DNA of 64,000 nucleotides from Thiocapsa marina 5811 (lineage in GTDB: Bacteria > Pseudomonadota > Gammaproteobacteria > Chromatiales > Chromatiaceae): positions 62,001 through 126,000 of the forward strand of contig NZ_AFWV01000008.1 of assembly GCF_000223985.1 (NCBI RefSeq), read 5' to 3'. The notes beneath the pieces were generated by a model that was given only the letters and a program-made list of their open reading frames with translations, was not told the origin of the DNA and did not search any database. Below, one piece after another: positions 1 through 64,000 of the stretch. The first letter of the stretch is position 1, and every line of letters begins with the position of its first letter. The position numbers and the translations under genes were made by a program.

Positions 1-452
1 TCGGCGAGATCCGGACCCGCGAAACCATGGAGGCGGCGATCGAGCTGGCCGGGACAGGTCATTTGGCCATCTCCACACTGCATGCCAACAATGCTTATCA
101 GGCGATGGAGCGCATCGTCAACATGTTCCCGCAGGAGATGCACAAGACACTCTTCACCGATCTCTCCTCCTACATGCGCGCCATCGTCTCCCAACGCTTA
201 GTGCGCAACACGACCGGCGCGCGCTGTGCGGCCATCGAGATCCTGGTCAACACGCCGCATATCGCCGATCTCATTCGCGACGGGCACATCGAAGCGATCG
301 AAGAGGCCATGCAGGGGCATGGCGAGGAAGGGACGGTCACCTTCGACGAGGCGCTCTTGAAGCTTTACCACAAGGGAGCGATTTCATTGGACGAGGCGCT
401 CGCCAACGCGGACTCGGCCCCGAACCTCGAGGCCAAGATCAACTTCGGGTGA
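1..452 (+). CDS. pilU: PilT/PilU-family type IV pilus ATPase, C-terminal part (5' end outside window)
   Basis: Only the last 149 codons are present; the frame is open from base 3. The product is the C-terminal part of a hexameric AAA ATPase that powers type IV pilus retraction at the inner membrane base. Visible features are the GEIRTRET stretch at the start and the His-box motif STLHANNA (residues 24-31 of the part seen), followed by the helical C-terminal domain with VSQRLVR. The tail, ending NLEAKINFG after a SLDEALANADS segment, looks more like PilU than PilT; that choice is inference. It converges on gspD, whose stop lies 31 bp away. Confidence 0.85.
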   Translation, partial: GEIRTRETMEAAIELAGTGHLAISTLHANNAYQAMERIVNMFPQEMHKTLFTDLSSYMRAIVSQRLVRNTTGARCAAIEILVNTPHIADLIRDGHIEAIEEAMQGHGEEGTVTFDEALLKLYHKGAISLDEALANADSAPNLEAKINFG

Positions 453-471
453 TACCGGCGCTGCGGACCGC

Positions 472-485
472 GATCGGTACCGATC
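472..485. other. Perfect 14-bp palindrome between convergent pilU and gspD
   Basis: GATCGGTACCGATC fills the short gap between the two converging genes and covers two bases of the gspD stop codon. There is no adjacent T-run, so calling it a terminator would be a guess. Confidence 0.3.
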
Positions 486-2730
486 AGAATTTCATCTGAA
501 GGCCGCGGACCTTGTTGCGGAAATCGCGGGTGACCGTCTCGGCGTCTTGGTCGCTCGCGACGACCTTCGGGGTCAACACCACGACCAGCTCGGTTCTTCT
601 CGAGACCTTGGAGCGCTGCCCGAAGAGCGGTCCGGCGAACGGGAGGTTGTAGAGTCCCGGAACGCCTTGATTGCCGTCGCTTCGCTCGTTTTGGATCAGA
701 CCGCCGAGCACGACGGCTTGGTTCGAGCGCACCGCAACCGAGCTGGTGATGTTGCGCGTTGAGAACGTCGGCGAGTCGAGCGCCGAGCCACCGCTTCCGA
801 CCTCGTCGACCGTGCTCACCTCTTGCTCGATCTCCATCTGCACCAGGCCGCCCGGGGTGACCCGTGGTTTCACCGAGAGCATAACGCCCGTGGGCCGATA
901 CTCGATGGTGTTGACGACCCGATCAGTGTCCGAGAGGCCCTGCTGCTGGCTGGTCGCGATCGGAACCTCTTTGCCGACCTGAATCTTCGCCGTCTGATTG
1001 TCCAGGACCATCACGGACGGGGAGGACAGGACATTGACGAGGTTGTCCTGTGCCAAGGCGCTCAAGGTCGCACGAATGGTGTCGGGCCGACTGATGACGG
1101 CCCAGTTGAAGCCCGGGAATGTCAAACCGACGCTGTTTGCAAGCGAGTCGCCCGAGCCCAAGGTGAACTGGCTACGCTGATCCTTGGTGGCGAGTCCGAA
1201 GAGATTCCATTGGACCCCGTACCTGAGATTGCCCTCCAGGGTGATCTCCACGATCGTGGCCTCGACGAGGACCTGCAGCGGAAGGATATCCAACTGTTTG
1301 AGCGCGTCGAGGATCTTCTTGTAGTCCCTCGGGCTGGACCGGACCATCAGCGAGTTATTGGTCGCGTCGGCAACGATACTGACGGACGAGGAGAGCTCGA
1401 TCTCGCGGGAGGAGCTGCGCCGCGGTGCCGCCTGTCCGCCGACACCTCCGCCGTCCGCATCCCCGTCACCCGTCGAGCCGATGGACGAGCCGCTCAATCC
1501 CGGTGCGACGCCGCCCACGGACGACGAACGCTGCGATGCCTCCCCGCCGAAGAGTTGGGAGAGGGTATCGGCGAGGTTCTCGGCGTCGCCGTGGCGCACC
1601 CGATAGACGAATAGACGCTCGGCGGCATCGCCGGTCGCCTCGGCCATGTCGAGGCGTTCGATCCAGTTACTGGCTTGTTGGAGATAACTGGCTTGGGGAG
1701 ACACCACGAGCACCGCGTTGGCGCTCTCCACCGGAACGAATCTGAAGACACCCTTGAGCGGATTGCTGCCTTCGTCGCCCAACAGCGTCTGAAGCTGGGT
1801 GACCACCTCGTTGGCCTTGGCGTACTCGAGTGAGAAGAAACCGACCGAGAGTCCGGCCATCCAATCGACGTCGAAGACGCGAATGGTGTCGAGTAGATTG
1901 CCCATGTCTGGACTGGTGCCGGCGATGACCACCAGATTACGGAGGTTGTCGACACGAATCACGCTCCCCTCGGGCGCCAAAGGCTGGAGGATGTTGCTCA
2001 TCTCCTCCGCACCGATGTACTGCAGGGGTACGACTTGGACGCTGTAGCCTTCCGGGAGGGCGCGGCCCGACTCGCCGAGCTGGGGTACGACGCGACCCTG
2101 AACGGCATTCGCCAACGGGACCACCTCGTAGGTACCGCCCGAGTAGACGATGGCCGCATTGTTCATGCGCAGGAGGGTTTCGAGGGTCGGTATCAAGTGG
2201 TCGCGCCGCAGCGGGCGCCCGGTCTGCAGCGAGGTGACACCCTGCACCGCGGGATGCAGGACATAGTTCACCTGCAGCAGGTCGCCGAGGATGACCTTGA
2301 CGACCTCGCGGATGTCCGTCCCGTCGAAGTTCAGCGTGACGTCGCCGGGGGTGGTGTCGACGCTGGGCGGCGAAATCTCGCGAACGAAGGTCCCGGTCCC
2401 GCGCTGGAGTGACTCGACGGCCGGACCGGGCGCGTCATCTCCGGCCAGGGCGATGGAGGTTGCGTCGGAGCCGCGCGCCGGTGTGGAGCCGCGCGCTCCG
2501 CCCTGCAGCGCGCGGGTTCCGTCCTCGCCCATGTCGTCGACCCGTACGGTCGGATCCCAGTAGGCGCGCTCGCAGGCCGACGAGACGACGGCAAGCATCA
2601 GAACGATCGCGAGTCGCTGCACGTTGCGCACGGATGGACGGGCGCCGCGACGGCACTTTGGATCCAAAATGGCCTCGTTCGAGTCAGCTCGGCTCGGCAG
2701 GCCGACGAAATCAGAAATCCTGGGGATCAT
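484..2730 (-). CDS. gspD: Type II secretion secretin GspD (XpsD-like lipoprotein)
   Basis: Outer-membrane secretin that forms the exit channel of the type II secretion system (748 aa, usual size 650-780). After a short N-tail a hydrophobic segment ends VVSSAC with Cys53, which suggests a lipoprotein signal, as in Xanthomonas XpsD. Next come an N0-type domain (from about residue 130, NFDGTDIREVV), N1-N3 repeats with a Ser/Gly-rich insert near residues 400-440, and the secretin core (VEATIVEITLEGNLRYG through PFAGPLFGQ and ELVVVLTPKVV). The start overlaps the stop of the preceding gene as ATGA, which fixes the first Met and indicates translational coupling. It is the last gene of the gsp operon. 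Confidence 0.95.
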   Translation of the reverse strand: MIPRISDFVGLPSRADSNEAILDPKCRRGARPSVRNVQRLAIVLMLAVVSSACERAYWDPTVRVDDMGEDGTRALQGGARGSTPARGSDATSIALAGDDAPGPAVESLQRGTGTFVREISPPSVDTTPGDVTLNFDGTDIREVVKVILGDLLQVNYVLHPAVQGVTSLQTGRPLRRDHLIPTLETLLRMNNAAIVYSGGTYEVVPLANAVQGRVVPQLGESGRALPEGYSVQVVPLQYIGAEEMSNILQPLAPEGSVIRVDNLRNLVVIAGTSPDMGNLLDTIRVFDVDWMAGLSVGFFSLEYAKANEVVTQLQTLLGDEGSNPLKGVFRFVPVESANAVLVVSPQASYLQQASNWIERLDMAEATGDAAERLFVYRVRHGDAENLADTLSQLFGGEASQRSSSVGGVAPGLSGSSIGSTGDGDADGGGVGGQAAPRRSSSREIELSSSVSIVADATNNSLMVRSSPRDYKKILDALKQLDILPLQVLVEATIVEITLEGNLRYGVQWNLFGLATKDQRSQFTLGSGDSLANSVGLTFPGFNWAVISRPDTIRATLSALAQDNLVNVLSSPSVMVLDNQTAKIQVGKEVPIATSQQQGLSDTDRVVNTIEYRPTGVMLSVKPRVTPGGLVQMEIEQEVSTVDEVGSGGSALDSPTFSTRNITSSVAVRSNQAVVLGGLIQNERSDGNQGVPGLYNLPFAGPLFGQRSKVSRRTELVVVLTPKVVASDQDAETVTRDFRNKVRGLQMKF

Positions 2731-3302
2731 TGTTGAGCGGGATCCGCGGGTTGAAGCACCCGGGGCGGGCGCCGCGGGACCGGCATCGGGGCAGCCGGGC
2801 TTGGTGTTTTTCCATAGTCCCGCAATATTAGCGCATCCTGCTCGCCTTGTCGCTCGAGCAAGACGCGATCCGGGAGGATCGTCTGAACCGACCAGCCCTC
2901 GAGATCATCGCCGATGCGCAGACGCCTGAGCTTCGGCTCGTTCGGATCCTGTATCCAGGCCGAGACCAGAGTCGGGGTGATGATGACGGCACTCAGGTTC
3001 ATACCGTCGAGCGATGTTGCGACATCCGGTTCGGGGCTCGTCTGCGCCTCCGGATCCACGTCCTCTTCCGGTCGACGCTCGGGACGAAACAGCGGTCGGT
3101 CGGTCACGCTCGCGTAGGCGTCTTTCGGATCCTGAGGCGGCAATTGCGCTGCCGCGTCCAGCTCGCTCCCGACGGGTGTATTCGGGCCCGCCGAAGAACC
3201 CGCATCGAGGCCGACGCTCGACGGACCGGGCGGCCAATCCTTCCACTGCAAGACGAGCATCGACACCAAGGCGAGCAGCACGAATCCCGGGAGCCATTTC
3301 AT
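2727..3302 (-). CDS. gspN: Type II secretion protein N (XpsN/GspC-like HR-domain protein)
   Basis: Inner-membrane linker of 191 aa: one N-terminal membrane segment (residues 5-20), a Pro/acidic-rich periplasmic linker to about residue 95, then a GspC homology-region fold (about 98-162, NLSAVIITPTLVSAWIQ to VLLERQGEQDALIL). In the xps-type order it sits between gspM and gspD and does the job of GspC, contacting the secretin N0 domain. No PDZ or coiled-coil domain follows, so it is a short form. No other gspC is present in the operon. Both ends overlap neighbours by 4 bp (ATGA). Confidence 0.8.
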   Translation of the reverse strand: MKWLPGFVLLALVSMLVLQWKDWPPGPSSVGLDAGSSAGPNTPVGSELDAAAQLPPQDPKDAYASVTDRPLFRPERRPEEDVDPEAQTSPEPDVATSLDGMNLSAVIITPTLVSAWIQDPNEPKLRRLRIGDDLEGWSVQTILPDRVLLERQGEQDALILRDYGKTPSPAAPMPVPRRPPRVLQPADPAQQ

Positions 3303-3916
3303 CGTGCGTCACCTCCGAGCGTGAATCCGAAGATGTCGAGCCTCACCGTCAATTCGCCGGCCGGGTTGGCCGGCGGTCGGCGGATCATGCGGCCTCGCGG
3401 GGCCGACGCGGGCTGTTGCGGACGCGCGGAGGAGCGTACCGAGACCTGATCGACGAACAGGAAAGGCCGCGCTTGCTCGATGTCGTAGAGGACATCGAGG
3501 AGGGTCTCGGTCGATCCTTGGATCTGCGTACGCACACGGACCCGCGGCGGGCTCTCATCGGGAGGCCCGGGCAAGATTTGAGTACTGATCAGGCGACCGC
3601 TCGCCGCAGTGACGATGTCCTGAACCTGCCGCTGAAGCTCGGCACCCGCCAAGGCCGCTGTCGGTGCATCGAAATAAAACGCCTTGAAGCTCTCGTTGGC
3701 ACGGACCCTCTCGAGCTCGGCTCTTAGCTCGGGCAGGGTCCGAATGAGCCTCCGATAACGCACGAGTTGATCCTCGCTGTCGGCAATCCGGGCTGAAAGC
3801 GCGCCCATCTCGCTGGACCAGGCGATCGCCAGTCCGCCGATCACGAAAAGGGGCAGCGACAAGAGCAGGGTCCAAGCCAGTAGGCAGACGATCTTAGGGC
3901 TCGATGGGGCCTTCAT
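3299..3916 (-). CDS. gspM: Type II secretion protein GspM
   Basis: Bitopic inner-membrane platform protein (205 aa): cytoplasmic N-terminus, membrane helix at about residues 9-33, a coiled-coil-like segment (ALSARIADSEDQLVRYRRL) and a C-terminal ferredoxin-like region. The frame stays open upstream to 4114, but the start at 3916 (MKAPSSPK) is chosen because it overlaps the gspL stop as ATGA and places the membrane helix near the N-terminus. GspM pairs with GspL in the assembly platform. Confidence 0.85.
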   Translation of the reverse strand: MKAPSSPKIVCLLAWTLLLSLPLFVIGGLAIAWSSEMGALSARIADSEDQLVRYRRLIRTLPELRAELERVRANESFKAFYFDAPTAALAGAELQRQVQDIVTAASGRLISTQILPGPPDESPPRVRVRTQIQGSTETLLDVLYDIEQARPFLFVDQVSVRSSARPQQPASAPRGRMIRRPPANPAGELTVRLDIFGFTLGGDAR

Positions 3917-5010
3917 TCTTCCCCCGCGAGCGTGAACCGCAGCGAGATATTGAAACGCTCCTTGCCGGTTTGAGGGACCTGGGTCACGGGCGAGCGAAAC
4001 GAGACCTCGTCGATACCGGGTGCTTGCTCGAGCAGGGCGATCAAGGCGGTGGCTTGTCCGGATTCGCCCCGCAGCTCGACCTGCCCGCTGTTGTAGTCGA
4101 GGGTCTGAATCCAAGTGTCGTCGGGGATGCGGTCACTCAGCTCGCGCAGCAAGACGAGGATGTTGGGCTCATCGAGTTTCTGTCGAAGAACGGCCGTGCT
4201 TCCCAAGCGTGCCCGCTCGAGCTCCTGGCGCAGATCGTCGACCGCGACCGCTTCGACTCGCGACCGCCGCACCTCTGCGTCGAGGGCGTCGGCAATCCGT
4301 TTCTGTTGCCACAGGGGTCCGATCAGAACAACGGCGATCAGTACCGCCATCGCGGCCCAGAGTAGTTTGTCGACACTGAAGAGGTCGAGACGGCGCTTGG
4401 GACGCTCCGCGGGCGGCAAGAGGTTCGCGGAGGACCAGGCCCCTTCCCAGGCAATCCGATCGATCGGCGCCCCCGCATCGCGCATGCGCTTGACCCAGGC
4501 ATCTGCAAGGTCGCGGCGGCACAAGGCGAGGTCGACCTTCAGACGCGGGGCACCTTTCGGGCCCGGCTTGGCGAGGAAATCGTAAAGGACGTCACCGGCT
4601 TGGAACGGCGAGAGGCGATCAAGCTCGAAGCGAATCACCTGAGGAAGATTGGCTCGCACCTGGGACGGCAGGGAGACGCTGCGAGTCAGGATATCCTCGC
4701 GCGGCATCATCAAGACGCGGGTCGGGGAGCGCTCCTTTCCGGATCGTGCGACCTCGGGTAGCGGAATCGCCGCATCGAGCCCGAGCTCCCCGACCGGCTC
4801 GCGCTCCTCGCCGGCCAGCAGGAACAGGCGCGCGGTCGATTCCTCGGGCTCGATGACCAAACGACGGTTGCGGTGCGCAAGAAAACGACGAACCGAGATA
4901 GGCAGACAGACCAGGAGGGAGCGCCTGACGAGACGGTCGATGTCGTCGAGGCCTGCAGCCGGGCCGTTCGGGAGCTGCGCGAGGAATTTGAGTCGATCGC
5001 TGAGGGACAT
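3913..5010 (-). CDS. gspL: Type II secretion protein GspL
   Basis: Inner-membrane platform protein of 365 aa that recruits the GspE ATPase. Residues 1-210 form the cytoplasmic actin-like (PilM-like) domain, which includes VIRFELDRLSPF. A membrane helix lies at about 215-235. The periplasmic part is a coiled coil followed by a PilN-like ferredoxin fold (SDRIPDDTWIQTLDY onward). The start is separated by about 106 bp from the gspK stop, the largest gap in this half of the operon. Confidence 0.88.
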   Translation of the reverse strand: MSLSDRLKFLAQLPNGPAAGLDDIDRLVRRSLLVCLPISVRRFLAHRNRRLVIEPEESTARLFLLAGEEREPVGELGLDAAIPLPEVARSGKERSPTRVLMMPREDILTRSVSLPSQVRANLPQVIRFELDRLSPFQAGDVLYDFLAKPGPKGAPRLKVDLALCRRDLADAWVKRMRDAGAPIDRIAWEGAWSSANLLPPAERPKRRLDLFSVDKLLWAAMAVLIAVVLIGPLWQQKRIADALDAEVRRSRVEAVAVDDLRQELERARLGSTAVLRQKLDEPNILVLLRELSDRIPDDTWIQTLDYNSGQVELRGESGQATALIALLEQAPGIDEVSFRSPVTQVPQTGKERFNISLRFTLAGEE

Positions 5011-5116
5011 GAGTGCCAGTCGGAATGGGGTTTTCGATCCGTGTCGGATGCCGCATGCCTAGGCTCGCGATCAGCCGACCCCTTGAGTGTACGTCCAGCC
5101 GTCGCCGCGGCGCCAG

Positions 5117-6052
5117 TCAACCGGCGTCGTCTTCGCCGTCGATCGGCGCCGCCGGTGCACCGGGTAGCCCGAAACGGCGCCAACGCACCTGATAGGGAGG
5201 TTGTTGCCCGGGGGTTGACTCGATCAACGCCTCCATGCGGCGTCCACCGCCGCCCGGGCCGGTTTCAGCCACCTCGATCCGGTAGAGGGGTCCTGCTCGA
5301 TCCACGACCCTCGGCCCGCTGCTGTCGTCGAACAGAGGGGAGTCGCGCTCGACGACCCGAAGCTGCGCATCTTCAAACGGGATCCCCTGGGTCGCGGCGA
5401 TGGCGGCCGCGGAGGCGAACCGTTCGTCGAATCCAGCCCCATCGAGATCGACGCTGACCTCCGGGGCCAAGCGTGTGTAGATCTCGGGCGTCATCCCCAG
5501 GACCTGCATCAGCTCCTCGACGGCCACGAAGGGCGCATCCTTCGCCCCGAAGGTCAGGCCGACATCGCGATAGTCGCCGTCCTCCGCACCGTTCAGCAGC
5601 GACAGATCGTCCTCGTCGCGCCAATCGACGATCGCTGCGGCGAGCGACGTCGCCGGATCCTCCTCCATACCGAGCGTCACGAGGAGCGCCGAGAGCAGCT
5701 CCGGCGTGGCCTGATTCAGATCGATGCGCGATCCCTCGTTAAAGACCCGGATCGCAAGATCCACCCCGCCGAACCGCCAAGGCACGGCGACACCGTTGGG
5801 CAACCAGACGGGCACGTCGGGATCGGCCGCATCGGGCGGCGGCATGGCGAAGACCAGGACCGTAAAGGCGATGGCGGCATCCGCGGCGGTCCGAAAGCGA
5901 GCGCCCGAGACGTGATTGTCGCTCAAGGCCGTCTCGGTGCGCTGCGCGGCGGTCAGGCCGACCGCCATGACGGTGAGGAGGGTGAGCACCCAGAGCACCA
6001 GGACCAAGGCGATGCCCCGTTGATGTCGAGCGCTCCGGCGCGACCCGCTCAA
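5117..6052 (-). CDS. gspK: Type II secretion minor pseudopilin GspK
   Basis: Large minor pseudopilin (311 aa) that caps the pseudopilus tip. The start is taken as TTG at 6052, which overlaps the gspJ stop as TTGA and gives a basic 13-residue leader ending RHQRG, cut before IALVLVLWVL. No ATG lies closer than 6154, which would give a 47-residue leader. The mature chain lacks Glu at position +5, as is usual for GspK. The GspK helical domain follows, with the FNEGSRIDLNQATPELL segment. A prepilin peptidase is not encoded nearby. Confidence 0.85.
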   Translation of the reverse strand: MSGSRRSARHQRGIALVLVLWVLTLLTVMAVGLTAAQRTETALSDNHVSGARFRTAADAAIAFTVLVFAMPPPDAADPDVPVWLPNGVAVPWRFGGVDLAIRVFNEGSRIDLNQATPELLSALLVTLGMEEDPATSLAAAIVDWRDEDDLSLLNGAEDGDYRDVGLTFGAKDAPFVAVEELMQVLGMTPEIYTRLAPEVSVDLDGAGFDERFASAAAIAATQGIPFEDAQLRVVERDSPLFDDSSGPRVVDRAGPLYRIEVAETGPGGGGRRMEALIESTPGQQPPYQVRWRRFGLPGAPAAPIDGEDDAG

Positions 6053-6735
6053 AAGAGGCGCACCGGTAGGCTGACCAGCAGGTCCGGCCAGGACTGCGCG
6101 GGCGTTGCAAGACGGATTTGCAGGAGACTCGGCATGGTCGATTGGCCGATCCACTCCTCATGCCAATCAGGCTCGATCTCCCCGTCCGCGGTACCGAAAT
6201 AGGCGATCTGAAACTCTTCGACCCGGTCCAGGAGCAGGGTCCGGCCGAAGGCTCCGGCGGCGGCATCCATGTCCAGCGGGGTCGCGTCCAGCCCGAAACC
6301 CGAGTCGGTCTCCAACGGTTCCCACGTCGGGATCTCGTCGGTGCCCTCGAGCACCTCCGGATGGACCAACCAGCGCGTCAGGACCAGACTCACGTCTTGG
6401 TCGATGGGTACCAGGCCGAGACGCAGGATGTAGAGTCCGGGAACACCGACCTGAGTGGAAAGCGGTGCGACAAACTCCAGGCGCTCGCTGTCGCCGGCGA
6501 AGACGCTGATCATCTCGGCGTCGAGCGTCAAGGTCGTCGCCCGTGCCTGACTCAGGGTGGACATCAGAAAATCGCGCGCGACCCGAACCTCCGAGACCCG
6601 CTCGGAGGTCGCATCCACCCCTTCCCAAGCGCGCGAGCCGAGGCTCAATCCGGAAAAGAGCATGAGCGTGATGAGACTGACGAGCGCCAAAGCGATAAGC
6701 AGCTCGATCAGTGTAAAGCCCATGGCGTCACGCAA
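6049..6735 (-). CDS. gspJ: Type II secretion minor pseudopilin GspJ
   Basis: Minor pseudopilin of the tip complex. The prepilin site is G|FTLIELLIALALVS with Glu at +5. The frame is open up to 6939, but that start would give a leader of over 70 residues running through a repeat element. A TTG at 6735 gives a normal short leader (MRDAMG); the ATG at 6723 would leave only Met-Gly before the cut site. The start is therefore uncertain, the gene is not. The C-terminal part (residues 40-228) matches the GspJ beta-rich fold in style. The stop overlaps the gspK start. Confidence 0.8.
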   Translation of the reverse strand: MRDAMGFTLIELLIALALVSLITLMLFSGLSLGSRAWEGVDATSERVSEVRVARDFLMSTLSQARATTLTLDAEMISVFAGDSERLEFVAPLSTQVGVPGLYILRLGLVPIDQDVSLVLTRWLVHPEVLEGTDEIPTWEPLETDSGFGLDATPLDMDAAAGAFGRTLLLDRVEEFQIAYFGTADGEIEPDWHEEWIGQSTMPSLLQIRLATPAQSWPDLLVSLPVRLF

Positions 6736-6870
6736 CCCTCGCGGGGCCGGCCTTGCACGCGCCCTGGACCAAGACGCGGCCAAGACGGCGATTCGACGGG
6801 GCTCCGTCCTGCCCGGAAAACCAGGAGAACGCGTGCCGACACATCCAAAATCAGGACGCTGCACACTCCC

Positions 6871-6953
6871 GAACCGCGTCTGATGCGACGATCGTTGACT
6901 CATTCGAGGCCGATCCCGGTTGAAAAGGCTCCACGCCATGACGGACGCGGCTC
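6871..6953. repeat. Foldback repeat element copy 1 (gspI-gspJ junction)
   Basis: An 83-bp segment bounded by GAACCGCGTC and GACGCGGCTC, inverted with one mismatch in ten. Read on the minus strand it begins at the gspI stop codon (TGAGCCGCGTCC). It belongs to the same family as the copies at 9634, 9749, 59274 and 59379. Confidence 0.6.
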
Positions 6954-7371
6954 AGAACCGTTCGCCCAGGCGTAGGGTCGAAAGCGTCAGGCTGCGGACC
7001 TGGCTCCCGTCCTGCCAAAGCGAGGTCGCGTTCACACGGTAGGGCGTGGCCGGCGGCTCTGCACCGAACTCCTCGCCGAGCGTGACCGGTAGGATGGTCA
7101 CCTCCCAGGCAATGCCACCCTCTGGGTCGCCCGAAACGGAGCCTTCCTCCAAGGGGATCGCGGTGCCCACGGCATTGAGCTTGGATTCGGCCAACGACGC
7201 GGCACGGCTGTATTGGGAGGACACCAGGGTGGTCCGCGACGCTTGGGAAAAGATCTGCATCAGGACGCCGAGCGACACGGAGAGGATGGCGAAGGCAACC
7301 AAGACCTCAAGAAGCGAAAAGCCGGTCTGAGGTCGTCTTCGGTGTCGCAAGATCTTCAACGCGCGCTCCAT
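6952..7371 (-). CDS. gspI: Type II secretion minor pseudopilin GspI
   Basis: Minor pseudopilin of 139 aa, part of the GspH-I-J-K tip complex. The basic leader is 17 residues (ends RRRPQTG) and is followed by FSLLEVLVAFAILSVSLGVLM with Glu at +5. The start codon lies inside the end of gspH (16 bp overlap), which implies coupled translation. A 216-bp spacer holding a repeat element separates it from the next gene. Confidence 0.9.
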   Translation of the reverse strand: MERALKILRHRRRPQTGFSLLEVLVAFAILSVSLGVLMQIFSQASRTTLVSSQYSRAASLAESKLNAVGTAIPLEEGSVSGDPEGGIAWEVTILPVTLGEEFGAEPPATPYRVNATSLWQDGSQVRSLTLSTLRLGERF

Positions 7372-7823
7372 GGCGCCATGCGGATGCGCCCCGTCAACCA
7401 GACGACGCCGACCTGGTAGCCGGATTCCTCGCTCGCCAGGATGATGCGGCCCCCGGTCGAGCTCCCGTCGGGAAAGAACCGGATCGCCCCGCGTTGCTCG
7501 TCGAGCATCTCGCGATCGGCGGCCTCGAGCGTGACATCCAGACGCTTCGGGAGCGTCAGGCTGCGGTGCCCTTGGAGTTCGAGACGGTGTTGCTCGACGT
7601 CGACGATCAAGGCGACCTCCGACCCCTGACGAATGGCAAGCTCGCGCGCAAGACGAAGGCTGCTGACGGTTCTGCGCGCCGCGGCCTTCATCTCCACGCC
7701 CGGCATCGCCGCCGAGAAGAGCGGCGGCACGGCCGACATGGCCAATGCGGCGATCGCCAAGACCACAAGCAGCTCCACGAGTGTGAAGCCGCGGCGGCTT
7801 CGGCGCCTTGCAATCGGATTCAT
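7356..7823 (-). CDS. gspH: Type II secretion minor pseudopilin GspH
   Basis: Minor pseudopilin of 155 aa. A 12-residue leader rich in Arg (ends RRSRRG) precedes FTLVELLVVLAIAALAM, with Glu at +5. The rest fits the GspH fold (AARRTVSSLRLARELAIRQG, typical of the helix linking stem and globular domain). It lies 37 bp after gspG and overlaps gspI. Confidence 0.9.
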   Translation of the reverse strand: MNPIARRRSRRGFTLVELLVVLAIAALAMSAVPPLFSAAMPGVEMKAAARRTVSSLRLARELAIRQGSEVALIVDVEQHRLELQGHRSLTLPKRLDVTLEAADREMLDEQRGAIRFFPDGSSTGGRIILASEESGYQVGVVWLTGRIRMAPWSAR

Positions 7824-7860
7824 GGCTGCGTCTGCGCGAGACGCCGATGAGGGGCCGAGC

Positions 7861-8313
7861 TCAATCCCAACTGCGGATGTCCGCGTTCTCGCCGTCGCCG
7901 CCCTCGCGGTTGTCCGCCCCGAGCGACCAGATATCGAAGGCCCCGTTCTCGCCCGGGAAACGGTACTGATAGTCGAAGCCCCAAGGGTCCTTCGGAACGT
8001 CGCCCTTTCTCAGGTAGGGACCGTTCCAGCTTTGGATGTTGGCCGGACGCTCCACGAGCGCCTGCAGACCCTCCGATTGAGTCGGATAGCGGCCGACCTC
8101 CAATCGGTACATATCCAGGGTCGCGGCAAGGTTCTCGACCTGGAGCTTGGCCGTTTTGGTCTTCGAGGTGCCGAGGAAGCTCATGACCTGGGGACCGACG
8201 AGTCCCGCCAGAAGGCCGAGGATCGCGAGGACGACGAGCAGCTCGACGAGCGTGAAACCGCGAAGGCGTCTTGATTGATTCAGGGATCGATTCAGGGATT
8301 GATTCGTGTACAT
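7861..8313 (-). CDS. gspG: Type II secretion major pseudopilin GspG
   Basis: Major pseudopilin that builds the periplasmic pseudopilus; 150 aa from the chosen start. The leader of 19 residues ends RRLRG before FTLVELLVVLAILGLLAGLV (Glu +5). The signature regions KTAKLQVENLAATLDMYRL, PTQSEGLQAL, KDPWGFDYQY and FDIWSLGADN are all present; the last two form the Ca-binding C-terminal loop in the family. The frame continues to 8394, but the Met at 8313 gives a normal leader. The N-tail contains an SLNRSLNQS repeat. Confidence 0.93.
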   Translation of the reverse strand: MYTNQSLNRSLNQSRRLRGFTLVELLVVLAILGLLAGLVGPQVMSFLGTSKTKTAKLQVENLAATLDMYRLEVGRYPTQSEGLQALVERPANIQSWNGPYLRKGDVPKDPWGFDYQYRFPGENGAFDIWSLGADNREGGDGENADIRSWD

Positions 8314-8412
8314 AGGTAGGCTCGGATGACTTTGAATATGTGCGGTCATTGTATGGGGCCCTCGGCGCAGGGCCAAGGCGATCGGCACCCGCACGGGCGA
8401 TGGGCGAGCGCG

Positions 8413-9621
8413 TCAGAACACCAGCTCGTTGGCCCCGAGAATGGCCATCAGGATCGAGATGATGATGCCCGCAACGACGACGCCGAGCCCGATGATGAGA
8501 ATCGGCTCGAGCAGCGTCAGCATACTCTGGACACTGTTGCGGGTCTCGCGATCGTAGATGCTCGCCACCTTGGCAAGCATGGCGTCGAGACTGCCGGACT
8601 CTTCGCCGACGCGGATCATTTGCAGCGCGAGATCCGGCAACACCTCGAGACGTGCCAAGGGTCCGGCGAGACCGCGGCCGTGCTTGAGGTCGTCGCCGGC
8701 CTCGTTGAGCAGCCCCGCGAGCTTGCGATTGGAGACCACCTCTTTGGCAAGCGTCAGGGCGCTGAGCAGGGGCAGACCGTTTTTCAGGAGCGTCGCCAGC
8801 GTGTGGCAGAGTCGGGCCGTCTCCATCTTCCAGATCAGATCGCCGAACAGCGGCACGCCAAGCACCTTATTGTCGAATCGATCGCGGACGATAGGATCCT
8901 GAAACCAGCGTTCCAACACCACCGCGATCAAGGCGATGACGACCAACATGGCCCACCAATAGTTGCGGAAGAGATCGCCGGTCGCGACCACGATCCGGGT
9001 CGGCAACGGCAGGGCCTCGCCCATGTCATCGAAGAGCACCGTAAACTGGGGCACCACGAAGACCAACAACATGATCACCGACAAGCCCGCGACCACCAAG
9101 AGGATGGAGGGATAGACCAGCGCGGAGGTGATCGTCTGGCGCAACTCCGCCACGCGCTCGAGATAATCGGCGAGTCGATTCAGGACCTGGTCCAGCGCGC
9201 CGCTGGCCTCGCCCGCGCGCACCATATTGACGTAGAGCCGGGGGAATTGCCCGTCCTGTAGGTCAAGCGCGCTGGAAAAGGTCGCGCCGCCGCGCACGCG
9301 ATCCTGCAGATCCGACAAGACCTGGATCAGGTGGTCCTCCTCGGTGAGCTCCACCAGGATCTGCAGCGATCGATCCAGGGTCATTCCGGCCTCGAGGAGC
9401 GTCGCCAGCTCGCGGGTCAGGATGCCGATCTCCTTTTGGTTGATGCGCCGACGTCGTGTCCGCACGAAGCGAGCGCGCAGCCCTGCCGAGGAGCGGGTCT
9501 CGATCGGGATCAATCCCTCCGACTGGAGCTGGCGAACCAGCGCGGCCTCGTCGACCGCCTCCTGCTCGCCCTCGACCGACTCTCCGTCGAGCTTGACCGC
9601 TTTGTAGAAATATTTCGGCAC
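8413..9621 (-). CDS. gspF: Type II secretion inner-membrane platform protein GspF
   Basis: Polytopic platform protein (402 aa) with two cytoplasmic helical domains and three membrane segments. The start is set at GTG 9621 (VPKYFYKAVKLDGE, the conserved GspF opening). A good ribosome site, AGAGGA, lies six bases upstream of it, and that site directly follows repeat element copy 2. An ATG-side extension to 9690 would run through the repeat. Family motifs seen: LTRELATLLEAGMTLDRSL, ALVYPSILL and the C-terminal EPILIIGLGVVVAGIIISIL. Confidence 0.92.
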   Translation of the reverse strand: MPKYFYKAVKLDGESVEGEQEAVDEAALVRQLQSEGLIPIETRSSAGLRARFVRTRRRRINQKEIGILTRELATLLEAGMTLDRSLQILVELTEEDHLIQVLSDLQDRVRGGATFSSALDLQDGQFPRLYVNMVRAGEASGALDQVLNRLADYLERVAELRQTITSALVYPSILLVVAGLSVIMLLVFVVPQFTVLFDDMGEALPLPTRIVVATGDLFRNYWWAMLVVIALIAVVLERWFQDPIVRDRFDNKVLGVPLFGDLIWKMETARLCHTLATLLKNGLPLLSALTLAKEVVSNRKLAGLLNEAGDDLKHGRGLAGPLARLEVLPDLALQMIRVGEESGSLDAMLAKVASIYDRETRNSVQSMLTLLEPILIIGLGVVVAGIIISILMAILGANELVF

Positions 9622-9633
9622 TTCAGTCCTCTG

Positions 9634-9720
9634 TTGAACCGCGTCCGGCGCAATGGGCACCGGGTGCGTACTGTATCGAGGTCGAAACACTCATTCGACC
9701 TAGTCGGGGACGCGGTTCAA
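9634..9720. repeat. Foldback repeat element copy 2 (gspE-gspF junction, next to gspF)
   Basis: An 87-bp segment with perfect 13-bp terminal inverted repeats, TTGAACCGCGTCC and GGACGCGGTTCAA. An inner hairpin is also visible (GGTCGAA and TTCGACC). On the minus strand its end runs straight into the gspF ribosome binding site. Confidence 0.7.
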
Positions 9721-9748
9721 GTGTTTGAAGATCGACTCGTGTTTTTCC

Positions 9749-9833
9749 TGAGCCGCGTCCAGCTCGGAGCCTTCGGGTGCAACCGAGCGTTGCTTCGAGA
9801 CACGACATAAGGAGTCGCTCGGGACGCGGCTCA
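9749..9833. repeat. Foldback repeat element copy 3 (gspE-gspF junction, at gspE stop)
   Basis: An 85-bp segment with perfect 12-bp terminal inverted repeats, TGAGCCGCGTCC and GGACGCGGCTCA. On the minus strand the first three bases are the gspE stop codon. It lies 28 bp from copy 2, so nearly the whole intergenic gap is repeat. Confidence 0.7.
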
Positions 9834-11711
9834 GTCGACGCTCGCCTCTTCGCCTGACTCGGCGACACGCAGCACCTCCTCGATCGTCGTGCGGCCGTCG
9901 AGCGCCTTTCGCAGGCCGTCCAGGTACATGGTTTCCATACCCTCGGCGACGGCGATGCGACGGATCTCGGTCGCGGTCGCATGATTCAAAACGGCCTTGC
10001 GGACCTGATCCGTCATCAGCAGAACCTCGGTAATGACCAGACGGCCGCGATAGCCGGTTCCGTTGCACGCATCGCAGCCGACGGCTCGATGCAGCTCGAC
10101 ATCCTCCGGCGCCGCTCCGAGGGCGGCAAAACGCGCCGCCAGCTCCGGGATCGCCGGGTAGGACTCCCGACAATGCGGGCAGAGCTTGCGCACCAGGCGC
10201 TGGGCGAGGATCCCGTTGATCGTGGAGGTCAGCAGATAGTCCTCCACACCCATCTCGAGCAGGCGTGTCACGCCGCTGGCGGCGTCGTTGGTATGGAGGG
10301 TCGAGAGCACGACATGCCCGGTGAGAGCCGACTGGACGGCGATTCGGGCGGTCTCGAGGTCGCGCATCTCGCCGACCATGATGACGTCTGGATCTTGCCG
10401 CACGATGGCGCGCAGGGCGCTGGCGAAGGTCATGCCGATCGCGCTCTTGACCTGGATCTGGTTGATCCCGGCCAACTGGTACTCCACGGGATCCTCGACC
10501 GTGATGATCTTACGCTCCTCGGTGTTCATCCGGCTGAGCGCAGTGTATAGGGTTGTGCTCTTACCTGAGCCGGTCGGTCCGGTCACCAGCAGGATGCCGT
10601 AAGGTTTCTCGAGGATCAGCCTGAGGCGCTCGCGCGGCGAGCCGTCGAACCCGAGTGCGTCCAGGTCGAAGCGCACGCTCTCCTTGTCGAGCAGACGCAT
10701 GACGACGCTCTCGCCGAACATGGTCGGAACGGTGGAGACACGCAGGTCCAGCTCCCGTCCCTGGATTCGGATCGGGATACGCCCGTCTTGAGGCAGGCGC
10801 CGCTCGGCGATATTGAGCTTGGCCATGATCTTGACGCGCGAGATCACCGCCGCAGTTGACCGCACCGGCGGGGCATCGACCTCTTTGAGGATCCCGTCGA
10901 CGCGGTAACGCACCTTGAGCTCGTCGGAGAAGGGCTCGATGTGGATGTCCGATGCACGCGACTCGAGGGCCTTTTGAATGAGCTGGTTGACCATCCGGAT
11001 GACCGGCGCCTCGCTGGCGAGGTCCTTGAGGTGCTCGATATCCTCCTCGTCGAAATCGCCGAGCGCCCCCTCGACGCTCTCCGGCGCCTCTTCGACCTTC
11101 TCGTAGAGGCGCTCGAGGGCCAGCTCGATCTCGCTCGGCAACCCCACAAGCGCCTTCACGGGTTTGCCCGCCGCCATCTGCATGGCCTCGACCGCGAACC
11201 GATCGATCGGATGGGCGAACGCGACTTGGATGCTGTCCCCATCCTCGGACAAGGGGAGCACCTTCGCGTCCTTGAGAAACCGCAGACTGAAGAGATCCTC
11301 GCGCAACGGCTCGGACGGGAAGGTGCTCGCGTCGGTCAGGGGAAGCTCGAGTACGTCGGACATCGCCTGTGCCATGTCGCGCTCGGAGATGAGTCCCAAG
11401 CGGACAAGCATCGGCAGGAGCGGATCGCCCGCCTCGTCGGCGAGACGCCGCGCCCGCGCGAGATCGCCCGGCGAGAGTTTCCCCGACGCGTGCAGGTGGG
11501 CGACGACCCGCCCCTCCGGCGGGGGTTCCGGTTGCAGGTTCGACGGGGCCTCCGAGGCGCCGGCCGTGTCGGACTCCGCGGAAGCGGTGGCCGAGGCAAG
11601 AGGGGAGCCGGGGCGGGCAGCGAGCATGTGCAACCCGGAAGACAGCTCGTCGAGGTCGTCGCGCCTCGCGCTGATGCTCGGTGCCTCGTCGAGGACGGCG
11701 TCGTCATGCAT
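9831..11711 (-). CDS. gspE: Type II secretion ATPase GspE
   Basis: Cytoplasmic hexameric ATPase (626 aa) that drives pseudopilus assembly through GspL/GspF. After a Ser/Ala/Pro-rich N-tail it has the N1/N2 domains (from about residue 70), then the ATPase core: Walker A GPTGSGKSTTL near residue 380, the Asp-box region ITVEDPVEYQL, a Walker B region (PDVIMVGEMRD) and the tetracysteine zinc site (CPHC ... CDAC). Met at 11711 is chosen because GGAG lies eight bases upstream; the ATG at 11717 abuts it. The start lies within 8 bp of, and overlaps, the end of the sugar dehydratase gene upstream. Confidence 0.95.
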   Translation of the reverse strand: MHDDAVLDEAPSISARRDDLDELSSGLHMLAARPGSPLASATASAESDTAGASEAPSNLQPEPPPEGRVVAHLHASGKLSPGDLARARRLADEAGDPLLPMLVRLGLISERDMAQAMSDVLELPLTDASTFPSEPLREDLFSLRFLKDAKVLPLSEDGDSIQVAFAHPIDRFAVEAMQMAAGKPVKALVGLPSEIELALERLYEKVEEAPESVEGALGDFDEEDIEHLKDLASEAPVIRMVNQLIQKALESRASDIHIEPFSDELKVRYRVDGILKEVDAPPVRSTAAVISRVKIMAKLNIAERRLPQDGRIPIRIQGRELDLRVSTVPTMFGESVVMRLLDKESVRFDLDALGFDGSPRERLRLILEKPYGILLVTGPTGSGKSTTLYTALSRMNTEERKIITVEDPVEYQLAGINQIQVKSAIGMTFASALRAIVRQDPDVIMVGEMRDLETARIAVQSALTGHVVLSTLHTNDAASGVTRLLEMGVEDYLLTSTINGILAQRLVRKLCPHCRESYPAIPELAARFAALGAAPEDVELHRAVGCDACNGTGYRGRLVITEVLLMTDQVRKAVLNHATATEIRRIAVAEGMETMYLDGLRKALDGRTTIEEVLRVAESGEEASVD

Positions 11712-13599
11712 CGGCATTTCTCCGGTCTTGGACGGCCTCGGTCGACAGGGTTTCGACGCGCGGCTCAGGGTGCCATTCCGGCAGCATCGCCCGCAAGATG
11801 CTTACCATCGCGGCGTGTTCATCCGCGGCCGCAGCCTGCTCGAGTGCCGCAACGCCTTGCTCGGGCGCGGCTGCGATGAGTCCGCCGTTCCCCTTGGCCA
11901 CGCGAATCTTTGGATGACGCGTCGCGACAAGATCCTCGGAGTCATAGAAGAGCTCTTCGTAGAGTTTCTCCCCGGGACGCAAGCCAATGTAGTGAATGGA
12001 AATCTCCTCGCCCGGCTCGCGCCCGGAGAGTCGGATCATCTGCTCGGCAAGATACCTGATCTTCACCGGCTCGCCCATGTCCAACACGAAGATCTCCCCT
12101 CCGTCTCCGATCACCGCGGCCTGCATGATCAGCTGGCACGCCTCGGGGATGGTCATGAAGAACCGCTCGATGTCCGGGTGGGTCACCGTGACTGGTCCGC
12201 CGTGCTCGATTTGGCGACTGAACAGAGGCACCACGCTGCCCGCGGATCCGAGAACATTGCCGAATCGCACGGTGATGTAGCGACACGCGGATTCCTGATC
12301 CAAGGCCTGACAGATCGCCTCCGCCACGCGCTTGGTGGCACCCATGACATTGGCGGGGTGCACGGCCTTGTCGGTCGAGATCAAGACGAAGCGCTCGCAT
12401 GCCCAGCGTGAGGCGGCCTCCGCGACAACACGGGTCCCGACCACGTTGTTGCGCACCGCCGCACGGATCTGATCCTCGAGCATCGGGACGTGTTTGTAGG
12501 CTGCGGCATGGAAGATGATCTGCGGACGTTCGGCCGCAAAGACCGCATCCAGACCGGCGGCATCGGCCACGTCCAAGAGGTAGCGCGTGAAGCACAGGCT
12601 CGGATAGCGCTCGACCAGCTCCATCTCGATGCGGTAGAGGTTGTACTCGCCGTTGTCGACCAGGATCAAGCGAGACGGAAGGGCCGCGGCGATCTGTCGT
12701 ACCAGCTCCGAGCCGATGGAACCGCCGGCACCCGTGACCAGAACAGCGCGTGCGGAGAGTCCCGCGCGGATCCCCTCCCAGTCCAGACTGACGGGATCGC
12801 GCCCCAGCAGATCCTCGATCGAGACAGGCCGCAGCTGACTGATGCTGACCTGCCCGGTCATGAGATTACGCAGCTCCGGGACGGTACGGAACGGCCGACC
12901 GGTGCCTTCGCACAACTCGACCAGGCGGCGCATTTCCTTGGCCGTCGCGCTTGGAACGGCCAACATCAGGAGATCGATGTCCTCGCGTGCGACGAGCTCC
13001 GGAATCGCCGCGGTCCGCCCGATTACGGGGACACCGTGAACCTCGCCGCCCTGTCGACGCGGCTTGTCGTCGACGAAGCCCACCGGGAAATAGGATCGGC
13101 TCGCATCGCGAAGCATGTCGCGCACCAACATCTCGCCTGCACGCCCGGCCCCCACGATCAGGACACGCTGCCCGGAGCTCAAGTTGAGTCGGTGGTCCTT
13201 CATCCAGCGATACAGCAGGCGTGGACCGGCCAACAGGATCACCTGAAGCCCCAGAAAGAGCACGGGCACGGATCGCGGGATCAGCTCGGTGCGGTTCAGA
13301 ATGAAGAGCGTGACCACCACCAGCACCGTCCCGGCGACCGCGGCCTTCACGATGCGCACCAGATCGGGGAGCGACGCGAACCGCCACACCCCCCGATAGA
13401 GCCCGAACATCCAGAAGACGGTGCCTTGAATCACCAGGACCCAAGGCAAGGAGTTGAACGCACTGTCGACGAATTCCGGCGGGATTCGACCGAGATTGAA
13501 CCGCAGCCAATAGGCGGCGAGCCAGGCCACCGGGATCATGAGGAGATCGTGCGAGAAGGCGGCGGTACGCGAGCGCAGGCGGTCGAGCAGCGGATTCAT
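11704..13599 (-). CDS. Membrane-bound nucleotide-sugar 4,6-dehydratase (WbpM/CapD family)
   Basis: A 631-aa two-domain enzyme. Four N-terminal membrane segments (to about residue 125) precede a first Rossmann domain (VLIVGAGRAG, about 146) and a catalytic SDR domain (VLVTGAGGSIGSE, about 286). The active-site region shows LISTDK and, instead of the usual Tyr-x3-Lys, Met419-x3-Lys423. That is the SMK triad known for WbpM-type UDP-GlcNAc 4,6-dehydratases. The likely role is supply of a deoxy-sugar for O-antigen, capsule or protein glycans. It overlaps the transferase gene upstream (ATGA) and gspE downstream, so it is probably cotranscribed with the secretion operon. Confidence 0.88.
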   Translation of the reverse strand: MNPLLDRLRSRTAAFSHDLLMIPVAWLAAYWLRFNLGRIPPEFVDSAFNSLPWVLVIQGTVFWMFGLYRGVWRFASLPDLVRIVKAAVAGTVLVVVTLFILNRTELIPRSVPVLFLGLQVILLAGPRLLYRWMKDHRLNLSSGQRVLIVGAGRAGEMLVRDMLRDASRSYFPVGFVDDKPRRQGGEVHGVPVIGRTAAIPELVAREDIDLLMLAVPSATAKEMRRLVELCEGTGRPFRTVPELRNLMTGQVSISQLRPVSIEDLLGRDPVSLDWEGIRAGLSARAVLVTGAGGSIGSELVRQIAAALPSRLILVDNGEYNLYRIEMELVERYPSLCFTRYLLDVADAAGLDAVFAAERPQIIFHAAAYKHVPMLEDQIRAAVRNNVVGTRVVAEAASRWACERFVLISTDKAVHPANVMGATKRVAEAICQALDQESACRYITVRFGNVLGSAGSVVPLFSRQIEHGGPVTVTHPDIERFFMTIPEACQLIMQAAVIGDGGEIFVLDMGEPVKIRYLAEQMIRLSGREPGEEISIHYIGLRPGEKLYEELFYDSEDLVATRHPKIRVAKGNGGLIAAAPEQGVAALEQAAAADEHAAMVSILRAMLPEWHPEPRVETLSTEAVQDRRNADA

Positions 13600-14642
13600 G
13601 TCGGCTCCGTCGAGGCGGTGCGCTCGACCAGTCGTACCTTAAAATGGATCAAAGCATAGATCATCGTCCAAGCCCCGATCACCAGCCACTGCTCATGCGG
13701 CGGGAGGCCCGGGGAGGCCACCGCGCAGGCGGCTGCGGCGGCCATGATCGGATAGGCGTGCAGGAGAGTGCGACGGTGCGTCCATCCGGCCAGAACCAAG
13801 CGCTGGTAGTGATGTTGGCGATGCGGCTCCCAGATGCGCTCGCGCCGCGCCAGACGGGCCAGCAGGGTCCAGGTGGCATCAAGGATGAATGGCGAGAAGG
13901 CGAGCCAGGCGCTCCACAGCGGAAAGAGTCCGAGATGGGTACCCCATAGCGAGAAGGCGGCCACGAACAACCCCAGGCTCGACGAGCCCGCGTCGCCCAG
14001 GAAGATGCGTGCCGGCGGAAAATTACCGGTCAGAAACCCGGCGCTCGCAACGGCGACACAGGCCGACGCCAGCGCGAAGAGCGCTTCACCGCCGGACCAG
14101 CCCAGGATTGCGAACGCGGAGAATCCGAACAGCGCCATCCCTGCGGCGAAGCCGTCCATCCCGTCCATGAAGTTGTAGAGATTGATAAGCCAGACGACAT
14201 AGACCAGCGTGAGCACCGCAGCAACCCAGCCCGGAAAGACCAGGACCCAGCCCGGCAGATCCAGCACGTCCCAGTGCAGCCCGCCGCCGATCAATAGGAC
14301 GGCTGCGCCGACCTGGGCAAGGAGTCTCAGACGACGCGAGACCTCGCCCAGGTCGTCGAGGAAGGCGATCGCCGCGACCGGGAACGCGGCTGCGGCGATC
14401 CAGCCCAGCTCGGGGGCGGAGATCCCCAAGATGGCCAAGACCGCGAGCGGCGCGCCCACGCCGAGCAGAACGGCCAGACCGCCGCTGCGAGGCACCGGGG
14501 AGCTGTGCAGCGAGCGCGCATTGGGGTAATCGAGCGGCCCGCGTCCGGCTGCCCCGTGCGAGGCCAACCAGCGCGTTGCCGACATGCTCAGCAACAACGA
14601 GGCGAGTGCTGCGGCAGCCGAGATCGGCGTATCGAGGGGCAT
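13596..14642 (-). CDS. Glycosyltransferase family 4 / WecA-like undecaprenyl-phosphate sugar-phosphate transferase
   Basis: Polytopic membrane enzyme of 348 aa in the MraY/WecA superfamily, which moves a sugar-1-phosphate from UDP-sugar to undecaprenyl phosphate. Visible motifs: PRSGGLAVLLG near the N-terminus, the Asp-rich FLDDL, NLYNFMDGMDGFA (catalytic Asp/Asn motif), FLGDAGSSSLGLF, and a His-rich loop WEPHRQHHYQRL near the C-terminus. Paired with the WbpM-like dehydratase it resembles the WbpL/WbpM couple of O-antigen loci. It is the first gene of this minus-strand run. Confidence 0.88.
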   Translation of the reverse strand: MPLDTPISAAAALASLLLSMSATRWLASHGAAGRGPLDYPNARSLHSSPVPRSGGLAVLLGVGAPLAVLAILGISAPELGWIAAAAFPVAAIAFLDDLGEVSRRLRLLAQVGAAVLLIGGGLHWDVLDLPGWVLVFPGWVAAVLTLVYVVWLINLYNFMDGMDGFAAGMALFGFSAFAILGWSGGEALFALASACVAVASAGFLTGNFPPARIFLGDAGSSSLGLFVAAFSLWGTHLGLFPLWSAWLAFSPFILDATWTLLARLARRERIWEPHRQHHYQRLVLAGWTHRRTLLHAYPIMAAAAACAVASPGLPPHEQWLVIGAWTMIYALIHFKVRLVERTASTEPT

Positions 14643-14696
14643 GATCCTTGTTGTCCTGGGCTCACCGTGATCCGGGCCGGCGGCTTCGGTCTCCGG

Positions 14697-15251
14697 TCAG
14701 AGTGTTCGAACCAATCCGCGCTCGACCTGGTCGCGCGATTCGCGCCCGAGCAAGAGCTCGATGAGTTGCAGAGCGAAGTCCATTGCCGTACCGGGGCCGC
14801 GCGAGGTCACGATGAGTGAGTCGACAACCACCGGCGCATCGCTCAGCCTGACCTTCGGAAAGGCTTCGGGATCGACTGCACCGGGGTAGGCGGTCGCCGA
14901 TCGCCCGTCGAGCAAACCTGCGCCCGCGAGGACCTTGGGGGCGGCACAGATCGCCGCGATGTAGCGTTGCGCCGCATGTTGACTGCGAAGCAACGCGATG
15001 ATTCGCGGATCCGCGGCAAGATGGTCGGCCCCGGGGAGGCCGCCCGGCAGGACGACCATATCGAAGGTTCGCCCGAGGACATCGTCGAGCCGGGTGTCGG
15101 CGATCAAGAGGGTGCCCCGGCTTGCGGTCACCGGACGATTGTCGAGCCCGGCCGTGACGACATCGATTCCGGCGCGGCGCAGCAGGTCGATGATCGTGAC
15201 GGCCTCGAGCTCTTCGCATCCCTGAGCTAGGGGGACGAGTACGCTTGGCAT
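14697..15251 (-). CDS. DJ-1/PfpI family protein (YajL-like)
   Basis: Small cytosolic protein of 184 aa with the DJ-1 fold. It has the conserved acidic site QGCEELEAV near the N-terminus and the nucleophile elbow AAICAAPKVL with the reactive Cys at about residue 103. Family members act in oxidative or electrophile stress; the exact substrate cannot be read from sequence. It is unlinked in function to its neighbours and separated by about 50 bp on each side. Confidence 0.88.
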   Translation of the reverse strand: MPSVLVPLAQGCEELEAVTIIDLLRRAGIDVVTAGLDNRPVTASRGTLLIADTRLDDVLGRTFDMVVLPGGLPGADHLAADPRIIALLRSQHAAQRYIAAICAAPKVLAGAGLLDGRSATAYPGAVDPEAFPKVRLSDAPVVVDSLIVTSRGPGTAMDFALQLIELLLGRESRDQVERGLVRTL

Positions 15252-15307
15252 GATCGACTCCGATGTTGACAGAAAACGCCTCGGGGGACCTCACTCGAAC
15301 GAACGGC

Positions 15308-16666
15308 TCAAGGAGTGCCCAGCCGTCCGAAAATATTCAATGCCTTTAAAACGTTGAGTGCTTCCGCCAGTTGAAAGTCCTCCGCGACGAGCGACGCCTT
15401 TTCGGCATCGTCCTCGGATGCGGACTCCTCGGCCTCGTCCTCGAGGTGACGAATGAGATCGGACTCCTTTAGATCCTCCACGCCGTTCCCCGCTAACGGT
15501 TTGAACTCCCCGCGCTCGAGCTCGATGTCCGGGGTGATGCCTTGGGCTTGAATCGACCGCCCGGAGGGCGTGAAGTAGCGAGCGGTCGTGAGCTTGAGGG
15601 CGGTTGTGTCGTCGATCGGCACGATGGTCTGGACGGAGCCCTTACCGAAGGTTTGATTGCCCATGACGATGGCGCGTTTGTGGTCCTGCAGGGCACCGGC
15701 GACGATCTCGGATGCCGAGGCGCTGCCGCCGTTGACCAGAACGACGATCGGAGCACCGGACAGGACGTCATCCGGTCCGGCCTGAAATTGGAGCTTGCTG
15801 TCGTCCTGCCGACCCTTGGTATAGACGATCAGTCCACCGGTGAGGAAGGCGTCGCTCACCCCGACCGCGCTGTTGAGCACCCCGCCGGGGTTGTTGCGCA
15901 GGTCGAGCACAAGACCTTGCAGCGTGCCGTCGTTGGCCGCCTTGAGCGTTTCGACCGCGGCCAAGACATCCTCGGTCGTGCGCGATTGGAAGTGCGAGAC
16001 GCGGATGTACCCGAAGCCGGGCTCCAAGGTGCGGCTGCGCACGCTCGCGACCTGAATGATCGCCCGCTCGAGCGTGACGTCGAACGGGCGCTCGTCGCCG
16101 GAACGCACGATCGTGAGCTCGATGCTCGTGCCGGGCTCGCCCCGCATCAAGGTCACGGCATCGTTCAGGCTCATCCCCTTGACCGGCTTTTGGTCGATGC
16201 GCACGATGGTATCGCCGGACTGTAGTCCGGCACGTTGAGCCGGGGTGTCGTCGATCGGTGCGATCACCTTGACGAAGCCGTCTTCCATTCCGACCTCGAT
16301 CCCCAGACCCCCGAACTCTCCGCGGGTGCCGACCTGCAGCTCCTGGAACTCATCGTTGTCCAGATAAGCCGAGTGGGGGTCGAGACCTGCGAGCATGCCG
16401 CGGATCGCGCCTTCCAGAAGGGACTTGTCCTCGACCCCCTCGACGTATTCCTCCTTGATGCGTCCGAAGACCTCCGCAAAGGTTCGCAGGTCGCGCAGCG
16501 GGAGTGCATTCTCGGCCGCGGCCGGCGTCGGCTCGGCTTCTGGAATATCCGGGTTCTCGACCGTCTCGGCGAACGCTCGATCGCCACCCGCGCCCGGCCA
16601 GACGAGACAAATTCCGAGAATCAGGGTCGAGGCAAAGGATAGGGGTCGGGTCATGGCATGCATCAT
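15308..16666 (-). CDS. Carboxyl-terminal processing protease (S41, CtpA/Prc family)
   Basis: Exported serine protease of 452 aa. A signal peptide (SFASTLILGICLVWPGAGG) leads to the N-terminal region, a PDZ domain (about 95-180, FVKVIAPIDDTPAQRAGLQSG) and the S41 catalytic core with GGSASASE (nucleophile Ser) and QTFGKGSVQT (general-base Lys). The C-terminal tail is acidic. The pairing with an envC-like gene upstream is the common gammaproteobacterial arrangement, pointing to cell-wall or periplasmic protein turnover. The start may be the second or third Met (within 12 bp). Confidence 0.92.
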   Translation of the reverse strand: MMHAMTRPLSFASTLILGICLVWPGAGGDRAFAETVENPDIPEAEPTPAAAENALPLRDLRTFAEVFGRIKEEYVEGVEDKSLLEGAIRGMLAGLDPHSAYLDNDEFQELQVGTRGEFGGLGIEVGMEDGFVKVIAPIDDTPAQRAGLQSGDTIVRIDQKPVKGMSLNDAVTLMRGEPGTSIELTIVRSGDERPFDVTLERAIIQVASVRSRTLEPGFGYIRVSHFQSRTTEDVLAAVETLKAANDGTLQGLVLDLRNNPGGVLNSAVGVSDAFLTGGLIVYTKGRQDDSKLQFQAGPDDVLSGAPIVVLVNGGSASASEIVAGALQDHKRAIVMGNQTFGKGSVQTIVPIDDTTALKLTTARYFTPSGRSIQAQGITPDIELERGEFKPLAGNGVEDLKESDLIRHLEDEAEESASEDDAEKASLVAEDFQLAEALNVLKALNIFGRLGTP

Positions 16667-16756
16667 GGAATCACGTCGGTTGGGGCCGGCCCGCAGCTAG
16701 GAGGGCCGTGCGGAGCGAGGCCGTGCACATCCGACCCGCGATTGCGGGACGATAGG

Positions 16757-18148
16757 CTAGCATCGCATGTTTTCGCTGTTTTCGTCAGGCGGATCCGAGG
16801 TCGATTCGGACACCGGGGCGCAGGCGACGGCGGCGAAAGGCGGTCTTCGTTGCGGTTTGATCGGTTCGGTGCCGTCGCGTTCCCGCAGCCGGTAAAGATC
16901 GCTTTGAACCTCGTCCGTGCCCTCATCCGAGAGGGATCCTTGCCGTTGTGCGCCGCCGCACCAGTCGGACGGGTTCTGCGGCTTGCCGTTGTGGCGAATG
17001 GCAAAATAGAGCACGGGCTCGGCACGACCTCCGCTGTCGCCGCTCAGCGCGATCACTTCGCCTGTCGCCACCCACTCGCCGGTCTCCTTCAGAAGCGCCT
17101 CGTTGTGTCCGTAGATCGACATATAGCCTTCGCCGTGGTCGATCACCATGAGCAATCCGAATCCGCGCATCCAGTCGGCGTGAATCACCCGTCCGTCATG
17201 CACCGCGCGCACCTCCTCGCCTTGTCGGGCCGCCAAGAGCACGCCGTCCCAGCGCAGCTCGGAGTCGGGCTTAGGCGTTCCGAACTCGGCAAGGACCTCG
17301 CCGTGCAGCAGCGGCCATGTCAAGCGTCCTCGACGTTCGGGAAAGGGATCCCGCCGAATGTCGAGCTCGGCTCGGATCTGAGCCCGCTGTCGCAGATGCT
17401 CCACCAAGAGGCGCAGCGCCTCGGCATCCCGCTCCAGAACCTCGAGATTTTCCGTGCGACCGGCAATGCTCGCTTCCAATCGGGCCAGGACTGCGGCACG
17501 TTCCTCTCGCGCGGCCTCCAAGCGAACCCGCGCCGCCTCTTGGCGTCGTGCCAGCTCGATGAGGTGTTCCGCCTCGCGCTCGGCGTCGTGGGCCAAGCGG
17601 GTGAGGCGTTCGACACGCGTCTGGATGGCGATGATTCGACGCAGTTGTTCTCGGTTCAGGTACGCGAAATAGGAAAGAATGCGACTCGCCTGCGCGGTAT
17701 CTTCCTGATTCAGGAGAAGGCGTAAGCGGTCGGCCCGACCCATGACGTAAGCGGTACGAACCAAGTCCGCCCAAAGCGCGAGCTCCTTCTCGAGCGCGGC
17801 GTGCTCCTCGAGATGACGCACCCGCAATGCCTCCGCGACACGGGTTTGCTCGGCAACGGCACGCGCCAACTCTCTGCCGCCGACGGCCGCCTCGGCGACC
17901 TCACGTTCCCGCACCTCGAGCTCCGCGATCAAGGCTCGCCGGTCCGCGTGCTGCTCGGTGAGCTCCCGACCGACCGAATCGACCTGTCGCTCGATCTCCT
18001 GAAGGTCCTTCGCGCGCGTCTCCAAGGTCTCGTCGGACGCGGTCTCCACCGCAGCCGCCGGCGTCGTCACCAAGGCGCACGCCGTCAACAGCCAAGCCAA
18101 GCGACGCCCGATCCCATCGAGCGCTCGGTCAAGCCTGTCATCCTGCAT
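16757..18148 (-). CDS. envC: EnvC-like murein hydrolase activator (M23/LytM domain)
   Basis: Periplasmic protein of 463 aa. The start MQDDRLDR gives a signal peptide (RRLAWLLTACALVTTPAAA). A long coiled coil (about residues 30-260, rich in Arg/Glu/Ala) leads to a degenerate LytM domain (about 285-400). In that domain the metal-ligand positions of active M23 enzymes are not all present: VIDHGEGYMSIYGHN keeps parts, while DGVLLAARQGEEVRAVHDG replaces the usual HxGxD opening. This fits an activator of division amidases rather than an enzyme. It has an unusual Pro/Arg-rich tail after residue 405. Upstream, 280 bp separate it from the divergent regulator gene. Confidence 0.87.
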   Translation of the reverse strand: MQDDRLDRALDGIGRRLAWLLTACALVTTPAAAVETASDETLETRAKDLQEIERQVDSVGRELTEQHADRRALIAELEVREREVAEAAVGGRELARAVAEQTRVAEALRVRHLEEHAALEKELALWADLVRTAYVMGRADRLRLLLNQEDTAQASRILSYFAYLNREQLRRIIAIQTRVERLTRLAHDAEREAEHLIELARRQEAARVRLEAAREERAAVLARLEASIAGRTENLEVLERDAEALRLLVEHLRQRAQIRAELDIRRDPFPERRGRLTWPLLHGEVLAEFGTPKPDSELRWDGVLLAARQGEEVRAVHDGRVIHADWMRGFGLLMVIDHGEGYMSIYGHNEALLKETGEWVATGEVIALSGDSGGRAEPVLYFAIRHNGKPQNPSDWCGGAQRQGSLSDEGTDEVQSDLYRLRERDGTEPIKPQRRPPFAAVACAPVSESTSDPPDENSENMRC

Positions 18149-18390
18149 ACGGCGGCGAAGCCACTCGGGATGTCCTGTCGCAACGGTCCTGGGCACGGCT
18201 GTGGGGGGATCCTCGTTCGAATCGGTCGCTGGATTATACCCGTCGTCCGAGACCCGATCCGAAGGCGAGGAGACAACCGGTGAACGAAGGTTCGAGATTG
18301 ACCGCAAGCTCGAGCATAACCGGCATCTTGGGTCGGAGACAGGCGGCGACGGCGACGCACATCCGCTTCGCACTCCGCCGGAAAGGGTTT

Positions 18391-18410
18391 ATTATTGTAT
18401 TGTTAATAAT
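18391..18410. promoter_or_regulatory. AT-rich dyad, candidate operator of the ArsR-family gene
   Basis: ATTATT-N8-AATAAT sits directly upstream of the regulator gene in an otherwise GC-rich region, where a promoter -10 and an ArsR-family operator would be expected. Autoregulation is inferred, not shown. Confidence 0.45.
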
Positions 18411-18427
18411 TGATGAGACAGGATCCG

Positions 18428-18796
18428 ATGGTGAGCAATCTGAGCCAGTCTTCCCGCCCGGTCCTGAACGACCCGGTCGACGACCGCGACGAGATCAACC
18501 TGTTCGCGGACGATGCCGACATCGAGCGCGCATCCCGGTCGCTGAAAGCCATGTCGCACCCCTTGCGCCTGAAAATTCTCTGCACCCTTGGCGATCAGGA
18601 GGTGAGCGTCCAGGAGATCGTGGATCATGTCGGGACGTCCCAGAGCAACATCTCTCAGCACTTGGCAATTCTGCGCGACAAGGGGATCCTTGCGTCGCGT
18701 AAGGATGCAAATCGCGTGTACTACCGGGTCAGCGACGGACGAACACTCCAACTGATCGGGATGATGCGCGAGGTCTTCTGCCAACACGCGCACTGA
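18428..18796 (+). CDS. ArsR-family regulator with SqrR/BigR-type cysteine pair
   Basis: Winged-helix repressor of 122 aa. The HTH spans about residues 60-90 (SVQEIVDHVGTSQSNISQHLAIL), followed by the wing (SRKDANRVYYRVSD). Cys52 lies in LKILCTL and Cys118 in EVFCQ. The 66-residue spacing equals that of the sulfide/persulfide sensors SqrR and BigR, and no metal-binding ELCVCDL motif is seen. The Met at 18428 follows AGGA; TTG 18410 and ATG 18413 are alternatives without a ribosome site. It sits just upstream of a rhodanese gene, as many BigR-type genes do. Persulfide sensing is inferred from these two facts. Confidence 0.85.
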   Translation: MVSNLSQSSRPVLNDPVDDRDEINLFADDADIERASRSLKAMSHPLRLKILCTLGDQEVSVQEIVDHVGTSQSNISQHLAILRDKGILASRKDANRVYYRVSDGRTLQLIGMMREVFCQHAH

Positions 18797-18964
18797 AGCG
18801 ACACACTGCGGGATGACGCCCGCGCCCCTCCTCCTTATACTTCGCCACCTTAAATCATCCAGGGGCAATTTCGGGCAACTGCTTTCCCGATGCGCTCGGC
18901 TCATGGTCGAGGCGTCGGTCGCGGCGTCCGTGAAACCGCGCCCAATCAACGAGATCGCAGAGCG

Positions 18965-19393
18965 ATGCTGTTAGACCAAATCATGGAATTCGTGGGAAAC
19001 CACTGGTACCTCTTCGTGGCGTTGATCGTCATCTCGGGGTTGCTCGCCTACAACATCATCGTGGGCAGTAAAGGCAACGTCGAGCCCTTGGCCGCGACCG
19101 AGATGATCAACCATCAGGATGCGGTCGTGATCGATGTTCGCCCGGCAGCTGATTTTGCAAAGGGCCATATCATCAACGCAATCAACGTTCCGATGAACGG
19201 ATTCAAGAACCAGATCGCGACACTGAAGAAGCACAAGACCAAACCCATCATCATCAGCTGCCGGTCCGGCGCGCAGTCGGCGATGGCCTGCAGCCAGCTG
19301 CGAAAGGAAGGATTCGAGCAGGTTTTCAACCTGCACGGCGGGATCATGGCTTGGGAAGCCGCGAGCCTCCCGCTCACGCGCAAAAAACGCTGA
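18965..19393 (+). CDS. Membrane-anchored rhodanese-like protein (YibN type)
   Basis: A 142-aa protein with one N-terminal membrane helix (WYLFVALIVISGLLAYNIIV) and a rhodanese domain. The active-site loop is SCRSGAQS with the catalytic Cys, which carries a persulfide in the family. The order yibN-secB-gpsA is conserved in gammaproteobacteria, here without grxC. The ribosome site is weak (AGAG). A sulfurtransferase role next to a persulfide-sensor-like regulator is plausible but inferred. Confidence 0.88.
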   Translation: MLLDQIMEFVGNHWYLFVALIVISGLLAYNIIVGSKGNVEPLAATEMINHQDAVVIDVRPAADFAKGHIINAINVPMNGFKNQIATLKKHKTKPIIISCRSGAQSAMACSQLRKEGFEQVFNLHGGIMAWEAASLPLTRKKR

Positions 19394-19484
19394 ATCGCAC
19401 GTCAATCCCGGTGCCGGGTTGGGGTGCGCCGCGACTCATCCTTTTTCCCCATCGTCGATCCAGTCATCGATAAGGAACCACATC

Positions 19485-19985
19485 ATGGCCGAGAATGCCC
19501 AAAGCAACGACCCCCGAACCCAAGCGGAGCGACAGTTCTCCGTCCAGCGGGTCTATGTCAAAGACGCTTCGTTTGAATCTCCCAACGCGCCGGACATCTT
19601 CCGCGGCGAATGGAAGCCCAAGCACGAGCTCAACGTCAGCACGAAGGTCAATCGCATCCAAGAGGACCTTTACGAGGTCGTGCTCTCGGTCACCGTGTCG
19701 GCGCAACTCGGCGAAAAAACGGCTTTTATCGTCGAGGTGCAGCAAGCGGGAATCTTCGGCATCAGCGGCTTCGCCGAGCAGGAGATGGGCGCGATGGTCG
19801 GCGCCTACTGCCCCAACCTGCTCTTTCCCTATGCCCGGGAGGTCGTCTCCGATCTGGTCTCCAAGGGAAGCTTTCCGCAGCTCGTGCTGCAGCATGTCAA
19901 TTTCGATGCCCTCTTTGCGCAGCATCAGCAGGAAGCGATGCAGCGTGCCGCGGGCGACGCGGCAGAGCCGCCGAGCCAGCATTGA
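19485..19985 (+). CDS. secB: Protein-export chaperone SecB
   Basis: Tetrameric cytosolic chaperone (166 aa) that keeps preproteins unfolded and hands them to SecA. The Met at 19485 follows AAGGA. Conserved SecB segments are present: QRVYVKDASFESPNAPDIF, VTVSAQLGEKTAFIVEVQQAGIF, the GAYCPNLLFPYAREVVSDLV region and the C-terminal helix. The tail ends with an acidic/Pro stretch. It lies 8 bp before gpsA. Confidence 0.96.
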   Translation: MAENAQSNDPRTQAERQFSVQRVYVKDASFESPNAPDIFRGEWKPKHELNVSTKVNRIQEDLYEVVLSVTVSAQLGEKTAFIVEVQQAGIFGISGFAEQEMGAMVGAYCPNLLFPYAREVVSDLVSKGSFPQLVLQHVNFDALFAQHQQEAMQRAAGDAAEPPSQH

Positions 19986-19993
19986 GCGGAACC

Positions 19994-21037
19994 ATGCCGG
20001 GCGATTCTGCGCGGACCGCGCCTGCCCAGCCTGATTCCCGGCCGGCAGCAATCGCGGTCCTCGGTGCCGGATCCTGGGGAACGGCTCTTGCCGTGCTGTT
20101 GTGCCGGAATGGGCACCGCGTGCGGCTGTGGGGTCATGAGGTCGAGCAGATCGAGGCCTTGCGTCGGGACGGCGAGAATCGCCTTTTTCTGCCTGGAGTG
20201 CCCCTCCCTGAGGGATTGGCCGCGACAGCCTCGCTGGACGAGGCACTTGCCGGGGCGAGCGACTGCCTGATCGTCGTACCGAGTCACGCGTTCCGGCGGG
20301 TGGTGGAGCAGACCGCACGACGATTGCCCGAGACCATGGGCGTGGCTTGGGCGACCAAGGGCTTGGATCCCGCGAGCGGGGAGTTGCTGCATGCAGTCGC
20401 CCAAGAGAGTCTCGGCGCCCGCGCCCTCGCGGTCGTCTCCGGCCCCAGCTTTGCCCAGGAGGTCGCGCACGGCCTGCCGACCGCGGTCACGGTCGCCTCG
20501 GACGACGGGGCATACGCCGAGCGGGTTGCGCTGCGGCTTCACGGGGATCGGTTTCGGGCCTATACCAGCTCGGATATGGTCGGCGTCGAGGTGTGTGGAG
20601 CCGCCAAGAATGTACTCGCAATCGCCACCGGAATCGCCGACGGTCTCGGCTTCGGCGCCAATACCCGTGCTGCGCTGATTACGCGAGGTCTTGCGGAGTT
20701 GATTCGCATCGGTACGGCCTTGGGCGGACGCAAGGAGACCTTCATGGGTCTTGCGGGCATCGGGGATCTGGTCTTGACCTGCACGGACAACCAGTCGCGG
20801 AACCGGCGGATGGGCCTTGCGCTCGCTGCCGGGGCGAGCTTGGCAGATGCACAGGCCAAGATCGGCCAAGAGGTCGAAGGGGTCGTGACCGCGCTCGCCA
20901 TGCATCGACTCGCATTGCGTTTGGGCATCGAGATGCCGATCAGCGAGCAGGTTTTCCGGGTGCTTTACGAAGGGGTCTCCCCCGAGCGCGCAACCCGGGC
21001 CTTGCTCGAACGCGAGCCGAAGGCGGAGTTCGGCTAG
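19994..21037 (+). CDS. gpsA: Glycerol-3-phosphate dehydrogenase [NAD(P)+]
   Basis: Makes sn-glycerol-3-phosphate from dihydroxyacetone phosphate for phospholipid synthesis; 347 aa, cytosolic. The Rossmann motif is AVLGAGSWGTALAVLL at about residue 17, and the catalytic Lys lies in GVEVCGAAKNVLAIATGIADGLG. The substrate-binding segment TCTDNQSRNRRMG is present. An N-terminal extension of about 15 residues precedes the fold. AGCGGA lies upstream of the start. It follows secB as in E. coli. Confidence 0.95.
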   Translation: MPGDSARTAPAQPDSRPAAIAVLGAGSWGTALAVLLCRNGHRVRLWGHEVEQIEALRRDGENRLFLPGVPLPEGLAATASLDEALAGASDCLIVVPSHAFRRVVEQTARRLPETMGVAWATKGLDPASGELLHAVAQESLGARALAVVSGPSFAQEVAHGLPTAVTVASDDGAYAERVALRLHGDRFRAYTSSDMVGVEVCGAAKNVLAIATGIADGLGFGANTRAALITRGLAELIRIGTALGGRKETFMGLAGIGDLVLTCTDNQSRNRRMGLALAAGASLADAQAKIGQEVEGVVTALAMHRLALRLGIEMPISEQVFRVLYEGVSPERATRALLEREPKAEFG

Positions 21038-21181
21038 AGCACCTCCGGCATGACCTGTGTCCTCTCCAGCCTTGGTCCCGTCATGACAGGGCTAGCCCGG
21101 GCTAAGGACGCTGTTCGCACCGGAAAGCCGATCGCTTGACCGTTGACCTTGAAGGCATCTGCCTTGGATCGGGGAACAAAC

Positions 21182-21652
21182 CTATCGCTGAACAGCTCCC
21201 TCGAAACCTGTTTGACGCCATGCCTCGAACGCGACAATGGCCACGGCATTCGAGAGGTTGAGGCTTCGATTCCCGGGTCGCATCGGGATATAGAGGCGTC
21301 GCTCGGGCGGAAGGGTATCGAGCAAGGTCTTCGGCAGACCTCGGGTCTCCGGGCCGAACACAAATGCGTCGCCGGCTTCGTAGTGCGGGGTCGTGTAGAG
21401 GGTCGAGCCCCGGGTGGTAAACGCAAAGAGCCGCGTCGGACGAAGCACCCGGAGACAGGCCTCCATGTTTGGATAGACCGCGACCTCGGCCCATTCCCGG
21501 TAGTCGAGCCCGGCGCGCCGAAGGAGACGATCTTCGAGCGCGAACCCCAGCGGCTCGACGAGGTTGAGCCGCAAACCGCTGTTGGCGCAAAGGCGCATGA
21601 CGTTACCGGTATTGGGCGGGATCTCGGGCTCGTAGAGGATGACATCAAACAT
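21182..21652 (-). CDS. trmL: tRNA (cytidine/uridine-34 2'-O)-methyltransferase TrmL
   Basis: SPOUT-class methyltransferase (156 aa) that methylates the wobble-base ribose of certain leucine tRNAs. The family opening MFDVILYEPEIPPNTGN is intact, and the trefoil-knot motifs FVFGPETRGLP and IPMRPGNRSLNLSNAVAIVAFEA are present. The Met at 21652 is preferred over the GTG at 21655. It faces gpsA; in E. coli yibK also neighbours this cluster. Confidence 0.95.
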   Translation of the reverse strand: MFDVILYEPEIPPNTGNVMRLCANSGLRLNLVEPLGFALEDRLLRRAGLDYREWAEVAVYPNMEACLRVLRPTRLFAFTTRGSTLYTTPHYEAGDAFVFGPETRGLPKTLLDTLPPERRLYIPMRPGNRSLNLSNAVAIVAFEAWRQTGFEGAVQR

Positions 21653-21730
21653 CACGGATCCAGATCAGCAGGCATTTGCGGGCACGTCGATCTCGGTGGG
21701 AAACAACCGAGCGAAAAGCAGGGTCGCCTG

Positions 21731-21761
21731 TTGACCGAGACGTCTTGCTGCATGCTATATT
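21731..21761 (+). promoter_or_regulatory. Candidate sigma-70 promoter of the 74-aa protein gene
   Basis: TTGACC and TATATT are separated by 19 bp, longer than the ideal 17. A GC hairpin in the leader (GCCGCC-CCGA-GGCGGC, 21786-21801) follows before the start codon. Confidence 0.45.
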
Positions 21762-21825
21762 AAGGTTTAGGAAAGTTCTAACATCGCCGCCCCGAGGCGG
21801 CCAAAAACCCTATGGGGACACCGAC

Positions 21826-22050
21826 ATGAGCGATATCGCCACGCTGAAGAAGGAAAAGCAGGAGCTGATCGAGAAGATGCTCGGGATGCAAAAGCAATTC
21901 ATCGACCACGAGCATGAGCACGGGGTGTCGGGCAAGGATTACTGGGCGGCGACAGACGGGCTGCTGGTCAACTATCGGCAGGAATACCAGGACATGGCCA
22001 ACCGAGTCGTAGACATCGCACACGAGATCGTCGGCTCGGCACGCAACTAA
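21826..22050 (+). CDS. Small conserved-looking protein of unknown function
   Basis: A 74-aa soluble, highly charged, helical protein. The first 25 residues look like a short coiled coil (ATLKKEKQELIEKMLGMQKQF), then comes a DHEHEHG motif (His28, His30, His32), then a helical region with several aromatic residues. No signal peptide or membrane segment is seen. A GGGG ribosome site and a promoter-like sequence stand upstream, so it is probably a monocistronic gene. I do not recognise a family. Confidence 0.7.
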   Translation: MSDIATLKKEKQELIEKMLGMQKQFIDHEHEHGVSGKDYWAATDGLLVNYRQEYQDMANRVVDIAHEIVGSARN

Positions 22051-22130
22051 GCGGTAACGTTCGAGATCGAGCACGCGTCCGATATTTTGGGCGCGGCTCG
22101 AAGCACCGAGCTTCTTCCTCAATACGCCGA

Positions 22131-22514
22131 TCAGCGCAAGTGCTCGATATATTTAGGTGTATCGAGCATCGTTAGCCGTATCTCCTTTCCCTGCGCAACG
22201 AGCGGATCCGCAACGCCCTCGAACGTCAGCGCGCAACGCACGTGTCCGCGACTCTCGAGCGGAACCGGGATCATGTCCCGATAGGTGAAGATATTCTCGT
22301 CGATGTCGCCTCCCCGACAGACAAGGGGACCGGACGGAATCGTCGAAGCCTCCTCGACCCCGTCGATCACTAAATCCCCGGCCTGGTGCCAGCGTGTGCG
22401 CTCGTTCGAGCCCGTCATCGTCTTCACGAGATAGGCGCGCGAAAAATGCAAGCTCAGGCGTTCACCCTCGAGGTCGATCGAGGAGATCTCCGAGCCGTTC
22501 AGATCGATACTCAT
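22131..22514 (-). CDS. Hypothetical protein downstream of ntrC
   Basis: A 127-aa acidic protein without signal peptide or membrane segment. It has alternating beta-like stretches (SSIDLEGERLSLHFSRAYL, DLVIDGVEEAS, RGHVRCALTFEGV) that suggest a small beta-rich fold. The Met at 22514 is chosen because earlier in-frame starts lie inside ntrC. It is 88 bp after the ntrC stop on the same strand, so it may be the last gene of that operon. No family is recognised. Confidence 0.65.
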   Translation of the reverse strand: MSIDLNGSEISSIDLEGERLSLHFSRAYLVKTMTGSNERTRWHQAGDLVIDGVEEASTIPSGPLVCRGGDIDENIFTYRDMIPVPLESRGHVRCALTFEGVADPLVAQGKEIRLTMLDTPKYIEHLR

Positions 22515-22602
22515 ACTGTCCAAATCACTCTCCGGATCCGTTGTTGGATATCCAATGGTGTGCTCCGCGGATCGCCGAGCGTCGGGCACGTCCTCGATCC
22601 GC

Positions 22603-24063
22603 CTAGCCGATTTGGGGGCTCCGTGCCGAATCCTCATCCGACGAGGGCTCTTCCGGGTCGATCTCGATATCGAGCTGCAGTTCCTTGATCTTCCGAGTCA
22701 AGGTGTTGCGTCCCCATCCGAGGAGTCGTGCGGCCTCCTGCCGACGCCCGCCCGTATGCTCCAAGGCGGTTTGGATGAGGATCTGCTCGAATATCGGCAT
22801 GGCCGTGTCGAGCAAGGCACCCTGCCCCTGTTTGAGGCTTTGACGAACCCAACGGCGAAATACCGTTTCCCACGGCTCGTCGCGAGCCGGCTCGGAAAAC
22901 GAGGCATTGAGCTCGGGCGGCAGATCCTCGGCGTGAATCTCTTTGCCCGAGGCCATGACGGTCACCCAGCGGGCGGTGTTCTCCAGCTGGCGGACATTGC
23001 CGGGCCAGTCGAGCCGTTTAAGATGAGCGATCGCGCTCGGCGCGAGAACCTTCGGCTCGCAGGTCAGCTCCAAGGCCGCTTGGGCGAGAAAATGCCGCAT
23101 CAATACAGGGACGTCTTCACGCCGATCGCGTAGCGCCGGCAGGTGAATCCGGATGACGTTGAGGCGATGAAACAAGTCTTCGCGAAAGCGGCCTTGTCGG
23201 ACCAAGTCTTCAAGGTTCTGATGCGTTGCCGCGATGATCCGCACGTCCACTCGCGTCGGGGCAACACCGCCGACACGGTAAAACTCGCCGTCCGCGAGTA
23301 CCCGCAGAAGTCGCGTTTGAAGCTCGGCGGGCATATCGCCGATCTCGTCGAGAAACAAGGTTCCTCCGTCGGCTTGCTCGAATCGCCCTTCGCGGCGACT
23401 TTGAGCCCCTGTAAAGGACCCGCGCTCATGGCCGAACAGCTCCGACTCCAGAAGATCCCGAGGAATCGCGGCCATGTTCAGAGCGATGAAGGGCCGATCG
23501 CTGCGCGGGCTGTGGCGGTGCAACGCGCGCGCGACCAATTCTTTCCCGGTTCCGGACTCGCCGTTGATCAGGACCGTGATATTGGAACGTGCGAGTCTAC
23601 CGATCGCCCGAAAGACCTCCTGCATCGCTGGAGCCTCGCCGATGATATCCGGCGCCTTGCTCATCACGACCTCTTCCGGACGCTCCTCGCGACCGCGTCG
23701 ACAGGCCCGATTGACCTGGCTTACCGCCTCGTCGAGATCGAAAGGCTTGGGTAGATACTCGAACGCTCCTCCATGAAAAGCCGACACCGCGCTGTCGAGG
23801 TCGGAGTGCGCGGTCATGATGATCACGGGCAGGCCGGGGTAGCGGGCCGAGACTTGTCGCAGGAGGTCCAATCCATCGATCCCCGGCATGCGGATGTCGG
23901 TCAGGATGACGTCAGGCTGCTCGCGCTGGAGCGCTTCCATGACACCGACGCCGTTGGAGAAGCAGGTCACATGCATTTCCGCCTTGCGCAGTGCACGTTC
24001 GAGCACCCACCGAATGGATCTGTCGTCGTCGATGACCCAGACCTTCGGCTCCCGATTATTCAT
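22603..24063 (-). CDS. ntrC: Nitrogen regulation response regulator NtrC
   Basis: Sigma-54 activator of 486 aa. The receiver domain (1-120) has the phospho-acceptor Asp56 in DVILTDIRMPG and the acidic triad IDDD. The AAA domain (about 140-370) has Walker A GESGTGKEL, Walker B GGTLFLDEIGD and an L1 loop reading GSFTGA instead of the common GAFTGA. The Fis-type HTH lies at the C-terminus (GGRRQEAARLLGWGRNTLTRKI). The start overlaps the ntrB stop by 8 bp. The partner kinase and glnA adjoin, so the assignment as NtrC rather than another NtrC-like regulator is secure. Confidence 0.95.
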   Translation of the reverse strand: MNNREPKVWVIDDDRSIRWVLERALRKAEMHVTCFSNGVGVMEALQREQPDVILTDIRMPGIDGLDLLRQVSARYPGLPVIIMTAHSDLDSAVSAFHGGAFEYLPKPFDLDEAVSQVNRACRRGREERPEEVVMSKAPDIIGEAPAMQEVFRAIGRLARSNITVLINGESGTGKELVARALHRHSPRSDRPFIALNMAAIPRDLLESELFGHERGSFTGAQSRREGRFEQADGGTLFLDEIGDMPAELQTRLLRVLADGEFYRVGGVAPTRVDVRIIAATHQNLEDLVRQGRFREDLFHRLNVIRIHLPALRDRREDVPVLMRHFLAQAALELTCEPKVLAPSAIAHLKRLDWPGNVRQLENTARWVTVMASGKEIHAEDLPPELNASFSEPARDEPWETVFRRWVRQSLKQGQGALLDTAMPIFEQILIQTALEHTGGRRQEAARLLGWGRNTLTRKIKELQLDIEIDPEEPSSDEDSARSPQIG

Positions 24064-25138
24064 AGGCCGTCTCCAACGGCAGATAGACGTAAAACGTGGT
24101 CTCGCCTGGCCGACTCTCGCACTCGATGAGGCCTCCGTGTTGGTTGATGAGCTCTTGGGCGATGGGTAAGCCCAACCCCGTACCACCTTGGTGGCCGGAG
24201 ACCATCGGAAAAAAGATTCGATCCTCGATCTCCTGCGGAATTCCAGGTCCGTTATCACGGATTTGCGCCTGCAGGACAAGGCGATGACGGCGATTTCCGA
24301 TCGTGAATTGGCGCAGCACTCGCGTGCGCAGCTCGATGTGTCCCGCTATTCCAGCCGCAGCGGCGGCGTTGCGCGCCAGGTTCAGAAAGGCTTGGATCAA
24401 GCGGTCTTGGTCGGCCATGAAATCCGGAATACTCGGGTCATAATCGCGTTGCACGCGCGGACCGGCCGGCGACTCCGCAAGGATGAGTCCACGGACGTGC
24501 TCGAGGACGTTGTGGATGTTGACCAAAGCTCGGCGCGGCAAGCGACTTGGACCGACCATCCGGTTGACCAAGTCTTGGAGCCGATCGGCCTCGTCGATGA
24601 TGATTCGCGTGTACTCGCGTAATCCGGGATCCGGAAGCTCCTGCTCGAGCAACTGCGCGGCGCCGCGCAGTCCGCCGAGCGGGTTCTTGATTTCGTGTGC
24701 CAAGCCGCGGATCAGTGCCTGGGTCGCCTGGTGTTGAGAGAGCAGATGTTCCTCGCGGGTAATCCGAAGTTGACGGTCGACCTGCGCGAGCTCAACGAGC
24801 ACTTGATCTTGTGCATCGAAATGGTGCAACGGCAAGACGGTGCAGTTCACCGTCTTGGTGCGACCGTCGCCCGCGACGACATTGATCTCTCGCTCGGTAA
24901 AGGGATGGCGCGACTCCAGGGCGGCTTTCAGACGCTCTTCAACCTGGTGGTCGGGGCAGGGAAGGAGATTCAGAGCATGGTGTCCGATGATGTGTCGAGC
25001 ACTGATCTCGAAGAGCACCTCGGCGGCGGGATTGAGATACAAGAGACGTAAGTCCTTGTCGAATAGTAGGACAGCCGTGTTCAGGTGATCGAGAATCGTC
25101 CGCTCTAGGGCCGGCTTCGGGGCTGGCTGAATACTCAT
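24056..25138 (-). CDS. ntrB: Nitrogen regulation sensor kinase NtrB
   Basis: Cytosolic histidine kinase/phosphatase of 360 aa that controls NtrC under PII input. It has a PAS domain (about 10-115), the H-box GLAHEIKNPLGGLRGAAQLL with the phospho-His, then the N-box (LNLARNAAAAA), G1 (RDNGPGIPQE) and G2 (GGTGLGLPIA). There are no membrane segments, as expected for NtrB. It is separated from the DUF4124 gene by a 217-bp spacer. Confidence 0.95.
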   Translation of the reverse strand: MSIQPAPKPALERTILDHLNTAVLLFDKDLRLLYLNPAAEVLFEISARHIIGHHALNLLPCPDHQVEERLKAALESRHPFTEREINVVAGDGRTKTVNCTVLPLHHFDAQDQVLVELAQVDRQLRITREEHLLSQHQATQALIRGLAHEIKNPLGGLRGAAQLLEQELPDPGLREYTRIIIDEADRLQDLVNRMVGPSRLPRRALVNIHNVLEHVRGLILAESPAGPRVQRDYDPSIPDFMADQDRLIQAFLNLARNAAAAAGIAGHIELRTRVLRQFTIGNRRHRLVLQAQIRDNGPGIPQEIEDRIFFPMVSGHQGGTGLGLPIAQELINQHGGLIECESRPGETTFYVYLPLETAYE

Positions 25139-25355
25139 GATTTCTCATCCGAACGGCTGGCAAGCTCGCGCGTGACCGAGATCGCACGCGGAGACGAAGG
25201 CTTTGAGGTCGACGATCGGGCTGCGGGAGGCTTACGCAGGCGAACGGCGCGACAGGCGGAGTCGCGCCTGCGTGTCGACACCGGAGATATGCGAAACTCG
25301 TACCATCGCAGATCGGCTTAGGCCGATCGCAAAAGCCCTTACTCCTGCTGGAGGC
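25139..25355. other. Spacer with stable inverted repeats between the DUF4124 gene and ntrB
   Basis: Three stems are visible: ACGCAGGCG (25234-25242) with CGCCTGCGT (25265-25273); GGCGCGAC (25246-25253) with GTCGCGCC (25261-25268), which competes with the first; and GATCGGC-TTAG-GCCGATC (25311-25328). No coding sequence is seen. They may attenuate read-through into ntrBC. Confidence 0.45.
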
Positions 25356-25871
25356 TTAGGGCAAAACCCCCGGGGGAGCGGATTGGCGCAGCTCGAGCTC
25401 GAGCGATGGTGTCGCCGCGACGACTGTTCCGAGCGCATCCTGAACGCGCGCTTGGATACGGTGCGCCTCGAAGCCGACACCCTGGATTTGAAATCGTGTC
25501 GCTGCCGATTCGACCGGCACCGGACGATCGTCGAGCAGAATCTCTAGCTGGTGCCCTTCGAACAAGTCCGGCTCCAGCCGGAGGTCGATCTCGAGTGAAT
25601 CGGTCGACTGAATCAGGACGTCCCCGGACGTCGGCGCGAGGATCTCGAAGGCCGTGTAGGGTCCTGGAAAGGGTGTGTCGCCTGCCGATACAGCACCCGG
25701 CTCAGGGGGGGCGGCTTGACCCGTATCGGGTAGAACGCGTTGCACCGCCGCATCCGGAGGTCGCCGGTCGGAGAAGTGAGTGCGACCGTCCGCGTCGACC
25801 CAGCGAAATATCTCGGCGCTCGCGGCTTGGGACCCGATTAAAACGGCGGCGACGAACAGTTGCTTGGTCAT
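25356..25871 (-). CDS. DUF4124 domain-containing periplasmic protein
   Basis: A 171-aa exported protein. The Met at 25871 gives a clean signal peptide (MTKQLFVAAVLIGSQAASA), followed at once by the DUF4124 motif EIFRWVDADGRTHFSDRRPP. The remainder is a beta-rich region of unknown role. A gene of this type between glnA and ntrB is common in gammaproteobacteria. Function is unknown; earlier in-frame starts would destroy the signal peptide and run into the glnA terminator. Confidence 0.85.
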   Translation of the reverse strand: MTKQLFVAAVLIGSQAASAEIFRWVDADGRTHFSDRRPPDAAVQRVLPDTGQAAPPEPGAVSAGDTPFPGPYTAFEILAPTSGDVLIQSTDSLEIDLRLEPDLFEGHQLEILLDDRPVPVESAATRFQIQGVGFEAHRIQARVQDALGTVVAATPSLELELRQSAPPGVLP

Positions 25872-25910
25872 GGTCGAAGAATAGTCGACCCGGATTAGCG
25901 GCTCAACCGT

Positions 25911-25937
25911 AAACGAAAAAGGCCCCTCGCGGGGCCT
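25911..25937 (-). terminator. Rho-independent terminator of glnA
   Basis: On the minus strand the stem AGGCCCC-GCGA-GGGGCCT is followed by TTTTTCGTTT, 30 bp after the glnA stop. It separates glnA from the DUF4124-ntrBC genes. Confidence 0.9.
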
Positions 25938-25966
25938 CTGCAACGCGCTCGAGAAGGTCCCGAGTC

Positions 25967-27370
25967 CTAGAGACTGTAATACATGTCGAACTCGACCGGA
26001 TGCGTGGTCATGCGGATGCGGGTGACCTCTCCCATCTTCAGGGCGATGTAGGCATCGATCAGATCGTCAGTAAAGACACCGCCGGCGGTGAGGTATTCTC
26101 TGTCTTTGTCGAGATAGTCCAATGCCATATCCAGCGAGTGACAAACCGTCGGGATGGCCTTGGCCTCTTCGTGCGGCAGATCATAGAGATCCTTGTCCAT
26201 GGCATCGCCGGGATGGATCTTGTTCTGGATGCCGTCCAGGCCGGCCATCATCATGGCGGCAAAAGCCAGGTAGGGGTTGCAGGTGGAATCCGGGAAGCGA
26301 ACCTCGATACGACGGCCCTTCGGGCTCGCGACGTAGGGGATGCGCACCGAGGCGGAGCGGTTGCGCGCCGAATAGGCGAGCATCACAGGCGCTTCGAAAC
26401 CAGGCACCAAGCGTTTGTAGGAGTTGGTGGACGGGTTGGTCAAGGCGTTGAGAGAGCGCGCGTGCTTGATGACTCCGCCGATGTAGTAGAGCGCGGTGTC
26501 GGACAAGCCCGCGTACTTGTCGCCCGCAAAGATGTTCTGGCCGTCCTTGCTCAGCGACTGGTGCACGTGCATGCCGCTGCCGTTGTCGCCGACCAATGGC
26601 TTGGGCATAAAGGTTGCGGTCTTGCCGTACGCATGGGCGACATTTTGAACGACGTACTTGGTGATCTGATTCTTGTCGGCACGCGACACGAGAGTATCGA
26701 ACTGGGTGCCGATCTCGCACTGTCCCGCGGTGGCGACTTCGTGGTGATGAACCTCGACCGGCACGCCCATTTCTTCGAGCGTCAGACACATCGCTGCGCG
26801 TATATCGTTGAGCGAATCGACAGGGGGAACCGGAAAGTAGCCGCCTTTCGTGCTTGGGCGGTGCCCCATGTTGCCGTCGGCGAAGACGCGCTCGGAGTTC
26901 CAGCCTGCCTCTTCGGAATCAATCTTGTAGAAGGCGCCGCTCATGTCCGCGCCCCAGCGCACATCGTCCAGGATGAAGAACTCGGGCTCCGGACCGAAGT
27001 AGGCCGTGTCGGCGATGCCCGTCGACTTCAGGTAGGCTTCCGCGCGCTTGGCCAGGGAACGCGGATCGCGCTCGTAACCGGTCATGGTGTCGGGCTCGAG
27101 GATATCGCAGCGGATGATCAGGGTGTTCTCGTCCGTGAAAGGATCCATGACGGCGGTGGAGGGCTCCGGCATCAAGACCATGTCCGACGCCTCGATGCCC
27201 TTCCAGCCCGCGATCGACGAGCCGTCGAACATCTTGCCGTCCTTGAACAGGTCCTCGTCGACCACCCGGGAGGGCATGGAGACGTGCTGCTCTTTGCCGC
27301 GCGTGTCTGTGAAGCGAAGGTCGACGAACTTCACGTCGTTGTCCTTGATCATTTTGATCACGTCTGTCAT
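25967..27370 (-). CDS. glnA: Glutamine synthetase type I (GSI-beta)
   Basis: Dodecameric enzyme that makes glutamine from glutamate, ammonia and ATP (467 aa). The opening matches GlnA ([14 protein letters not shown]), the ATP-site sequence is [16 protein letters not shown], and the glutamate-site region is [18 protein letters not shown]. The adenylylation Tyr396 lies in [11 protein letters not shown], so GlnE-type control is expected. Proximity to ntrBC supports nitrogen regulation. I could not find a convincing sigma-54 promoter upstream, although the leader is long. Confidence 0.97.
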
Positions 27371-27846
27371 TTGGGATTTCTCCGCTGCTGTAGGTTCGGG
27401 GGAAAGATCGCCGGATGGCCCTATGGTTGGCCTTTTGCCCTCGGATGCGGCGAGGCGGCATGGAGCCTAGCAGGTCACCAGTCCGGCTGCACGACTCGCC
27501 GTGCGTCGGCGGGTCGCGGTGATTCGGTTTGTAGGGAGTCCTCGGCGTGGGGTGCGACCCAGGACGGCCGGTGCTGTCGATCACCTCCAGGTTGTAAAGC
27601 ATCTACCGAGCCAAGACGAAGCTCAAGGGGCTCACTCAGCGTGCCCTATCCGTGGCCGCTTCGCGCAAAAGCCCCCAATAGATTGTTTTTCATACCGGAT
27701 TTCTCGGTATAGCGTCTCGGCTATCCGGTTGGGACAACGCCGTATCGTCGGCGGAAACGTTTGGGATGTGCGCATCCGCGGAGGCTCTTTCCATCAGTGC
27801 ACCCGAATAGGGCTCTTCGGCAAAAAAGCGCACTGATGTGGTGCGA
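27371..27846. other. 476-bp gap upstream of glnA and downstream of the cation transporter gene
   Basis: No supported gene. Two inverted repeats are visible: ATACCG-N7-CGGTAT (27692-27710) and a perfect 9-bp pair CATCAGTGC (27792-27800) / GCACTGATG (27830-27838) enclosing 29 bases that end in a run of A. The glnA promoter should lie here, but no sequence matched a -24/-12 or -35/-10 consensus well. Confidence 0.5.
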
Positions 27847-29001
27847 TCATCCGAAAAAGATTCGGACATCTCGAAATGCCGGCTCGTCCTTGATTGCTGC
27901 CGCGAGGCGTGCCTGTAGATCGCCCGTGTCCGCACCCTGTCGGCGACACGCGGCCAACGGGAAATGGACCTCGATGTCGATTCCGCCCCGCAGATAGTGG
28001 AAGACCATCCGTTGACGCTCGTTCGCCTCGGGAATCGCCGACCAGAGCGAGGCGAGGCGGGCCATCGCCTCTGCCCTTAAGGGAAGCCCGACCGGAGGAG
28101 GAAAACGATCGTCGTCCTCCGGATCGATGTGAACGGTCACATCGGTGATCTCGTCGATCTCCCGCTTGAGTCGATGCTCCACCAAGAGACTGATCATGTG
28201 ACCTTCGGACACGCTGACGAAGGGATCGACCAAGACATGGACATCGGCCGAGACCTGTCCCGCATAGCGGCGCGTGCGCAGCATATGGATGTCACGTACG
28301 CCGCCGACCGACCGAATCGTCTCCTTCACCGTGCTCAGCCGCTCGGATTCAAGCCCGGTATCGACCAACTCGTTGATCGCCTCCCAGCCCAGCTCCCAGC
28401 CGATCTTCGCGATCATCAGCGCGACCGCAACGGCCGCGATCGCGTCCAGATAGGCGAGGCCTGCCATTGTCCCGGCAATTCCTACCAGGACGACCACTGA
28501 AGAGACCGCATCGGTACGATGATGCCAAGCGTTGGCGCGGAGCAGATCGGACTTGACGCGCTTGGCATAGCCGAGCGTCCACCAGTAGAGCCATTCCTTG
28601 ACGAGGATCGATCCCAGGGCCGCAAGCAGGGTCAGAGGCTCGGGTTTGAGTAAAGCGGCCGGCTGGAACAGCCGCTCGATGGAATCCCAAGCAATGCCGA
28701 CGGCCACGGCGATCAGCAGTAATCCCAGGACAAGCGTAGCGACCGTTTCATATCGAGCGTGCCCGTAGGGGTGATCGTGATCCGGACCTTGGCTGGCCCG
28801 TCGGCCGGCCAATAGGACCAGGAGGTCAGACAAGAGATCCGAGAGCGAATGAATCCCGTCGGCCACGAGCGCTTGAGAGTGTCCGTAAACGCCTGCGATG
28901 ATCTTCACCACCGAGAGCACGAGATTGATCGCCGCCCCGACGATTGCCGTGTGGGTGACGGCATGGCGACGTTCGGCTGCCGGGTCGTTGAAGGTGCGCA
29001 T
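27847..29001 (-). CDS. Cation diffusion facilitator family transporter
   Basis: Inner-membrane metal/proton antiporter of 384 aa. Six membrane helices occupy about residues 15-210, with metal-site residues in GIHSLSDLLSDLLVL and AWHHRTDAVSSVVVL. DHDHPYGHARYE lies in the first cytoplasmic loop. A C-terminal ferredoxin-like domain (about 215-290) is followed by an extra C-terminal region of about 90 residues. Zn, Fe or Mn could be the substrate; the sequence alone does not decide. The Met at 29001 is preferred over upstream in-frame starts. It diverges from glyQ. Confidence 0.9.
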   Translation of the reverse strand: MRTFNDPAAERRHAVTHTAIVGAAINLVLSVVKIIAGVYGHSQALVADGIHSLSDLLSDLLVLLAGRRASQGPDHDHPYGHARYETVATLVLGLLLIAVAVGIAWDSIERLFQPAALLKPEPLTLLAALGSILVKEWLYWWTLGYAKRVKSDLLRANAWHHRTDAVSSVVVLVGIAGTMAGLAYLDAIAAVAVALMIAKIGWELGWEAINELVDTGLESERLSTVKETIRSVGGVRDIHMLRTRRYAGQVSADVHVLVDPFVSVSEGHMISLLVEHRLKREIDEITDVTVHIDPEDDDRFPPPVGLPLRAEAMARLASLWSAIPEANERQRMVFHYLRGGIDIEVHFPLAACRRQGADTGDLQARLAAAIKDEPAFRDVRIFFG

Positions 29002-29125
29002 GGGGGTCGGTATCGAGGTTGTGATGGAGGGCCGGTTCCGCGCCGTGGGCGGTCGCACGACCGCGATAGGTTAACAGGCGAGGCCCTGTTTTGCGCGAAC
29101 GCGTCGTCTCCGGGCTGGGTATCGA

Positions 29126-29156
29126 TTTGGCGCGGCTTCGCCGATCGGCGCTATAC
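29126..29156 (+). promoter_or_regulatory. Candidate promoter of glyQ-glyS
   Basis: TATACT at 29151-29156 with TTGGCG 19 bp upstream. The -10 is good and the -35 weak. It sits 41 bp before the glyQ start. Confidence 0.5.
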
Positions 29157-29196
29157 TGTGCGATTTTCATCAACCCTGGGCTGAAGGAGTACCATC

Positions 29197-30102
29197 TTGA
29201 ACCTCGATCGAGAGGATGTCTCGACCTTTCAGGGACTCGTTTTTGCCCTTGAGCGTTACTGGGCCGAGCAGGGATGCGTCATCCTTCAGCCGCTCGACAT
29301 GGAGGTCGGCGCAGGAACCTTTCATCCGGCGACTTTCCTGCGCTCGATTGGGCCGGAGCCGTGGCGCAGTGCCTACGTTCAGCCCTCGCGCCGCCCGACC
29401 GACGGACGTTACGGGGAGAATCCGAACCGCCTCCAGCACTACTACCAATATCAGGTCGTGCTGAAACCCTCGCCGCTCGAGATCCAGGATCTCTACCTCG
29501 ATTCGCTGCGGCGCCTCGGGATCGATCCTCTGGTGCACGACATCCGGTTCGTCGAAGACAACTGGGAGTCACCGACGTTGGGTGCATGGGGGCTCGGCTG
29601 GGAGGTCTGGCTCAACGGGATGGAGGTGACACAGTTCACCTATTTCCAACAGGTCGGAGGGCTCGATTGCCGACCGGTGACCGGAGAGATCACCTATGGC
29701 CTCGAGCGCATCGCCATGTACCTGCAAGGTGTGGAGAGCGTCTACGATCTGATCTGGAGCCGGACCCCGGCGGGCGTCGTCACCTACGGTGATGTCTATC
29801 ATCAGAACGAGGTCGAGCAGTCGGCCTACAACTTCGAGCATGCCGACGTCGATGCCTTGTTCAAACAGTTCGATACCTGCGAAGCGGCCAGCGCAGCCAT
29901 GGTCGAGAAGGGACTCCCGCTGCCGGCCTACGAGCAAGTTTTGAAGGCTTCTCACACCTTCAACCTCCTCGATGCGCGAGGCGCGATCTCGGTCACCGAG
30001 CGGCAGCGTTTCATCCTGCGGGTACGCACCCTGTCGCGATCCGTCGCCCAGGCTTACTTCGACCGCCGGGAGGCCCTCGGCTTCCCGATGCTGACCCGTT
30101 GA
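29197..30102 (+). CDS. glyQ: Glycyl-tRNA synthetase alpha subunit
   Basis: Catalytic subunit of the bacterial alpha2-beta2 glycyl-tRNA synthetase (301 aa). The class II core shows [56 protein letters not shown] and [19 protein letters not shown]. The start is TTG, supported by AAGGAG eight bases upstream and by alignment with the usual GlyQ N-terminus; no ATG is near. It is followed 12 bp later by glyS. Confidence 0.97.
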
Positions 30103-30114
30103 CGGGAGACGACC

Positions 30115-32205
30115 GTGGATGCAACCAGTAACCTTCTGGTCGAGATCGGAACCGAAGAGCTTCCTCCGACCGCTTTGCTTACGCTATTGAATGCCTTTAT
30201 CGGATGCTTTCGAGATCAACTCGAGGGTGCCGGCATCGGCTTTGAAAAGATTGATGCCTTTGCCTCTCCGCGTCGACTCGCCCTGTTGGTACGCGGCATC
30301 CTGACCCGGCAGCCGGACCGCGAGATTCTGCGGCGTGGGCCTGCCGTGCAGGCCGCATTCGGCGCCGACGGCCTGCCGACAAAAGCCGCATTGGGTTTCG
30401 CCGGGTCCTGCGGCGTGCCGGTCGCAATGCTCGCCCGCGAGGTCACTGACAAAGGCGAGTGGCTGGCATTTCGAAGTAAGGTATCCGGAGAGCTGACGAG
30501 CTCTCTCGTCCCCGGCTTGACAGACGCTGCGCTGGCCCGGCTTCCCATCCCCAAGCGGATGCGCTGGGGGGAGGGTTCGGAAGAGTTCGTCCGTCCGGTC
30601 CACTGGGTTTGTCTCCTTTTGGGGACGGAAGCGATTCCGGGCCGCATCCTTGGCACAGAGGCCGGGCGGGAGACTTACGGACATCGCTTCCATCATCCCG
30701 AAGCGCTCAACGTTCCGGAAGCGACGGCATACGCCGAGTTACTGCGCTCGTCCGGGTCGGTCGAGCCGGATTTCAATCGGCGACGCGATTTGATTCGCAG
30801 CCAGGTCGAGCAACTGGCTTCGGCGAATGGGCTGCGTGCTCGGGTCGATGACGCGCTCCTCGAGGAGGTCACGGCCTTGGTCGAATGGCCGAATGCGATA
30901 CTCGGCCACTTCGACGACGCGTATCTCGCGATTCCGCCGGAGGTTCTGATCGAGACGATGCGCTCGAATCAGAAATATTTTCCCGTCGAGGACTCGTGCG
31001 GTGCCTTACAGGCATCCTTCATCACGGTGGCCAACATCGAGAGCCGTGATCCGGATCAGGTCCGCGCGGGCAACGAGCGGGTGATCAGGCCTCGTTTTGC
31101 GGATGCAGCGTTTTTTTGGGCCCAAGACCTGAAGCTGCCTTTGGAAGGGTACGCTGAACGACTCGAAACCGTCGTCTTTCAGGATCGCCTCGGAACGCTT
31201 GCGGAGAAGAGCAAAAGAGTTGCAAAGCTTGCACGTGATCTTGCGCACGCGATCGGTGTCGATCCGGATCTCGCTGCGCGCGCGGCTCATCTCGCGCGAT
31301 GCGATCTCGTGACGTCGATGGTCTACGAGTTCCCTGGACTTCAGGGGACGATGGGGCGCTATTACGCAGTGCATGCCAACGAGCATCCATGTGTTTGTGC
31401 GGCAATGGAGGAGCAGTATCTGCCGCGATTCGCAGGCGATGTCCTACCGGAAAGCCCGTGTGGAAGGGTCTTGGCGATCGCCGATCGGATGGATACGCTG
31501 GTCGGGATATTCGGTATCGGGTTACGTCCCACCGGGGCCAAGGATCCGTACGGTCTAAGGCGCGCGTCGATCGGCGTGCTGCGTATCCTGATCGAGACCC
31601 CCTTGGATCTCGACTTGCGCGATTTGATTGCCTCCGCGGCCTCCGCCTATTCGGAGGGACTCCTGAGCAACGATGTGGAGACGGCTGCCCTTGGGTATGT
31701 GATCGATCGGCTGCGAGGTTACTACCATGAACGTGGCCTTACCGCGGATACAGTCGATGCGGTTCTCCAGACAGGCGTCACCGTACCGGCCGATCTGGAT
31801 GCCCGGCTGGCCGCCGTAACGGCATTCCGATCGCTCAGCGCCTCCGCATCTCTCGCAGCGGCAAACAAGCGAATCCGCAATATCTTGAGCAAGGCGGGAA
31901 TTGAGGTCGAGGTTGGTTCCGCGGGTCTCGAAGTAAACGGCACGCTGCTCAAAGAGCCGGCCGAAATTCGCCTTGCGGCGCGGGTCGAGGAGCTATCCTC
32001 ACGGGTGTTACCCCTCGCGCACACCCGCGACTACATCGGGGTTTTGCGTCTCTTGTCCGACCTGGAAAGCGATCTCGAAGCATTTTTCGATCAGGTGATG
32101 GTCATGGTCGAGGATTCGGAGATCCGCGAGAACCGCATCCGACTGCTCCGTTCCCTGGCTGAACTGTTCCTGCTGGTGGCGGACATTTCCCGTCTCCAAG
32201 AGTGA
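30115..32205 (+). CDS. glyS: Glycyl-tRNA synthetase beta subunit
   Basis: The tRNA-binding subunit (696 aa, typical 680-700). It begins with GTG after GGGAG; the family opening LLVEIGTEELPP follows. HRFHHPEA, the HD-like region and the C-terminal DALR anticodon domain (from about residue 580, VFFDQVMVM near the end) are visible. It forms one operon with glyQ. The order glyQ-glyS-gmhB-plsC-gyrB is also found near the origin in Pseudomonas. Confidence 0.97.
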   Translation: MDATSNLLVEIGTEELPPTALLTLLNAFIGCFRDQLEGAGIGFEKIDAFASPRRLALLVRGILTRQPDREILRRGPAVQAAFGADGLPTKAALGFAGSCGVPVAMLAREVTDKGEWLAFRSKVSGELTSSLVPGLTDAALARLPIPKRMRWGEGSEEFVRPVHWVCLLLGTEAIPGRILGTEAGRETYGHRFHHPEALNVPEATAYAELLRSSGSVEPDFNRRRDLIRSQVEQLASANGLRARVDDALLEEVTALVEWPNAILGHFDDAYLAIPPEVLIETMRSNQKYFPVEDSCGALQASFITVANIESRDPDQVRAGNERVIRPRFADAAFFWAQDLKLPLEGYAERLETVVFQDRLGTLAEKSKRVAKLARDLAHAIGVDPDLAARAAHLARCDLVTSMVYEFPGLQGTMGRYYAVHANEHPCVCAAMEEQYLPRFAGDVLPESPCGRVLAIADRMDTLVGIFGIGLRPTGAKDPYGLRRASIGVLRILIETPLDLDLRDLIASAASAYSEGLLSNDVETAALGYVIDRLRGYYHERGLTADTVDAVLQTGVTVPADLDARLAAVTAFRSLSASASLAAANKRIRNILSKAGIEVEVGSAGLEVNGTLLKEPAEIRLAARVEELSSRVLPLAHTRDYIGVLRLLSDLESDLEAFFDQVMVMVEDSEIRENRIRLLRSLAELFLLVADISRLQE

Positions 32206-32257
32206 GCTCCTGGTCAGCTGAGCTGGCGGATGTTTCCTGGTATTCAAAGGCAAAGCT

Positions 32258-32795
32258 ATGGGTGAGCGGGTCGTAATTCTGGATCGAGACGGCGTGATAA
32301 ACGAAGACTCCGCGTCATTCGTCAAATCCATCGACGAATGGATCCCGTTGCCGGGGAGCATCGAGGCTATCGCGCGGCTCTCGCACGCGGGCTATCGCAT
32401 TGCAGTGGCGACGAATCAGTCGGGGTTGGCGCGGGGCCTGCTGACACCGACGGACCTCGATACCATGCACCGCAAACTTCGGGATCTGTTGGCCGAGCAG
32501 GGAGGGCGCATCGAGATGATCGTCTATTGCCCGCATGGACCCGACGAGAATTGCGCATGCCGCAAACCCAAAGCGGGAATGCTCATGGAGATCGCGCGGC
32601 GGCTTTCGGTGAGTCTCGCTGGCATACCCTTTCTCGGCGATTCGCTCAGCGATATCCTGGCGGCGAAGGCCGCGGGAGCTGACCCTTGGATGGTCCGTAC
32701 GGGGAAGGGAGAGGCCACCATCGCCGCTGGATCCCCTCATCTTATCGACGTTCCGATCCATGCCGATCTGGCCTGCGCCGTCGATGCCCTGCTCC

Positions 32796-32803
<8 letters not shown>
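32258..32803 (+). CDS. gmhB: D-glycero-beta-D-manno-heptose 1,7-bisphosphate 7-phosphatase
   Basis: HAD-superfamily phosphatase of 181 aa in ADP-heptose synthesis for the LPS inner core. Motif I is ILDRDGVINED, motif II ATNQSGLARG, and motif IV FLGDSLSDILAA. The structural zinc loop CPHGPDENCACRKPK carries the three Cys and the His of the GmhB family. Its end overlaps the start of the acyltransferase gene by 8 bp. Confidence 0.94.
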
Positions 32804-36152
<3,349 letters not shown>

Positions 36153-36206
36153 GCGCTGTAGGAGCCGGCGGGAGCGAGACATTCCGCGTGCCGGAGGTTG
36201 ACCCGG

Positions 36207-37343
36207 CTAAAGCGAGCTCGTCGTGGGCGAAGGAACACCGGCGGGCTCAGAAGGTGCAAGAGTACCCTGTTCCACGTGGAACAATGCGTCCGGATTGTCG
36301 GCTTCGTCGCGGACGGAACCAAGCTCGTGGCTTAACCGGGCCACAAACTGCTGACCGTCCGAATCTCCGAATAGGCGCCAAAGTTTGCCGGCTGTGGTCG
36401 AATCGAGCTCGGCATCGATGTCGTCGAGCAGCCAAAGTGAAGGTGCGAGGCCCTTCCTACGATGGACCCGTTCCGCGGCGAGTTGAAGGAGGCAGACAGC
36501 CACCTTTGCCTGGCCGCGGGAAAATCTTGACGACACGCCGTCACGACTAATTCTGATGTCCGCCCGGTGTGCACCCGCAAGCGTTTGCCCGCGATGAATC
36601 TCGGCACTCCGTCCGCGCTTGAGAAGGTCGCTCAAATCACGGTCCGCAGCCCAGCCGCGGTCGAAGGCAAGATCGCACCCTTCGAGGAACGGAAACTCGT
36701 CCGCCAGAGGTCTCAACTGAGTTCGCCACTCTTCTACGAAGACCGCGCGTCGCGCGTTAATGCGGTCGGATAGTTCCACGAAGGCCGGATCCCAAAACGA
36801 AGCGGCGTCGCCCGCTTGTCGCAGGGCTGCATTTCGCTGAGCAAGGACCCGCTTGAGGTCGGCACGCAGCAGCCCAAGCGAATGTTCCACGTGGAACACG
36901 TTCCAGTCGAGAAGCCCGCGCCTGAGCATCGGCTCCCCTTCCAAAAGAATCTGCGGGTTTTCCCCGATCAGTTTCACACGCAGCGGGCTGTCACTTGGCG
37001 GGATCGAGCCCACGGCAATACTGTTGTATCGCCTCCGACTCCCGCGACTGCTCCGCTCGAAGACCATTGTAGACTCACTCGATGAATCCACTTCCCGAAA
37101 ACGTCCTTCAATCAGCGTTCGGCTCTCACCATCGGTCGTCAAGGACCCCGCCTTGCGGCCCCGAAAGCTGCGGCCTCTGGCTAGGAGATAAACGGCTTCG
37201 AGAAGCGTCGTCTTGCCTGCCCCGTTGGCGCCGGTCAACAGGATACGGGTCGATCTCTCACGAAGGTCCACATCCACGCTGCGGAGGTTCCTTAGGTTCC
37301 TGACTCGCAGCGTCAACAGCCGCGGAGCCCTCAAACCTTCCAT
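36207..37343 (-). CDS. recF: DNA repair/recombination protein RecF
   Basis: SMC-like ATPase (378 aa) that loads RecA at gaps together with RecO and RecR. Walker A is TGANGAGKTTLLEAVYLLA, the signature motif region is SRFSRGQAKVAVCLLQLA, and Walker B is LWLLDDIDAELD. Two perfect parS palindromes are built into the reading frame. One lies in the family motif DWNVFHVEH (about residue 150). The other lies in the non-conserved tail ALFHVEQG (about residue 355). The tail runs longer than in E. coli RecF and ends PTTSSL. Confidence 0.95.
   Translation of the reverse strand: MEGLRAPRLLTLRVRNLRNLRSVDVDLRERSTRILLTGANGAGKTTLLEAVYLLARGRSFRGRKAGSLTTDGESRTLIEGRFREVDSSSESTMVFERSSRGSRRRYNSIAVGSIPPSDSPLRVKLIGENPQILLEGEPMLRRGLLDWNVFHVEHSLGLLRADLKRVLAQRNAALRQAGDAASFWDPAFVELSDRINARRAVFVEEWRTQLRPLADEFPFLEGCDLAFDRGWAADRDLSDLLKRGRSAEIHRGQTLAGAHRADIRISRDGVSSRFSRGQAKVAVCLLQLAAERVHRRKGLAPSLWLLDDIDAELDSTTAGKLWRLFGDSDGQQFVARLSHELGSVRDEADNPDALFHVEQGTLAPSEPAGVPSPTTSSL
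36268..36283. other. parS centromere site (in recF 3' end)
   Basis: Perfect palindrome TGTTCCACGTGGAACA, the consensus ParB-binding site known from Pseudomonas chromosomes. parA and parB are encoded about 14 kb away in this window. Confidence 0.93.
36883..36898. other. parS centromere site (in recF coding core)
   Basis: A second exact copy of TGTTCCACGTGGAACA, 615 bp from the first and in the same reading-frame register of recF. Confidence 0.93.
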
Positions 37344-37355
37344 CGGCCCTGACGA

Positions 37356-38456
37356 TCACAACCGCATCGGCATGACGACATAGGTTTCATCCTCTGCCCC
37401 GACACCGCGCCACACCGAGCTGCTTCCTGCGTCGCTGAATCGCACTTCGACCTCGCTACCCTCCACTGCCCCCAAAACATCCGACAGGTAGGCGACGTTG
37501 AAACCGATCGCGACGGACTCCCCTCCGTAGTCGAGCTCGATCTCCTCCTCCGCCTCCTCCTGTTCCGGATTGTGCGCCTGCAGCCTCAAAACCCCCTCCT
37601 CGAATGCCAACCGAACACCGCGATACTTCTCGTTCGACAGAATCGACGTACGCGCCAAGGCGCGTTTCAGCGCCTCGTTGCCGACCCGCGCAACCTTCCC
37701 GAGCTCGCGCGGAATGACACGCCCGTATTCCGGATAACGGCCGTCGACCAATTTCGAGGTCATCACCATTCCACCGACTGCTACACGAATACTCTTCGAG
37801 CCGACCGCCACCGAGACCGCTTCGTCGGTGGGCGCGAGTTGGCGACGCAGCTCAAGGACCGTCTTGCTCGGCACGATGACCTGCACCGGCTCCGGAATCT
37901 CCAGGTCAAGGGCCCGATGAAACTTCGCGAGCCGATGCCCGTCCGTCCCCACCGCAGTGATTCCCGAGTGCTCCCACTCGACAAGCAGGCCATTCAGATA
38001 GTAGCGGACATCCTGTTGCGCCATCGCAAAAGACGTCTTCTCTAGAATCTCGCGAAGGATCCGCTCCGGTACCTTGACCTCCACCCCGTCGATCTCGGCA
38101 TCCATCAGCGGGAAGTCGGGCGCCGGGAGCGCCCCCAGCGTAAACCGGCCGCGTCCCGCGGTGACAAGGCACCGCTCGTTAGTCTGTCGAAACCGGATCT
38201 CCGTGCCTTCGCTGAGATTTCGACAAATATCCATCAATTTCCTGGCCGGCAGTGTCGTCTCGCCCTCGCGAAGGACCGATGCGTTGCAGCTCGTTTTGAC
38301 CTCGACCTCCAGATCCGTTCCGCAGATATCCAGTCGGTCATCGCTGGCGGACAACAACAAATTTCCGAGGATCGGAAGTGTCTGTCGGCGTTCGACAACA
38401 CCGACCACCTTACTGAGCACAGGCAACAAATTTTCTCGGTTGACGACAAGCTCCAT
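37356..38456 (-). CDS. dnaN: DNA polymerase III beta subunit (sliding clamp)
   Basis: Homodimeric clamp of 366 aa (E. coli 366). Family features seen: the opening MELVVNRENLLPVLSKVVGVVERRQTLPILGN, GRGRFTLGALPAPDFP, YYLNGLLVEWE with GTDGHRLAKFHR, and the ending YVVMPMRL. It lies 12 bp before recF and follows dnaA across the candidate origin spacer. Confidence 0.97.
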   Translation of the reverse strand: MELVVNRENLLPVLSKVVGVVERRQTLPILGNLLLSASDDRLDICGTDLEVEVKTSCNASVLREGETTLPARKLMDICRNLSEGTEIRFRQTNERCLVTAGRGRFTLGALPAPDFPLMDAEIDGVEVKVPERILREILEKTSFAMAQQDVRYYLNGLLVEWEHSGITAVGTDGHRLAKFHRALDLEIPEPVQVIVPSKTVLELRRQLAPTDEAVSVAVGSKSIRVAVGGMVMTSKLVDGRYPEYGRVIPRELGKVARVGNEALKRALARTSILSNEKYRGVRLAFEEGVLRLQAHNPEQEEAEEEIELDYGGESVAIGFNVAYLSDVLGAVEGSEVEVRFSDAGSSSVWRGVGAEDETYVVMPMRL

Positions 38457-38648
38457 CGTGATCTCCTAATACTTAAGAAATTTAAAAAACCTGTAGTAAT
38501 AAGGGCTGTGCATGAGTGCGCGACAATCCATAATCCTTTATGGATCAGTAGGGTCTACTGAGATCGCCGGCAGCAACAACCTCTGGGCAGTCTGTGTATA
38601 ACTCTCGCCGTCAACCGCCTTCGATTTCCGTCAACACGCTATCCACAG
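38457..38648. other. Candidate oriC / dnaA-dnaN intergenic region
   Basis: A 192-bp spacer. It holds an AT-rich stretch (38466-38505) unlike the GC-rich surroundings, a DnaA-type box on the minus strand (TTATACACA, 38593-38601) and a near-box CTATCCACA (38639-38647). Two short palindromes are ATCCATAA-TCCT-TTATGGAT (38526-38545) and CAGTAG-GGT-CTACTG (38546-38560). This resembles a DNA-unwinding element flanked by DnaA sites. Two boxes are few for a whole origin. Confidence 0.6.
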
Positions 38649-39989
38649 CTATGAAGTCAGAGTTCTCAACAGGTTCTTGTAGTCCTCTTCGATCGATGCG
38701 TCGCTGTCGCGAAGATTCTTGATGGTCCGAGTGGCATGCAGAACGGTCGTGTGATCGCGGCCCCCGAACGCCCGCCCGATTTCGGGAAGACTGTGTTTTG
38801 TCAGCTCCTTCGCGAGCGCCATTGCGATCTGTCGCGGGCGCGCGATCGAGCGGCTGCGTTTTGCCGAGATCATGTCCGAGGTTCGGAGCTTGAAATACTC
38901 GGCCACCGTCTTTTGGATATTCTCGATGCTGACCTGTTTGTCCTGCGCAGCCAGCATGTCCCGAAGTGCATGTTTTGCCAGCTCCATGCTGATGGGTTTG
39001 CCGGTGAACTGTGCGTTTGCAACGAGTCGACGGAGTGCCCCTTCGAGCTCTCTGATGTTCGATCGAATCCGTCGACCCACGAAAAACGCAACGTCTTCGG
39101 GGAGGTCGACTCCCCAGAGGCTGGCCTTGCTGTGTAGGATCGCGACACTTGTTTCGAGGTCGGGCGGCTCGATTGAAACCGTTAATCCCCAACCGAATCG
39201 GGACTTGAGGCGCTCTTCGAGGCCAACGACCTCCTTCGGAAAACGGTCGCTGGAGAGGACGATCTGCTGGCGCGACTCGAAAAGTGCGTTGAAGGTGTGG
39301 AAAAACTCTTCCTGCGAACGCTCTTTCCCGGCAAAAAACTGCACATCGTCGATCAGTAGGGCGTTTACCGAGCGGTACGTCTTCTTGAACTCGTCGATCC
39401 GGTTGTGCTGGAGTGCCTTGATCATCTCGGCTACGAACCGTTCCGAGTGCAGATAAACGACCCGAGCGTTCGGGTTGGTCGTGAGAATGATGTTGCCCAC
39501 GGCATGCATCAAATGTGTCTTCCCGAGGCCTACGCCACCGTAGACAAAAAGCGGGTTGTAGGCGGTACCGGGGTTTTGTCCGATCTGCATCGACGCCGCG
39601 CGCGCAAGTTGGTTCGATTTGCCCTCGACGAAGCTGTCGAAGGTGAAATCCGCGTTCAGGTTGGCACTCGCCCTTCGGGCGGCAAGCTCGCTGTCGGCAT
39701 CGACAGGCGCTGCGGCGGTGCTCGGCACGGCCGTGCCGCTCGACTTGGACTCCACCCCGCCGACTTCGAAGCTCAACCTCCCGACGGCGCCTTCACTGTA
39801 AGCCCGACAGAGGTCAAGCAGCCGTTCCTCGTAGTGCTGGCGTGTCCAATCCAGCACGAAACGGTTCGGTGCGAACAGCCGCAGCCGGCCCTCGTCCACT
39901 TGCGCCTGCAACGGCAGGATCCAAGTGTTGAACTCAGCCGAGGTCAACTCTCCTTTCAGTTGTTTGACACACTGTTCCCATACTCCCAC
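38649..39989 (-). CDS. dnaA: Chromosomal replication initiator DnaA
   Basis: Initiator ATPase of 446 aa. Domain I is at residues 1-80 ([20 protein letters not shown]), with a variable linker to about 110. The AAA+ domain has Walker [17 protein letters not shown] and Walker [12 protein letters not shown]. Domain IV carries the DnaA signature [22 protein letters not shown] and [14 protein letters not shown]. It starts with GTG after GGGAG. The gene is divergent from rpmH, the classic origin-proximal arrangement. Confidence 0.97.
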
Positions 39990-40069
39990 GGTGGACTCCC
40001 AAAAACTGCTTGTTGTTGTCGAGCAAGACCGCCGATCGCTCCGGCCGTGCCGATGGCTGCGACCCTCGG

Positions 40070-40089
40070 GCGGGGCATTTTTTCCCCGC
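40070..40089. other. Hairpin in the dnaA leader
   Basis: GCGGGG (40070-40075) and CCCCGC (40084-40089) enclose an 8-base T-rich loop, upstream of dnaA on the minus strand. It may affect leader structure; no function is shown. Confidence 0.4.
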
Positions 40090-40139
40090 GGGGCTCTCGC
40101 CGGTCATGTGTGGCCGCAGTCTAGCCTCCCGGACGAGAC

Positions 40140-40148
40140 TTATCCACA
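40140..40148 (+). other. DnaA box in the dnaA-rpmH intergenic region
   Basis: TTATCCACA, an exact match to the DnaA-box consensus, lies between the divergent dnaA and rpmH genes, where it could serve dnaA autoregulation or the origin. Only one exact box is seen in this 284-bp spacer. Confidence 0.75.
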
Positions 40149-40181
40149 ACCGCCGACTCCGAGGCTCGAACCCTAACGGCA

Positions 40182-40210
40182 TTGACTTTCAGGCCGAAAT
40201 TGCTTATGTT
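40182..40210 (+). promoter_or_regulatory. Sigma-70 promoter of rpmH
   Basis: TTGACT and TATGTT are separated by exactly 17 bp, 64 bp upstream of the rpmH start codon. Confidence 0.75.
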
Positions 40211-40273
40211 TCCGCGCCTTTTAAGGCGGGGCTCAGTCGAGTCCCGGACGACAAGACTTCCGGAGCACCGAGC

Positions 40274-40408
40274 ATGAAACGCACCTTCCAACCCAGCCGC
40301 CTCAAGCGCGCGCGCACCCATGGTTTCCGCGCTCGCAGTGCGACCAAGAACGGCCGAAAGGTCCTGAATGCACGCCGCGCCAAGGGTCGCGTGCGCCTGG
40401 CGACCTGA
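40274..40408 (+). CDS. rpmH: 50S ribosomal protein L34
   Basis: The complete 44-aa L34 protein: [20 protein letters not shown] onward with the C-terminal [11 protein letters not shown] motif. It is strongly basic, as expected. It is the first gene of the rpmH-rnpA-yidD-yidC-mnmE run next to the origin. Confidence 0.98.
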
Positions 40409-40803
40409 ACCTCTCAGAGGATCGCACCGAGACGCCCGCGGAGTCCGAGCAAACCTTTCCGCGGATCTGTCGACTTACCCTTTCCCGACAGTTTCGTGAC
40501 GTCTTTGCCGAACCACGGCGCTGCAGAGGCGCCGGTTTTCTCGTGCTGTATCGCGAGAACCGCTTGGGGCATCCTCGACTCGGACTCGCGATCGCTAAGA
40601 AATGCGCACGCCGCGCGGTTGACCGAGCCCGGTTGAAACGGATCGTCCGCGAAAGCTTCAGGCTCAACCGTTCGCGCCTCAAAGGGTGGGATATCGTCGT
40701 GTTGTGCGTGTCGGGCGCACCGACCATGTCCAGCCCGCGCTTGTCCGCTACCCTCGCCCGCGCCTGGGATACCATCGAGAAACAACCATGCGTCGAATCT
40801 TGA
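40405..40803 (+). CDS. rnpA: Ribonuclease P protein component
   Basis: Protein subunit of RNase P, needed for tRNA 5'-end maturation. The conserved region begins [17 protein letters not shown] and includes [30 protein letters not shown], the RNR-type RNA-binding signature. The frame has no ATG, GTG or TTG before this region: the first is GTG at 40543, which would remove about 25 conserved residues. The CTG at 40405 overlaps the rpmH stop (CTGA) and is used here as a provisional start. AGAGGA at 40416-40421 could instead serve a rare codon a few bases further on. The protein is certain, the start is not. Confidence 0.8.
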
Positions 40804-41024
40804 TCGCCCTGATCCGCGCTTATCAGTACGGCATCAGTCCGCTCCTCGGGCCGCATTGCCGGTTCCATCCCTCCTGCTCTCATTACGCCGTCGAGGCAAT
40901 CGAGCGCCACGGACTCCTTCGCGGCGGGTATCTGGCGATGCGCCGGGTATCGCGCTGTCACCCGTGGCACGAAGGCGGCTTCGATCCAGTCCCAACCGAA
41001 AGGCAGACCTGCTCTCATGGATAA
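40788..41024 (+). CDS. yidD: Membrane protein insertion efficiency factor YidD
   Basis: A 78-aa protein of the YidD family with the signature cysteines in [16 protein letters not shown] and [14 protein letters not shown]. It assists YidC-dependent insertion. The start lies inside the end of rnpA (16 bp overlap) and the end overlaps yidC by 8 bp, so the three genes are tightly coupled. Confidence 0.95.
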
Positions 41025-42693
41025 CCAGCGTTTAATCCTGTTTTTCGCCCTGGCCGCCGTGGTGTTTCTCATCTACTCGGCCTGGATGGAAGACTACGGG
41101 CGTCCGGTTCAGCCGCAGGTTGCGCAGGAGCGCGGCCTGACGGTCGATGCGCCATCCTCCTCCGCTGCGGATGTCCCGCAGGTCGCGACAACTCCCGATG
41201 CACTCACCCCGGCCATGTCTTCGGCCGATATGCAGGCAGTGCCGGCCGAGGCTCCGATCCGGATCGAAACGGATGTGTTTCACATCGAGATCTCTCCGCG
41301 CGGAGGGACTATTTCCTCGGCCTGGCTGCTGGATTACGCGACTGTTGCCGAGCGCCCGGACGACCCATTCCAGCTGCTCAAGCCGGTCCCGCCGAACATG
41401 TTCATCGCTCAGTCCGGCTTGTTGGGCGAAGATCCCTCCTTGCTGCCGACGCATGAGGCGATCTTCCAAGGCTCTCAGACCCTCTACAAGCTCGGTGCGG
41501 ACGACAATACGCTTGATGTCGACTTGGTTTGGGCCAACGCGTCCGGCATCGAGGTCCGCAAGCGCTACAGCTTCGAGCGCGGCAGCTACGTCATCCGTGC
41601 AAGTCAGTCGATCACCAACGCCACGGACGCCCCCCTCGTTGCTCGTCAGTACAACCAGCTTCAGCGCACCGATCTGATCGATCCGAACGAATCCCGCTTC
41701 GTTCACACCTACACGGGTGCCGTGTATTACAGCCCCGAGGACAAGTACAAGAAGGTGTCGTTCGACGACATGCTCAAAGGCAAGCTCGACCGCAGCGTTG
41801 CCGATGGCTGGATCGCGATGATGCAGCACTACTTCCTGGCGGCTTGGATCCCGCCGGCGGGCGTACTCGAAACCTTCTACACGAACGTCCTCGCCGACTC
41901 GCGCTACATCATCGGCAAGTACTCGCCCGCGGTCAGCATTGCGCCAGGCGCAACCCACGTCTTCGAGAACGAGCTTTTCGTCGGTCCGAAGCTCCAAGAT
42001 CAGTTGGCAAGCGTAGCTCCCGGGCTGGATCTCGCGGTCGACTACGGCTGGCTGACCGTGATTGCACAACCCATCTTCTGGGTGCTCAGCAAGATCTACT
42101 GGGTGGTCGGAAACTGGGGTTGGTCGATCATCTTCCTGACCATCCTGATCAAGCTGGCCTTCTACAAGCTCTCCGAGACCAGCTACAAGTCGATGGCCAA
42201 CATGCGTCAGCTTGCGCCGAGACTGCAGGCATTGAAGGATCGTTACGGCGACGACAAGCAGCGCTTGAATCAAGCCATGATGGAGATGTACAAGACCGAG
42301 AAGATCAACCCGCTCGGCGGCTGTTTGCCGATCTTGATTCAGATCCCGGTCTTCATCTCGCTCTACTGGGTGTTGCTCGAGAGTGTCGAGCTGCGCAATG
42401 CGCCCTTCATGCTGTGGCTCGACAACCTCTCGGCGCCGGATCCCTACTTCATCCTGCCGCTGATCATGGGTGTTTCCATGTTCGTGCAGATGAAGTTGAA
42501 TCCGCCGCCGCCGGATCCGATGCAGGCGAAGATCATGATGGCCTTGCCGTTCGTGTTCACGGTCTTCTTCGCCTTCTTCCCGTCGGGACTCGTCCTCTAC
42601 TGGACGGTCAACAATCTGCTGTCCATCGCACAGCAATGGCACATTACGCGGACGATCGAGAAACAGGCGGCCTCGGTCAAACACAAGCGCTAG
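41017..42693 (+). CDS. yidC: Membrane protein insertase YidC
   Basis: Inner-membrane insertase (558 aa) of the gram-negative type. It has an N-terminal membrane helix ([19 protein letters not shown]), a large periplasmic domain (about 60-340) and five C-terminal helices beginning near residue 350 ([20 protein letters not shown]). The positively charged cytoplasmic loop is [22 protein letters not shown], with [20 protein letters not shown] following. It inserts small membrane proteins such as the ATP synthase c subunit, also encoded here. Confidence 0.97.
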
Positions 42694-42713
42694 GCCGAGT
42701 AGCCGAGGTCGTC

Positions 42714-44051
42714 ATGGCCACGGAGACCATCGCCGCCCTGGCGACCCCGCCCGGAGTCGGCGGGGTCGGGATCGTGCGGATCAGCGGTGCACGCGTTTCC
42801 TCCATCGCGGAGGCCGTGCTCGGGAAGGTGCCCTGCCCCAGGCAGGCCACCTTTGCGACCTTTCGCGATTCCCATGGACACTTCATCGACCAGGGCATCG
42901 CCCTTTTTTTCCCGGCGCCGGCCTCCTTTACGGGAGAGGATGTCCTCGAGCTTCAGGGACATGGTGGTCCCGTGGTCATGGACCTGCTCCTTCAAGGCTG
43001 TCTAGACCTCGGGGCACGGGTCGCTCGCCCCGGCGAGTTCTCGGAGCGCGCCTTCCTGAACGGCAAGCTCGACCTTGCCCAAGCGGAGGCCGTCGCCGAC
43101 TTGATCGAGAGCTCCACCGCACTCGCGGTTCGCCTCGCCGGTCGCAGCCTTCAAGGTGTCTTCTCGCGACGCGTCGATGACCTCATCGAGCGCCTCGTCC
43201 GGATGCGGACCTATATCGAAGCGACCCTTGATTTTCCCGACGATGAGCTGGATCTTGCGGCCGATCTCGGGATTTCCGAGGATCTTCGGGCGATGATCGA
43301 CGAGACCCGCGAGGTCATGGGTTTCGCGCGTCAAGGTCAGGTCATTCGGGAGGGTCTCGCGGTCGTGATCGCGGGTCCGCCGAATGCAGGTAAATCGAGT
43401 TTACTCAATGCGCTGTCCGGTCAGGACGCGGCGATTGTTACGCCGATCCCGGGCACCACGCGCGATCTCTTGAGGCTCGATATCCAGGTCGACGGGCTCC
43501 CGATCCGTATCGTGGATACGGCTGGTCTGCGCCACAGCGAGGATCCGATCGAGCGCGAAGGCGTAAGACGTGCGCGCGGCGAGATCGACCGGGCTGATCT
43601 CGTGCTCTGGGTTTTCGACGCCACGCAAAGTGCGGATCAGCCGGCGCGCGAGAGTCTACCGGAACAGATTCCGGTCACCCGAGTGCGTAACAAGATCGAC
43701 CTTCAGGGCCTCTTGCCCGGCATCGCTGCGCTGGAGGCCGGCCCGCAGATCAGCCTTTCAGCGAAAACCGGTGCCGGCCTGGATCTACTGCGAGTGCATC
43801 TGAGGGATCGCGCGGGCCTCGGCGGCTCCACCGAAGGTGCCTTCGTTGCGCGCCGTCGTCACCTCGATGCCTTGCGACTCGGACTCGACCATCTGGAATC
43901 CGCGCAGCGAGCACTCTCACAAGGAGCCGGCGTCGAGCTCGTGGCAGATGATCTCCTGCAGGCCCAGCAGACATTCGGTGAGATCACCGGTCGCTTCACC
44001 TCCGAGGATCTACTGGGACGAATCTTTTCCACCTTTTGCATCGGAAAGTAG
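42714..44051 (+). CDS. mnmE: tRNA modification GTPase MnmE
   Basis: Forms the wobble cmnm5U modification with MnmG. 445 aa: N-terminal tetrahydrofolate-binding domain, a helical domain, and an inserted G domain with G1 GPPNAGKSSLLNAL, G3 DTAGL and G4 NKID. The C-terminal FCIGK carries the catalytic-site Cys. The Met at 42714 follows GAGG; the in-frame upstream extension overlaps yidC and is not homologous. It lies 20 bp after yidC. Confidence 0.97.
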   Translation: MATETIAALATPPGVGGVGIVRISGARVSSIAEAVLGKVPCPRQATFATFRDSHGHFIDQGIALFFPAPASFTGEDVLELQGHGGPVVMDLLLQGCLDLGARVARPGEFSERAFLNGKLDLAQAEAVADLIESSTALAVRLAGRSLQGVFSRRVDDLIERLVRMRTYIEATLDFPDDELDLAADLGISEDLRAMIDETREVMGFARQGQVIREGLAVVIAGPPNAGKSSLLNALSGQDAAIVTPIPGTTRDLLRLDIQVDGLPIRIVDTAGLRHSEDPIEREGVRRARGEIDRADLVLWVFDATQSADQPARESLPEQIPVTRVRNKIDLQGLLPGIAALEAGPQISLSAKTGAGLDLLRVHLRDRAGLGGSTEGAFVARRRHLDALRLGLDHLESAQRALSQGAGVELVADDLLQAQQTFGEITGRFTSEDLLGRIFSTFCIGK

Positions 44052-44099
44052 TGACGCTGGACATCCAACCCCTGCCCTTACCCCGGATGCAGCAGGGCC

Positions 44100-46121
44100 C
44101 TAACGGGATCTCCGGAGCAAATCGCGCATGCGGCTCGCGGAGCGAGGCCGAAAATCGCGCAACAGATCGGAGAGCGCCATGAGCACGTCGCGCGGATCGT
44201 CGGGTCCGTATCGCGCCGGGATATAAAGATCCATGAATCGCTCGATTGTCGGCGCGAGATCCGGACGTTGCGCGACAACCCGTCGGGCATAGCTCATCGG
44301 TCCTTCGTTCGGCACACGAGCGAGTCCGATCTTTGCGAGATGTCCGCAGAAGCGGGCGTATTCAGCTTGAAGGGGATCAAACGGTTTGCGCTCGCGGATC
44401 GAGGCAAGCACCAGGACTCCGAGGGTCAGGCCGAGTGCGGCGAGCATCAGTGCGACCAGCCCGTACTCGCGCAGCTCGCCCAGCCGCAGCCGCTCCAGCA
44501 AGGCCAGTTGGTTCTCGACCGAGAAACCCAGGATCCAATCCTGCCAGGCGGCGTCCAGGCTGTCGGCGAAGAGACGCAGGTTGCGCACGAAACGGGCGAT
44601 TGCATCGGCTTGCTCCAGGGTGAAGCGCACCGACGGGCCGGCGCCCAGCATGCGCGAAGCCCCGCTGTTGTCGACCCGCGACGGATCGACAGCGGCGGTT
44701 GGATCCACCCGTACCCAACCCCGTCCGTCGATCAGCACCTCCACCCAGGCATGCGCGTCGGACTGCCAGACCATGTGATAGCCGCCGACGCGGTTGAGCT
44801 CGCCCCCGAGATAGCCGAGCACGATTCGCGAGGGGATTTCGGCCATGCGCATCAAGACCGCAAAGCTACTGGCGTAGTGCTCGCAGAATCCGCGCCGGGT
44901 CTCGAAGAGGAACTCGTCCGTCGGGTTTGCACCGAGGCTGGGCGGCATCAGGGTGTAGTGGAAGGACTCGCGGTTGAAGAACTGGAGCCCGGACTGCACC
45001 AGCGCCCAGTCGGTCTCGGATCGATTCCGCCACTCATCGACCAACCGGCGCATCCGGGGCGTCACGTCTTCTGGGACCTGCAGTCCGGCAGCAAGGCGCG
45101 CCGGGTCCGGGGCAGCGGTGCGATAGTCGAGCGCGGAGGTCACGCGGTAGCGCTTGACCGCGCTCACGGCCTGGCGTGCGATCAGCTGATGATCCGAGCT
45201 GATAAATGCCCCGTCCGGTACGCTGTTCGGCATGTCCAGCGCGAAGAGCCAGCGTTGATCGGTTGGCTCCAGGGTCACCTCGTAATCGATCGAGCGTCCC
45301 GCCTCCAACAGAGTACCGGCTGTTCCGCTGTTGGCGATGCCCTCCCCTCTCGACCAGCGGCGCCCGTCGGTTTCCCAGAGAACCGGACCGCGCCAATAGA
45401 GCTGATCCGCAGCGGGTGGCGCGCCCTCGAAGCGGGCGCGAAACGCCAACTCGCCGTCGAGCACCAGCTCGCTGATCGCGCCTGGCTCGAGGCTGTCCGA
45501 GATCCCGGTGGTCGCTTTGCTCGGATCCACGCCCAGATTCCACAGCGGGGCACTGAGGCGCGGAAACAGCAGAAAAAGGATGAGTGTCAGCGGAAGTGCT
45601 TGGAGCGCGAGCGTCACGGCGACCTTGACGGCCCCGCGTCGGCGCGGCTCCTCGAGCCCGCCGTTCAGATCCACCAACAGGGCGATGCCCCACACGACGA
45701 CGGCACCCAGATACAGCACCAACCAGGGCGATTGGTCGAACAGGAATTCAACCACGACGAGAAACCCGATCAGGGTCGCGACCAGACGGATGTCCGATTT
45801 GCGCCGCAGCTCCATGAGCTTGAGCACCAACATGGAGACGAAGAGCGCGGTTCCTGCGTTCTGCCCCGACCAGCCCTGGTAGGTCACCGCTGCGTTGGCG
45901 ACGCCGATCAGGGTCAAGGCCGCCAACGGCAAAGTGCCCGGCAGGACCGCGGGCCAACGCAGCGACGCAAGACGGATCGCGAAGAGCAGCCCCACGAACG
46001 CGCTGATCTGAACCGCGAGATAGCCCCCGAGCGGGAGATACGCCGCGATCAGGATCAACGTGATCCGTAGGATCTGGGCCCGCTCAGGCCGTTCGTTGGA
46101 GGGGATCGTTCGCTTGGGCAT
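44100..46121 (-). CDS. DUF3488/transglutaminase-like membrane protein (TgpA type)
   Basis: A 673-aa inner-membrane protein. About six N-terminal membrane helices (to residue 185) precede a periplasmic transglutaminase core with the catalytic triad Cys in RRGFCEHYASSFA, His in SDAHAWVEV and Asp in VRVDPTAAV. One further helix at about 560 is followed by a cytoplasmic tail. Pseudomonas TgpA, of the same build, is essential. With DUF58 and MoxR upstream it forms a common three-gene cassette; its substrate is unknown. It overlaps the DUF58 gene by 38 bp. Confidence 0.9.
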   Translation of the reverse strand: MPKRTIPSNERPERAQILRITLILIAAYLPLGGYLAVQISAFVGLLFAIRLASLRWPAVLPGTLPLAALTLIGVANAAVTYQGWSGQNAGTALFVSMLVLKLMELRRKSDIRLVATLIGFLVVVEFLFDQSPWLVLYLGAVVVWGIALLVDLNGGLEEPRRRGAVKVAVTLALQALPLTLILFLLFPRLSAPLWNLGVDPSKATTGISDSLEPGAISELVLDGELAFRARFEGAPPAADQLYWRGPVLWETDGRRWSRGEGIANSGTAGTLLEAGRSIDYEVTLEPTDQRWLFALDMPNSVPDGAFISSDHQLIARQAVSAVKRYRVTSALDYRTAAPDPARLAAGLQVPEDVTPRMRRLVDEWRNRSETDWALVQSGLQFFNRESFHYTLMPPSLGANPTDEFLFETRRGFCEHYASSFAVLMRMAEIPSRIVLGYLGGELNRVGGYHMVWQSDAHAWVEVLIDGRGWVRVDPTAAVDPSRVDNSGASRMLGAGPSVRFTLEQADAIARFVRNLRLFADSLDAAWQDWILGFSVENQLALLERLRLGELREYGLVALMLAALGLTLGVLVLASIRERKPFDPLQAEYARFCGHLAKIGLARVPNEGPMSYARRVVAQRPDLAPTIERFMDLYIPARYGPDDPRDVLMALSDLLRDFRPRSASRMRDLLRRSR

Positions 46122-47088
46122 GATCGTAGAGTGCGAGGTGCGTCAGGCAGCGTTGGAGATGGCCGTCGCCTCGCCCGGGCGCCTCCTCGAGCCCCGGCAG
46201 CCGCAAGCCGAATCGGATTTGGGCCTCGGCTGCGTCGAGGACCTGGCGCGTCAGCAGACTGATCCTGGTTTCCGGATCCGTCGCGGTCAGTTCGGTCCAA
46301 TCGATCCAGACCTCCTGTCCTTGATCGCCTCCGAATTGCTTCACGACGAGCCCGCGCTCCCGCGCGTGCGCCTTCCAGTCGATCTGCCGGGGTGAATCCC
46401 CTTCGCGATAGGGCCGCGGACCCAGATAATCCTCCATCCCCTCGGGACCTTGCCGACGACGTGGCTCGGTGTCGCCCGCAGCGGATCCGGGCTCCGGCGC
46501 GGCCTGCGTCGGCTTTGGATAGACCAAGGTCGTCGCATCGGTCTGCACATAACACCAGGCGCGAAAGAGGTGCAGCGGGTAGCGCGTCTCGACCGTCACC
46601 TCCTCGAGCGTCGACAGACCGCGTCGCAGTGTCGGTCGAGCGATGCGGATCGTCCCGCAGTCCCCGCCAGGGATCGCGATCGCCTGATGTGGCGTCTCGT
46701 GCGCCGGAATCCCGACGTCGTAGCGCGCCCGCTTCCCCTCGGTGCCGACAACAACCTCGAAGCTCGCATCGTCCCCGGCGAAGACCGGTGGCCCTCCGCG
46801 GGCCTGAACCGAAAGCCCGAGCAAGTTGAACCAGGTGTGGTGCATGGCCACGAGCGCTACGGAGGCAAGAAAAAAGGTGAAGAGCAGCCCCAGGTTGTTC
46901 TGATAATTGAGCGAACCGAGCAGCATGACGAAGAGCACCGCCCCGAAACGCAGCCCGTTCCCCGTCGGCAGGATGTAGATTTGACGACGCCCGACCCGCG
47001 CAACCCCGTCACCTCCACGCGCAACCCGACGAAACAAACCGCTGAGCCGTCTGCCCCTAAAGCGCGTCCAGTCGACCATGTCTTCCAT
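46084..47088 (-). CDS. DUF58 domain-containing protein
   Basis: A 334-aa protein with two membrane helices (about residues 45-90, RFGAVLFVMLLGSLNYQNNLG onward) and a C-terminal DUF58 region containing GMEDYLGPRPYREGDSPRQIDWKAHAR, the family signature. The VWA-like fold is thought to work with MoxR ATPases. A Pro/Arg-rich linker precedes the signature. The Met at 47079 is an alternative start. It is the middle gene of the moxR-DUF58-tgpA operon. Confidence 0.9.
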   Translation of the reverse strand: MEDMVDWTRFRGRRLSGLFRRVARGGDGVARVGRRQIYILPTGNGLRFGAVLFVMLLGSLNYQNNLGLLFTFFLASVALVAMHHTWFNLLGLSVQARGGPPVFAGDDASFEVVVGTEGKRARYDVGIPAHETPHQAIAIPGGDCGTIRIARPTLRRGLSTLEEVTVETRYPLHLFRAWCYVQTDATTLVYPKPTQAAPEPGSAAGDTEPRRRQGPEGMEDYLGPRPYREGDSPRQIDWKAHARERGLVVKQFGGDQGQEVWIDWTELTATDPETRISLLTRQVLDAAEAQIRFGLRLPGLEEAPGRGDGHLQRCLTHLALYDHAQANDPLQRTA

Positions 47089-47107
47089 TCACCCCGAAAA
47101 TCCTCGC

Positions 47108-48061
47108 TTAAGCGAGCGCGACACGGTCCAGGATCTCACTCATCACCGCATCCTCGTCGAGCCGTCCCCCGTACTCCGACGCAGCCAATCGATGCACGAC
47201 GCAGGAGGGCAGAATCGCCTGGATATCCTCCGGAATCACATAGTCACGTTCCTCGAGCAGGGCCCATGCCTTCGCCGCACGCAAAATCCCGAGTCCCGCA
47301 CGCGGCGAGAGTCCGTGAAGAAACCGCTCGCTGCTGCGCGTGAGCGCAAGGATCGCATGGACGTACTCGATGATGGCGGGCGCCGCATGGACCGCGACGA
47401 CCTGCTGCTGCAACGCCGTCAACTGCTCGCCGGTGAGGGCCGGCTGCTGGCGTGCGATCATGCTGCGCCGATCCTCGCCGGCCAGCAGGGCCTTCTCCTG
47501 CTCGGCCGCCGGATAGCCGAGCCGGATCCGCATCAGGAACCGATCCAACTGGGACTCGGGCAACGGAAAGGTGCCGACCTGAAAAAGCGGGTTTTGGGTC
47601 GCGATCACGAAGAAGGGCTCGGGCAAGGGTCTGGTCTCACCCTCTACTGTCACCTGGCGTTCCTCCATCGCTTCCAGGAGCGCGCTTTGGGCCTTGGGTG
47701 TGGCGCGGTTGATCTCGTCCGCGAGCACCACCTGCGAGAAAACGGGACCGGGATGGAAGCGAAACGACTCGGCGGCCCGGTCGTAGACCGACACCCCGAT
47801 CACGTCCGCGGGCAGAAGATCGCTGGTGAACTGGATTCGGGCGTACTCGAGGCCGAGCAGACGTGCGAGCAGGTGCGCCAGGGTAGTCTTGCCCACACCG
47901 GGCACATCCTCGATCAGGAGATGGCCGCGTGCCATCAGACAGGCCAAGGCGAGCCGAAGCTCGCGGTCCTTGCCGAGGATCACGGCCCGTGCGGCCACGA
48001 GCACGCGCTCGGCGAGACTGGCCGAGCTGTTCATCCCATGCCGGCTCAGAAAATTTGTCAT
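47108..48061 (-). CDS. MoxR-family AAA+ ATPase
   Basis: A 317-aa AAA+ chaperone-like ATPase. Walker A is EDVPGVGKTTLAHLLA, Walker B VVLADEINRATPK, sensor 1 FFVIATQNPL, and sensor 2 lies in the C-terminal lid (GLSPRAGLGILRAAKAWAL). MoxR proteins are linked to maturation of VWA-domain partners, here the DUF58 protein 19 bp downstream. The gene is divergent from mnmG with 62 bp between. Confidence 0.93.
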   Translation of the reverse strand: MTNFLSRHGMNSSASLAERVLVAARAVILGKDRELRLALACLMARGHLLIEDVPGVGKTTLAHLLARLLGLEYARIQFTSDLLPADVIGVSVYDRAAESFRFHPGPVFSQVVLADEINRATPKAQSALLEAMEERQVTVEGETRPLPEPFFVIATQNPLFQVGTFPLPESQLDRFLMRIRLGYPAAEQEKALLAGEDRRSMIARQQPALTGEQLTALQQQVVAVHAAPAIIEYVHAILALTRSSERFLHGLSPRAGLGILRAAKAWALLEERDYVIPEDIQAILPSCVVHRLAASEYGGRLDEDAVMSEILDRVALA

Positions 48062-48123
48062 AGAGGTGTCCGTGCGGGCATCTGGGTTAAACTGACTGGT
48101 CTCATAGACTTGGATTTCCCTTC

Positions 48124-49998
48124 ATGATGGTTGGCGATCCTTACGACGTTGTGGTGGTCGGCGGTGGTCACGCCGGCACCGAGGCGGCCCTGGCGGCAGC
48201 CCGCTGCGGCCGGCGTACTCTCCTCTTGACACAGAATATCGAAACGCTCGGCCAGATGAGCTGCAATCCGGCTATCGGGGGTATCGGCAAGGGCCACCTG
48301 GTGAGGGAGATCGATGCGCTCGGCGGTCTCATGGCAAGAGCGGCGGATCGCGGCGGAATCCAGTTTCGCATCCTCAACGCAAGCAAGGGTCCGGCGGTGC
48401 GGGCGACACGTGCACAAGCCGACCGCATCCTGTACAAGGCTGCGGTACGCTCGGCGGTCGAGAACCAGCCCGGCCTCAGCCTCTTCCAACAGTCGGTCGA
48501 AGACCTCTTGATCGAGCAGGATCGGGTGGTCGGCGTCGAGACTCAGATGGGGTTGCGCTTTCGGGCGCATGCGGTCGTGCTCACGGTCGGGACCTTCCTG
48601 GGCGGTCGCATCCATATCGGACTCTCCAACTATGAGGGCGGACGGGCCGGCGATCCACCGTCGAATGCCCTGTCGCGGCGCCTGCGCGAGCTGCCGTTTC
48701 GCGTCGAGCGGCTCAAGACGGGGACGCCGCCGCGCATCGACGGCCGGAGCATCGATTTCGCACACCTGGCCGAGCAACCCGGCGACGAGCCCGTGCCGGT
48801 TTTTTCCTACATGGGGAGCGCAAGCGACCATCCGCGCCAAGTGAGCTGCTACATCACACATACCAACGCGCGCACCCACGACATCATCCATTCGGGCCTC
48901 TCGCGCTCGCCGCTCTACACGGGTGTCATCGCCGGCGTCGGTCCGCGCTATTGTCCCTCGATCGAGGATAAGGTGGTGCGTTTCGCGGAGAAGACGTCGC
49001 ATCAGATCTTCGTCGAACCCGAGGGGCTCGAGACCCATGAGGTCTACCCCAACGGCATCTCCACCAGCCTGCCTTTCGATATCCAACAGGCCCTGGTGCG
49101 CTCGATCGGCGGCTTCGAGCAGGCCCATATCACCCGCCCGGGCTATGCGATCGAGTACGACTTCTTCGATCCGCGCGATCTGAAGCCCTCCTTGGAGACC
49201 CGACATCTCCAGGGGCTCTACTTCGCCGGACAGATCAACGGGACGACCGGCTACGAGGAGGCCGCGGCCCAGGGCCTGCTGGCCGGGGTCAACGCGGCAC
49301 TCCAGGTGCAGGGCCGCGACCCTTGGCTGCCGCGGCGCGACGAGGCCTATCTCGGCGTCATGGTCGACGATCTCATCACGCGCGGGACGGCCGAGCCCTA
49401 CCGGATGTTCACCAGTCGCGCCGAGTATCGGCTGATGCTTCGCGAAGACAATGCCGACCTGCGCCTGACCGAGTCGGGCCGACGGCTCGGCCTGGTCGGC
49501 GACGCGCAGTGGCGTCGTTTCGAGGACAAGCGCGAGGCGATCGAGCGCGAGCGCCAGCGGTTGCGCGAGACCTTCGTGCGTCCCGAGCGGGTCGATCAGG
49601 CGCTCACCGAGCGCATCCTCGGCGAGCCGCTGCGGCGCGAGGTGCGTGCCTCCGAGCTGCTTGCCCGCCCGAACGTCGGTTATGCCGGGGTCGCTGCACT
49701 TGCCGGGGAGCCCCCCGAGCCTCTGGCCGCCGAGGTCACCGAGCAGCTGGAGATCCAGGCACGCTATCAGGGTTACATCGAACGCCAACGCGACGAGATC
49801 GAGCGTCATCGTGATCAAGACGCCCGAGCGCTGCCGGAGGATTTCGACTTCGATCAGGTACGAGGCCTTTCGACCGAGGTGCGCGAGAAGCTCAACCGTG
49901 TCCGGCCCGTCAGCGTGGGGCAGGCGGCGCGCATCCCCGGCGTGACCCCGGCGGCGGTGTCGCTGTTGCTGATCCATCTGAAGCGGCGTTGCGCCTGA
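48124..49998 (+). CDS. mnmG: tRNA uridine-5-carboxymethylaminomethyl modification enzyme MnmG
   Basis: FAD-dependent partner of MnmE (624 aa; typical 620-630). FAD-binding motif [20 protein letters not shown], then [33 protein letters not shown], and the catalytic-Cys regions [15 protein letters not shown] and CNPAIGG. The C-terminal helical domain ends near [18 protein letters not shown]. The stop overlaps the rsmG start (TGATG). The first or second ATG (48124/48127) could start. Confidence 0.97.
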
Positions 49999-50663
49999 TG
50001 ACGGCCACACCGCTCGCCGCCATCGACGGCGCATCGGCCTCGGACCTGTCCGACCGGCTGTCCCGAGGTGCAACCCAGTTGGGTCTCGCACTGGACAACA
50101 CGGCGCACGACCGCTTGCTGCATCTGATTGCGCTCTTGGCGCGCTGGAACCGGGCATACAACCTGACCGCGGTGCGCGATCCGCTGGAGATGGTCTCCAG
50201 GCATCTGCTCGACAGCCTCGCGGTTGCGCCGTTTCTGCTCGGCGAGAGCGTCCTGGACCTCGGCACGGGCGCCGGTCTGCCCGGCTTGCCGCTGGCGATC
50301 GTCGAGCCGCAACGGCGCTTTTGGCTGCTCGACAGCAACCAGAAGAAGCTGCGATTTGTCCGTCAGGCGGCCCTGGAGCTGCGGCTCGACAACGTCGAGG
50401 CGGTCCATGCTCGGATCGAGACATACCGGCCGGGGCGAAATTTCAGTACCATAGTGAGTCGTGCCGTCGCGGCAGCCGATGTTCTCGGTGCCGCTCACCG
50501 GGATCTGCTGGCGCGTCCGGGCCGATTGCTTCTCATGAAGGGGCGCGACCTCGACGACGTCGCGCGCATGCAAGACCTGTCGGACGGGTGCTTATTCGTC
50601 CACCCGCTGCGTATCCCCTTCCTCGACGTCGAGCGCCACCTCATCGAGCTCCGGAGTGACTGA
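49998..50663 (+). CDS. rsmG: 16S rRNA (guanine-527 N7)-methyltransferase RsmG
   Basis: Rossmann-fold methyltransferase (221 aa) with the SAM motif [17 protein letters not shown] and the preceding [22 protein letters not shown] typical of RsmG/GidB. It has an N-terminal extension of about 20 residues relative to E. coli. The start overlaps the mnmG stop; parA follows 7 bp later, the usual origin-flanking gid-par order. Confidence 0.95.
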
Positions 50664-50670
50664 GTCGCCT

Positions 50671-51459
50671 ATGGCCAACATCATCGCCATTGCCAACCAG
50701 AAGGGCGGCGTCGGCAAGACCACGACCGCGGTGAATCTGGCCGCCTCGTTGGCCTCGCTCAAACGGCGCGTGCTGCTGGTCGACCTTGACCCGCAGGGCA
50801 ATGCGACCATGGGCTGCGGCGTCGACAAACACAACCTCGCCAACTCGACCTGCGATCTGTTGCTCGGCGACATCGCCCTGAGCGACTGTCTATGCCGTGT
50901 CGAGAACCCCTCTCCGGGCTTTGATCTGCTGCCGGCCAACGGTGATCTGACCGCGGCCGAGGTCGGGCTGATCGACTCGCCGGACCGCGAGCGGCGCGTT
51001 GCGCGGGTGCTGGCCGATGCGCTCCAGGACTACGAGCTGGTCATCGTCGATTGTCCGCCGTCGCTCAACATGCTCACGGTGAACGCGTTGGTCGCGGCCG
51101 GGGGCGTCCTGATTCCGATCCAGTGCGAGTATTACGCGCTGGAGGGCCTGTCCGCGCTGATGGACACCATCGAGCAGATACGCGCCAACCGTAACCCGGA
51201 GCTGCGCGTGGAGGGGATCCTGCGCACCATGCACGACCCGCGCAACAACCTCGCCAACCAGGTCTCGACCCAGCTGGTCACCCATTTTAAGGATCAGGTC
51301 TATCGCACCATCATCCCGCGCAACGTGCGCTTGGCCGAGGCACCCAGTCACGGTCTGCCCGCCCTGCTCTACGATCCCGCGTCCAAGGGTGCGGTCGCCT
51401 ATCTCGCGCTCGCCAGCGAGCTGCTGCGTCGTCGCGAGACGCGCAAGTCCGCGGCCTGA
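50671..51459 (+). CDS. parA: Chromosome partitioning ATPase ParA (Soj)
   Basis: Deviant Walker ATPase (262 aa) that moves ParB-parS complexes. Walker A is [19 protein letters not shown]' [11 protein letters not shown], and Walker [18 protein letters not shown]. No N-terminal HTH is present, so it is a chromosomal type. The ATG at 50671 is preferred to the GTG at 50656. It is 11 bp before parB. Confidence 0.96.
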
Positions 51460-51470
51460 GGCAGGTGAAC

Positions 51471-52400
51471 ATGGATAGCGAGCAGAAAACACCGCCGAAG
51501 AAGAAGGGGCTGGGACGAGGTCTCGATGCCTTGCTCGGTGCCGCCCGCGTGCCTGCGGTCGCGGTATCGAGTCCGCAGGACGAATCGTCTGTCCCCATGG
51601 TCAGCGACAAGACCGACGAGAAGATCACGCGCCTTCCCGTGGAGTGCATCCGGCCCGGACGCTATCAGCCCCGTCACGACTTCGACCCGGATGCCTTGCG
51701 CGAGCTCTCCGATTCGATCCTCGCCCAAGGTGTCATCCAGCCCATTGTGGTCCGTCCGCTTGCCGGCGAGACCTACGAGATCATCGCCGGGGAGCGGCGC
51801 TGGCGGGCCTGCCAGCAGGCCGGCCTCGCCGAGATCCCGGTTGTGGTTCGGGAGGTCGACGAGCAGGCCGCGCTCGCGATCGGACTCATCGAGAACATCC
51901 AGCGCGCCGATCTCAATCCTCTTGAAGAGGCCGGAGCGCTCGAGCGTCTCCTCAAGGAGTTCAATCTGACCCACCAGCAGATCGCCGATGCGCTGGGCAA
52001 GTCGCGCTCGATGGTCACCAACCTGCTGCGTCTGCTGGATCTCAACCCCGATGTCCGCGACTTTCTTGAGAAGGGGCTGCTGGAGATGGGCCATGCACGG
52101 GCCTTGCTTGGCCTGCGGGGTCACGATCAGAGCACGACAGCCGCTGCCGTCGTGCGCGGCGGCCTCTCGGTGCGCGAGACCGAACGCCTGGTGCGCCGGA
52201 TCCAGCAATCCGGCGAAACGCTCGGGGGCTCTGAGCACAAGCCCGATCTAGACCCCAACATCCGACGGCTGCAGACCGACCTGACCGACAAGCTCGGCGC
52301 ACGGGTCCGGATCCAGCAAGGCAATCGCGGTGCCGGGAAACTGGTGATCGCCTACAACAGCCTCGACGAGCTCGACGGCATCCTGGCCCACATCAAGTGA
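51471..52400 (+). CDS. parB: Chromosome partitioning protein ParB (Spo0J)
   Basis: CTP-dependent clamp that loads at parS (309 aa). The N-terminal ParA-interaction motif is KKGLGRGLDALLG. The CTP-binding region includes GERRWRACQQAG (the family GERRxRA patch) and IGLIENIQRADLNPLEEA. The HTH region is LTHQQIADALGKSRSMVTNLLRLL, and the C-terminal dimer domain ends DGILAHIK. Its likely targets are the two parS sites in recF. GGCAGG precedes the ATG. Confidence 0.96.
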   Translation: MDSEQKTPPKKKGLGRGLDALLGAARVPAVAVSSPQDESSVPMVSDKTDEKITRLPVECIRPGRYQPRHDFDPDALRELSDSILAQGVIQPIVVRPLAGETYEIIAGERRWRACQQAGLAEIPVVVREVDEQAALAIGLIENIQRADLNPLEEAGALERLLKEFNLTHQQIADALGKSRSMVTNLLRLLDLNPDVRDFLEKGLLEMGHARALLGLRGHDQSTTAAAVVRGGLSVRETERLVRRIQQSGETLGGSEHKPDLDPNIRRLQTDLTDKLGARVRIQQGNRGAGKLVIAYNSLDELDGILAHIK

Positions 52401-52402
52401 CC

Positions 52403-52418
52403 TGTTCCACGCGATTGC
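52403..52418. other. parS-like half site just after parB
   Basis: TGTTCCACG matches the first nine bases of parS exactly, but the second half (CGATTGC) has decayed. It starts two bases after the parB stop codon. Confidence 0.35.
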
Positions 52419-52508
52419 GGCAAAGTGGAAGCAGCCGCCGTGCAGAGCGATTGCGTTTTTCAATCGTGAGGATCGACTCTATCCGCGGCCGGAAAGACCG
52501 ACATCGCG

Positions 52509-52537
52509 TTGACCCTATATGCGCGACCCCTTATACT
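52509..52537 (+). promoter_or_regulatory. Sigma-70 promoter of the atp operon
   Basis: TTGACC-17 bp-TATACT, close to consensus in both boxes with ideal spacing, 43 bp before the atpI start. Confidence 0.85.
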
Positions 52538-52580
52538 GCGCGCCGGTGAGCGATGTGCTCAACCAAACCATGACGATCTG

Positions 52581-53841
<1,261 letters not shown>

Positions 53842-53860
53842 CCCGTTTTTTCTGCTCTAA

Positions 53861-54136
<276 letters not shown>

Positions 54137-54217
54137 CACCCATCCCACTTCCGCCGGGGTCGAGGCTGCTGGCCCTGTTCCCGGATGCGGTATGAGGCAT
54201 AGGCACGAGGCAACGCT

Positions 54218-54688
54218 ATGAATATCAATCTGACCCTGTTCGCCCAGATGATCGCCTTTGCGGTGTTCGTCGGGTTTTGTATGAAGTTTATCTGGCCGCC
54301 GATCGTCACGGCCTTGGCCGAGCGCAAGGCGAAGATCGCCGAAGGTCTCGCCGCGGCCGAGCGCGGTCATCAAGAGAAGGCGCTCGGCGAGCAGCGCGCC
54401 CTCGTCCTCATCAAGGACGCCAAGGCCGCCGCCGCCGATATCGTCGCGCAGGCTCAGAAGCGGGCAACCGAAATCGTCGAGGAGGCCAAGGCGGACGCGC
54501 GCAGCGAAAGCGGCCGTGTGGTCGCTGCCGCCCAAGCCGAGATCGACCGGGAAACCAATCGGGCCCGCGAAGAGCTTCGCGAGCGGGTCGCGACACTTGC
54601 CGTCGCCGCCGCCGAGAAGATCCTCCACAAGGAGATCGACATCAAGGCGCACAAGGGCCTCGTCGAATCGTTCGCCAAGCAGCTTTAG
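54218..54688 (+). CDS. atpF: ATP synthase Fo subunit b
   Basis: Peripheral-stalk subunit (156 aa, as in E. coli). One N-terminal membrane helix ([23 protein letters not shown]) is followed by a long charged coiled coil ([18 protein letters not shown] onward). It is a single b-type gene, with no b' partner, which is typical of non-photosynthetic-type gammaproteobacterial operons. It lies 9 bp before atpH. Confidence 0.97.
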
Positions 54689-54697
54689 GGACCACCC

Positions 54698-55237
54698 ATG
54701 GCCGGAGACATCACCACCATCGCGCGGCCTTACGCAGAGGCCGTGTTCGAGCGCGCGAAAGAGGTCGGTCAGTTGGACGCCTGGTCGCAAGCTCTCGAGA
54801 TGCTCTCGGCCGTCGTGGGCGATCCCCAGATGGCCGAGCAGATCGCCAACCCGAACGTGCCCCGCGAGCGCATCCGCGACATCATCCTCGAGGTTTGCGG
54901 TGATGATCTCCCGCCCGAGGCATCCAATCTCCTGGGGTTGCTGACCGAGAACGCCAGGCTTGCGGCGTTACCCGAGATCGCACGCCTGTTCGAGGCGAGC
55001 CGGACCGCCGACCAGGGCGTACGCCACGTGCTGATTCGCAGCGCATTCGACGTCAGCGAGTCCGAGCAGGCGGCGGTCTCCGCAGCACTTGCGAAACGCT
55101 TCGGCGGGCAGGTCGAGGTCACCGTCGAGACCGACAGCGCCCTGATCGGCGGGATCGAGATTCGCGCCGGGGACCTCGTCATCGACGACTCGGTCCGCGG
55201 CAAGCTCAAGCAACTGGCTCACGCATTGCAATTCTGA
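54698..55237 (+). CDS. atpH: ATP synthase F1 subunit delta
   Basis: A 179-aa stalk subunit that joins b to the alpha subunits. N-terminal helical bundle ([21 protein letters not shown]) and the family C-terminal motif [21 protein letters not shown]. It is tightly packed between atpF and atpA (9 and 13 bp). Confidence 0.96.
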
Positions 55238-55250
55238 ACGGGACACCGCC

Positions 55251-56792
55251 ATGCAACTGAATCCTTCCGAGATCAGCGATCTCATCAAACAAAAGATCGA
55301 GAAGCTCGATCTCAAGACCGAGGCGCGGACCGAAGGCACCATCGTCAGCTTGACCGACGGTATCGTGCGTGTGCACGGTCTCTCGGACGCCAAGTACTAC
55401 GAGATGCTGGAGTTCCCCGGCGACGCCTTCGGGCTTGCCTTGAACCTCGAGCGCGACTCGGTCGGCGCGGTGGTCCTGGGCGAGTACACCCATCTGTCCG
55501 AAGGTGACTGGGTCCGCTGCACCGGACGCGTTCTCGAGGTTCCGGTCGGCGAGGGACTGCTCGGGCGCGTCGTCGATGCACTGGGTAACCCGATCGACGG
55601 GAAGGGCCCGATTCAGGCATCCGGCACCTCCCCCATCGAGAAGGTTGCCCCCGGCGTCATCGCGCGTCAGTCGGTCGACGAGCCGGTTCAAACCGGTCTG
55701 AAGGCCATCGACGCCATGGTTCCGGTCGGTCGAGGCCAACGCGAGCTGATCATCGGCGACCGCCAGACCGGCAAGACCGCTGTCGCCATCGATGCCATCA
55801 TCAACCAGAAAGGCACCGGCGTTAAGTGTATCTATGTGGCCGTCGGGCAGAAGAATTCCTCGATTGCCTCGCTGGTGCGCAAGCTCGAAGAGCACGGCGC
55901 GATGGAGCACACCATCATTGTCGCCGCCGCCGCCGCTGAATCGGCCGCGATGCAGTTCATTGCGCCCTATGCCGGCTGCACCATGGGCGAGTATTTCCGC
56001 GACAAGGGCGAAGACGCCCTGATCGTCTACGATGATTTGACGAAGCAGGCGTGGGCCTATCGCCAAGTCTCGCTGCTGTTGCGTCGTCCTCCGGGCCGCG
56101 AAGCGTATCCCGGCGACGTCTTCTATCTCCACTCCCGTTTGCTCGAGCGCGCTGCGCGCGTCAACGCACACTACGTGGAGCAGGCCACCGGCGGGGCCGT
56201 AAAAGGCAAGACCGGGTCGCTGACGGCACTGCCGATCATCGAGACGCAGGCCGGCGACGTCTCGGCATTCGTTCCGACCAACGTGATCTCGATCACGGAC
56301 GGTCAGATCTTCCTCGAGACCGACCTCTTCAACGCCGGTATTCGCCCCGCCATCAACGCCGGTCTGTCGGTATCGCGTGTCGGCGGTGCGGCCCAGACGA
56401 AGATCATCAAGAAGCTCGGCGGCGGTATCCGTCTCGCGCTCGCTCAGTATCGCGAGCTCGCGGCCTTCTCGCAGTTCGCGTCTGACCTCGACGAGGCCAC
56501 CCGCAAGCAATTGCAGCGTGGCGAGCGCGTCACCGAGCTGATGAAGCAGTTCCAGTACTCGCCCATGAGTGTCGGTCAAATGGCGGTCTCGCTGTTCGCG
56601 GCCAACGAGGGCTATCTCGACGACGTCGACGTCAAGAAGGTCGTCGATTTCGAGCAGGCGATGCAGAGCTACATGAAGTCCGCTCAGGCGGCCTTGATCG
56701 AGCAGATCGATACCACCGGCGATTACACCGCGGAGATTCAGACCGCGATGCACGAGGCCATCAAGGCCTTCAAAGCCAACAACACCTGGTAG
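55251..56792 (+). CDS. atpA: ATP synthase F1 subunit alpha
   Basis: Regulatory nucleotide-binding subunit (513 aa, equal to E. coli). Opening [19 protein letters not shown], Walker [17 protein letters not shown], the [18 protein letters not shown] region, and the ATPase alpha/beta signature [17 protein letters not shown]. The stop is followed by a 137-bp spacer with two GC-rich hairpins before atpG. Confidence 0.98.
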
Positions 56793-56929
56793 GGCAGCCG
56801 CCGGCCATCAGCGGCCGGCCTCCCGTCGGGGGCCGGCTCAGTTGGCGTTGTGTGTTTTGACAAGTATCGAACCTTCACCACCCCGGCGCTCGCGCCGGAG
56901 GCTGGCCGCTGAAGGCCGGGAGCGAACAT
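56793..56929. other. Structured spacer between atpA and atpG
   Basis: Two strong hairpins: GCCGGCC-N6-GGCCGGC (56800-56819) and CCGGCGC/GCGCCGG (56883-56898). No gene is seen. They could protect or process the operon mRNA; this is inference. Confidence 0.5.
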
Positions 56930-57793
56930 ATGGCAGGCGCCAAAGAAATTCGTACCAAGATTGCGAGCATCAAAAGCACGCAAAAGATCACCGGCGCCAT
57001 GCAGATGGTGGCGGCGTCCAAGATGCGCAAGGCACAAGACCGGATGGCGGCGTCCAAGCCCTATTCCGAGAAGATGCTGCAAGTCATCAGCCACTTGGCG
57101 CGGGCAACGCCGGAGTATCGCCATTCGTTCATGGCGGTGGAGCGCCCGCACAAGCGCGTTGGCTATATCGTGGTGTCCTCCGACCGAGGACTCTGCGGCG
57201 GCCTCAACAGCAACCTCTTCCGGCGTCTCGTGGCCGACATCAAAGAGAAGCGCGCGGCCGGAACCGAACCTGCGTTCTGTACGATCGGATCCAAGGCGCT
57301 GGGCTTCTTCAAGCGCTTCGGCGGGGACGTCAAGGCACAGGTCACGAATCTCGGCGACAAGCCCCACATCGAGGACCTCATCGGACCGGTGAAGGTCATG
57401 CTGGATGCCTTCGAGGCCAAGGAGCTCGACGCCATCTATGTCGCGAGCAACGAATTCGTCAATACCATGACCCAGCGTCCCATGATCAGGCAGCTGGTGC
57501 CGATCATCGGTGAAGAGCAGGCCGCGATGCCTTACCACTGGGATTATATCTACGAGCCCGACGCGCGCACGGTTCTCGATGCCCTGTTGACCCGTTATAT
57601 CGAGTCGCTCGTCTACCAGGCGGTCGTCGAGAACGGCGCCTGCGAGCAAGCCTCGCGAATGGTCGCGATGAAGTCCGCGTCGGACAATGCCGGCGACCTG
57701 ATCGGCGAGCTGCAACTCGTCTACAACAAGGCCCGACAGGCTGCGATCACGCAAGAGATCTCCGAGATCGTGAGCGGCGCCGCCGCCGTGTGA
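56930..57793 (+). CDS. atpG: ATP synthase F1 subunit gamma
   Basis: Rotor shaft (287 aa, same as E. coli). N-terminal coiled-coil segment [33 protein letters not shown], central Rossmann-like domain with [16 protein letters not shown], and C-terminal helix [21 protein letters not shown]. All are family signatures. A ribosome site (GGGAG) stands upstream. Confidence 0.97.
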
Positions 57794-57825
57794 TCGCCCG
57801 GTACGTCGCAGTCGCTCGCGCCCAA

Positions 57826-57851
57826 CGCTCGGACATCGAGCGCTCGGACAT
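57826..57851. repeat. 11-bp direct repeat upstream of atpD
   Basis: CGCTCGGACAT occurs at 57826-57836 and 57841-57851 with a period of 15 bp, in the 101-bp atpG-atpD spacer. Confidence 0.6.
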
Positions 57852-57882
57852 AAACAGAATCGCTATTGGCCGGAAGGCATAA

Positions 57883-59361
<1,479 letters not shown>

Positions 59362-59378
59362 GATTTTATTTTTTGTTC

Positions 59379-59464
59379 TTGAACCGCGTCGGCACAACGC
59401 GATTGAAGTCCGCCTCGGGCGGATTCCGCGACAACGTCCTGTGTGACAACAGGGCGCGGTTCAA
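59379..59464. repeat. Foldback repeat element copy 5 (before atpC)
   Basis: An 86-bp segment with terminal inverted repeats TTGAACCGCG and CGCGGTTCAA and an inner hairpin (TCCGCC-TCG-GGCGGA). It lies 17 bp after copy 4. Its end runs into the atpC ribosome site, as copy 2 does for gspF. Confidence 0.65.
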
Positions 59465-59476
59465 CAGGGGTGCACT

Positions 59477-59899
59477 ATGGCGATGACAATTCACGTCGAT
59501 ATCGTAAGCGCCGAAGGCGCGATTCATTCGGGTCAGGCGGCCATGGTGTATGCGACCGCCGAGTTGGGCGAGGTCGGTATCGCACCCCGGCATACCGCCT
59601 TTATCAGCCGGCTGAAGCCCGGTGACGTGCGGGTCGAGAACGAGCACGGAGAGCAGGAGCACTTCTATGTGTCCGGCGGAATGCTCGAGGTTCAGCCGCA
59701 TGTCGTGACCGTGCTGGCCGACACGGCTATCCGCGCGCGTGATCTCGATGAGGCCGCGGCGCTCGACGCCAAACGCCGTGCCGAGGAGGCGTTGGCCGGT
59801 CACACCGCTCAGTTCGAATACGCCAAGGCGCAGGCCGAGCTGGCCGAGGCGATCGCACAGCTGCGGGCGATCGAGAAGCTTCGCAAGATGAAGGGCTGA
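59477..59899 (+). CDS. atpC: ATP synthase F1 subunit epsilon
   Basis: Inhibitory rotor subunit (140 aa). N-terminal beta-sandwich (IHVDIVSAEGAIHSGQA, GVGIAPRHT-like GEVGIAPRHTAF) and C-terminal helical hairpin (RRAEEALAGHTAQFEYAKAQ). The start is set by CAGGGG upstream. The 199-bp gap to atpD is almost fully occupied by two repeat elements. Confidence 0.96.
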   Translation: MAMTIHVDIVSAEGAIHSGQAAMVYATAELGEVGIAPRHTAFISRLKPGDVRVENEHGEQEHFYVSGGMLEVQPHVVTVLADTAIRARDLDEAAALDAKRRAEEALAGHTAQFEYAKAQAELAEAIAQLRAIEKLRKMKG

Positions 59900-59936
59900 T
59901 CCCTTCGGATTGCTCCTTGAACGGTGAAATCAAGAG

Positions 59937-59967
59937 GCCCGCCCCGTCTTGGGCGGGCTGTTCGTTT
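59937..59967 (+). terminator. Terminator of the atp operon
   Basis: Stem GCCCGCCC-CGTCTT-GGGCGGGC followed by a T-rich stretch (TGTTCGTTT), 37 bp after the atpC stop. Confidence 0.85.
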
Positions 59968-60272
59968 ATCGAGGCCGCGCCTCGATCCTTCTCCCACGCC
60001 TTTGTTCTGCGGGGCCCTATGGCGCCCTGCAATGCCGCCCCGCCGCGCCGTTCCGACTCGGGCGAACCCGTGCAGGCCAGAGCAGCTCATCGGTCTCGGC
60101 ACGCTCGCCGTCGACGGCGACCATCCACTCCCCGGAACATCCATACGCGCGGATGTCGGAATCGCGGCGAGGCCCGAACCGGCACATGCAGAGTTGACGG
60201 CGGACCTTGGCGGCGGTGGAATGCGGACCTGAGGCGGTGTCGACTGAGCCGGTGTTCGAAGAGGGCGATACA
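59968..60272. other. GC-rich gap between atp terminator and glmU
   Basis: About 300 bp without a supported gene. Open frames here are short and lack family features. The glmU promoter must lie in it, but I saw no convincing -35/-10 pair. Confidence 0.5.
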
Positions 60273-61643
60273 ATGAGGCTTGGAGTCGTGATCTTGGCGG
60301 CGGGGCTCGGCAAGCGGATGCGTTCCGCCCTTCCGAAGGTGCTTCATCCCGTGGCCGGGAAGCCGTTGCTCGCCCATGTGTTGAGCGCTGCCGAGATGAT
60401 CGGTGCCGAACGCGTTGTCACCGTGTACGGTCACGGCGGAGATCAGGTCCGCACCGTGCTGGCCGACGCCGGTTGCCTCTGGGTCGAGCAGGCCGAGCAG
60501 CTGGGTACCGGACACGCCGTGCTTCAGGCCATGCCGCAGGTCGCGGACATGGATCGGGTCTTGATCCTTTACGGCGACGTCCCGCTCATCTCTGCCGAGA
60601 CCTTGAATCGTCTGCTCGGGGTTGCTGCAGATACGGGGCTCGGGATCCTGACCGCAGATGTCCCGGAGCCCTCCGGCTACGGCCGAATCCAGCGCGACAG
60701 CTGCGGCCGGGTCGTCGGCATCGTCGAGGAAAAGGATGCAACGCCCGATCAGCGTGCCATCACCGAGATCAACACCGGGATCTTGGTGGCGGACCGAGCG
60801 CGTCTCGATGGCTGGCTCGCCCGCATCGACAACAACAATGTTCAGGGCGAATACTACCTCACCGACGTGATCGCGCTCGCCGCGGCCCAGGGCGTGCCGG
60901 TTGCATCCACTCGGCCCGGCCGACTCGCGGAGGTCGCCGGCGTGAATGATCGCGTTCAGCTTGCGGCCCTCGAGCGCGATTATCAGCGTCGCGCCGCGGA
61001 AGATCTCATGCGCTCCGGCGTGACCTTGGCGGATCCGTCGCGGTTCGATCTGCGAGGAGTCCTCCATGCCGATCCGGATGTGGTCATCGATATCAATTGC
61101 GTCTTCGAGGGGGCCGTTCGGCTCTCGACCGGTGCGCGCATCGGACCCAACTGTTTCCTGAAGGATTGCAGCATCGGCCGGGACACCCAGGTTTTGGCCA
61201 ACTCGGTGATCGAGGGTGCCAGTGTCGGCGCCGATGCGCGAATCGGTCCGTTCGCGCGACTGCGGCCCGATAGCCGCTTGGCCGACCATACCCATGTCGG
61301 CAACTTCGTGGAGATCAAGAAGACGAGTCTCGGCACCGGGAGCAAGGCCAACCATCTGGCCTATCTCGGCGACGCCGAGATCGGGGCCGGCGTGAATGTC
61401 GGCGCGGGAACCATCACCTGCAACTACGATGGCGCGAACAAGTCGATTACCCGGATCGAGGACGGGGCCTTCATCGGCTCCAATACGGCGCTGGTCGCAC
61501 CCGTCCGTATCGGCACGGGCGCAACCATCGGCGCCGGCTCGGTGATTGCGCGCGATACGCCGGCGGATCAACTCACCCTGACCCGCGCCCCGCAACGGAC
61601 GATTCCGGGATGGACGCGGCCGCGCAAGCGGCCGGCCTCCTAA
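60273..61643 (+). CDS. glmU: Bifunctional GlcNAc-1-P uridyltransferase / glucosamine-1-P acetyltransferase
   Basis: Makes UDP-GlcNAc in two steps (456 aa, same as E. coli). N-terminal pyrophosphorylase domain with LAAGLGKRMRSALPKVLHPVAGKP, YGDVPLI and EINTGIL. The C-terminal left-handed beta helix (from about 250) has hexapeptide repeats, NFVEIKKTSLGTGSKANHL and the acetyltransferase site GAGTITCNYDGANK. The Met at 60273 is the family start. It is paired with glmS, so the whole route from fructose-6-P except GlmM is local. Confidence 0.97.
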   Translation: MRLGVVILAAGLGKRMRSALPKVLHPVAGKPLLAHVLSAAEMIGAERVVTVYGHGGDQVRTVLADAGCLWVEQAEQLGTGHAVLQAMPQVADMDRVLILYGDVPLISAETLNRLLGVAADTGLGILTADVPEPSGYGRIQRDSCGRVVGIVEEKDATPDQRAITEINTGILVADRARLDGWLARIDNNNVQGEYYLTDVIALAAAQGVPVASTRPGRLAEVAGVNDRVQLAALERDYQRRAAEDLMRSGVTLADPSRFDLRGVLHADPDVVIDINCVFEGAVRLSTGARIGPNCFLKDCSIGRDTQVLANSVIEGASVGADARIGPFARLRPDSRLADHTHVGNFVEIKKTSLGTGSKANHLAYLGDAEIGAGVNVGAGTITCNYDGANKSITRIEDGAFIGSNTALVAPVRIGTGATIGAGSVIARDTPADQLTLTRAPQRTIPGWTRPRKRPAS

Positions 61644-61856
61644 GCGGATCAGGCTGAGATCTTGGCGTCTTGGCGTTCGATCGATACCGAGCTCGCTTGC
61701 GTTTTTCGGGAGGCAGGTGACGCCCCGTCCGCGTCGGGACAAGGTGCGCCGACGAGGCGTCACGGGCCCGACGGCGAGGAGGCGCAACGCCGGCCCGGCG
61801 TGCAGTGCGGCGGGAAACCGACGCGCGCTCGGTAGAAGACATACGAGGGACAAATC

Positions 61857-63689
61857 ATGTGCGGTATCGTCGGTGCGATTGCCCAACGTCCGGTTTCAGC
61901 GATTCTGCTGGAAGGCCTGCGGCGGCTCGAGTATCGGGGCTATGATTCCGCGGGCATTGCGGTGCTCGAGGCACCATGTCGGCTCAATCGTGCCCGCACC
62001 CTCGGCAAAGTCGCGCGCCTGGCCGAGGCAGTCGCGGAGCGTCCCTTGCCCGGCACACTGGGCATCGCGCACACCCGCTGGGCGACCCACGGCGAGCCTG
62101 CGACCCGCAACGCCCATCCCCACGTTTGTCGCGATCGCTGTTTGGTCGTGCACAACGGCATTATCGAGAATCACGAGGATCTGCGTCGCGAACAAACAGC
62201 CGCGGGCCACCGCTTCACGTCCGAAACCGACACCGAGGTCGTCGTCCACGCCGTTTTCGACCAGCTCGAGGCCGGCCACCCCCTGCTCGACGCCGTACGG
62301 CTGGCGACCAGACGCCTGCGCGGTGCTTACGCGCTCGGCGTAATCGATACGCAGGACCCCGACCATCTGGTCGCAGCTCGCCAAGGCAGCCCGCTGGTCA
62401 TCGGGGTCGGTTTCGGCGAGCATTTCATCGCCTCAGACGTCTTTGCCCTGCTGCCGGTCACCCATCGCTTCATCTTCCTCGAAGAGGGCGATATCGCCGA
62501 ACTGACCCGGGAATCCGTGCGCATTTGGGACCGCGACGGCAACCTCGTTACACGTCCGGCGAAGACCTCCGCGGTCTCGGTCGATGCCGCCGAGCGCGGC
62601 GAGTACCGCCATTTCATGCTCAAGGAGATCTTCGAGCAGCCGCGTGCGATCGCCGACACGCTCGAAGGCCGCCTGGTCGGCACGCGCGTCCTCCCCGAGA
62701 GTTTCGGCAACCTGGCCCCCGAGATCTTTTCCCGCGTCAAGGCGGTTACCCTGGTCGCCTGCGGCACCAGCTATCATGCCGCCTTGGTGGCCCGCTATTG
62801 GATCGAGGCCCTCGCCGGCCTGCCCTGTACCGTCGAGGTCGCGAGCGAGTACCGCTATCGCAAACAGGTGGTGCCGGCCGAAGCCCTCTTCGTGACCCTG
62901 TCGCAATCGGGCGAGACGGCCGACACGCTCGCGGCGTTGCGATTGGCCAAAGCCTCCGGCTTTGCGGCGACGCTGGCCATCTGCAACGTCCCCGAGAGCT
63001 CGCTGGTGCGCGAGTCGGACCTGGTGCTTTTGACCCACGCCGGGCCCGAGATCGGCGTCGCATCCACCAAGGCCTTCACCACCCAGCTGGTCGCCCTCTT
63101 GCTGATGACCGTGGCGCTCGGCCACGAAAACGCACTCAGCGATACCGCCGAGGCTCACGTGGTCGCGCTCCTCCGAGCGCTTCCCGCCAAGGTCGAGGCC
63201 GTGCTGGATCTCGATGACCGGATCGCCGCTCTTGCGGAGGTCTTCGTCGATAAGCAGCACACGCTCTTCCTCGGGCGAGGCGAGCAATATCCGATTGCGA
63301 TGGAAGGCGCGCTCAAGCTCAAGGAGATCTCATACATTCACGCCGAGGCGTACCCGGCCGGCGAGCTCAAGCACGGCCCCCTTGCCTTGATCGACGAGCA
63401 GATGCCCGTTGTCGCCGTCGCGCCCAACAACGCACTGCTGGAAAAGCTCAAATCCAATCTCGAAGAGGTCCGCGCACGCGGCGGTCAGCTCTATGTCTTC
63501 GCCGATCTCCACGTCCCCATGGTCGAAGACGAGGGCGTTACCGTCATCCGTCTACCCGAGACCGACGATCTCATTGACCCCATCATCTTCACCATTCCCC
63601 TGCAACTGCTCGCATATCACGTCGCCGTTCTCAAGGGCACGGATGTCGATCAGCCGCGCAACCTCGCGAAATCCGTCACCGTGGAGTGA
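61857..63689 (+). CDS. glmS: Glutamine-fructose-6-phosphate aminotransferase (isomerizing)
   Basis: First enzyme of hexosamine synthesis (610 aa; E. coli 609). The nucleophile Cys2 is exposed after Met removal ([12 protein letters not shown]). Glutaminase-domain motifs: [24 protein letters not shown] domains: [30 protein letters not shown], and the C-terminal [13 protein letters not shown]. No glmS ribozyme is expected in this group and none is seen in the 213-bp spacer, which has an 8-bp inverted repeat GTGACGCC/GGCGTCAC instead. Confidence 0.97.
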
Positions 63690-64000
63690 TCGGCAGTCGC
63701 CGTCGCCGGTGTTCTCGGAAGAGTAAATCCGTACCTTCGCCATAGGGCTCGGCAGCGACCGCTTGACGCGCTTATGGAAAGCTTTCCATAAGCGCCTGTA
63801 GGCGAATCGCGAGCGTTGCGTAAACGCGCGTTGCGGTCACCCGGGATCCTGAGGCCGGGCGCATGCCGACGACCCTTCGCGGATCAATCAAGCCTTCGCG
63901 CTTCGCTGTTTGCTTCCGGCAACGACCGACTGCCGCGACGCGACTTCGTGGGCCGGCTCCTCGGGTCCCGGGGTGAAGCCCCGGTTCTCGGAGTCTGCGG
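63690..64000. other. Downstream end of window: no gene seen
   Basis: 311 bp without a supported reading frame. It holds a perfect 28-bp palindrome (63768-63795) and a small hairpin CCGGGG-TGAAG-CCCCGG (63968-63984). A gene may begin beyond the window. Confidence 0.5.
63768..63795. repeat. Perfect 28-bp palindrome downstream of glmS
   Basis: Half-site GCGCTTATGGAAAG followed at once by its exact reverse complement with no spacer. There is no T-run beside it. It could be a cruciform, a bidirectional terminator without a tail, or a protein-binding site. Confidence 0.85.

Follow-up and report, generated by a model that had tools for sequence, protein, structure and literature searches.

The foldback pair between gspE and gspF in Thiocapsa marina: very probably an old copy of a two-hairpin, TA-duplicating MITE

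Between gspE and gspF in Thiocapsa marina 5811, the entire intergenic gap is occupied by two foldback segments. What is this pair, and why does it fit so exactly between the two genes? The initial annotation of the window (the whole 64-kb stretch of DNA analysed here) had described segments of 87 and 85 bp with perfect 13- and 12-bp terminal inverted repeats, spanning the gap from the gspE stop codon to the gspF ribosome site, and re-pairing of the arms reproduced this description. Both genes are on the minus strand. On that strand, arm pairing and a covariance model of the family (R1, built from 50 copies) define one two-hairpin unit at 9634-9833 that fills the gap. The hairpin that comes first in transcript order lies at 9749-9833 (minus strand, 63.9 bits with R1), its arm 9749-9760, TGAGCCGCGTCC, pairing with 9822-9833 at 12 of 12 positions. 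The second lies at 9634-9720 (minus strand, 64.8 bits), its arm 9634-9646, TTGAACCGCGTCC, pairing with 9708-9720 at 13 of 13 positions, and a 28-bp spacer (9721-9748) separates the two. The unit opens with TGA (9833-9831), the stop codon of gspE, as placed by the sequence, the open reading frame and the relatives. The opposite end of the unit stands one base ahead of the gspF ribosome site AGAGGA (9632-9627), which is followed by a GTG start at 9621-9619, assigned from the reading frame and relatives. When the transcribed strand was folded, each hairpin surpassed 200 of 200 dinucleotide shuffles (z scores of -4.8 and -5.2). A search of Rfam restricted to 9500-9950 gave no family at the gathering score and two weak, chance-level matches, both off the hairpins.

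To see if the pair is unique, its arms were sought in the rest of the genome, as the initial annotation had suggested, and further copies were found far above chance. The 5.59-Mb genome has 10 matches to the arm pair TGARCCGCGTCC-N45..70-GGACGCGGYTCA and 65 to an 8-base core pair, with none for the reversed control in either case; the foldbacks of the window are therefore not a chance occurrence. The 10-mer AACCGCGTCC has 378 occurrences on both strands and its reverse 47. Sampled loci of this genome contained 278 hairpins, counted after removal of locus overlaps, against 12 for the reversed-pattern control, in which overlaps were left in. Model R1 gave at least 150 matches in the genome (150 of the 150 candidates scored). 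In five orthologous stretches chosen for gspE, 22 units were found, or 3 to 5 per 64 kb, which by extrapolation corresponds to several hundred units per genome.

These copies share a body plan in which the hairpins come in facing pairs. Hairpins of 84 nt (n=109), 85 nt (n=99) and 86 nt (n=39) account for 247 of the 278; 205 of the 278 are paired at distances below 45 bp, and, of the 108 gaps between neighbours closer than 150 bp, 89 measure 22-23 bp. When 49 copies of a more uniform class were aligned with their flanks, a second, facing hairpin stood about 22 bp further on in nearly all rows, and was missing by eye in three (L052, L069, L071). The unit is thus about 193 bp long (193-200), with two hairpins mostly of 84-86 bp that carry 12-13-bp arms and face each other across about 22 bp, so that one arm is present four times. 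The majority sequence reads TTAAACCGCGTCC-N60-GGACGCGGTTTAA, an AT-rich spacer, then TTAAACCGCGCC-N60-GGCGCGGTTTAA, and the unit end is TAAACCGCG. The window pair is one such unit with diverged interiors, and its 28-bp spacer is above the usual length and not AT-rich. The initial annotation was therefore right in proposing an undescribed small non-autonomous element, while the two segments that it had taken as separate elements are halves of a single one. Among 40 complete units of this genome, the terminal inverted repeats open and close with TA...TA at 39 left and 36 right ends, the arms being part of the search pattern. At arm position 2, TG...CA replaces TA...TA in many copies, with both arms changed in 42 hairpins and one arm in 22; such paired changes could reflect subfamily descent, selection or palindrome-templated repair.

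The family is patchily distributed in Chromatiaceae. An exact 24-base pattern searched among 84,980 species genomes gave 25 stretches, all from Thiocapsa (four record sets); since these copies (alignment A1, kin loci L020-L044) were picked by exact arms, their arm conservation is by construction. At E ≤1e-3, model R1 matched 18 of 74 relatives, comprising 10 of the 11 genomes of the genus (none in G006), 7 other genomes of the family and, outside the family, one genome with a single match (E 9e-4). The pair ACCGCGYCC-N52..66-GGRCGCGGT, searched in the 210 genomes of an order-level search, all of the same family, was present in 30. Within the genus it reached 32 to 121 copies in 8 of 11 genomes, and 0, 0 and 1 in the remaining three. 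Elsewhere it was found 9 to 21 times in three of the seven g66 genomes, 24 times in G028 and 61 times in G042; a further 16 genomes had 1 to 4 copies each, and in some of these the control was equal or higher. For this pair, G001 and G010 accounted for 119 and 121 exact occurrences. The double unit, spacer included, was also observed in G042, G081, G076 and G028, whose labels place them in three other genera. A search of plasmids and phages with the 194-nt majority sequence gave no match. Of note, G028 has an interior type of its own (with ...CACTTTGTGTCTGGC...) that is repeated several times there. Near-identical units with identical 12-nt flanks were seen in G042 (L302) and G081 (L305), genomes labelled as two different genera, and represent either an orthologous insertion or a recent transfer.

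The ends of the units and their empty counterparts in relatives indicate how the element inserts. Among the 40 complete units, a pyrimidine precedes the left TA in 38 and a purine follows the right end in 39, and the full Y-TA...TA-R context is present in 37. Of all TA steps, YTAR accounts for 20.6% of the non-genic and 3.7% of the genic ones. The initial annotation had also suggested a comparison with empty sites, and relatives without the insert were found at gspE-gspF and at other sites. The joined flanks of 12 of the 40 units, picked by hand (L048 and L006 kept out), were used as queries, and only matches running across the join were considered, which left 20 stretches for 9 units. Exactly one TA stood at the join for the L134 unit in G004 and G003, the L128 unit in G003 and G010, and the L126 unit in G010 and G004. 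The TA is thus duplicated relative to the empty site in three units, as seen in six empty orthologues. TA was absent from the gap-free empty orthologues of the L013, L051 and L132 units, and from one of three empty orthologues of the L126 unit (G002). Imperfect empty sites were seen for the L015 unit (gaps of 0-2 nt), the L068 unit (poor match) and the L134 unit in G006 (gapped), and the L010 unit has 44 extra bases at the site in strain KS1. At the empty site of the L015 unit in KS1 (L227), an arm-like GGACCGCGTCC was noticed, either a possible remnant or a chance match. G002 lacks one unit of G010, at a site compatible with the TA rule, and one single hairpin of G010 is missing at the same place in five other genomes.

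At the gspE-gspF junction itself, 11 genomes of the genus could be compared: five carry the double unit, three a reduced or single form and three none. The double unit is present in T. marina 5811, G010, KS1 (G008), G002 and G003, although in the last of these the first hairpin is decayed. In G004 the second hairpin survives along with remnants of the first, and G007 has one hairpin. G001 has one hybrid hairpin, in which the outer arm beside gspE continues into the second hairpin's interior, a form that recombination between arms would be expected to produce. No element is found in G005, G009 and G006. The G006 junction reads TGACCAGGGACT, and filled sites read CCGAGGACT after the unit; because the ends of the gspE unit are TG...CA and this empty relative has diverged, a TA duplication is unreadable here. 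Other GC-rich inverted repeats were seen by eye in the element-free gaps of G005 (L083) and G009 (L084).

These junctions also bear on the other reading raised by the initial annotation, an intergenic mRNA-structure family, in which the hairpins would be a conserved host element kept to regulate or protect operon mRNAs, dispersal being secondary. The folds are very stable, copies stand directly after stops, and, across the five genomes with the double unit, identity in the two hairpins is higher for the arms (90% and 95%) than for the interiors (82% and 78%), the flanking coding ends being at 93%. Matched changes at arm positions across copies would also fit a selected structure, but they could also stem from subfamily descent or palindrome-templated repair. 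Covariation at gspE-gspF gave this reading no support: among eight orthologous sequences, a sample of low power, four of five measures were not above shuffles, and the fifth, the share of paired cells, was 88.0% versus 86.5% and was reached by 31 of 500 shuffles. Moreover, the copy is decayed or lost in G003, G004, G001 and G007 and absent in three genomes. We consider a primary role in host mRNA structure improbable. The pair is instead, very probably, one old copy of a non-autonomous, TA-duplicating MITE composed of two facing hairpins and inserted at YTAR.

Many copies share with gspE the coincidence of element edge and stop codon. Genes were called with a codon-usage caller trained on the window, not taken from annotation, and units were kept if they had at least 400 nt of flank on both sides, which gave 160 units from this genome and 62 from kin loci. 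In 75 of the 160, the first three bases of the element are the in-frame stop of the neighbouring gene; the same state was found in 34 of the 62 kin units, a set partly chosen by arm pattern and including orthologues. The stop edges of the first set number 79 (TAA 59, TGA 18, TAG 2). Both ends of the unit serve in this way: among the double units, hairpin 1 contributed the stop through its outer end 25 times and hairpin 2 17 times, and the orientation of 14 was unread. Around the unit edge, 79 stops are at offset 0 and one falls at +1 to +30 inside the element, so that neighbouring genes were not cut at random. Eight empty orthologues of five edge-stop units could be aligned at this place, and every one of them carries its stop at precisely the same codon (4 TAG, 4 TGA), after the conserved last stretch of the protein; the protein end is unchanged in these five units. 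Rows for the second unit of the L134 locus ('L134 left'), which had been mapped to the wrong junction, were dropped from this comparison, and the G006 stretch L232 gave no alignment at the L134 stop.

Part of this association could be passive, with the element inserting at random YTAR sites, genic insertions being purged and insertions at stops surviving best, without special adaptation of the ends. Genic sites make up 163 of 400 and 252 of 480 YTAR sites and yet the genic units number only 9 of the 160, a clear sign that insertions have been removed by selection. Outside units, 42 of 237 and 61 of 228 non-genic YTAR sites already coincide with stops. The observed 75 of 160 is considerably higher than either of these fractions (p 2e-17 and 4e-8, treating the null fraction as fixed and the units as independent), and stops exceed intergenic sites beyond what the target alone predicts, though survival could fill the difference and may explain much of the stop excess. 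On balance we lean towards this passive account. That YTAR targeting and TA|A ends form an evolved safe-harbour strategy, by docking at stop codons, is a more tentative idea, which we put forward with some doubt. If it were true, hundreds of copies per genome would sit directly on gene 3' ends, and the paired hairpins would be ready-made 3'-UTR and operon-junction structures.

For the preferred MITE reading, the following course of events can be proposed. A transposase acting in trans, most likely a TA-duplicating DDE enzyme such as those of IS630/Tc1-mariner elements, would insert the unit at YTAR and duplicate the TA. Because the element ends begin TA|A, insertion within TAA or TAG, in either orientation, would leave TAA, so that the stop is remade at the same codon and the protein stays intact; the ribosome site downstream would also be retained. 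At gspE, the insertion into the stop codon, presumably at an original TA, would go back to an ancestor shared by most of the genus, and the ends of the unit would later have changed from TA...TA to TG...CA. The fit from stop codon to ribosome site would then follow from insertion at the TA of a stop codon. The hairpins may also have an effect on the gspE-gspF mRNA.

TA duplication and the foldback body place the family with TA-target MITEs, and this in turn suggests an IS630/Tc1-mariner-type enzyme as the candidate for mobilisation. Arms at both ends of a transposase locus were sought among IS630-type (PF13358) loci and found in none of 42 (covering 30 of the 41 matches from the genus and all 12 from four other genomes), nor in any of the 27 PF01609 (DDE_Tnp_1) loci of G000 and G010 (27 of 27; G042 has no PF01609 match), nor in any of 30 PF01797 (Y1-type) loci examined out of 85 matches in the genus. 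When up to two mismatches are allowed, chance arm matches are common in the transposase loci scanned. Several candidates for a larger or autonomous element were set aside. L345 of G010 reads as an insertion inside a unit: a stretch at about 1253-3382 with a DDE_Tnp_1 match has apparently landed in hairpin 2 and split it. The long-spaced arm pairs L293, L294 and L296 of the T. marina genome are separate hairpins, and that of L295 consists of two lone arms 2.8 kb apart, with no hairpin. A copy about 1.3 kb from a Y1-type transposase gene, on one side, was noticed in six genomes of the genus (L185, L189, L191, L195, L201, L203); by position, these apparently represent one orthologous place.

Such genes bring to mind REP/REPIN-like families, in which two inverted palindromes are moved as single-stranded DNA by a RAYT, a Y1 tyrosine transposase. 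The inward-facing, extragenic dimer is reminiscent of them, and Y1-type genes are present in all 11 genomes of the genus, with the copy at about 1.3 kb in six. GTAG and CGTC REPs are extragenic palindromes, often in dimers, and the CGTC type is, like the present family, without a known transposase (PMC3733652). That description gives them short stems with a tetranucleotide tag (GTAG or CGTC), whereas the Thiocapsa hairpins measure 84-86 nt with 12-13-bp arms, and TA is duplicated relative to empty sites. Furthermore, none of the 30 Y1 loci examined was flanked by arms, and Y1 genes are also present in G006, which has no copy by model R1. We regard mobilisation of this kind as very unlikely.

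The Thiocapsa element is a new family with a distinct two-hairpin body plan, within a known kind of element, the TA-target MITE. The closest parallel in kind is RUP of Streptococcus pneumoniae, a 107-bp TA-target MITE ascribed to IS630-Spn1, whose ends match a resident IS630 (PMC2229807). RUP and the Thiocapsa unit are both about 100-200 bp long and have terminal inverted repeats, TA insertion and high copy number; like RUP, the Thiocapsa unit, at about 193 bp, presumably encodes no protein. They differ in that the Thiocapsa unit has two hairpins and four arms, with no matching IS among the loci scanned. Correia/NEMIS and ERIC elements likewise have TA at their termini, target duplication and foldback transcripts (PMC2229807), and differ in hosts and in arm lengths, tabulated there as 24 and 7 bp; this comparison is by description, not by sequence. 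BOX of S. pneumoniae, a modular repeat of variable length, also supplies stop codons to neighbouring genes, in 36 of 58 overlapping CDSs (PMC3049150); in Thiocapsa, unlike BOX in that account, the TA|A end takes the place of the original stop codon, judging from empty orthologues. The QMITEs of Coxiella burnetii are MITEs with TA termini and stem-loop transcripts (PMC5896051). One described insertion at the 3' end of a gene extends the protein, whereas the protein end is unchanged in the five Thiocapsa units checked. In the open-licence literature, we found no Thiocapsa MITE or Chromatiaceae repeat of this kind and, by exact phrase, no element described as inserting into or restoring a stop codon, both being weak evidence of absence; a two-hairpin body, or empty sites showing an element end at the original stop, was likewise not found there.

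Small repeats are usually filed as merely intergenic; among the copies examined here, close to half supply a host gene with its stop codon, and empty orthologues preserve the state that preceded insertion. Docking at stops would give a plain molecular reason for the high copy number of a TA-target element in a GC-rich, gene-dense genome. On the MITE reading, a transposon would be the source of the stop codon and 3' hairpins in many Thiocapsa genes, including gspE and gspI. The family is also a convenient system in which to study how operon expression responds to paired hairpins placed directly behind a stop codon.

The 64-kb window holds further copies. Weak matches at 16903-16979, within a called gene, and at 47058-47130 (E 0.007; four arm mismatches) are probably chance. 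A single-hairpin copy at 59380-59463 on the plus strand (R1, E 7e-5) lies upstream of a gene starting at 59477 and has an orthologous copy in G004. Another, at 6870-6954 on the minus strand (R1, E 2e-9), occupies the gspI-gspJ junction, where TGA at 6954-6952 is the gspI stop. Within this one gsp cluster, gspE (9831-9833) and gspI (6952-6954) both end on an element edge.
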